From assembly GCA_030144725.1 (NCBI GenBank), contig JASKMD010000028.1:4819521-4883520 (forward strand): a DNA stretch of 64,000 nucleotides, given 5' to 3'. This DNA comes from Haematococcus lacustris (Eukaryota > Chlorophyta > Chlorophyceae > Chlamydomonadales > Haematococcaceae). How positions within the stretch are numbered: the first letter of the stretch is position 1; each line of letters begins with the position of its first letter. The position numbers and the translations under genes are program-made. The notes beneath the pieces were generated by a model. That model was given only the letters and a program-made list of their open reading frames with translations, had not been told where the DNA came from and ran no database searches. Shown piece by piece: positions 1 through 64,000 of the stretch.

Positions 1-169
1 CCCTGCGACACCAAGTGTGCTCACTGCAGCTAGCATCCAGGTCAGTGCTGTGTGTGTCAGCATACTTCATCTGCTGGTAACCTTTCACAACCTCACACTG
101 CAGCAGGGTGCCTAGCAGCCTGGGTACCTGTTGCTGCTGCTGGGTTGACCAGCCAAGCCATCACCACAG

Positions 170-379
170 CCAGGCAGGTGGGTGGGCAGGGACTGCAATG
201 CAGCGCTGTACATGCAGCGCATTGGGGAGAGCAGGTGGCGCCCGCTGGAGCTGTGCTGGTGGCCAAACCTGCCTGAGTTGCCGGCCATGGGCAAGGAGTA
301 CCAAGGCCTGGGATACAAGCGGCTGAAAGAACGGACACCCAAGATCCAGCAACAGCAGCAGCCTATTGCACAGTAATGT
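170..379 (+). pseudogene. Fanzor/TnpB-like nuclease, C-terminal fragment (diverged copy)
   Basis: Open reading frame ending at the TAA at 374-376. It encodes a stretch with GRDCNAAL, which fits the RuvC-III motif (xRDxNAAxN) of TnpB/Fanzor proteins, followed by the family tail GESRWRPLELC and a Gln-rich end. The same tail is encoded on the minus strand at 31582-31770 with many substitutions, so this is a diverged family member. Only about 65 codons remain and there is no upstream nuclease core, so it is a relic. The RuvC-III Asp (the D of RDxN) is kept. The Asp two residues before it is Gly here. Assignment to the Fanzor family rests on motif recognition, not on a search. Confidence 0.55.
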
Positions 380-480
380 ACGCCCTCTTGAGCTGTGTTC
401 AAATTACAATAAGTGTACGTTGTCATGGCAACTCTAGGCTATAGACCTGCCACAAGGGTCAGGCAATAGTGTAGGTGGAA
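377..480 (+). ncRNA. conserved 3' flank of the Fanzor-like ORF (candidate guide-RNA region)
   Basis: The about 100 nt directly after the stop codon match the reverse complement of 31468-31581, which sits directly after the stop of the other Fanzor-like copy. Shared blocks include TTACAATAAG, TTGTCATG, CAACTCTA and GTCAGGCA followed by TAGTGTAGGTGG. Non-coding conservation at this position is what a TnpB/Fanzor omega RNA would show, but transcription is not demonstrated. It could also be a transposon end required for mobilisation. Confidence 0.3.
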
Positions 481-575
481 GGCGCCCATGACATGTGCAT
501 GGGAACATGATTCCAAACATGTGCATGGGAACATGATTCTGGCTTTGCGGGCTGATGAGGGAGGTGCTGACCTAC

Positions 576-1047
576 CAGCTTCTGGGCATACTCCCAGCTC
601 GTCAGATCCGCAAAGTGAGTCAGGAAGGGCATCACCACTTTACTGCCAGGTCGAGCCTGCTTGCATGTCATTGTTGCACAAGAGCAAGGAAACAGCTGAC
701 CGGCCTGCTTGATGCATGGCTGAAGGGAAGCTGTATTTGTTGATGAGAGCCCAGGTACATAGAAAACCTGGCTTATCACCTGCCACAGGGAAAGCAGCTC
801 CACAGGCTCCCCAGAGCCAGCTTGATAGACAGTCAGGTCTGCAGTGTGCAGCTGAAAGACCAGTCAGCAGACCCACTACATCCACATGTAACCCTGACTC
901 TGACCTCAGAAATGGTGCCAGCCATGTCGCACAGCAATGTCGCGAGCTCTTACCTCGAAGCTGGTCATACTCTCGCACAGCACGAACTTGCAGTGCGCGT
1001 CGACCCGCAGCCCGATGCAGGGGACTCTGTAGCGAGACTCGATGCCG
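576..1047 (-). CDS. partial gene, possible AhpC/TSA-like thioredoxin-fold protein (two exons)
   Basis: Two exons can be proposed on the minus strand: 1047-954 (ends SMTSFE before a gtaaga donor) and 656-576 (starts ARPGSKVVMPF and ends EYAQKL before gtaggt). They join in frame 0. The segment LTHFADLTSWEYAQKL resembles the start of the strand-helix unit in plant and cyanobacterial AhpC/TSA-type antioxidant proteins. I recall this pattern only loosely. Neither the start nor the 3' end was found. The gene would continue past the left edge, but 1-560 is disturbed by a transposon relic, so it may be broken. It lies divergent to CCT2, about 370 bp from its start codon. Confidence 0.33.
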
Positions 1048-1414
1048 CTGTGTGAGGATGGTGCCCTGCATGATGCACAATGAAGCGCAGCAGCAATATG
1101 CTGCACTCCCCCCACCACCACCCCTGACATTCAAATAGAAACAAGTGAGGTGTTTGAAATCATCTGCGTGCTGGAAGCTATACACTTCATTGTTTTTGCA
1201 CACTCCTGCTCGCGCCCTTCATCGTCTTGTGATCCAGGCTTGCACGGCACCCAACTTATAAGTTGCCGACGGCTCACGACTTACGAGCTCATACCTTCCT
1301 ACTCTACGCTTCATTGTGCGGGTTGGAAGCAAAGACTCTCAGTTTTGATCTAACACGACTTCGATGTGCTTCTTCTGGCACTCAAATGTAGTCCAAATGC
1401 CCATCACCCTGTAG

Positions 1415-4400
1415 ATGAGCCAGCCATCAGGCATCCTGCACCAGGGCACTCAGGAGGAGCGGGGCGAGAATGCGCGCTTGGTGGGTTCGGACGGTTCGTG
1501 GCTGCTCAGAGCTGGGCTGAGCGCGCGTAGGACAGCAAAAGCTTCGGGTGATCTGCCCCGGCATGTGCCGCTGATCAAATTAGCCATGTCGTGTGCACTT
1601 GCAGGCAGCCTTCGTGGGGGCGGTTGCCATTGCAGACCTCGTCAAAACCACTCTAGGCCCCAAGGGCATGGTGAGCGCAGCTGATAGCTCTTCAGCACAT
1701 GCATCCCTCGGGGCTGACACTCTGCACAGTGAAGGCGATGGCGAAGCCCAGAACAGCAGCAATATGCGCATGTTCCCTGAGATATCCCAGGTCCTGATAC
1801 ATATGCACAGCTCAACAGCTGGGATGACATGCAGGCCTCCTGAGCCTGGCCCATAACATGTTGAAACAGCAGCACTGTTGCTTGTAAGGCAGAGGGGCTG
1901 TGCTGATGTCATGCAGTGGCGATATGAAGCCATGTAAAGAAGCTTGGCTGGGAACCAATGAAGAGTAACAGAATCAGCATGGTGCCACGGGCATGGCAGC
2001 TCTCATGTCATATGGCCAGCACCTACACAAACACCCACACCCACCACAGCAGCAGCAGCCACAGAAACAGCTGCAGCAGCCACACTGGCAGCAGCAGCGG
2101 CCAGACCGACAGCAGCAGCAGCAGCTGCAGCAGGCACAGGGTGCACTCGCTGCGCCTGCCAAAGGCTTGAAGGGTCCGGCAAGTCCCAGCGCAGCCCTAC
2201 ACAGCGCAGCACCCACACGTTTGCACCAGGAGGCAGTGCCAGTGCTGTAAGGCTGCCACATTCGTGCCAAGCTGGTGATTTTCGAGTCAGCAGCTGTAGT
2301 CAGCCTGCCAGGAGGCAGCCAATGCCAGCGCCCAGCCTATGCCAGCGCCTAGACCAGCACTGCCAGGTCACACCCCAGGTCACACCCCAGGTCACACCCC
2401 TAGGCCCATCCTCACACACACACACACACACACCAGCTTCTCTCCGCTCGGGCTAATGCTGCCATCATAGCACGTCATGACATGCACACATTGCTCTGGC
2501 TGCTGCCCTCTGGCCACTGCCCTTTGGCTGCTGCCCTCTACCTGCTGCCCTCTCTCCACTGTCTTGTCCTGGCAATAGCTGGAGCTGCCAACCCCTCCTC
2601 CAGCACCATTTGCTCCGTGTGCCGGAGCTGCAGTCCCTCCCAGCCCCCACCACATTACCCTCACCATAACCTCACCATACCCTCACGAATGTCAGGTGTG
2701 AGGGTCATGGGTGTTAGGGGTGAGGGTCATAAGTGAGGGCAGAGGCAAGGGAATGAGGGCAGATCTGCTGTTGTGAGGCCATTGCCCCGCCACCCATGGT
2801 GTGTGTGTGTGTGCTGCCCTCCCCGTGTGCCCTTAGGACAAGATCCTGCAGAGCATGAGCCGCAACCATGACATCACCGTCACCAATGACGGGGCCACCA
2901 TCCTGAAGTCCATCTACATTGACAACCCAGCCGCCAAGGTCCTTGTTGGTGGGTGGCCAGGGGGGCTGGGAGCGGAATGCCACTTGGGCAGGGGGCAGGG
3001 GGCGGGATGCTACACGGGCCCTGATGCTACCAGACTGATATGGGCAGGGGGAGCTGGTGGAGGTGCCTGGTGGCAATGGTGCAGGTCCACAGGGTTGATG
3101 CTGCTACACTACAGCTGCTGCCCTACCCCTGGCACTGGCTTGATCTCTGCAGACTGGCTCTGAATAGGTGTGCCAGGGTTGGGGAGGAGGGGGAGTGGGG
3201 AGGGGAGTGGGAGGGGCGCCCCTGCTTGAGGGTCCTCCGAGCCTGCCTCTCCTGTCTATGTCAGGCCTGCTTCACAGATCCATGCGCCCATGCTCCCCTG
3301 GCCCATGCAGACATCAGCAAGGTCCAGGATGACGAGGTGGGGGACGGCACCACCAGCGTGGTGGTGCTGGCGGGGGAGATGCTGCGGGAGGCAGAGCAGC
3401 TGGTCAACGCCAAGATCCACCCCATGACCATCATTGCAGGTGCAGCCATGCTAGTAGTAGCAGCCTACTGAACTGCTGGTAGTGGCCACTGCCATGTTAG
3501 CCACAAGCTCGCAGCAGCAGGTAGCTGGGCAGAGGAAGCAGCTGGGTGCTAGCTGGGCAGTAGCTGGGCAGTAGCTGGGCAGTAGCTGGGCGGTGAGTGC
3601 AGCTCATCAGCACCTGGAGCATTATGAAATGACTGTGCCTCTCAGCCCAGCACGACTCCCCTGTTCTCCCTTGCAGTCAACCTGCCGTTGTGGGGAAGTG
3701 TGACTCCCTACTGACCTGACCTTGTCCAATCTGTTAGCCTAATTGTTAGTCAGCCAGCTGACAGGACTATAGCATGGCTCCATGCTGCATGCTCCATGCC
3801 TGCCTGGCTACAGGGTTCAGGGAGGCGGCAGAGGCAGCGAGGGACGTGCTCATCTCATCTGCCTTCAACAACGTGGCTGACCCCACTCGCTTCCGTGAGG
3901 TAGGGCAGGAGGAGGGAAGACCCCTGACCCCTGCTGTGTGCTGTGTGCCCACCATCCTCCACGTCGCCACCCCTCACCCTCCATGGCTCCTACGCACGCG
4001 CCAGGCACCCCAGCCTTCACCTTCACCTGCTGTCCTTACGATTGCTGCTAGACTTCTGGGCTGACAGACAGGCTCCATTACATGGATTAGGGGGATGGAA
4101 AGGAAAGACACCCCACCCCACCCCACCCCACCCCACCCCACCCCACCCCACCCCACCCCACCCCACCCCACCCCACCCCACCCCACCCCACCCCACCCCA
4201 CCCCACCCCACCCCACCCCACCCCACCCCACCCCACCCCACCCCACCCCACCCCACCCCACCCCACCCCACCCCACCCCACCCCACCCCACCCCACCCCA
4301 CCCCACCCCACCCCACCCCACCCCACCCCACCCCACCCCACCCCACCCCACCCCACCCCACCCCACCCCACCCCACCCCACCCCACCCCACCCCACCCCA

Positions 4401-7400
4401 CCCCACCCCACCCCACCCCACCCCACCCCACCCCACCCCACCCCACCCCACCCCACCCCACCCCACCCCACCCCACCCCACCCCACCCCACCCCACCCCA
4501 CCCCACTGCCCTCCAGCTTAACCCACCGACTACACACTGCACCATGCCCCCCAGCCTGCAGCACCCCCAGCTGTTGTCTGTAGGATTTGATGAACATCGC
4601 CCGCACCACCCTTAGCAGCAAGATTCTGACGGGCGACAAGCAGCACTTTGCCAACCTGGCTGTGGATGCCATTATGCGCCTTAAGGGTGGGTGGGTGGCT
4701 GGGTGGCTGGGTGGCTGGGTGGCTGGCTGGGTGTGCACAGGCCCCATGCTGCATTGCCCGAGCCTATGGCCATCCAGCCACAAGGGATGCCTGGCTGAGT
4801 AGGAAACGGCACGGGCACTTGTTGCCCTGATCAAGGGAATACCCCAGTGCCTAGCCTGTTGATCAGTGGGAAAGAAGGGGAATAACATGGTGAGTTATGA
4901 AAAGTTGACGTGCAGCTGGGTAGTTGGTTTGTCTCTTTGTTGAGTTGCAATGATGAGGATGGAGACTGGTTGCATGCAGGCAGCGGGAACCTGGAGGCTA
5001 TCCACATCATCAAGAAAACTGGCGGCACCCTGTACGAAAGCTACCTAGATGAAGGATTCATCCTGGACAAGAAGATCGGGGTGGGCCAGGTGAGGCCGGG
5101 TAGGTGGCTGCGCTGGCTGGGCAGTAGGCTGGGCAGAAAGCTGGGCAGTGTCCCTGTTCAGCTGTTGCCAGCGTGGTGGCTGTCCCTTTCATCGCCAGCA
5201 TCTCCGTGCTTGCAACATTGCGTAACAGTTGAGGTGCATGCATGTGTCACACATGCTTGAGTGCTTTTGTCACAGACCTACTCTGATGCGACCCCTGCCT
5301 CTTCCTAACCTGCACAGCCATGTGATCAATGGCTCATGTGGCTCATGTGGCCCAAGCCAGCCTCCCCAGTGCTGCCTGATGCTCCTGATGTTCCTGAGCA
5401 CACCTGATGCCCCTGAGCAGTCCTCTCCTCACGCTCCTGAGCACACCTCCACCCCACCCACACCTACGACCTGCAACCTCCACCAGCGGGTGCTTGGCTC
5501 CGTGTCAGTGAACTATGACTCATCACGCCTCGTTGGCTTGCCGGTTGTGTCCAAGCCAGCTCCAGGGGTGCCCCAGGGACCCACCTTGAAGGCTAACACC
5601 CCTGACTGGCCCCAAGGGATAATAACCCTCCACCTCATCACACGCATCCTCTTCGTGCTTCTGGGGTGTGTGCCTGTGTGTATGCGTGCCTGTGGCTGGC
5701 TGGCCTGTCCTAGCCTTTCCCAGCGCGGCTCCTGACTGCACCCCTACGCAACACATGGCAGCACTTGCTTCGTCTGTTGGCCTTGCCCCCACAGCCCAAG
5801 CGCATTGAGAATGCCAGGATCCTGGTGGCCAACACCGCCATGGACGCAGACAAGATCAAGATCTACGGCGCTAGAGTGCGCGCTGACAACATGACCAAGG
5901 TCTGGCACCTGGCTCCTCAGGCTGATAGCCAGGGCGGGCTAGGACAGCCTAAAGTGCTAAGGGCTACTCAGAGTGGTGCAGAGAGAGGGTGGGCAGGACA
6001 GGCTCGGCCGCTGTGGCAGCTGCTGACGCAGCTAACCCAGCTGGTCCTCATGATGGTCCTGATGATCCTGGCCTGGGCACCAGCACCTTGACCATGGTTA
6101 CAAGGCTGCTGGTATGTGTGTGATGGGTTTCATCAGGCTTTGGGTGCTTACCTTTGGGTGTTGACAAAGCAAGGCTGCTGATCACGGAGCTTGTGGTGTC
6201 TGTTTTTCCTTCAGCGTGCAAGGCTGATGGGCTGATGCTGTTCAGGGCTGTGTCCTCGCCGGGCACAGGTCGCTCCCCAAGCTACGTCCACCGCACCCTC
6301 TGCCTGTGCTCCATGTGCTGCATGTGCTGCCTAGGGACATGCATGCTGGCATGATAGAATCTTTGCATGCTTGCATGAGCACAGGTGGCTGACATTGAGG
6401 CGGCAGAAAAGCAGAAGATGCGTGCCAAGTGTGAGCGCATCATCTCCAGCGGCATCAACTGCTTCATCAACCGTCAGCTCATCTACAACTTCCCAGAGGA
6501 GATCTTTGCCGATGCTGGGGTCATGGCCATAGGTGGGCAAACTATAATGGGGAATGGGAGGAGGCCCAGTGCATGAGGGGGAGCATCCAGACCTGTGCTG
6601 CCTGGCATAGGCTGCCAGGTGTGTCGGTTGTGGGTTGTCAGTTGTCAGTTGTTGGTTGTCGGTTCCCAATGCTGCTTGTTTATACCTGTCAGGTGTATGT
6701 CACACAGTGAGCCATGCTCACACTAAAGAGCGTGTGATGTCACCCCTCTCATGCAGAACATGCTGACTTTGACGGGATAGAGAACCTGGCGCTGGTGCTG
6801 GGCGGTGAGATCACCTCCACCTTTGACGAGCCTGACAAGCTGAAGCTGGGCAGCTGCAAGCTCATAGAGGAGATCATGATTGGGGAGGACCGACTCATTC
6901 ACTTCTCAGGTACTTAGGGAAGGGGCTCCTCTATGGGTACGTCTCAGGCTGCAGGTTGAGGAATGGGTGGCACCTAGACTTAGATCTCACCCGACAGTGG
7001 ATGACAGCATGAGTAGGGTTGCGTGAGTGGTTGATTGAATAAGTGTAGGATGGAGCTGAGATAGTACAGGCAAAAGGGTCAGCCCCATGACTGTGCAGGC
7101 ACCAAAACTCTGGTGCAGGCTGGTGGCACATGCGCCCTCACATGGCATTCACAGCATGGCAAAGCAGCAGGGGAGGAGCAGGGGCAGCCCATAGTGCGCA
7201 ACCATGCACTTCTCAAGCTGCATGCAAACATAAACAATGACTAGGGCAGTGGGCCCGTCCCACATCGGACGGGCAGCAGGCAACATATGTATGTGCGGCC
7301 TCCATTTCTTTAACAACCAGCCCGATAGACAGCCGTTTAAGCAAGCCCGCATGCAGCCAAACAAAAGTATGCACGTTCAAGTTATGCAACGTCAGGTCAT

Positions 7401-10400
7401 GTGTCAAGAAAGAAGTAAAGACTACGCCCTCGCCATCAAGCGTGCAAGCAGGGTAGAGAGAAACCTCACGGCATGCCCTTGCTATCCTGCCACCAGGGAA
7501 GGTCTTGTGTCAGGTCAATTGGAATCTGCTCAGGTCATGCTCATGTTGACAGTGCGGCACGTGATTACCTGATGAGCCACCTCCAAGGACATTTGACATT
7601 GCTCAAGTGCAATGTCTTTTCACCGTGTTGCTAGTTGTTACATAGTGTGGGACTGCTGTTGAATCCCACAACCCTCATGTAGAGCTAGTCATGTCCCCGT
7701 TGTCTTGCTTGCCGATCCATCGTACCATCGCACAATCCCTCTGCACCCATTGCCAAGTATAAACTGCCAGCATGCAACATGTGATGGCTGGTTTATGCAC
7801 CGCTGGCCTTCAAGTGTGCCATCAACACCCTAATGGAACTCCCTCCACTTCCAGCCTGCTGCAACACCCAGTTGCCTCCTGTTGCCTCCTGCTATAGATC
7901 ATGAGGTTGCTGCCGCTGCCGCTGCCCCTGCCCCTGCTGCCGCTGCTGCCACTGCCCCTGCTGCCCCTGCTGCCACTGCTGCCACTGCCCCAGCTGCTGC
8001 TGCCCCTGCTGCTGCCCCTGCTGCCCCTGCTACTGCTCCCCTGTTGCTGCTGCCCCTGCTGCTGCTGCCCCTGCTGTTGCTTCCCCTGCTGCTGCTGCTG
8101 CCCTTGCTGCTCCTGCCCCTGCTGCTGCCTGCTGCCTACCGCTGCCTACTGCTGCCTGCTGCTGCCCATGCTGCCCCTGTTGCTGCTGCCCCTGCTGCTG
8201 CTGCCCCTACTGCCCTTGCTGCTCCTGCCCTGCTGCTGCCTACTGCTGCCTACTGTTGCCTTCTGCTGCCCCTGTTGCTGCTGCCCCTGCTGCTGCTGCC
8301 CTTGCTGCTGCTGCCGCCGCTGCCGCAGCCGCTGATGCCGCTGCTGCTGCTGCCGCTCCTGCTACTGCTGCCACCGCTGCCGCTGCCGCTGCTGCCCCTG
8401 CTGCCCCTGCTGCTGCTGCCCCTGCCCCTACTGCCCCTGCCCCTGCTGCCCCTGCTGCTGCTGCCCCTGCCCCTACTGCCCCTGCCGCCCCTGCCCCTGC
8501 TGCCCCTGCTGCTGCTGCCCCTGCTGCTGCTGCCCCTGCTTCTGCTGCCCCTGCTGCTGCTGCCCCTGCTGCTGCTGCCCTTGCTGCTTCTGCCCCTGCT
8601 GCTGCTGCCTACTGCTGCTGCTGCTGCTGCCCCTGCTGCTGCTACCCCTGCTGCTGCTACCCCTGCAGCTGCTGCCCCTGCTGCTGCTGCCCCTGCTGCT
8701 GCTGCTCCTGCTGCTCGCCATTAGGTGCATTGGGAACGTAAGGCTCCCTCGCGCTTAAGCAGAGGCTGCACACGTATTACCGCATAGGCAGTGCGCAAAC
8801 TTGACGTGCACGCCACGCACGCCATGGCCGAGCGCCGCATTTGTGAGGTGCAGCCCAGTCCTGGCCCTGGACTGCGGCTGTCAGTCAAAATTGACGGAGC
8901 AACCTGCGTCATGTTCATTTCATTCAAATTGTTGGGCCAACCTGCGTGATGTTCTATTTCATTCCGCGCACTGGCGCCACAACGTGCCGAGCTATGATCG
9001 CAGCTCAAACGTAATATTTTGTCTCAACAAATCGCCAATCGAAAGTGAATTTCACTGCCCAGTGCAGAGCTTGGGATGTCTTCCTGTATGGTAGGTGGCT
9101 CTGATTAGAGGAGGCTGTGCGCGCGTTTGCAGGCCATTCCGAGCACATTTTTCATCTTGCCACCCTATTTTTTTTATATGTAGATGGACAAGCACACGTG
9201 ACGAGGGCAGACATCCAGCTGAGGCAGGGGGAGGGTGGGAAGGAAGGAGGGCAGCTGTGTAAGCATGTCGCGTGCTGTGTACCTACATGCAGGTGTCCCC
9301 TTGGGCGAGGCATGCACCATTGTGTTGCGGGGCGCATCCACACACATCCTGGATGAAGCAGAGCGCTCCCTGCACGACGCCCTCTGTGTGCTGCAGGCCA
9401 CTGTCAAGGTCAGCTGACTGGCTCACTTGCCTGACCAGGGTACCTAATCAGGCATGTCCTAATCAGGCGTGGCCTAATCAGACACACTTGCCCTGACCCT
9501 GCCAGGCATCCCCTTCCTGGCCTGTTCGACTGAGACTGACCCAACCACTCCCCTTGCTTCACTCCTCCTGCTCCCAGCAGTGATCCCCCTGCCTGACTTA
9601 CTGACTGAGGACCGACCCAGCCAGCAGTGGTCCTACCCATATGCACCCAGCAGCATCCAGCAGCACTCTGACGTCATTGGGGTGAGGAGAGGCTGGCCTG
9701 AGGCAGGGGGAGGGCTTTGTCATGATGAACATGGTGTGACCTGGTGTGACCTGGTGTTGAGCAGGACTCGCGAGTCGTGTATGGAGGGGGTTGGCCTGAG
9801 ATACGCATGGCCAAGGCTGTGGAGGAGCTGGCAGCACGCACCCCTGGTGAGCTGCCCTCGCCCCTGTTACACGCCTGCCCCACCCACCTGCCTACCTGCT
9901 CCCCTGCATGGCAGCCATACCTGGCTAAGGGTGGTAGTGGTACACAACCTAACCTGCCTGCATGCTTCACCCGTTCATTGACCCCCCACGTACCGCCTTC
10001 CCTGCCTTTTCACCTGCCTGCCCCTTCCCCGGCAGTTTCCTAAGTCGGCATCATCAGGGTGGTTGCTATGGCCGTAGGAAGGGCCGAGCCATGTGCCATT
10101 ACATTGCAAGTTACAGCTGTTGGCTGAGTTATTGTCATGGGGCCTGCACTGGCACCTACCTCGTCCTCCTGCCTCACTCTTGTCACTGAATCCCTCGGCT
10201 TCCACCTGCCTGGCAGGCAAGAAGTCGCTGGCCATGCTCGCATTTGCACGGGCGCTGCGCACGCTGCCAGCCACCATCTGTGACAATGCAGGCCTGGACA
10301 GGTGAGGGCGGTGTCTCTGGGGTTAGTCGTGGGCCAGGGCAAGAGTGAGGCACAGAGAAGCAGCGCATCAAGTTAGTCAGGGGCCAGGGCAGGAGTGAGG

Positions 10401-11534
10401 CACAGGTGGGGCAGGGGACAGGCTGAAGCGGACAGGCTGAAGCGAGGACAAGTGACAAGCAGGTGGCAGTAGCAGGTGCCACATTGCAAAATCCTTTTGA
10501 CTTTGGCACACACGGCCCTGAGTTGAAGTGCGGGCGGGAGTGCGGTCGAGGTGGTGCCAAGGAAAGACAGCAAATGGCAGGTCGCGAGGACAAGCAGGTG
10601 TCACGCTGCCATTGGCTCACTGCTCTGACTGGGCGAGGCTATGGGTCAGGAGGCAGTGCTTGTGCTTTACTTACGCACATCAGCAACGCGGCAACATGAC
10701 CCATGCTTGGAAGGATATCTGCTGATTGCTGTGGAGTGAGCATACAGCTGTTGTTGCCTGTTGCTGCAGTGCTGAGATCGTGTCCAACTTGAGGGCAGCC
10801 CATGCCAGCGACCCTGCCACCCGCATGGGGGTGGACGTGGTGCTGGGGGAGGCTGGCGACATGGAGCAGCTAGGCATCTATGAGGCCTTCAGGTGGGCTG
10901 GGCCGCGGCCAGCCTGGTTGCTGGCTGGAGGGTCTGGGTCAGGCTAGGCCAGGCAGGCTGGTCAGGAGTGCCTGGACATGGGTCAGGGTGAGCTGGTCAG
11001 GAGTGGGTGGTTCAAGTGTTGGGGTGGGGTGGGCTGGGCTGGGCAGGAAGGGCAGGAAGGCTGCCCTAGGTTGGCATAAAAGCGGCCCAGCTATGCAGGC
11101 AAGCCAGTGGAAGGGGCTTGCCCAGGTGGGGTGGGGTGGGGTGGGGTGGGGTGGGGTGGGGTGGGGTGGGGTGGGGTGGGGTGGGGTGGGGTGGCACCTG
11201 AAAGGGTCGGATGGGGTTGAGCACTGCTGGTCACACTAGAGAAGGTGTGAGGTTCCACAGCTGAGGTCGTGGCAAGGCTAAGTAGGATAACGTGAGTTTG
11301 TGTGCTATTGATTGTGGCAGAGCAGGGTGGGGTAGGGGTCCCTGATTTTGTCTGCCTGGGTTGTTTTTGCTTGACATGCTCATTTGTGTGGCGTGGCTCT
11401 CTCGCATTGGGGCATTGGGGTATTGCTTGGTGTGCAGGGTAAAGAGCCAGATCGTGGCGTCCGCCACTGAAGCCGCTGAGATGATTCTGCGAGTGGATGA
11501 GATCATTAAGGCCGCTCCCCGACAAAGAGGGTAG
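1415..11534 (+). CDS. CCT2: T-complex protein 1 subunit beta (CCT2, cytosolic chaperonin)
   Basis: One of the eight subunits of the cytosolic CCT/TRiC chaperonin, which folds actin, tubulin and other proteins with ATP. Fifteen exons: 1415-1480, 1605-1670, 2837-2948, 3311-3439, 3814-3899, 4584-4686, 4980-5089, 5795-5899, 6385-6532, 6757-6909, 9293-9408, 9765-9846, 10217-10301, 10770-10892, 11438-11534. All introns are GT-AG. The sum is 1581 nt (526 aa), against 535 aa in human. Visible motifs are [10 protein letters not shown] (37-46), NDGATIL (61-67) and the ATPase signature GDGTTS (92-97). [14 protein letters not shown] beta-subunit text (here [13 protein letters not shown]) and the end [10 protein letters not shown] identify the beta subunit. 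The start ATG gives [22 protein letters not shown], which matches the family N-terminus. Introns are repeat-rich: (CCCCA)n in intron 5, a CTG-rich tract in the 2.4-kb intron 10, (GGGGT)n in intron 14. A TGTAA motif, the usual algal poly(A) signal, lies at 11704-11708. Confidence 0.96.
2403..2434. repeat. (CA)n microsatellite in CCT2 intron 2
   Basis: Short CA dinucleotide run, preceded at about 2366-2400 by three copies of CAGGTCACACCCC. Intron 2 (1671-2836) also holds CAG/GCA-rich sequence at 2045-2140. No gene is seen in it. Confidence 0.85.
4111..4505. repeat. (CCCCA)n pentanucleotide array, about 79 perfect units
   Basis: Uninterrupted CCCCA repeats, 395 nt, inside CCT2 intron 5. The C-rich strand is in the sense direction, so the template strand is (TGGGG)n and could form G-quadruplexes. 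Open frames through the array in all phases are artefacts of the repeat. Confidence 0.98.
6910..9292 (+). other. CCT2 intron 10, long intron with no recognisable gene
   Basis: 2383-nt intron between exons 10 and 11. It holds ordinary sequence to about 7880, a CTG/CCCTG-rich low-complexity tract at 7905-8722, then about 570 nt of mixed sequence with lower GC than its surroundings. At 8899-8961 the phrase AACCTGCGT.ATGTT occurs twice. A GC-rich inverted repeat lies at 7252-7273. No coding exon was recognised. Confidence 0.8.
7905..8722. repeat. CTG/CTGCCC compound microsatellite
   Basis: About 820 nt made almost entirely of CTG, CTGCCC and CTGCTGCTGCCC units with point variation. It reads as Leu/Pro, Ala/Pro or Cys-rich peptides depending on frame, so the long open frames here are not genes. 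It lies inside an intron of CCT2. Confidence 0.95.
11125..11193. repeat. (GGGGT)n pentanucleotide array
   Basis: About 13 units of GGGGT on the plus strand in CCT2 intron 14. The motif is the reverse complement class of the CCCCA array at 4111-4505, so the same gene carries the repeat in both orientations. Confidence 0.95.
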
Positions 11535-12514
11535 TGCTCCGCTGTGGTGCTGTGATGCCGAGTAGCGTGCCAAGCACCACCCATGGCCGCACTTGTTGGC
11601 AGCGTGGTGTATACCTGACGCGCTTGCAAATCCTCGAACGTCTGAGGCGGTGACGTGTTGATGGAAGCTCCTTGCAACGCACAGGGGTGCGCTTTACAAA
11701 GTATGTAAAGGGTCCGTCAGCAGCATTGCTGGTGGGGTCAAAGGCATAATTGGGTGGCCTAGGCTTACACTGCCACCTCAGTATCAGCTGCCTGGCTGCT
11801 CTGATGCTACTGGCATGACTCATGATGGCAGTACGGAGTGAGGTTGCGTTGGTATCCTGGGTGACAGCCTCGAATGGTTGCGGCTTAAGCTCAGTGGCTG
11901 TGGCTTAAGCTCAGTGGCTGTGGCACAGGTAAGCTTGTGGTGATAGATGTACCTGATGCTGCCATCTGGGTTGCGCTGGTCGATTACCACACATGCCATG
12001 TTTGTGGCACTCGGGTCCCTGCCCAGGTACATGACCCCCTCCTGCCTACTCAATGGGCTCCCCACTCTGAACCTGGGCTGTGCTGATGCGCCCCGGGCCC
12101 CGCCCTCCCCCCTTAGCACCAGTGCCAGGCCTTGCCCTGCCTCCTGCTGGTTGGCCTGGCTGATGTCGCTCGCGCCCGCCTGGAGTCATCTGGCCTCACA
12201 ACCGACATGATGTACGTCAGCAGCAGCCACTGCTTTCAGTCAACATAGTGTGACCGACGCAAAACTTGCCAATTCACGAGCACGGACACAGTGTCTCTCA
12301 GCGCTGTGTGCTTAGTGTCCTTTGTGCACAATTGGCGAAGTCTTGAAAGCCGAAGTGTCGCTTCACGCCGGAGTGCGTGCAGCAACTATTGACTTTGAGA
12401 AACGCAGCCATGACTTCAGCTGGTGAGGCCGCCTGCGTGTACTGCTGGGAAGTGGCAAAGCGGCAAAGTGACACAGCACTGTTTGCGCCCTGGGCAGGAG
12501 CTGGTGCAACAATA
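11535..12514. other. intergenic region CCT2 to glutamate-receptor-like gene, with an unexplained minus-strand ORF
   Basis: About 980 nt. It probably includes the CCT2 3' UTR (TGTAA at 11704-11708) and the next promoter. A direct 20-bp duplication (GGCTTAAGCTCAGTGGCTGT) lies at about 11881-11920. On the minus strand, 12119-11820 is open and has a gene-like peptide (MYLGRDPSATNMACVVID and DGSIRYIYHHKL). No homologue is recognised. It may be a relic exon. Confidence 0.5.
11820..12119 (-). CDS. unidentified minus-strand open frame, possible relic exon
   Basis: 99 codons open, with a central segment of non-repetitive, balanced composition that starts YLGRDPSATNMACVVIDQ. It is not in the frame shadow of any gene model, since it is intergenic. 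A splice donor could lie at the GATGGCAGCATCAG/gtacat boundary. Farther down on the same strand, 11823-11640 has another gene-like stretch (PPNYAFDPTSNAADGPFTYF). Together they may be remains of one gene. Function unknown. Confidence 0.22.
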   Translation of the reverse strand: MLRGEGGARGASAQPRFRVGSPLSRQEGVMYLGRDPSATNMACVVIDQRNPDGSIRYIYHHKLTCATATELKPQPLSLSRNHSRLSPRIPTQPHSVLPS

Positions 12515-15500
12515 ATGGCGAAGAAGCTAGCGTTCCTGTTCACGGCCTTGGCACTGGTAGGGCTTGTCGCCGGGAATCGTCGGGCCGCGCTAGACTTCAC
12601 GCAGCGCCCGCTCATCAGCACCAAGCTCGTGCGCAATGTGTGTCTAGTCTTCTACCAGGTACGAATGCCCAGCAGCGCGCACGAGCCGTGCCTTGCGGTA
12701 CCGGGTCAATGTGCGGAGCTTGGTGTGTCCGCGCAGGGAATCGTTCACTGCGACGCAGACAAGGACCCATCGACGTACTCAGGTCTGCCATCACTGCATC
12801 CACAGCACAGCACTTGTGGTGTCGGCAGGCATCGCCTAAGGTCACATGCCTGTGCAGCGTAGGCTCACACCAGTTAGACTGCATCCCGGCCTCCAACACT
12901 CAAAGGCAACTTCACGGACTCAGCCTGGACAATCTGCTTGAACAAGCTTCACTGATTCTGCACCATTCCTGCCAGGTTATGAGGTGGAGCTGTTCCGCAA
13001 GAGCTCCGCCTACTTGTACTCCAAGGGGCGGGAGGAATGGGCGCCAGAGAACTACACCTTCACTTGCATGGTGCGGGCTCACTGCTCTCCACTTCCATCA
13101 TCATCTGCTGCTCTTCCCCACCTATTACCGCCCCCCTTACCTTTTCCTACCCTCAGAGCCAAAGGCTGATGCGGCAGCTGGCTGGCTCATCCAGCCTCTG
13201 TGCGTGTGTATGAATCATACACATGTACTAGTCATGGTCTGGCCGGCAGCATAGGGTGGTAGCTTGGGATGGCCTCGCTTAAGCGCAACACAAGCTTGAC
13301 ATGGGAAGACGGCTTGGCGCTGTGGGCGTGGCAGTAAGAATACTCTCACTGAGACTGCTGGGCCACTTATAGCCCAAGCTAGCAACGGGCCAATGGGCTG
13401 CACTCTCTCTCCTCACCCACACCGCTACAAGGCTGGCTCGGTGCCCGACACCTCACACCTCTACACCCACACCTTCTTTACTTCCTTCAACCCATCTCCC
13501 TTTGTGCCGTACCCCTGGCTGTCCACAGGGGTGGGATGGGCTGATGGAGGATCTGCTGCTGGAGCCTGCCAGCCGCACCTGTGATGTGGGCGTGGCCGGC
13601 ATCTCTGCCACAAGCGAACGCATTGCAGCAGGTGCTGGGACCTGGAGCACTGGCTATGTCAAAGGGCTGGAGGGCCATGCACCAGGGTTTCCTGCTGGCG
13701 TGCCTGAGGGACACGCAGGCCAGCATGTCGTGGGTTCAATTCCTAGCCCTGGAAGCAAATTTCTTCAACAGGACAGTCCTTTCCAAGGGACACGTCTTAC
13801 AGACGCTCTTTGTCGTCCTGATGTCGTCGTGCAGGTTACCATTTTACCTACCCTACATACAATAGTGGCCGGCGAATCATGGTCGCCATGTCCGCCACCG
13901 TGGACATGTTCCTGTTCCTCAGGTGGGCTGGCATGTTGTCCTATCCCTGCTGCCCTTTGTACTCTGGAGCCCTGCACTCTTTCCTGCTCTCCCGATGCCT
14001 AGTCTCCCTCCTCGGCCCCCTCCGCCCATTCCGTGCCAGCCTTTTGCCCACCATTTCCTCACAATGCATCGCCTCTCTGCGCATGACGTGCTGCAGGCCT
14101 TTTGATCAGAGTGTGTGGCTGCTGCTTTTCACCACCTCTGTGGTAGTCTGCATCTCCGTCCTGTTAGCAGAGGTGCGCTCACATCCCCTCCACCACCACT
14201 GACCCAAACCCATGGCCTAGCCAGAGCATGTGAGGCCCAGTGTCCCTGTTACCCTGGCTGATGTTTCATTTGCCCTGTAGCTGTATCTGCCCTGTAACCG
14301 ACACTGCAACAGCAACTGTGACTGGGATCCAAAGACGCTGCTTACATTTGCTGCTTACCAGCACTGCCACCTTGCTGCCTGCAGGTGCCCATCCGCCGCA
14401 TCTTTCGCCGGCCGGCCCCAGCTCTAGAAAAGTACTGCAACCTGCAGTGGGCTGCCACCGGCATGTTGCTTCAGGTGCAGTAGCACTGCAACAGCAGTAA
14501 GGCAGGGAAGGGTTGAGCAAGCGAAGGCTACCCTGGGCAGTGCATGGAGTGCAGCAGACACATGGGGTGCATGGGGTCTGCAAGCAGGCAGACAGCTGCA
14601 AGTCCTAGGTCAGGCTTCGCTGCCGCACCCCAGGCACTACATCCTCCCTTGATGCACGCTGGTGAACACCAACGTAGTCTTCTTTTCCCTTTTGAGGCTG
14701 CACACACACAGCTGCAAACCTGCTCAAACGAGAGGTTAGGACGTGAAATGGCCAGGGAAGAGCCTGAGGCCTCTCTGATACTCAAGGCTAGAGTAAGACC
14801 AGCACAAGATGGTGGAAGCTGATGGTGGCCAGAGTCCTCACTGCTTCCTTGCCCTGTCCTTGCTTCCTTGCCCTGCACTAGGCCAGAACGATGTAGAGAG
14901 CCTCCTGCTTGCTGACTCACGCTGAGTGTGTCCCTGCACGCTCCCCTGCAGGCCACTCAACAGTTCACGGCCAAGAGCACTGGGGCGCGGCTAATGATTC
15001 TTGGGTCAGTGCTTGCTTGCTGGCTCATTCCGTGTATACAAAGGAATCTGACATGGAGGCAAATCATGCACGCTGGCAAAACTTGCAACCATGTAGAGCC
15101 ATGCAGAGCTGGCATTGACCACAGGAATGCTCATGTGGGTGTGGGCCTGCATGTGTGCATGTGCAGGTATGCGTTTCTGGTTCTTATTGTCATTAACATG
15201 TGAGTGCCAGGGGAGTAGTCGCCACTCGTTGTGCTTCTCTGTTCACATCAGCATCTCCGTCAACATCAGCATCAATGGTAGTCCCTGGCAGCATGTGTGG
15301 AGGTCACAGTGAAGCAAGTCAGCAGTTTCTATCATCATCATCATCATCATCGTCATACTTGGCAAAGCCCACATGGCCACACAGGGGCCGACAGGGGCAC
15401 TCCCTGCATCATCCTGTCACCAGCAATGCTGGGGGCGCCGCTGCTGCTGTTTGAGGAGGTGTTGATGACAATGGAGAATGAGGGTAACAGGCGCCTGCTC

Positions 15501-18500
15501 CTGGTTGCAGGTACATTGCCACGCTGGCGTCCCAGTTGACTGTCACAACCATCAACCTCAAGGTCAACGGCTTGTCCGACGTGGTCAACAAGCCCGTGGG
15601 CATCTTCGAGGTAAGACCGGCCGTCCTGTGGCACGTGCAGTGACGAACGCGAAGTACTGCGTGGATGCTGTTCATGCAAGTCTGTTCCAAGCACTCATGC
15701 TTGGGGCTTCGCCCGCAGGCGGACGTGGATAACTTCAAGCGCTTCAATCTAGACTTTGCGGTGCCATTGCCCTGGAATGACGCACAAGTGAGTGGAGAAT
15801 CACTGTCGATCCCGGCCGGGTTATTCAAACCTCCCTCACTCCTCGCCGGGCACCCTTTCTTCGCAGGACGAAGTTAACATGATCGCACAGTTACGATCAG
15901 GCATCGTACAGGCGCTTATCCTTGACGCGCCATTCGTCGAGTACCACGCGGCGGAAAGCTGCGACCTGTACGCCGTGGGCGAGATGTTGCTGCCCGTGAA
16001 CCTGGCATATGCCTTTCCGTCGGATGTGCCGCTGGTGAGGATCGAGGGAGGATACATACAAGGGCGCTGCCAGCCGTACTGTCACATTGGCCACGTGCTT
16101 CAGGGACTGAACAAATCAAGGCCATGCCAACTTCACCCCCATGCCTTGTACCAGCCTTGACTGTTGCTGCCATTGGCCTGCAGGACTACATTGAGCTGTT
16201 CAACCAGGCCCTGACCATCATGGAGGAGCAAGGCACCATGGGTGATCTGCAGCAACAGTTCATTACGCCCCCTGGTGGCTGCCCATCCAAGAAAAGCAAC
16301 GTGGCATCCAGCACAATCAGCTTACAGCAGGTCAGGCCCTGCCCATGGGTGCTCGACCTCACTCGGGATGCAGCCAGGCAGGAGGGAAATATGAGGGTGT
16401 AGATGCTCAAGATGTGTGTGCGGTTGGGACACGGTGGCAATACCGAGGCAATACCACACATGCCCGATGCGGGTATGGAAATGACCCACCATCCACCTGT
16501 CCACGGGACACGCTGATTTCCACGAGACCTATGCTCCACGAGACCTATGCTCCACGAGACCTATGCTCCACGAGACCTATGCTCCACGAGACCTATGCTG
16601 TGATCTCCGCTGTGTTTGTGCTGCTGTGCAGGTGGCAGGCCTCTGGGTGTTCCTGGGTGCTGCAGTGGTTGCGGGCCTGAGCTGGAACTGCTGCAGCTGG
16701 TTCCTGAGGCACAGGTGGGAGTAGAAAGGGATAGGGAAGAGGGAGGGGAGGAGGAAGGTGAGATGAGCCACACAAATGGCCAGCAGGAAGAAGGAGGGTG
16801 GCAGGTTAGCTGCTGTTGCTGGTTCCATGTTTCGTTTATTGCTTTGTGCTTGACCTATCAAAGAGGAGGGTGGCGAAGCAGCCTGACGTTGTATACTAGA
16901 CGTATTAGACGATTCAGCAGCAGGGAGGCAGGTGCTGCATGTGCTGTCACGGTGCGCACTGGGCAGATGGACAGCCAAGAGGAGATGTCAGATCCTATTG
17001 TCACATCACGTTGGTGCAGGCTTGCTCGTGGTGCGGGGCTGAAGGTCAGCCACTCCCTCAACAGCACCAACAGTGTGAGTGGCCTCGGCTGAGACCTGCC
17101 TGAAACTGCACCCCTGCCCACACCCCTGCCCACACCCCTGCCCACACCCCAAAGCACTTCTAGAGGGAAGACAAGGGTCACTCATGCACTGAGTGCATGA
17201 CCTCCCGTTAGCCAACCAGGGGTAGACTACCAGTGGTGGAGGAGTACTGACCCAAACACCTGAACATTAAGCCCAATGAGCCCCACAAGCCCCATGTAGC
17301 CATCACCCATCAGCTACATGGGGTAGGGCCCTGGCCCCTGCTCCGCCCACCACTCTGTCAACAACTTGCCTGGACTTGCCCTGCTCGGCCCTGCCCTGTC
17401 GTCCTGCAGGTCCTGCCTAGTGCTGACAGCGTGGCTGGCTCCGTGCGCAACAGGTCCCTCATCAACGCAAACCCTGAGTTGAGCTGGCTCAGTGTCGCTG
17501 AGGCTACCACTCAAGAGGAGGCCATGGAGGTGAAAGGGGCGGACATGGGGCTGACAGGGGGCGGGCAGAGGGAGCAAGGAACCCAGGGAGGGGGCGCAGG
17601 AGGAAGGCGGCGAGGGTGACACCTCCTTTGAGGGAGGGAGGGTGACACTTTTGGCTCAGCGCACAACTCAGCAAGAGGGAGGGAGGTCAGGTCACTGGCC
17701 CCACTCCACCACCTGACCCATAGGCTGCCATGAGACAGGATCTGCCTATGTTGAACTCACCATCTACCGTACTATCCCTTTTGATTCCCGAGGCCTCGGA
17801 AACTATAATTAAAATATTATTCCCGAGCCATATTTTTCATTGTTTTAAATTCCCCGATGGCCAAAGTACGTGTAAAGTTAGTTTTGAGAACGTCTTCGTG
17901 CATAGAAATAATCAAGCCTCCCACTCCATTAATCTCGCATCAAAATCATATGACCACATAGTCTACTGTCGTGGCCTCTCTTCTAGTGGCCTTATCACCT
18001 GACCACGTCACATGGGGCACTGGCAGTGGCGGCATATCTTATCATCTGCCTTGGAGCATTCAGACTTGCGTACTCCTGCCGCCACCCATTCTGTTGCCTT
18101 GGCCAAAGCAACCCGCCTTGGCCGGCTGACCGTGTATGACCAGTCGCCCCCCCCCTTGACATGGTTGCCAGCCTGGTTGCCACCCTTGCCTGTCTTGTGA
18201 CCTCAGCCTTTGCCCCAGCCTGGCCCACCTCCCTCGACCTTACCCTTGGCATAGCAGCCACCCTGGTTGCCACCCCGGCCTGGCCCGCCGCACTAGCCTT
18301 TGCCCCAGCTTGGCCCGCCTCCCCCTTGCAAGGTGGGCTGAATCCTATCAGGTTGCCACCAGTTTTCACACGCCTTGCCGGTGCGTGCGAGAGGAGGAGG
18401 TGTGCTGGGCGATGCGGCAAGGTTGAGGCGTGGAGAAGGCCCAAAGTTAGTGGTCCCAGGTAGTCGCTTCTCAATCATTGCCGCTTGACGATCAAGAGAC

Positions 18501-20755
18501 ATTTGGAAGCGTTGTTCATCATGCATAAGGAGCTCGCGGTGCAGATTATCAGCTGCGTCGGCGGCACTGATGCCCCGGACCACAAACTGGTCCATTGCTG
18601 GCACTTTCGTCAAGGTCAACTTATTGTTTGACTACTTCCCGAAAGACCAGAGAAATACATTGTTTAATCATTCCCGGTTTCCCGAAGGACAAAAAACGAT
18701 TCGGGATAGGTAATCAAAAGGGAGAGTACGGTAACTGCCTGCATATATGTATGTAGATACATATGCAACATATGCCCCTGAGCGCTGTGCCAGGCCCCCA
18801 CCCAGCCATCGAGCTGCCTGCTTGTGCCTGCAGATGATGGAGGGGCACGTGAAGGTGGTGGACCAGCGCGTGAAGCACCTCAGTGAGGCCATTGAGCACC
18901 GCTTCGCCTCCTTGAACGAGCAGCTATTCGGCCTAGCGCCAGAGCCCGTATACCAGGTCGCATTCACACGGAAGAAGTGAGTGGAGAGGTGACGATGTGC
19001 TGCTGGCCACCCACGTGGGCTGGGGCTACGTTCCTGGATTTTTCAATTTCCTATGCATCTGGTGGACAAGCTAGTGCTGGAGTCTGTACTGAGACTGGGC
19101 CTGGTTCAGAGGCTTATAGTGCATGGTGACCGCACGCATAAGTGCATGGTCTTGGTGTTTGCAAAGTATGGCACCTTGGGACTACATGCGCCTGTGTGGG
19201 TGTTGTCTACTGTGTACCTAGTGGTTCACCCATGTGTGCACCAGTGATGGGCGATTCGGAAAAGACGTATTACTCAGTGTAATAAAAGACATCAAAACAG
19301 GGGTTTTTTATTACTTTGATATATAATCATTTAAATTATAAATTAATTACATTTAAAAAGTAAAAATAAACCAGAAACATCGCAAAAATCTCCATTTAAT
19401 TCTATACAATTACAGCATGCTCCCCTGTAGGACCTAGATGCAAAATATCCCACATAGCCCCACACCCTAGCCCTAATGGTTCAGCATGCTACAGGCTGGG
19501 CTGTAGCCCAACACCCTAGCCCTAGTGGGTCAGCATGCGGGCTTGTATCGACTGAGGGTGGAGGCAGAACCGGCAGCTGACACGGTCGGGGCTGCCAAGG
19601 ATAGGCTTGATCCAATGCCCATGGTCCTTGCGCATGCTGTCAGTGATGCCATACTTCTGCTTGCTGACCCAAGCTCCATCACTGCTGCCTTTCTTCACCT
19701 TGCTCTGCATGAACAAGATCCTATTGGGAGCTCTTCACAACCTGGGCATCTTGCTATATACCAACCTTGGCAGGTCCATTCTTTTCCAAGTCCGCATCAT
19801 CATCGTTTGCTACGCTCTGCACCCAAATATACCCATCGCATCGCGTTGTTGACATGCTGCGTTGACGGACATGCTGCGGTTACTGACCTCAACGCCTTCG
19901 TCATCGGCACTTGTTGTTACAGAGCGTTGGGACGCTATGTGGTTGTTCTGCGATGGATGTTCGGCTGTGGTGGGCAGCCGCCCGCTTTGGGGTTTGCGGA
20001 AGATGGGATAAGTAATAAGCGGAGTACCAAACGGGCAGTGGAGCTATTACCGATGTAATAAAGTTCACTCAATTTGAGGACGATTTTTTTGACTTATTAC
20101 CGGTTTTTGCGCTGGATTATTACCGACTTATTACATTATTACCCAATCGCCCATCACTGGTGTGCACGTCCTGCTCCTGTGTGCAGGAGTTTCTCAGAAA
20201 AGGCAACTGACGCGCTGGCCACGGTGTTTGGCAGCAAGACAGCCCAGGGCAGTGCGCAGCGCTTGCCGTCATTTGGTGGCAATGGTGACGACGCCCCTGA
20301 GGCAGTGGCCGTCATCTCCCTACCATCCATGCCTGTGAAGCAGCAGCCCTCAGGATCTCTAACAACAACCCCATCTGGTGAGCCAGGGTAGCAGAGTCAT
20401 GGTCCGAGTGGTAGTGGTGGCAGTGGCACTGCGGCTGTAAGGGCTCCTGCTTCTGCTGCTGCTGACCTGGCTTCTCCATCAACCTGCTTGCCCTGCAGGT
20501 CTGCGGCCTGCCCGCAAGCCAAGCACCCGCGCACGCAGCTTGGGTGGCAGCGTGGCATTTGCCGATGCGGTCACTGTGTCCTGCGACCGTGGTCCCTCCC
20601 TCACAACCCCCAAATCATCCTCGTACAACACCCCCGCTGGGGCTGCTGCTGATGCCAGCCAGACGGCTCCAGTGCCTGGTGCTGGCAATGCTGGCGAGCA
20701 AGCTGCAGACAAGACAGGCGATGGGGATATGGTGCATGACTTCAAGGCCGTGTGA
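12515..20755 (+). CDS. ionotropic glutamate receptor-like channel (GLR/iGluR family)
   Basis: Predicted ligand-gated cation channel of the plasma membrane. Exons: 12515-12658, 12737-12782, 12976-13070, 13529-13631, 13835-13922, 14097-14172, 14385-14474, 14952-15004, 15167-15199, 15511-15610, 15719-15787, 15867-16034, 16184-16330, 16632-16714, 17020-17074, 17410-17529, 18834-18976, 20187-20377, 20499-20755 (2061 nt, 686 aa). Order of parts: signal peptide (1-20); S1 ligand-binding half with GYEVELFR, WDGLMEDL and GVAGISATSER, then YPTYNSGRRIMVA; M1 from PFDQSVWLLL (about 160-182); a short pore-side stretch; M3 ending NMYIATLASQLTV, matching the SYTANLAAFLT region of the family; S2 with the ELFNQAL helix; M4 GLWVFLGAAVVAGL (about 407-420); a long Ser/Thr-rich tail. 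There is no separate N-terminal LIVBP domain, as in bacterial GluR0. Selectivity and ligand are unknown. Late introns carry two transposons. Confidence 0.8.
16518..16603. repeat. 16-bp minisatellite, five copies
   Basis: Five tandem copies of CCACGAGACCTATGCT in intron 13 of the receptor-like gene, ending just upstream of exon 14. Confidence 0.9.
17765..18733. mobile_element. TIR DNA transposon flanked by TA (non-autonomous or decayed)
   Basis: Termini are inverted repeats: TACCGTACTATCCCTTTTGA at the left and, on the reverse strand, TACCGTACTCTCCCTTTTGA at the right. If the outer TA is the target duplication, the element fits a Tc1/mariner-type TA insertion. It lies in intron 16 of the receptor-like gene. 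The ends are AT-rich and unlike the host. The interior encodes on the minus strand a 108-codon frame (18619-18293; ISAADAADNLHRELLMHDEQ) that could be a truncated element protein, plus imperfect Gly/Ala-rich repeats at about 18150-18330. No transposase catalytic motif was recognised. Confidence 0.7.
19242..20159. mobile_element. hAT-family DNA transposon with perfect 8-bp target duplication
   Basis: The left end CAGTGATGGGCGATT and the right end AATCGCCCATCACTG are perfect 15-bp inverted repeats of the hAT type. Both are flanked by the identical octamer GTGTGCAC (19234-19241 and 20160-20167), the 8-bp duplication expected for hAT. The 918-bp interior is AT-rich and repeats TTATTAC/GTAATAA blocks near both ends. 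A minus-strand frame 19716-19522 encodes VSCRFCLHPQ and a following His, compatible with the start of a BED zinc finger of a hAT transposase. There is no full transposase, so the element is non-autonomous. It sits in intron 17 of the receptor-like gene and the splice sites around it are intact. Confidence 0.88.
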
Positions 20756-22173
20756 GCTCACTGCCAGCGTCACTGATGCAGGAAAGGCTGGTCACAGGAG
20801 TGAAGCCAAGGAGACAGACAAAAGGCCGCAGAGGACAGAGATGACTATACATGAAGAAGCAGTCCTGTCCTTGACTGCCATGCACAGCCTTTCCTCCACT
20901 GCCACGCCACTCCTCCTTCACTCCCACTTTCCTCCACTCAACCTTTTCTCAACTGCCAGGCACATTGTGACTGCGCATTACACCACATGCATTGAAAAGT
21001 CACACATGCACGTGAACAGGTATTGATCACTGATTGCAAGCCTTGCACTGTGTTTCATCACCCTTGCTCAACTACCTTTATAGAGGATTAGAAAGTCGTG
21101 TCACAATGTGTTCTGGAGTGGTGTGGTCAGCTGCTTTGGTTGTGCGGCCATCTCTTGAGCGACATAAAGATGATAATTGGTTGACCATTCGGTAAACAAC
21201 TTGTTGCTTGCTCCATGGCAGCAGGCACATTGTCAAAGTCACACACATGGACTTATGATGTCTGCAGTGTGGTGGCAGATCTAGGTGGGGTGATGCAGGT
21301 CATCACCCGCTATGCCTATGCGGCATGAAAGAGGTCATTACCCACCACTCCTTGTGCACCTTCTTGCTATGCTTCCATGTTTTTGTTTTGATTTCCAAGC
21401 AATGGTTGCCTGAGATCCCGAACTCCTGTTGCATGCGGTATCCAGGCATCTCATGCATCTCATGCATTTGCAATCCTCACTTGCAACTCACCCTCATTTG
21501 CAACCCTTGTGACCTCTTGTGACCTCTGGTTAATTAATCTAGATAAAATCCTTGGAGATGGGGCAACCCTTGTAACTTCGAGCTGACCAGCACTTCAACA
21601 CACAGCGCTGGGCACACGTGGGCAAGGCTGCAGTCTGCACGAGCTGGGCAGGCCTCTTGGCAATGCAGTCCAAGGGCGGCGCATGGACCTCAACCAACGT
21701 ACCTGCTATCAAGCCTGCTGCACAGCTCGTCACCAGCACATCCATTGAAACCAAACACGCCTCTCTGAGGTACATTGGGCGAGATGTGTAAGGTACCTGC
21801 TGAACACAGTGAAGAAGAAGTAGAAGTGGCTTGCTTCTCCCAGACAGTGTAAGCCTTGGGGCTGCTTGGCCGTCCTGTAGGAATTGCCCTCTAGGGATTC
21901 AGAACCTTTTGCATCTCAATACAAGGCTAGGTGCACAAACAAAGCGCATGCAAGCTAGCATTGTTGTTCTGGAGAGTCCTCAGAACAGCCGGATGTTACC
22001 TAGTGGGACACGTGGCAGCGCACCCAACTATGAAGTGTGTATGATTGTCAACCACCCCCGCAGAACATTTACCATGCTTTAATGTTCATCTTTTTCACAT
22101 GTCGAACATGTCACGCAGCTCGCAGGGTACTCCTTGCATTTGAAGTAGCAAGTAGAAGGGTAGAATCCGCACA
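20756..22173. other. intergenic region, no gene seen
   Basis: About 1.4 kb between the receptor-like gene and the STPG gene. It must hold the 3' UTR of the first and the promoter of the second. A 78-codon minus-strand frame at 21775-21539 is open but has no recognised similarity. No repeat array was seen. Confidence 0.6.
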
Positions 22174-25100
22174 ATGGCTTCGGGAGGCTTTCACTGTCGC
22201 AGTGAGCGGGAGGTGGACGTGAAGAGCACAACCGGGAAGGTAGGTGCAGCTGACTCTCTACGTCAATGGAAACAGCGTTCGCAACGCTTGCAGCTGTGTC
22301 CATGCAGCACGTTGGCCCTGGCAGCTATGAGCTTGCTGGCGAGCCCCTTCCCGCATCCCCCACTGGCCGTGGCCCTGCTCCCGCCCCTTTCATGTCTAGG
22401 TCGGTGCACTGCAGCTCGCAGCCAAGAGAAAAATATGAAAACATCAGCCATTCAGCACAGAGTGTAGCACTGGAAGCATGTGCCATCAGCCATGTCATGC
22501 TTGGCGTATGAACTTACGATAGAGTAAGCCAGGCAGGCACAATGGGCCAAGCTGGTAGACAACCAAAACAGTGCAGTGCCAGCTGGCGGGCAAGCCAAGC
22601 AGTCCACTCTGACTGGAATCTCCATGCCTGGGCCGCGGAAGTGGTGGCCTCAGCAAAGTCAGCTGGACAAGCCCAGGCAGCTGCCTTGGTTCGTTTTGGC
22701 ACCAGCCAAGGCCACCTGGGGCGCTTGGTGACTAGCTCCATGTCCGGGGTCGACCTGGCATATCTAGCACAGCATGCTGTGGTTCCCTGGGACATATGCC
22801 GTCTGTGTGTATCAACTGTCGATAGCACTGAGTAGCGCCAGAGCCAGGGTCAGGGTTGTGTCAACAAGCTGCCCATGCATTACCATGGCACATGGTGGTT
22901 GCTGTGGTTAGGCAATGCAGGTGTGACCTACACTGCAGTGGGTGTGTGTCACTGGGTTTCCACTTTGCTTCTTAACTTGTCAGCATTGACATCGCATGAA
23001 GTGATCAGCGGCAGTTCATCTGGCTTTATGTGGACCTAGGCTAAAGCTGTCCCATGTGGGACTGCATGCTTGTCTACCACACCTGCTTGCTGGCACCCTC
23101 AGCACCATGTGCTGCACAGGAGCAGCTTGTAACAATGCCATGCAGCTTTCTAGTGTCATGCCATGTCCTACCTTCATGCACGCAACACCAGTACCATGCT
23201 ATTGCTCTGTTGATGGCAGGGCAACCCACAGGTGTGTCCCCAACTGCTTGCTGACCTGCCCACCTCCCCTCCTGCAGCCTGGAGCGCTCTTGGATGGACG
23301 TCTCTGCGACCCATGTGACCAACCCAGGCCCAGGGGCATATGACGCCCACCAGGTGACGCCCCGCTGTCCCTCTCCCTCTGTGCAGCTGCATGCAGCCAT
23401 GCTGCCTGTATTGGCGCCAAGGTGTCCAGCCTGTACATTTTGACCGCCATCTTGACCGCCATCCTGATCGCCATCCTGATCACTATCCTGGGCACAGCAA
23501 AACTCAGCAGCGAGTGTACAGGCACTGGGCAGTGAGGATGGCCCGCCTTTGCCGCTTCCTGCTCTTCTACAACCACATCAGCACTGGGAGCAGCAGACGC
23601 AACACTGCTCCAGCATATACAAGGCAGGCATGCTGATGACCATGCGCTGTGACACACTCCCAGGCCAAGGACTGTGCCACGGCTAAGCATGTCGCCCCCT
23701 TGGGCAACACACTGGTCTTTGCCAGCGGCGTGGACCGCCTGCACGTTGACAAGAGCGGTGCCTGGCAGCCAGGGTGAGCGGTAGCCAGGATGCCTGGCAT
23801 GTTATGTAGGGTAGAGCAGGGCGGGGCAGAGCAGGGCGGGGCAGAGCAGGGAAAGGTGGTCAGGATCAGGCAGGCAGGGTGGACGGAGTTATCCTTGCCT
23901 GCACCCACGTCTTCTTGCCTGGCTCGTTTTAAAGAGCTGCACGTCAATGCCTGCAGGCCTGGCACCTATTCAGAAGGCAATGTGTGGCTGAAGAACACGC
24001 ACCACTACCGTGCACCACCATCTAAACAGGTGTGTTGGGAGGGTTGTTCTAGGAATGCAACATGCTGGCAGAACACTTGGTGCCCTTACTCACAAACACT
24101 GCACCTGAACATCAGACTTGATGATGAAAACTATGCCAGCTTTGCTGAATGTGGAGGCCAAGTGACTTAGATAAAAATGCCTTGATTCTCAGCACAGCTT
24201 CCTGTACTGCTCCTGTATTGCATGTTTCATCCAATAGCCCTTCCCCTCAACAACCCCACTTATGCATTCTTGTGTTTGCTGCAGCCTGCCCTGCCCCTTG
24301 CTCAGCCTCTCATCATCCATACCCATACATCCTTGTTTGCGACGTGAACCGCTCTGCAGCGCCTCGTGTTTGACCGCACTACGTCAGCGCCCTCCATTCC
24401 CTCCAAGGACCAGAGCTACGGATATGAAGAGGGCCAGGCCGGCATGCTGATTCAGCAGAAGCCGACAGAGCCTATGTACACTGGAGTCGGCAGGTGGGAA
24501 GGGCACCCTAATCACCCTAACCACCCAGCACCCCTTACCCGCTCCCTGGACCTTTAATGCTAGCGTCACAATGGTACTGCCAATGACATGTGCGAATGCA
24601 AGTGATGCGTGGTTGTGAAACATTCCATGGGTGCTTAAGTGTGACCTTGAAGGTAGGAGGTGTGACGTGGTTGGGGCTGCAGGGACAAGGTGGGCCCCGG
24701 CTCCTATGACGTCATCAATTCTGGCCCCAAGCCTGGCCCCAAGGTGGTGCAGTGGTGCGTGAGCCGTACCAAGCGTGGCCTCAGAGTCTCAAGTGACACC
24801 CCTGGGCCGGGCCAGTACAACCCTGCCAAGGCAAGGCTCACGCCAAGCACAACAGCAACAGCACACCACAGGCCTTGCTGGTGACGCACTTGCGCTTTTG
24901 TAGGTTGCAGGCTGTGCTGCCTCTACCCTGGTGGCCCCATAGCCAGTTCACTTCATGGCCATGACTGCGCACAGCAGCTGAACAAATATGCTCACAGAAG
25001 TCATAGAGGGCGTGTAGCAGGGAGGGAGGGTCCTGCAGGGAGACCATGGTGCAAGTTGCATACCTCTGCCACCCTTGTACTCGTGGCTGATTTGTGTCCA

Positions 25101-25418
25101 GCAGCCTTGTTGATTGGCCAGCGCCACCTGATGCTGCCATCCACTGTCGATCTGTCATTGTGCTTCCTGGCTTGTTGGCTGCCCTGTTCTGATGTGATTC
25201 TGTGGGGTTGTGCGCTGATGCTACCAAGCCCTCCCCTGACACTGCTACTGTAGCATAAACTGTGACATGTGGCTACAGGACACCAAACAGGGCACCGGCA
25301 TCGTGGTCAGCATTGGAGGTGTGGACGTTCAGTTTGGCGGTGCCAGTGGAACAAGCCAGTTTGCTTCCAAAGTGCCTATCCATGCCCAGCGGCAAGTGCA
25401 GGTGTGTGTGCGCGTGCG

Positions 25419-25460
<42 letters not shown>

Positions 25461-28400
25461 TGTGCATGTGTGTGCATGCTTTTGAGTTGCATCCTATGCA
25501 ATGGGCCTGCCCACCCCTCTTTCTCTGCTTGCTCCTTCTAAATATAGGCCCGCCTGCTGCTCAGCCTCACCTCTGCACCCCAGACCTTGCGCTACCACGC
25601 TGTACAGCCTACCCACTGCCTACCCTGCATTGTCTGCCCACTCTTCGCCCTAGGGCTCTTTTCCTCAACCTGTGGCACCTCCCATGCCTCGCAATCCGTG
25701 CTCCCTTGGTGCTGTCAGGCGCTTGCATCACCCTGTGGGGTCATGAAACATTCACCCAAACGCATCACCACGCCGCCCATTGGCATGTGCCAGCCACTGC
25801 CGCTCTCAGCCCAGTTACCTCACCTGTGACTTCGCTATCGCACCGCTCTTTACTCGCCACCCATCTGCATGTGCCAGCCACTGCCGCCCTCGCCTCACTT
25901 CAGTCTTCGCAACCGCACCGCTCTTAAACTGCAGGAATGGGAACAGACGCCCGGGCCAGGAGCTTACAACCCGGTGCAAATGCTCGGTGCGGCGCCGTTG
26001 CCACGCGAGGTACGTACAGCACAACCTAAACACTGCCGCGGCGCACAAGGCCCTACCCAGCATCTATCACACCAGCCGTGCACTTGGTTGCCTGCTCCAT
26101 CCATATTTTTGCCCATCCTCTCTCGCAATGCACACACTGCAGTCAACGAGTCGTGGCACTTGTCTGCGCCGCAGATGCAATTCTTCGGATCCACAGCACG
26201 ACGAGGCAGCCAGGTTGACCCAATGAATAGTTTGAGTGCCCCGACCTACTTCAAGAATCCCGGGTGAGGTGGGCCCGTCGCTGCGCTTCGTGCAGGGCTA
26301 AATGAATTTGTGTCAAGTCGGTGTCGTACCGTGCCGGGTTATAGTCCCCACCGCGACCCCCACAGCTGTTCATAGTCTGTCACGGCACCTGCACCTGCAG
26401 TCCTGGCGCATATAATACGCCCATCAAAGGCGTGTCGGTCACGCAGCAGTCGCTAAGCGACCCGCGACCTTTCAACGCCACCTCCAACCGCTTCAGCGAA
26501 AACAAAAACGGCGTTCCTGGACCAGGTGTGCATACACCATTTGCTAGGCTTCCTCTTTATTAAGCAGGCCCTGCACAGTGCAGACCTTGCGAGTCGTTGC
26601 TGCAGCTGTTACATAATTGTACCGTTTGCAGCATCACACATCATCTGCAGCTTCCATAGCCATGTTCACCCCCCCTGAGGCGCCTGCCATTAGCTTGTCA
26701 CCTATCCCTGATTCAGAAAACTTTGCAGAAACTTGGCAGTCTCATACACTGGCCTGTGGTACTCAATGGCCAAGATGGCCTGTGGTGTTGCGTGGCCACC
26801 TTGTTTGGGTGTACTATTATGTGCAGGGGAGTACAGACCAGACCAGGTTGTTAACCTAGCCAAGAGCATCGCAGACAAGGCCGCCATCAGCAAAGGAGGG
26901 GTGTTTGGCTCCACTGCATCAAGGTGGGTCGCCCCTGCAGCCAGGCCTTGATTCCCCAGCCAGCCCGGTGAGTTGCCCCCGCGGCCAGTTTTGCAGCGCA
27001 GCCACCTAAGGTTGTGTGGGTGTGTGCGGCACCTTGCCCACCTCGTCCTCCTCTTGTGAGTGGGCAGCTGCGTGACGATGGGGTGGAGATCACTGAGGTG
27101 GTATAAGTAAAGTCAGGGGCAACGTGCCTGCTTTATGGTCCCTGGATCATCGGTTTCTTGGCTGGGCCCTTCTTTTGCTTGTCAGTGCCCTTCCGCTTCT
27201 TCCTAAAGGAGTGATGTCACATGTAGAGACCAGCACAGCTTTCTGTGCAACTTCTGCCTTAGCCTACCTAAGCCTGCCAGGGTATGCCTGACAGCCAGCA
27301 GCCTTCCTTGACTATCTTAGTCCTGCTTAGTTGCTTAGTCCACCATGCTGACCTTTTACCCATATGATACCTTATACCTTATACCTTATACATATATGAC
27401 AGCCAGCAGTCTAGCCTGCCCCACCCTCATTCACATGCTTCCCTCATCCATAGGTGGACTGCGGAGGAGGCTGCAGCTGCTGCCCGCATCAAGCCCGGGC
27501 CAGGCAACTATGACGCAAAGCTGGACTCTTCAAAGCCAGTGCACAAGGGCAATGATGCGGTGAGAGCAAGCTCCGTCCAGCAAGGCTGCCAAGTGGGATG
27601 ACACACCCTCTGCATCCCAGGAAACCCAACATCTCCCTTGTTGCACGAGTTTGGGAGGCACGAGGCATGAACCGCTAGCTTGAAGAATGCAGGGCCGCAG
27701 AATGCCTCAATTAAGACTCTACTTGCCCCTGTCTGTTGCCCAGCAGCTGCACCAGGCTGGGAAAACACACAAGCAGAGAGAACAAGAAGTAAGACAACAA
27801 AACACTGCGCCTGTGCAGCAATCGTATTACCCGTTCCAAGGCCACCTACCTAAGGGCTGGCCCACCTGCTGGGCTAATCCATGCTGATGCTTGCACCATT
27901 GTTTTGCGCTCAACCCGACCCCGTGCTGGTGAGCCTGGTCGCAGGTCTTTGCATCGCGGGCACCTCGATTCCGCGCTCGCACTGCGCCCACGGCCTTGGA
28001 CACTTCTGACATCGACCCTGAGAGCGGGCAGGGGCAGGTGAAGGGCGACCCCGCCGCCCTAGGACCTGGCTCCTACAACCTGCCTGACGGCTGGTCTCGC
28101 AAGGTAGAGCTCATGCAGCGCCTGAAAGCATTGAGGCAGGGAGAGTCTCAGGCAAAACCAAGTTTGAGTGGACAGGAGGGCATGCAGCTGGGGTGTGGCA
28201 AGTCACAACTGAGCTTTAATGCAGTGTTTTGGCACACCATCTCAGCACCACCCCTCTGCATGTGATTGCCTCCTTCCCCTTGAACCCTGCACCGGACCCC
28301 TCAGCCTCCCTCCCTCTGCCACTCACTTCTGCCTCCTTGCCCTGCCCCGCGCTCCCTGGCATCAACCCCGCAGAGCCGTAGCTACCACACAGCTGCTTTT

Positions 28401-29492
28401 GGCTCTGAGTCAGGTCGGGCAGTACCTCAAGGGCCAGGCGCCAACCTGAACACCCCAGGCCCAGGAAGGTAGGCAGTGTGACACTGAGGCACCCCATGGG
28501 TGTGGAAAAGTGAGGGTGGTAATGGGCACATGGAACAGCCAGGGCTGCATACAGCCAGAGCCCAGTGCTGGTCTGCCACAGTGAATGTCACGAGCATGTT
28601 TTGAGGACAACTTTGTAGCTTAGTTGCATTTTGAAGAGGGAAAAAGTGGACAAGAAAGAGTGAGACATGCAAGAGTGAGGCCTGGATCTAACCACCCCCT
28701 CCCAGCCCCTGGCTTGCAGCTGATGGGTTTGCTCAGCTCCCGCCTTGCCTGACACCAAGACGTCTGTGACCATCCCATTCTTCATTCCATCCATGCTGTA
28801 TGCTTAACGGCATGCTGAGGGATGGCTGAGGGATTATGTGGCATCCTGCTCACCTGCCCTTGCCACCTGCTGCCCTGCTACCAGCTGGCTACCCTGCCCA
28901 CCTGCCCTTGCCACCTCCTGCCCTGCTGCCCCCAGGTACAACACCACCAAGGATGTGGACAAGGCCTTCAAGCCGCTGTCCAACCCCAGCAAGGAAACCG
29001 TGTTTGGATCCCAGGTGCGACCCCCTCCCCTGCCTTCTGCCAGCTGAGCAACATGGCATCGAGCATGTCAGCTGTGCATGGCATCATACCATGCACACCA
29101 TGCATCCACAACTAACACACGGTATCAGCACAGAAGCATAGTAAGGCTGGCTCAGCTAGATTAGGCACAGCCACTATGCATGGCCTATATGCGTGGCCAA
29201 TATGCATGGCCTGCCTGCAGCAAGCCAGTCTTGAATATGGCTGGATAAATGTTTGAGTCTCAATGTACATCAGAGCACTGGCCCTAATTCATCCTGCCAC
29301 TGTCAGGCAATGACGAGGACAATGATGATGTTGTTGAGTTTGCCTGCCTCAGACCGCCGTGCGCCTCCTTTCCAGGTGGGACGTTTCCGCACCAATGGCA
29401 CCTACACGCCTGGTGTCGGGCAATACAACCTGCAGCAAGATCTCACGCGCAAGAGCTACAACATCACCTACCATGGTGTCTCTGTGGCATGA
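22174..29492 (+). CDS. sperm-tail PG-rich repeat (SHIPPO/STPG) protein, probable axonemal protein
   Basis: Predicted flagellar microtubule-associated protein. Exons: 22174-22239, 22308-22399, 23278-23353, 23664-23773, 23957-24029, 24360-24493, 24683-24830, 25279-25401, 25935-26009, 26175-26263, 26401-26525, 26827-26923, 27454-27559, 27945-28103, 28374-28468, 28936-29014, 29376-29492 (1764 nt, 587 aa). About twelve PG-rich repeats are visible, among them VGPGSYEL, NPGPGAYDA, VGPGSYDV, TPGPGQYNP, TPGPGAYNP, PGPGEYRP, KPGPGNYDA, LGPGSYNLP, TPGPGRYNT and GVGQYNL. Several exon junctions fall inside or next to a repeat. Such repeats occur in STPG1/STPG2 and related cilia proteins that line the inside of doublet microtubules. 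Which orthologue this is cannot be settled by eye. Intron 7 uses a GC donor (AAG/gcaagg at 24831). Intron 12 carries a transposon remnant. Confidence 0.85.
25420..25460. repeat. (GT)n microsatellite in STPG intron 8
   Basis: About 20 GT units directly after the donor site of exon 8, so the donor itself (CAG/gtgtgtgtg) merges into the repeat. Confidence 0.9.
27150..27275 (-). pseudogene. Fanzor-like element, N-terminal/5' end fragment
   Basis: On the minus strand, 27217-27155 encodes a Lys-rich stretch (RKKRKGTDKQKKGPAKK) that matches the N-terminus of the family (MAKKKRKG... at 32863 and 34597). The adjoining non-coding text, GAGTGATGTCACATGTAGAG from 27212, is nearly identical to 34664-34690. 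It is a fragment of the same mobile family in intron 12 of the STPG gene. Confidence 0.6.
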
Positions 29493-31204
29493 CCGTGGAC
29501 AACACCTGATGCAAACTCCTGCCCTGCTCAGCCTGGCCCCTGCAGTTCCATCAGTCTGTTCCCGCAGCGAGCGGCGTTGGGGCCAACTGCCTAAGCCTGT
29601 TGCACATGCTCATCATGGACAACATCCAATGCAAGCCCCAACTGTGTGTGGGTACTTGCCCTGGACACAATGCCAGCACAAACCCCACCACCACACACGG
29701 CCTGCTGCTACCAGGCAAGCATGCAGGCAAGCATGCAGGCAAGCATGCAGGCAGGCAAGCTGTATTGCAGCATTGTCTTGGTGGCTGTAGCGCCTACTGA
29801 AGAGCTGTAGCGCAGCAACCATGGCATGCTGGAGGTCTTGCGGGCCCTTTGCCATGCTGGTCAGCTGCTCCTGCCAGAGAAGGCGTCAGGGGCATCACCA
29901 TCCCCTATGACTTAGCCGGGGCTGTGTTGCCTGGTCACCTGCCTGGCTCCCTCACCCTCACGAGGTGATAGTTGCTGGCAAGGTGTGGCTCATGTCAGCA
30001 GCCCAGTGCAGGGTGCCATGCTGCCAGGTATTATGAATCACATGCTGTCACTTGTCATGGTCAAGATGCTAGCTAAGGTTCCAATAGTAAGTGTAGGTCA
30101 GCAGTTCAAGCCGATGCCAGCATGCATCACACGCATGGGTTAGCCATGACGATCGTCTTCTCCAGACATGCCCAGTCTGCTTAGCTGCTTGTGACCAAGG
30201 AGATGGCACAGCCTGACAAGCAAACGGCTGTGTGGCAGGGGCAGGGCATATGGCAGGGCTGATGCAGCCTATTTTAAGCGCGGCCGGCAGAGGAGTACAT
30301 GGACGGCTTGTGTGCTGTGTGGCAGGGGCAGGGCATATTGAGTGGAAGGTAACACCAGCCGCACACAGTCCACTCTTGTCCCATGTGATGCTCCCACACA
30401 CCCAATGCCCCTCCCTGCCTTCTGCTGCGCCCAGCCTGCTCCAGTGACACTGGCCCCTGCCGCAACCCGCTGTGATGCACGAGGCCACCACCCACTGGGG
30501 CCCCTGCCCTGCTGAGCCTGGCACACTGTGGCGCCCCTGGCCTTTCCAATCAGAGTCCCCGCAGCGAGCAGCCCTGGGACCATTGCCCAGGACTGTGGCA
30601 CATACTTATGCTGTGGTTGCCAGCTACAGGCTGCTTGGTCAGCGTGTACAATGTCAATGCATCACGATTGGTAGGAAGTGCCAGGGTCATTCGATTGGTA
30701 GGCCTCGCTCAGGGCTGAGGGTCAGGCACATGATAGCACATGATAGCACCAAGCATACCAGAATTAAAACCAGGCATACACATCTTTTGGATACTGTGGG
30801 CAGGGAACGGTGATGATTGACATCGTGGTTCAGACTTGACTCTAATACTGTGTCCAAGGATATGACCTGCACAGTCCACTAGAACCTAGCCAGGGCTATG
30901 TTGTTAGATAGGTATCTCATGGGCAAATATTCGTCGGCATGAATCACATGCTTGCACGTAAAAACAGTTTAACAAACAGATTTGCGGCTGTATTTCAGCA
31001 GTGAAGCTTTGAGAGGGTCTAGCAGCTTGACATGGGGTTGTAGGCCTAGACTGCACCTTGTTGTCCATGCCTGCATACTCCATGTCTGTGGCAGGCAGCA
31101 CTGGCCGCCAGGGCGCCAGCACAGGTTGTCTCAGCACACTGCATGTTGAAAGCTGCATTGTAGCCCTGGCCTAATCACTCATGGCCTAGTCGCTAAATGT
31201 TGTC
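29493..31204. other. intergenic region with low-copy repeats, no gene seen
   Basis: No convincing exon. 30309-30485 is repeated at 35221-35371 inside a redoxin intron (shared text: GGCAGGGGCAGGGCAT, CACTGGCCCCTGCCGCAACC). 29520-29640 and 30495-30615 are imperfect copies of each other around CCCTGCT.AGCCTGG and CCCGCAGCGAGC. GCAAGCATGCAG units lie in tandem at about 29715-29755. Confidence 0.6.
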
Positions 31205-31581
31205 CTGACAGCCCCCTCGTCCCTCACTAGGGCCTCCATTTGAGCCGGACCAGTAGTGGCCACTAGCGCCCACTAACGGGAATACTAGGGATCACTAGTG
31301 GCCCGACTCAGATGGTGTTAATGGGCTGTGTGGACCCCATCTGAGTCGACTGTGTGTACCCGGTGCACATGGACATGGTGCATGAGTGCCTACCACATGT
31401 GACAAACGCTATCGAAAAAGGTGCAGTATTGAGTGAGTATGTGCATGAAGATTACCAACCCCATGTTGGGGACACCTGACTACCACCTACACTACTGCCT
31501 GACCGCGAGGGCTATTGTGTAGAGTTGGCATGACAAACTTACGCTTATTGTAAGCTGATAACAGCTCAAATGGGGGGCACA
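31205..31581 (-). repeat. conserved 3' non-coding block of the Fanzor-like element (copy A)
   Basis: Lies directly downstream (minus strand) of the Fanzor-like ORF stop. It recurs as solo copies at 34250-34470 and 37243-37480. A strong hairpin spans 31236-31315: the inner arms GGCCACTAG and CTAGTGGCC are perfect complements, and the outer arms CCATTTGAGC and ACTCAGATGG pair with one wobble and one mismatch. Copy A has about 90 extra nt near 31400-31485 compared with the solo copies. It is a candidate guide-RNA locus or element end. Confidence 0.6.
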
Positions 31582-32863
31582 CTACTGTGCCACAGCAGGC
31601 TGCTGCTGCTGCTCCTGGGCCTTTGATGGCTTGTCTTGCAGCTGCTTGTAGCCCAGGCCATGGTACTCCTTGCCCTTGGCTGGCAGAGCTTCCTGCTCAG
31701 GCCAGTAGCACAGCTCCAGCGGGCGCCACCTGCTCTCCCCAATGCGCTGCATGTTCAGCGCTGCAATGCAGTCCCTGTCCAGCCACCTGCCTGGCTGTGG
31801 GGCTGGCTTGGCTTTGGCAGCCTTGCCCTTGCCTTTGCCCTTGCCCTCAATGGGCTGGGTGGGCTCAGCTGCCGGCTCAGCCTTGGTGCGCTTGTTGCGC
31901 TTGGCTGGCAGGGGAGTGCTGGGCCCTGGCTCTGAGGCTGCTGGCTGTGTGGCTGCCTGGCTGCTGCGTGGGGCCTGTGGTGGCTTGCGAGGGGGCACTA
32001 CTGGGCACCACATCAGGCCCTGCACTGGCTAGTCACGCTGCTGGCTCCATGCTGGGCGCACCAGGCGCTGTTCCACCTGCCCTGTTGGTGGCTTCCAGCC
32101 TGCAGGTCTTGTGGCACTGAGTGTGTTCAGCTCCACCTCACAGGGCTGCTTGCCATTCACTGCTGAGCTGACCTGGGTGGTGCAGTGCTCATCCACGAGC
32201 ACCACCCTGCCCCGCCGCTGGCCTTCGCCCCTGGGCCTGCACACCACCTTGCAGCAAGCACGCAACACCGCATCAGCACCCCACCCTCCCCCAGTGCCAA
32301 TGTTAGCTGCACCAAAGAACACCACCAGCTGCTTGGCATGCCCATGGCGCTCCATGGACACCTCCGCCGGATCCTCTTCCAACTGCAGCCATGCACACAA
32401 GGCACACACATGGTGGCTGATATGGTGGCACCAGGTTAGGCATGGCACAGTCAACTACCTTTTCACGTTATGCCTAACCCACCACCTCCCAGTCCCTTAC
32501 CCTCCCTCCCTCCCACCCTCCCTCACCTTCTTGAAGAACTGCTCCAGCGCCCAGTCCTGGGCTCCGTACAGCCGCAGCCGCTGCTGTGCCCACTTGGGGT
32601 CCAGGTACACCTCCCACACCGCATCCCAGGTGGCCAGGGTGACAGTGATGTGCTTCAGGTTGGCCTCCAGGGAGGTGCCGGCTGAGCTTGCTGCTGCCAG
32701 GTGCTGGTGGGGCTTGATTGGTGCTAGCCACCGCTCAGTGTTACGGCGGGCATTGTTCAGGCCGCTGGCATGCTTCACCTGGCCCTTGGTCAGCTTCCAT
32801 TGGCCCTTGGTCAGCTTTCCCGGGTCCTTCTTGTGCTTGTCCCTTCCGCTTCTTCTTAGCCAT
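31582..32863 (-). pseudogene. Fanzor/TnpB-like RNA-guided nuclease gene, decayed copy
   Basis: Two exons can be read: 32863-32527 and 32382-31582, with a 144-nt GT-AG intron. Parts in order: a basic N-terminus MAKKKRKG resembling a nuclear localisation signal; WEVYLDPKWAQQRLRLYGAQ, like the helical part between RuvC-I and RuvC-II; KQLVVFFGAANIG; VVLVDEHCTTQVSS, fitting the RuvC-II Glu (family: VDExRTS); a Lys-rich linker; DRDCIAALN, fitting RuvC-III. Damage: a 1-nt frameshift shortly after the start codon, no recognisable RuvC-I Asp segment (apparently deleted), and a TAG at 32029-32031 where a sense codon is expected before GLMWC. The protein would therefore be inactive. Family call is from motif order (E...DRDxxAAxN with the zinc-ribbon-like GLMWC between) and needs a profile search. 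Confidence 0.65.
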
Positions 32864-33039
32864 CACGCTGAGTCGGGCGGTGGCCTATTAAGGCAACTTG
32901 GGATTCCCAAATACATGCTACATGAAAATACACGCTACATTCCAGCCAGATCACGGCCTTCTTGTACAATGCCGAGCAGAACCCTCCAGCCTTGAGTAAC
33001 GGACTTGAAGCAGGGCCTGGCACGGCCCTGCCTAATGCC

Positions 33040-33255
33040 GGCGTTGTCCTGACAGCCTTGCCCTTGGTGGGCTGCTTTTTTTTGCTTCTTCTTCTTCTTC
33101 CTGAGCTCAGCTACCTGCTCTGCCTTAGCGCACTTGGCTGGCGGGGATGCTGGGCCTCACCTCTGAAGCTGCTGGCTCTGCAGCTGGTTTGCAGCAGCAC
33201 CTTTGAGCTCCGGCTTGTCATGCTGCTGGCTCACCCATGCTACTGTAGTTGAGAG
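33040..33255 (-). pseudogene. diverged Fanzor-like linker fragment
   Basis: The plus-strand text from 33120 (GCGCACTTGGCTGGCGGG...) and the following Leu/Gln-rich segment resemble 31880-31970, the Lys/Ala-rich linker region of the neighbouring Fanzor-like copy. The minus-strand peptide holds a run of Lys residues followed by Gln-rich text. Highly diverged and short. Confidence 0.35.
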
Positions 33256-33299
33256 TGGAGTGGCCATTAGTGCCTGCCACAGGGCGACCATAGCCTCCT

Positions 33300-33700
33300 T
33301 GCAAGGCTTGTGAAACCATGCAGGTCGACAGGAATACACGAAGAAGTGGGAGCCAGCAGCCGTAGCAGTAGTGGGAGCGCTTATCAAGAAAGTATGGGCT
33401 GGGTATGGGGTGGGGCCGGGTGAGGAGTGGGCAGGCCAGGTGGGTGGTGCTTGTTGCAGCAAAAGTTGGGGTTGGAGAGAGTTTTGAAGGTGGTGGATGT
33501 GTAAGGAGCCTCGGGACTCAACCCTGCCCATGTGCCGCGCAGTTCCTAGAGGAGGCTGAGGCCCTCTCCACGCAGTGCTACGAATGTGTGAAGCAGGTGG
33601 TGATCTTCTTTGGCAAGGCTGGCATTGGCCCCCGGGGTGGTCGACTGCAACTGACAGCACCGAAACCTGTGATCGCAGAAGCGGTTCTTACAGCATACTG
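33300..33700 (+). pseudogene. diverged Fanzor-like core fragment on the opposite strand
   Basis: Plus-strand exons can be read at about 33318-33391 (EYTKKWEPAAVAVVGALIKK) and 33541-33640 after a GCGCAG acceptor (FLEEAEALSTQ, then KQVVIFFGKAGIGPRGG). The second matches KQLVVFFGAANIG of the minus-strand copy, followed by the same Gly-rich turn. It then runs into unrelated sequence. It is therefore a second family member, head-to-head with 31582-32863 and truncated. Confidence 0.45.
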
Positions 33701-33820
33701 ACCGCGTCAGGGACGCGGATTAGCATTAAACAAGGCCAGTAATGGGGTGTTGCAAATGCACAAATCCTAATGAGAAGGTGTGTAATGCAGAAGCTAGACC
33801 GCACGCTGTGAAGCGTAGCG

Positions 33821-35870
33821 ATGGTGATTGGAACTCCATGTCCACCCATCGGGGGCCTCACGTTCATCAAAGGCGCGCCTTTCGCCGTCCCCGGCCCCCC
33901 AGGCCACGGTCGAGTGTTGGTCCTCGAGTTCTGGGCGACCTGGTGCGGGCCGTGCGTTCAGACGGTTCCTGTAAGTAGCACGATGTGATGCACCCGCTCC
34001 GTCGTCGTATCAGCGCAGGAACATACACACACTGTTTACACATCCTTGTCCCTTGCTTGTTCGCCTGTTGCAGCATCTCACTGAACTCCAGCATGCCTAC
34101 AGAGAGCGAGGGGTGACGGTGTTGGGAATCAGCACAGAGAACAATGTGCAAGTAAGCCTGATGCCGCCTGCACCCACACCGCACTCTGCCCAGATGCAAA
34201 TCCATCCGCTTTAGTGCACCATCCGCATTGGTGCACAACCCATCCGCATGAGCAGCCCCCTTGTCCCTCACTACGCCCTCCATTTGAGCTGGACCAGCAG
34301 TGGCCACTAGCGGGAATACTAGGGACCACTAGTGGCCTGACTCAGATGGTGTCAATGGGCTGTGTGGGGTATACCCTGTGCACATGGACATGGTGCATGA
34401 GTGCCTACCACCTACACTACTGCCTGACTGCGAGGGCTACTGTGTAGAGTTGGCATGAAAAACATGCGCTGGGCCTTGGGTGGCTTGTCTTGCAGCCGCT
34501 TGTAGCCCAGTGTAGTCGGCTAGGGACACACACCTTTCGGTTTCTTTGTCGGGCCCTTCTTTTGCTTGGCGCTGCCCTTTCGCTTCTACTTAGCCATTAC
34601 GCAATGTACTTTGAGACGGTCGTATGCCTTCTCTAGCAACTTGGGTTTCCCGGGTAATTGATGGAGTGATGTCACATGTAGAGACCAGCACAAAGTTCTA
34701 TGCAGCTTCTGCCAAGCCTTGGGTAGACTCTCCATGTGCTGCTATGTGCTGCTGATGCCAGTCTGACTCATTTGACTTTCTGTTCATTTGAGTTTTTGTC
34801 CGCATTAGCAGCCAAGGCTCATCACATGCATGACGGTCGTATATCTGCAGCCGTGTGCAGGCCAGTTGTCCTCCCTAACACGATGTATTATGTGTTCAGG
34901 CAGCTTCATTGTCACCATGCCTTGCCCATTCCCTAACAAAACATAACATTAAGAGCACATGCTACATGGTGCTCCCATCCGCGGCCATTGCAATGCAGAA
35001 AGTTCGGCAGTTTGTGGACAGCAAGGGCTCGACTATGGACTACACTGTAGCTGTCGACCTTGGCGGGGAAGCCACCGAAGGTCAGCCTGGCGAAGTGTAA
35101 CCAAGCCCACCACCATTTCTACTCGAGACCTCAGTTCATGACACACAGCAGCGGACAATGGAGCTGGCCAGCAAGCGGGCTGCCGCTTCATGCCGCTAGG
35201 CAGTTCCGGTCACAAGCACTTGTGGCAGGGGCAGGGCATACTGACCGCAAGGTAGCACCAGCCACACATGGTCCATTCTTGTCCCATCTAGTGCTCCCTC
35301 CCTGCCCTCTGCTGCGCCAAGCTTGCTTCAGCGGCACTGGCCCCTGCCGCAACCTGCGGTGATGCAGGATGCCAAGCCTGTGCCATGGGCCCCTCCTCAC
35401 CAGCTTGCAAGGCTGTCCCTGCTGCCGACAACCACACCTCACACAGGCAGCAAATCCCAACATGCAGGCTGTGACAAGCACTCAACATGGTTGTGGGCTG
35501 CTGTGTGCCTCTTTTTGTTGTGTCAGGTCTGTTGCGTGCTGCTGGTGCGAGAGGCATCCCCCACGCCTTCATCGTGGACGCATCAAACACCATCCGCTAC
35601 TCCGGCCATCCCATGGACCCCACCTTTCAAACAGCACTGCAGCAGGCCGTGGCCACTGCTGGTTCGGCTAGCTCAGGTGTTGGGCCAAATCCTGGTGGTG
35701 AGGCCCTGCCCCTCATATTCGCCAGTTTTGAGGAGTTGATGGGTATGAGCGTGAAGGAATTGAAGGGGCTACTGGCGGAACGGGGGATCAGCATGGCAGG
35801 TGCAGCAGAGAAAGCTGACCTTGCACGGCTGGTGCAGGAGCAGGCTAGCAAGGTGCAGTACTATAAATGA
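33821..35870 (+). CDS. TlpA/ResA-like redoxin with C-terminal SAP-like helix pair
   Basis: Predicted thiol-disulfide oxidoreductase with a thioredoxin fold. Exons: 33821-33970, 34074-34151, 34999-35080, 35527-35870 (654 nt, 217 aa). The start gives MVIGTPCPPIGGLTFIKG, the usual opening of TlpA-type redoxins. The active site is WCGPC (41-45), then VTVLGISTENN, and GIPHAF (113-118) holds the cis-Pro loop. After a Gly/Pro linker, the last 40 residues contain SVKELKGLLAERGISMAG and KADLARLV (about 178-205). This resembles the SAP-like helical domain seen at the C-terminus of MANF/CDNF and a few algal proteins. No transit or signal peptide is evident, so cytosol or nucleus is likely. Intron 2 holds a Fanzor-derived insertion and intron 3 a dispersed repeat. 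Confidence 0.82.
34250..34470 (-). repeat. conserved non-coding block of the Fanzor-like element (copy B) in redoxin intron 2
   Basis: Matches 31209-31545 and 37243-37480. The hairpin is kept at 34280-34349 with a 10-nt shorter loop. Substitutions are spread through the copy, so it is older than copies A and C. Confidence 0.75.
34471..34725 (-). mobile_element. internally deleted Fanzor-like derivative in redoxin intron 2
   Basis: About 30 nt matching the C-terminal coding end (GGCTTGTCTTGCAG, cf. 31630) are followed, after a short gap, by the reverse complement of the N-terminal coding end (start codon at 34595-34597, MAK then an in-frame stop, then KRKG) and by the 5' flank GAGTGATGTCACATGTAGAG also seen at 27212. 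Nearly all coding sequence is missing. Together with copy B upstream, the insertion spans about 34250-34725. Confidence 0.6.
35221..35371. repeat. dispersed repeat, second copy of 30309-30485
   Basis: Lies in redoxin intron 3. Shares several blocks of 12-20 identical bases in the same order with 30309-30485. Class unknown. Confidence 0.65.
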
Positions 35871-36055
35871 CATGCAGGCATTTAGCTGAAAAGCATTGTT
35901 ATGATTGTATAAGGACTGGATAGGAGCAGATAACGTAAGAGCTAGCAAGCCGCTGGCGCGCCCCTTCACCACCAACCTACCCATGCTTTTGAACACCATG
36001 GACCAAGTGACCAAGTAAAGCTCAATCACAAGCCTCTGCGCAGTTGCGATACGGA

Positions 36056-36775
36056 ATGTTGGCCGCTTCACGCCTCCCCACATCGCAGCGCGCCTTCTCT
36101 ACCACAAGCCGGCGCAGCTGTGTCCTGGTTCAGGCCAAGGTGTTGTGTCGCTGGACAGCCCGTCTGTATAATGGCTGTGCTGGCCTCATCTGTGCATCGC
36201 CATTTGCCCGCAGTTCAGCTATGCACCCCTTGTCGATGCGATAGGCAAGGAGATGATGAAGAAGGACATTCCCAAGGTCAAGGTTGGTGACACCGTGAAG
36301 GCTAACGTGGCGGTGGTGGAAGGCAAGGGTAAAACCCGGACGCAAAAGCTGGAGGGCACGATTATCGCAGAACACGGAGCCGGCATCAACAAGACGGTGT
36401 GTGCGAAGGCATATTTGAGTTTGCATACTGCTGTTGCGGCAGAGTTAATAATGGGATGCCCTGTGCAAATGCATGGCGTGCCTGCAGGTCACCTTCCGAC
36501 GAGTTTTCCAGGGCATTGGCATCGAGCTTATCATGCCCCTTCACAGCCCAGCTTTGCAGGGCTTTGAGCATGTGCGCACAGGGCGGGTGCGCCGCGCTAA
36601 ACTCTACTTCTTGCGCAGCCGTGTGGGCAAAGCTGCGAAGTTGAAGGAAGTGATTGTCAAGCGCGCAGCCAAGGTGCCCAAGGCAGCAGCGCCTAAGGCA
36701 GCAGCGCCTGAGGCAGCAGCACCTGAGGTAGCACCAGCTGCGACAGAGGCAGTGCCAGCAGAGCAGAAGGCATGA
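36056..36775 (+). CDS. PRPL19: plastid 50S ribosomal protein L19 (bL19c)
   Basis: Nucleus-encoded component of the plastid large ribosomal subunit. Exons: 36056-36139, 36214-36396, 36488-36775 (555 nt, 184 aa). The first exon encodes a Ser/Arg-rich transit peptide ending CVLVQA. The mature part shows the L19 pattern: [51 protein letters not shown] and the signature [12 protein letters not shown], followed by [10 protein letters not shown]. After the conserved domain there is an Ala/Pro/Lys/Glu tail of about 35 residues with three repeats of [10 protein letters not shown] type, which is not part of the bacterial protein. A TGTAA poly(A)-type signal lies at 36855-36859. Confidence 0.95.
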
Positions 36776-36854
36776 GGGTGCATCAAGCAGTTGCATGGCC
36801 ATGGGCTGTCTCACTGCAAGAGCCCACCCCCCCAGCGCTTTCACCAAACCTGGC

Positions 36855-36859
36855 TGTAA
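36855..36859 (+). terminator. TGTAA polyadenylation-type signal of L19
   Basis: TGTAA 80 nt after the L19 stop codon. This pentamer is the standard poly(A) signal in Chlamydomonadales. Further TGTAA copies follow near 36990 and 37081. Confidence 0.45.
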
Positions 36860-37242
36860 TGCAGAGGGCTGCATGCATTGCTGTTGTGTGACCGGGTACA
36901 CCTGTGTGGATGTGTTGTGACTCCAGCGCACCCACATATGCATGCGATATCTGGCAGGCTTTTCAGATGTGGGCACCCTTCACAGTCATGTAACCAGGAC
37001 TGATGGCAGTCAGCCTTCAGTGGGTTGTTTTACACCAAAGGCCATCAGTCATTAGAGCCTGCGCTCTTACCGGACCTTGCTGTAATGCACATTTCTGTAT
37101 GTATGAAGATATGTGCACTGTTACACGGTGGGCTACAGTACCTTTCCAGGAAATCTGGCAGGCATAGTGTACCTCACAGAAGGTCGTGTCTTGCCTAACT
37201 TCCTTGTGTCTCCTGCCATGTGTTCTGCATGTGCGGCCAAGC

Positions 37243-37480
37243 AGCCCCCTTGTCCCTCACTAGGGCCTCCATTTGAGCCGGACCAGTAGTGGCCACTAGC
37301 GTCCACTAACGGGAATACTAGGGATCACTAGTGGCCCGACTCAGATGGTGTTAATGGGCTGTGTGGGGTATACCCAATGGACATGGTGCATGAGTGCCTG
37401 CCACCTTCACTATTGCCTGACCGCGAGGGCTATTGTGTAGAATTGGCATGACAAACATACGCTTATTGTAAGCTGACTAG
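37243..37480 (-). repeat. conserved non-coding block of the Fanzor-like element (solo copy C)
   Basis: Almost identical to copy A (31209-31545) except for the internal stretch missing near the middle, and it ends at the same point, GCTTATTGTAAGCTGA. The hairpin is at 37269-37348 (80 nt). No coding remnant is attached, so the block seems able to exist alone. Confidence 0.75.
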
Positions 37481-37486
37481 TACAGC

Positions 37487-37510
37487 GGGCCCGTCCGACA
37501 GCGGACGGGG
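37487..37510. repeat. GC-rich inverted repeat CCCGTCCG/CGGACGGG
   Basis: An 8-bp perfect stem with a 4-nt loop, 7 bp past the end of copy C. A very similar stem (CCCGTCC/GGACGGG with the same GGGCCC lead) lies at 7251-7273 in CCT2 intron 10. Confidence 0.5.
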
Positions 37511-37852
37511 CAGACGGACCTCCGGCCACAATGCTCTTGCACCAGTCCTTGCACCAGCTCTTGCACCAGGCCACAGTGCTGAGCGCTGAGTCTAACTGCT
37601 GGATGTGTGAGTTTGAGTGCTGAGTCTGAGTAAGTCAGTCAGGGCCAGCAGGCTATGCAGCAAACACCTCACTGTACACAACATAACCTGTAGGGTTGGC
37701 CTAAAGCGTATGCGGCGACTATAATGATGGTAGATACGTATGTATATACTGTATGCATAGGTCCGTAGGGCGAACCGTAGGTGCAAGGTCATCATTCTGC
37801 AAAAGTGAGTATGTAGGCAAAAGTGAGTATGCACAACAACCATAATAACTCC

Positions 37853-40455
37853 CACCCTGCTGCTGCCCTACCCTGCCCGGCTGCCCTGCTGCTGCCCTAC
37901 CCTGCCCGGCTGCCCTGCTGCTGCCCTACCCTGACCGGCTGCCCTGATGCCCTGCTGCGCTGCTGCTGTCCTACCCTGATGGCTGCCCAGCTGCCCTGCT
38001 GCTGCCCTACCCTGACCGGCTGCCTGGCTTCCCTGCTGCTGCCCTACCCTGACCGGCTGCCCTGCTGCCCTGCTCCTACCCTACCCTGTCCGGCTGCCGT
38101 GCTGCTGCCCCACCCTGACCGGCTGCCCTGCTCCTATCCTACCCTGTCCAGCTGCCCTGCTGCTGCCCTGCCCTGCCCGGCTGCCCTGCTGCTGCCCTAC
38201 CCTGACCGGCTGCGCTGCTGCAGCCCTACCCTGACCGGCTGCCCTGATGCCCTGCTGCTGCCCTACCCTGACCGGCTGCCTGGCTTCCCTGCTGCTGCCC
38301 TACCCTGACCGGCTGACCTGCTGCCCTGCTGCTGCCCTGCTCCTACCCTACCCTGTCCGGCTGCCGTGCTGCTGCCCCACCCTGACCGGCTGCCCTGCTC
38401 CTATCCTACCCTGTCCGGCTGCCCTGCTGCTGCCCTACCCTGACCGGCTGCCCTGATGCCGTGCTGCGCTGCTGCTGCCCTACCCTGATGGCTGCCCGGC
38501 TGCCCTGCTGCTGCCCTACCCTGCCCTGCTGCCCTGCTGCTGCCCTACCCTGACCGGCTGCCCTGATGCCCTGCTGCTGCCCTACCCTGACCGGCTGCCT
38601 GGCTTCCCTGCTGCTGCCCTACCCTGACCGGCTGCCCTGCTGCCCTGCTGCTGCCCTGCTCCTACCCTACCCTGACCGGCTGCCGTGCTGCTGCCCCACC
38701 CTGACCGGCTGCCCTGCTCCTATCCTACCCTGTCCGGCTGCCCTGCTGCTGCCCTACCCTGACCGGCTGCCCTGATGCCGTGCTGCGCTGCTGCTGCCCT
38801 ACCCTGATGGCTGCCCGGCTGCCCTGCTGCTGCCCTACCCTGACCGGCTGCCCTGATGCCCTGCTGCTGCCCTACCCTGCCCAGCTGCTGCCCTACCCTG
38901 ACTTGCTGCCCTGCTGCTGCCCTACCCGGACCGGCATCCCGGCTGCCCTGCTGCTGCCCTACCCGGACCGGCATCCCGGCTGCCCTGCTGCTGCCCTACC
39001 CTGACCGGCTGCCTTGATGCCGTGCTGCGCTGCTGCTGCCCTACCCTGATGGCTGCCCAGCTGCCCTGCTGCTGCCCTACCCTGACCGGCTGCCTGGCTT
39101 CCCTGCTGCTGCCCTACCCTGACCGGCTGCCCTGCTCCTACCCTACCCTGTCCGGCTGCCGTGCTGCTGCCCCACCCTGACCGGCTGCCCTGCTCCTATC
39201 CTACCCTGTCCAGCTGCCCTGCTGCTGCCCTGCCCTGCCCGGCTGCCCTGCTGCTGCCCTACCCTGACCGGCTGCGCTGCTGCAGCCCTACCCTGACCGG
39301 CTGCCCTGATGCCCTGCTGCTGCCCTACCCTGACCGGCTGCCTGGCTTCCCTGCTGCTGCCCTACCCTGACCGGCTGCCCTGCTGCTGCCCTGCTCCTAC
39401 CCTACCCTGTCCGGCTGCCGTGCTGCTGCCCCACCCTGACCGGCTGCCCTGCTCCTATCCTACCCTGTCTGGCTGCGCTGCTGCTGCCCTACCCTGACCG
39501 GCTGCCCTGATGCCCTGCTGCGCTGCTGCTGCCCTACCCTGATGGCTGCCCGGCTGCCCTGCTGCTGCCCTACCCTGACCGGCTGCGCTGCTGCAGCCCT
39601 ACCCTGACCGGCTGCCCTGATGCCCTGCTGCTGCCCTACCCTGACCGGCTGCCTGGCTTCCCTGCTGCTGCCCTACCCTGACCGGCTGCCCTGCTGCCCT
39701 GCTGCTGCCCTGCTCCTACCCTACCCTGTCCGGCTGCCGTGCTGCTGCCCCACCCTGACCGGCTGCCCTGCTCCTATCCTACCCTGTCTGGCTGCGCTGC
39801 TGCTGCCCTACCCTGACCGGTTGCCCTGATGCCCTGCTGCGCTGCTGCTGCCCTACCCTGATGGCTGCCCGGCTGCCCGGCTGCTGACCTACTCTGCCCG
39901 GCTGCCCTGCAACTGCCCTACCCTGTCCGGCTGCCCTGCTGCTGCCCTACCCTGACCGGCTGCCCTGCTGCTGCCCTACCCTGACCGGCTGCGCTGCTGC
40001 AGCCCTACCCTGACCGGCTGCCCTGATGCCCTACTGCTGCCCTGCTCCTACCCTACCCTGTTCGGCTGCCGTGCTGCTGCCCCACCCTGACCGGCTGCCC
40101 TGCTCCTATCCTACCCTGTCTGGCTGCGCTGCTGCTGCCCTACCCTGACCGGCTGCCCTGATGCCCTGCTGCGCTGCTGCTGCCCTACCCTGATGGCTGC
40201 CCGGCTGCCCGGCTGCTGACCTACTCTGCCCGGCTGCCCTGCAACTGCCCTGCCCTGCCCGGCTGCCCTGCTGCTGCCCGACCCTGACCGGCTGCCCTGA
40301 TGCCCTGCTGCTGCCCTACCCTGCCCAGCTGCTGCCCTACCCTGACTTGCTGCCCTGCTGCTGCCCTACACGGACCGGCATCCCGGCTGCCCTGCTGCTG
40401 CCCTACCCTGATGGCTGCCCGGCTGCCCTGCTGCTGCCCTACCCTGACCGGCTGC
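37853..40455. repeat. satellite array, about 29-bp unit with higher-order organisation
   Basis: About 2.6 kb of tandem variants of CTGCTGCCCTACCCTGACCGG. Marker variants such as GGCTGCCTGGCTTCCCTGC recur near 38020, 38278, 38597, 39090, 39340 and 39650, spacing roughly 250, 320 and 490 bp. The array has therefore been expanded in multi-unit blocks. It is open in several frames over long distances because the unit lacks stops. These are not genes. Confidence 0.95.
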
Positions 40456-41136
40456 CCGTCCGCCATGTCCGGGTCTCGTCGCCACATTCCTCGTATGCAT
40501 CATTAGGTGGTTCCCGTGCAATGACTGTCATGGCTGGCTGGCTGCATATCGCAGCGACTTGCATTTGACCCGCGGTTACGGACACACCGCAGTTACGGTG
40601 AATTGTGCGCCCTGCATGCTTTGCACTATCACGGTCAAACCTTTGGTATTCGGGGTACGCTACGTATACCCTGTGTACAAAGCCCCATCGTTACAGCGTG
40701 GCCTGGCACGGCTTGAAGGCCAGCTGCAATCATCCAGCCTACTTGTCGCAATGCCCTGTTAGAGCGGCACGGAGGAGGGTCGCATGAGGAGGCTATTGGA
40801 GCTGGCTACGCAGTGACTCGTCAGCAGCCGCAGCCAAATGTGGCCGCAGCCATCGTTGGACTTGACTCGTTTGACTTTTGGCTGTGAACCGTTTGACTTT
40901 AGACCGTCCGCTGACTTTGAACTATCTCTGCGCTGGCTGCATCGCCATCGTTTGCTGAGCCAGGTTCGCTGGTAGCTACTATTTGTGGGGCATTAGAACC
41001 GCAGATCGGAAGTCGATCTCACGGCACAGTGCATCTTTCGCGATTCTGTGCGGAGGGAGTCCTTACATAATTATTGCGAGGCTGTGCGCGCAATCGCAGG
41101 CCGTTCCGCCGACCCCCCCCCCTAGCAGTTTTAATA
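40456..41136. other. intergenic region, nothing recognised
   Basis: About 680 nt between the satellite and the next transposon remnant. No exon or repeat array was recognised. Confidence 0.6.
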
Positions 41137-41475
41137 GTATAGATAACAGCTCAAATGGGGGGCACACTACTGTGCCAAAGCAGGCTGCTGCTGCTGCTCC
41201 TGGGCCTTTGATGGCTTGTCTTGCAGCTGCTTGTAGCCCAGGCCATGGTACTCCTTGCCCTTGGCTGGCAGAGCTTCCTGCTCAGGCCAGTAGCACAGCT
41301 CCAGCGGGCGCCACCTGCTCTCCCCAGTGCGCTGCATGTTCAGCGCTGCATCGCAGTCCCTTTCCTGCCCTTCCGCTTCTTCTCAGCCATCACGCGATGA
41401 GCATTAAGGCGGGCGGTGGCTTTTTCAAGCAGGTAGGGGGTTTCCCGAACTACTGATGGAGTGATGAAGGGGCGT
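41137..41475 (-). mobile_element. internally deleted Fanzor-like derivative (C-terminus joined to N-terminus)
   Basis: 41150-41355 is nearly identical to 31562-31775 (stop codon, Gln-rich end, GESRWRPLELC region up to MQR). At about 41358 it switches directly to the N-terminal coding end (Lys/Arg-rich, start codon at 41389-41391) and then to the 5' flank. The whole nuclease middle is gone. It is therefore a non-autonomous deletion product of the same family. Confidence 0.75.
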
Positions 41476-41625
41476 GCACAGAGAACAATGTGCAAGTAAG
41501 CCTGATGCCGCCTACACCTACACTGCACTCTGCCTCTCTGTCTGTGTACTTTGAGTCCAGGCAGCTTCATCGTCACCATGCCTTGCCCTTCGTGCCCTGT
41601 GTGCGGCCAAGCAGCCTAACGGCTT
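41476..41625. repeat. captured copy of redoxin exon 2 end and intron sequence
   Basis: 41476-41535 repeats 34135-34195: the last codons of redoxin exon 2, its donor site and the first intron bases (ACAGAGAACAATGTGCAAG and on). 41560-41590 repeats 34898-34925 (CAGGCAGCTTCAT.GTCACCATG). Both source pieces flank the Fanzor-derived insertion in the redoxin gene. Confidence 0.7.
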
Positions 41626-42787
41626 GAGTCATGTACGCCATCTCTACCCAGCAAGTGTGGAGTGTGCATGTGGTTGCCTGGCCTGTGGACGGTCACTGTC
41701 TGGGCCCCACAGCAGAAGAAGCGCAAGCCAGAAAACGCCACAGATGGCAGATCCACGGACAGCATGGACGGCTTGCATCTTCTAAACTGGCTTGCATGTC
41801 TGACCTCTGGCAAACTAAGTATTTCTGCATGTCAAACAGTGCAGGCCTACAATCAAGCCGCGTAGGCTGAGAACCAGCGGCATCCGCTCAGTTTCACTGA
41901 CGATGAAACTCTTTCACATTTTCACATGAAACACTTTCATTTCATTGAAAATTGAAAATCTGAAGATTCCCAAGCCTGGTCTGGGGTTGATGTGATAGAC
42001 ATGCGCTGACAAAAACCAACACTGACCCCACACACGCAGTTTCACGAGCTGCCAGCTGGGCTGCTCACGGGGGTTCTTATACCCATGTGGTCGGCTTGCG
42101 TACATGACGACGTTGATAGCTTGCGCATATTCACCATCATGAAGAGGGGGCATGTGTGAAGCATACTAGTCAGACGACGTCTGACTCAACCTGTTATGCT
42201 TGCCATGCATCTGCTGGCATAATGCACATGGATGTAACTTGCAAGCATGCAAATATCGTAGCCCATGCATCAGACGACCTCCATGGGTCAGGGCCACAGG
42301 TTCGTGTGGGTCCAGAAAGATATATCTCGGCGCATTTCCGGCGATGATGGTTATAATCATGGAAGTGTGCCGTCGTTGCATGGCTGCTGCAGCAGGTCAT
42401 ATGATTATCTCTGGGGGGTTGGGCTTGCGTATGTGACGCATTGTCGACCCAGCATCAGAGGGCTTGAATGGAGCAAAGGCACCTGCATCATGTAGCCCAT
42501 GGGCATGCGTGAGTATACCACTGAACAAGGATGGCATATGAAACTCGCATGCATAGTTTGATCAAGCATTGCAACACTGGGTGGTTTGCCAGGCAGTTGT
42601 CATTGACCACAACAGGCCCACCCGAGCAATCAGCCCCGACCTGGAAAGCAGCAGGGTTAAGAAACGTGCTAGGCATCGCCAACATGCCTATTGCCAAGCA
42701 ATGAGAGATGCCTATTGTCCAGCAATGAGGAGGCAGCCTTGCAGGCACACAGCTTGACTGGTATCTAGTGGGTCGGACCATGACCAC
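41626..42787. other. intergenic region before the MBO2 3' end, no gene seen
   Basis: No convincing exon. A 19-bp near-perfect palindrome AGTCAGACG-A-CGTCTGACT lies at 42168-42186. Around 41900-41960 the sequence is AT-richer with repeats of TTTCA/TGAAA. The MBO2 3' UTR probably occupies the right end. Confidence 0.55.
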
Positions 42788-59808
<17,021 letters not shown>

Positions 59809-60949
59809 CCAAGCAGCCAGAGGGAAACGCTGCGAGTGGCGACCACAGCGGACGCGAGGCATACCTATCACCCCACTGCATCAGGCACAGCGGCGCGAGT
59901 GGCAAGGGACGAATGGAGGAGAGTCGCGAACACGGCAGACACGAGGCACATCATCACCACAACAGCAGCAGCAGGTGTAGCGAGTATCTGTTAGGCCAGT
60001 AGGCGGCGCTTGCTGATCCCGACGCTCCGTGTTTACAGCTGACATGCATGGCTGCCTGTCGAATGCTCACCACATGTCTGATCCCGCGTCCCCTTCCCGC
60101 CCCGCCCCGCCCCGCCTCGCCACCGTCATGGGCATACCAAAGCCTCAAGACACCAGCCCACTCCACGTGCTTACTGGACCGGAAGCAGTGGCCCGGCTGT
60201 CGTCATGTCTGACGGCCTGGCGCTGTCACCACTAGTAGTCCATCAGGGTATGCGTATGATCAGGCCTCTCCACGTGCCTTGCAAGGCCTGCGGAGCCCCT
60301 GGTGAGCTGGGCCATGCTGCGCTCAGCAGCTGATGCTCCACTGCTGACAGCGCCAACAGCATCAACCCACCCTGTTGCACCTGCCCTGCCCTATTGCACC
60401 TGCCCTGTTTGTAGGTATGCACACCCCCTCTAGCAAGCAGATATCGGTTTGGAGGCTCAGATCGGCGACTAGACCCTGCTATACCACGCTAGCCTAACCA
60501 TGCATGCATTTGAATGAACGGGTTTGGACCGCCTTTGCACTAAGCAGTGCTGAGTGAGCACACTGCACGATAAGTGGTTGAACACTTTGCATCGCTTAGT
60601 TGACAGTGCTCTCAATCCGGGGATATGCGACACTTGAGCAGAAACCATGTGGCTGAGACGCGGCGTCGTTATGATTACCATGGGTGGGTTCTCCATCAGT
60701 TGGGACCGGCTAAGAAACAGGCAGGGAGCGGTGGGTAGGGGTGGGGACAGGGGCCGGGCGCATTGGTTCTTACATTCTTCTTCAGCCCCAAGACTCATCC
60801 AACCCCAGCTGACTAAACCTTAACCCGGTGTGGGGATTAGCCCCACTGAATCCCTACACGTTGCATCGTAGCATGCACACAGTGTGTAAACCTCAAACGT
60901 CGGGGTGTAGTGCGCCAGTGTCCATTTGTTTTGACTTCAACTGGGAACC
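59809..60949. other. intergenic region downstream of RUVBL1, nothing recognised
   Basis: About 1.1 kb. It contains the RUVBL1 3' UTR. No exon, tRNA or repeat array was recognised. Confidence 0.55.
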
Positions 60950-61240
60950 ATGGCACTGAGCTCTCGGCGTTACCGCCTTCAACGCGTCGAGAGCAGCTAC
61001 ATAGGAAGCCGCCGACACAACATGAAGTCCGGGCACCGGGCAAGGCGTGATCATGACGAGGAGCCCCGGGCAAAGCGCCCATCAGTTACGTCTGGTGCTG
61101 CACGTACGGCCGCAACTGCGTCTCCGCGACAGTGCACTATTGCAGCTGCGGGACATCCGTATCACGTGATGGAGCCGGAGTGGCCGGGCGCCGGTCGAAG
61201 AAGTGACAATGTGAGCGATAGCCACGCCGCCAGAGATTAA
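60950..61240 (+). CDS. hypothetical basic 96-aa protein
   Basis: Open from an ATG in a good context (accATGG) to TAA. The first 40 residues are Arg/Ser/His-rich (MALSSRRYRLQRVESSYIGS) and the composition is not repetitive. No splice donor is required, though the last third could be intronic. No homologue is recognised. It lies 94 bp before the next gene and could instead be its 5' leader region. Confidence 0.3.
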   Translation: MALSSRRYRLQRVESSYIGSRRHNMKSGHRARRDHDEEPRAKRPSVTSGAARTAATASPRQCTIAAAGHPYHVMEPEWPGAGRRSDNVSDSHAARD

Positions 61241-61334
61241 TTCAAATGCCCTGCAACTCCTCGCAGCGCACAGTTGCTCGCCCCAGCCTCTTCTCACTGC
61301 CCCAAGTCCGTAGCGCTCGTTCCCCTCTTTCAAG

Positions 61335-62622
61335 ATGTCGCGCAGTATGGTCCTGGTGGCAATGCTGGTGATGCTGGCCGTCACGGTGCAAGGTAACCTA
61401 CAGCGCAGCGCGCAAAACACTTCCCAAGCAGCAGAACAAGGGCATGATCGATGGCATGTCGCCATCCCATCGCAGGGCGCAGTCTCACGCAGGAAGGCGG
61501 CGCCACCGTCGCCACAGCAGTCTCAGAGGCCCTGGTGCGTGGGCCTGCTTTGGGTCGAACTAAGTGGTTCCATGGATTGTGAGGAGCACACGCACGCCCG
61601 GGTTGCAACCGCTGAACCTTGTTTTGCCTCTTGAGCCTGCCAGCCTGCCTGCCGGGCTGATCGCCTACCCCCTCGTAACTCCTGGACCATGCCTACGCCG
61701 CACAATACCATAGCGTCCCCAGTCTTCCTGCACCTACCCCCCCTTGCGGTGCCCGTGCCATTGCAGGCGTCAGGCAACTCGACCGCTGCGGCGACCGCCT
61801 TTGCTGATGCCGTTTCAAAGGGCCAAGGTGCCGCAGCAGCCGAAGTAAGGATGATCAGTGCGATCTTGGATGAGGGCGCGCAGGGCGACTGCTTACACCC
61901 GCGCGCTAGCTTACCTTGCCGTACTGCCCTGTTCGGCGCAGGCGGTTGCCAAGGCAGCAGCCACCGGCAACAAGACAACTGCGGGCGCAGCACTGGCCCA
62001 GGCTGCATCCATAGCCCAGGCCAAAGGCCAGTCCAGCGCATTTGCCCAGGTGAGGCCTGTAGCAGCGTTGGCCATGTGCATATGTCGAGTGCCCCGTGCT
62101 GACTGCCCCCTCCTCCCCTTTTCATGGCTGGCCGCAGCTTGCAAGCCATCTGCCACCTTCCCTTGTTGCTCCTGTCAATGGGTGTCGGCTGCCCTGCGCC
62201 CTGTGCCCTGTTTGTGTCGCAGGCCTTGGCTGCTGCCACTGCAAGGGGTGGTAATGCCACATCAAATTCCCTAGCAGACGCGGCTACACGAGGTGGAGCC
62301 CCAGCGCTGGCCACTGCTATCTCCAATGTGCGGCTGCCCTGCCTCCTGCTGTTGCCCTGCCTAGCTGTGGGGTGCCTGTCAGTAGCCCACCCTGCCATGG
62401 GCTGCTGCTCCATGCCATACCTCCATGCCATACCGTGCCCACACTTCTTGCTGTCACTGTTTCGTTGGCATGGGGCTGTTGAGAGCATGCATCTAGACTG
62501 CTGCCTCTACCATCCTTGCTGACAAGCTGTCGTGTGCTCTGCAGGCTGCTACCAGGGGCGGTCAGGCACAGTCTGAATCCATCGCGCAGGCTCTTGACAA
62601 GACTAAGTCTGGCCGGGACTAA
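61335..62622 (+). CDS. secreted Ala-rich repeat protein, function unknown
   Basis: Exons: 61335-61392, 61476-61534, 61767-61844, 61942-62049, 62223-62327, 62545-62622 (486 nt, 161 aa), all GT-AG. A hydrophobic signal peptide (MSRSMVLVAMLVMLAVTVQG) is followed by about 140 residues rich in Ala, Gly, Ser, Thr and Gln. The pattern recurs roughly once per exon: [75 protein letters not shown]. Exons after the second are in phase 0 and start with Ala, as if the gene grew by exon duplication. NxT/S sites (GNST, GNKT, GNAT) suggest N-glycosylation. There are no Cys residues in the mature part. It may be a cell-wall or matrix protein. The family is not recognised. Confidence 0.7.
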
Positions 62623-64000
62623 GGCAGCGATGTGCGTCATGCTAGGCTGAGCTGTACAGCAGCAGGTGTGCGTATGCGCACAATGCTGGCATCAATAGAC
62701 ATGGTGCTTGATAGGGTACACCTAGACCTAGGTCCTTGGGCATGTATGCCCTGTCTAGTCGCTAACATGGCAGTCCCTCAGTGCAGCACAACCATTGCAG
62801 GGCTATTACAGTTTGTCTACAAATCCAGGATGTGCGCATGTATGCCCTAGCAGTAGTCTACGGCTAAGAGATTATGCATAGCCTAGTATTTTAGGTTGTT
62901 TTGCAGCTCTGGTACAGCATCGCACCTAATGCGTTATACTTACTCTTTTCAACAGCTGGTGTCATTAGTAGGTGTAGCTGCAGGAGCAGGCGCCTAAGCT
63001 GTTGCTTGCGCTGCAAGTATTTACGGGGTATGGCATTAGCTGATAGCATCGTAGAATTTGATTTTGCAAATACTCTGATCAGGGGTTCGGTATTGCGTGA
63101 TAACGCAAGGATGTAAGGAGGTATGCCCCGCCCAGCTTGTTTGCCGGCGGTCGGAGTAGGCTAGTCATGCTTACAAGGCGAAGTCGGGTCAACTGTCCCC
63201 AAGTAACAGAGAACCTACCCCTGGTAATCGAAAGGACGGCGAGTCTCAGCCACGTGGGTTATAACTATGTACAGTCCCGGATAGCCAACTCTATAAACTA
63301 CGGGGTGAAGCGTGTTTCATTAATTTCCGTGCATTCTGCTGAGCGTACTGGCGGCTCAAATCCCAACATTCAAAATCATGCGTGGTTGCCTCATGCGATC
63401 CTCGCCGCGACCGACCGCCGCAGCCGTTGTGGCCCAGTAGCCTTTACAAACAATGATGGACCGTTGACACAGCAAGAACGGTGATCATGGCATGCCAAAC
63501 CGATGTAACAACGCCCCTCCACCCATGCTCGGAAATAGATTAGGCTGCTGCGATGCTTGAACCCTTCGTGAGCAGTACTGATAACTTGGCCACTCAACAA
63601 ACCCAACAAGGTGTACAAGCCATTGCTATGTTACCTTGCTCGGCAGGTTGGGTCCGATCCCTCATGCCCGCCCTCCGCTTGCGTGTCGAACTCGTGTCCA
63701 GCTCCGCTGTGGCCTCCTGATGCTCAGCTGGAGGGGTGGGCAGCCCAGGGGCGGCACCAGCACCAGCTGCCAGCTGCTGCCAGGGGAGGGCAGCAGGAGG
63801 GGTGGGCAGTCCAGGGGCGGCACTTGCACCAGCTGCCTGCTGCTGCCAAGGGGGGCAGCAGGAGGGGGGGGCAGTTCAGGGTCAATCACCACCTGCCCCA
63901 CCCTATGAGTTGCTGCTGCTGCATTTTGGCTCGTCGTAGCTGATCCGCATGCACAATGCATGATCAACATTGCTTGGCCTGCACCATGTGCCTACACCAC
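62623..64000. other. right-end region, no gene recognised
   Basis: 62850-63560 is less GC-rich than the rest of the window and does not resemble the neighbouring genes. Open frames of up to 115 codons occur but none is recognised. TGTAA lies at 63112-63116. 63716-63885 is a minisatellite (separate entry). Confidence 0.5.
63716..63885. repeat. minisatellite, about 56-bp unit, three copies
   Basis: Three imperfect units containing GAGGGGTGGGCAG.CCAGGGGCGGCAC followed by CAGCTGCC.GCTGCTGCCA. Open frames through it in several phases are repeat artefacts. Confidence 0.85.

Follow-up and report, generated by a model that had tools for sequence, protein, structure and literature searches.

The window analysed is a stretch of 64,000 nucleotides from contig JASKMD010000028.1 of Haematococcus lacustris (pluvialis). 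On its minus strand lies the main copy of a putatively Fanzor-derived element, most of which is covered by the segment 31205–32863 that an earlier sequence-only reading had singled out; the true 5′ limit of the copy lies at 33042, inside 15-bp target duplications (Table 1). This copy is dead and internally deleted: its normal start has been fused to a downstream exon, and approximately 530 residues of the fuller relatives, RuvC-I among them, are missing. The two-exon gene described in the earlier reading is therefore not a native structure but an internal-deletion derivative of a gene whose fuller relatives encode about 890 amino acids, although the motifs, the in-frame TAG, the frameshift and the absence of RuvC-I were all found where that reading had placed them. 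Its nuclear-localisation-like KKKRK start is the MAKKKRKG that also opens the fuller relative P0153 and is likewise encoded at L033 and other loci, and the non-coding block that it had linked to the gene equals the 3′ end of the element. A gap matching the intron of the window copy was found in genomic relatives as well. The database protein P0008 (QJQ45_002867) is apparently the gene model deposited for this very locus, since it has the same sequence variants together with the N-terminal peptide of the window open frame 33157–33687.

Table 1. Positions in the window of the main element copy, its parts and the further copies
Feature	Position	Strand	Basis or remark
Main copy, dead and internally deleted, of the putatively Fanzor-derived element	31209..33042	-	Target-site duplication pair and conserved 3′ end GGGGGCTG
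5′ target-site duplication of main copy, GGCTGTCAGGACAAC (minus-strand reading)	33043..33057	.	Exact 15-bp repeat
3′ target-site duplication of main copy; its GGCTG overlaps the 3′ end of the element	31199..31213	.	Exact 15-bp repeat
MAKKKRKG, NLS-like normal protein start	32840..32863	-	In another frame than the downstream exon here
First exon, start joined to KLTKGQ..EQFFKK	32527..32863	-	Comparison with fuller relatives
Intron, GT..AG	32383..32526	-	Read from sequence
Last exon: RuvC-II, TNB-like region, Lys/Pro-rich insert, RuvC-III, C-terminal tail	31582..32382	-	
VVFFGAA	32305–32325	-	
VDEHCTT, RuvC-II/TNB motif, candidate catalytic Glu	32176..32196	-	VDEH dominates among relatives
In-frame TAG	32029..32031	-	
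GLMWCP	32002–32019	-	
Pro/Ala- and Lys-rich insert between GLMWCP and RuvC-III	31786..32001	-	Absent from subfamily B
RuvC-III, WLDRDCIAALNM	31750..31785	-	
Stop codon of last exon	31582–31584	-	
3′ non-coding block, the 3′ end of the element	31209..31581	-	Candidate omega-RNA scaffold or 3′ end for mobility
Second copy, with an extreme internal deletion that joins 5′ leader and start to C-terminal tail and 3′ block	34253..34798	-	
Target-site duplications of second copy	34243–34257 and 34799–34813		15 bp, 1 mismatch
Third copy, split by an insert of ~3.7 kb holding a minisatellite	37242..41599	-	
Target-site duplications of third copy	37230–37246 and 41600–41616		17 bp, exact
Fourth, degenerate piece: C-terminal coding end and start of 3′ block	151..503	+	

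The sequence-only reading had counted at least six other pieces of the family in the window; other copies are indeed present, but they number three, split over several BLAST blocks. The minisatellite in the third copy is large (37855–40458, with 29-, 37- and 58-bp units) and lies between the 3′ block and the coding end. Also noted in the window were a perfect (CACCC)n array of about 80 units (4109–4506), a further repeat pair outside the element copies with 78% identity (30318–30487 and 35221–35374), and plus-strand exons at 36200–36775 that resemble plastid-type ribosomal protein L19 as judged by eye.

Genome-wide copies, their ends and target duplications

What is new about this element is a near-constant 3′ end, GGGGGCTG, that follows a conserved structured block, together with ragged 5′ ends and target duplications of 13–18 bp that mostly begin with GGCTG. 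Fuller members consist of the gene followed by a 3′ block of ~370 nt that terminates at this sequence. Searching the 308-Mb assembly with a 24-base 3′-end pattern, with at most two mismatches allowed, gave 4,268 matches, against none for the reversed control. The tail of the element reads ...GAGGGACAAGGGGGCTG, and in 20 long copies the 3′ end was GGCCCTAGTGAGGGACAAGGGGGCTG or a near-variant, followed by unique DNA (L041 differs in the last bases). At the other end, some copies begin about 65–205 bases before the ATG and others within the coding sequence; the shortest are ~90 bp, and the element length among duplication-flanked copies ranges from 89 to 4380 bp.

Direct repeats of at least 13 bp starting at the GGCTG position were detected in 13 of 23 copies versus 8 of 138 shifted control scans. 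In total, 19 duplications of 13–18 bp were counted among 55 3′ ends (35 + 20), the added ends having been taken from a pattern search that ignored coding content; these 55 include a likely duplicate, as L104 and L106 gave identical results. Left out of the 19 were L041 and L026 (not of the GGCTG type, or tandem), L043 (11 bp) and L098 (12 bp), and the other ends represent older or unclear sites, copies whose 5′ end lay outside the fetched DNA, or ends with no duplication. By a post hoc count, 16 of the 19 duplications start with GGCTG and an A or T stands just before in 16 of 19. The three that do not start with GGCTG (L032, L034 and L040) have GACTG or GCCTG in the 5′ duplication at the place of the element's GGCTG, and this difference at one base argues that the GGCTG at the 3′ side was copied from the element. 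Within the 20-copy set, similarity ended inside the fetched 1.5 kb in 13 copies, 5 of which showed a duplication of at least 12 bp.

The intron is retained, in that among the matches listed none spans the intron at residue 362. L001, whose match runs without a gap, was considered as a spliced retrocopy, a reading that was dropped because the continuity stems from an internal deletion. A repeat array within the element has grown to many units in L037, L038, L047 and L049, and L026 carries a tandem duplication of the 3′ tail near its 3′ end.

A consensus fold common to 16 copies was obtained for the last ~180 nt of the 3′ block, in which GGGCTG at the very end is paired to CAGCCC farther upstream and the long stem is rich in G-U pairs. 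Under this fold 96.3% of cells are paired, versus 35–43% when it is slid, and it exceeds shuffle controls in cells paired, two-sided cells and covariation score, with no gain over them in the number of pairs or of pair types; the evidence is moderate, because the structure was derived from those same related sequences. A search of Rfam returned only a sub-threshold match. The fold is compatible with an omega-RNA scaffold that directly abuts variable flanks, and just as well with a 3′ end required for mobility. If it is such a scaffold, the thousands of 3′ ends in one 308-Mb genome would constitute a natural set of near-identical scaffolds beside different candidate guides.

The protein family and its relationship to Fanzor

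A total of 1221 database proteins match the read-through window copy at E ≤ 1e-3, which rules out that the observation is due to chance; all 120 of those listed are from H. lacustris. The fuller relatives of ~890 residues (P0153, 889 aa; P0155, 888 aa) start with MAKKKRKG or MAKKKHKK, have ~530 extra residues that include GIDPG ahead of the KLT segment, and carry RuvC-I (GIDPG), RuvC-II (VDE) and RuvC-III (DRD). A fuller member, encoded by an intron-containing gene, combines the NLS-like start with an acidic and Pro-rich stretch and a split RuvC with D, E and D. The RuvC-I pattern was matched by 131 of the 220 proteins retrieved; the Asp is kept in 127 (119 as GIDPG), another residue occupies the position in three and one is out of register, so that 127 of the 130 matched in register retain the Asp that the window copy lacks. 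The 89 proteins without a match include many partial or chimeric gene models. At RuvC-II and RuvC-III the dominant forms are VDEH-RT[ST]RVSS and W[LV]DRDCNAALNM, respectively.

A second subfamily (B: P0282, P0283 and P0287) carries GLDPG, VDEFRTSRVSS and VDRDCNAALN and is about 54–63% identical to subfamily A of the window. The spacing from D to E is 185 residues in P0283 and P0287, as in subfamily A, whereas the distance from the WC Cys to the RD Asp is 68 residues in A and 18 in B (measured in P0283 and P0287) because of the Lys/Pro-rich insert in A. The long Lys-rich insert of the earlier reading is therefore real, Lys/Pro-rich and specific to one subfamily. The N-terminus of P0142 likewise belongs to the second subfamily, without the insert, and the tail GLMCLTSNGIRFYDRDVSAPLNI in P0261 may be of a third lineage.

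That reading had also expected many copies, perhaps with intact ones among them, and the family does have thousands of 3′ ends and some copies with long open frames. All of 20 genomic copies, chosen by protein similarity and hence biased to intact ones, were free of stops over 507–521 codons. Median omega was 0.37 for 164 pairs with dS of 0.1–0.2 and 0.39 for 24 pairs with dS of 0.05–0.1; taken together with the open frames, this suggests that the protein has been under selection in source lineages.

The published Fanzor motif comprises the RuvC-I Asp, D-X(125,275)-[TS][TS], a C4 zinc finger and an RD 5–50 residues farther on (Bao and Jurka, 2013; PMC3627910). In P0155 the distance from Asp 513 to Thr 701 is inside the published range and the [ST] of the motif follows. 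After TSxx, however, no C4 finger was found: the first CxxC is missing in both subfamilies and one Cys, that of WCP, is left. The finger position is occupied by RVSSAVNG or near-variants in subfamily A and mostly by RVSSILNS or RVSSAMNS in B; the RD is present, with no finger from which to measure. The proposal that GLMWC is a zinc-ribbon piece was consequently dropped, since VSSAVN stands in place of the first CxxC and only a single Cys remains.

Profile comparisons were weak. Of 18 relatives scanned for PF07282, four (P0142, P0221, P0222 and P0223) scored above the cut-off, partly by the summing of weak stretches, and in the other 14 the domain was sub-threshold or absent. A Pfam scan of three window pieces returned no PF07282 and only a sub-threshold, unrelated match; hhalign against a TnpB profile built from InsQ of E. 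coli and viral relatives was not significant and aligned only the RuvC-I stretch; and neither Fanzor nor TnpB came up when P0012, A1 and A7 were searched against PDB sequences. Viral contigs scanned with the family query A1 contained no relatives. AF2 models had a pLDDT of 31.6 for 30 family members and 46 for the RuvC core of subfamily B. With such a low-confidence model as query, Foldseek placed SpuFz chains at ranks 1–4 of 350,542 chains (E 0.054–0.41, none significant), so that all four best PDB matches were Fanzor chains.

What speaks for an affinity with Fanzor is thus the order and spacing of the motifs, together with a few hits to PF07282 and the fold matches of a low-confidence model. 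Weak or absent profile scores are what an unrelated algal repeat protein with a chance resemblance to Fanzor would give; this is highly improbable, however, given three motifs in the same order and with the same D-to-E spacing in two subfamilies, the PF07282 hits and the four Fanzor chains at the head of the fold search. ‘Fanzor-like’ accordingly holds for motif order and spacing, but not for the zinc finger, and we regard the protein as probably Fanzor-derived without the standing of a proven Fanzor, because the C4 finger is absent in both subfamilies. We infer a Fanzor1-derived nuclease that has lost its zinc ligands. As both subfamilies lack zinc ligands yet keep the RuvC triad, they would provide a test of the need for the TNB finger.

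Comparison with known systems and mode of spread

The RuvC motif order of the Fanzor1 nucleases SpuFz1 and GtFz1 is the same as in the H. lacustris family, and the best fold matches of the family model are SpuFz chains. SpuFz1 has a CCCC finger, in contrast to the family described here, and most Fz1 proteins are of 600–700 aa, as opposed to ~890 aa with a Lys/Pro insert (PMC10432273; PMC11423790). Closer in genomic behaviour are CRe-1, CRe-2 and CRe-3 of Chlamydomonas reinhardtii, which also have a multi-exon Fanzor1-type gene in a green alga, an intact 3′ end, 5′ truncation, internal deletions, variable target duplications and extra sequence after the 5′ duplication (PMC3627910). The H. lacustris element differs from these in its target (mostly A/T-GGCTG rather than TTTT), in a 3′ end that overlaps the target, in that a comparison with two local Helitrons revealed no common ends, and in its abundance, with 4,268 3′ ends versus the 35 to 150 loci per family given for CRe (PMC3627910); it may differ also in the C4 finger, which is absent from the H. 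lacustris family. By description it may also be set beside the Fanzor elements MCi-2 and CMe-1A, which are unclassified and have no terminal inverted repeats. In MCi-2 the 5′ ends are fuzzy, the 3′ part is constant and the duplications are 11–12 bp long; it differs from the present element in that these follow ATAATTNNNN(N) and in having only 11 copies. CMe-1A has ~150 copies of ~3 kb whose duplications could not be determined (PMC3627910). The most abundant repeat of another green alga, Auxenochlorella, is described as encoding a Fanzor and called uncharacterised (PMC12633428). In open-licence PMC articles on Fanzor and Haematococcus, the alga is named only for ploidy and in a reference; no such element appears in the titles and abstract openings of those on Fanzor and retrotransposons, and supplementary Fanzor catalogues may list Haematococcus.

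Target-primed reverse transcription characteristically leaves a constant 3′ end, truncated 5′ ends, duplications of variable length and microhomology on the 3′ side; we consider it the probable mode of spread and favour it over one-ended Helitron transposition. The first three features were all found in the element, although that pattern alone also fits one-ended Helitron transposition. Element transcripts would be copied into DNA from their 3′ end, the CAGCC-3′ end of the nicked target annealing to GGCUG of the element RNA; as no reverse transcriptase or transposase was seen in the element, the copying enzyme would be supplied in trans. RVT_1 is abundant in the genome; the want of a known partner enzyme, like the intron kept in every listed match, counts against this route. 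The 3′ block could double as omega-RNA scaffold, with read-through transcripts carrying flanking DNA as guide, in which case every insertion could direct the cutting of the allele that lacks it.

It is possible, if doubtful, that the element is instead a non-autonomous Helitron2 with a Fanzor1-like gene, copied by rolling circle from a 3′ hairpin and often stopping early, which would yield both the 5′ truncation and the variable duplications. Bao and Jurka (2013) read the CRe-1, 2 and 3 pattern of 5′ truncation, internal deletions, intact 3′ ends, duplications of 7–19 bp and extra 5′ sequence as one-ended Helitron2 transposition (PMC3627910). In H. lacustris, a small hairpin (CCCT-AGTG-AGGG) lies twelve bases from the 3′ end, 18 matches to the Helitron RepHel domain occur in the genome (7 at 155 bits or more), and retention of the intron in the listed copies is as DNA copying predicts. 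However, two of the seven strong RepHel places (L117 and L118), followed for 5.5 kb downstream each, are without the 3′ tail of the element and show no significant similarity to it (best E 0.033); the targets are mostly A/T-GGCTG and not TTTT; and the 3′ fold is full of G-U pairs, which form better in RNA than in DNA. A separate question is what the protein does. That it has ceased to be a guided nuclease and persists as a factor that binds RNA or acts as a chaperone, aiding the copying of its own RNA like HAL1 ORF1p, seems rather unlikely: the loss of all zinc ligands but one in both subfamilies, the basic Lys-rich insert and purifying selection with cis-linked amplification would suit such a role, and Bao and Jurka liken CMe-1A, a red-alga element, to HAL1 in this respect (PMC3627910), but the three RuvC acidic motifs dominate in those subfamily A proteins that reach them and are present in B, as expected if catalysis matters.

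Within target-primed reverse transcription, a zinc-less Fanzor on the structured 3′ RNA, whose terminal GGGCUG would be held by the upstream CAGCCC, might itself open A/T-GGCTG, the nick then priming reverse transcription by a partner. We consider this quite unlikely; if true, Fanzor would be the endonuclease of a retroelement, which would connect target-primed reverse transcription with OMEGA systems. In 2013 it was called unclear whether the difference of CRe from other Helitrons is due to Fanzor1 (PMC3627910). Now that 3′-anchored, duplication-flanked insertion is seen in two green algae with different targets, the question of whether Fanzor causes this mode of insertion becomes directly testable.

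The element also bears on gene annotation. The published gene set comprises 30,575 genes (PMC10400597); set against the 1221 matching proteins (all 120 listed being from Haematococcus), this suggests that a few percent of it may be unmasked element fragments. Models matching the element (P0035, P0077, P0234, P0236 and others) also bear host-type Pfam domains such as kinase and dehydrogenase, so that some of the public H. lacustris gene models may be chimeric.
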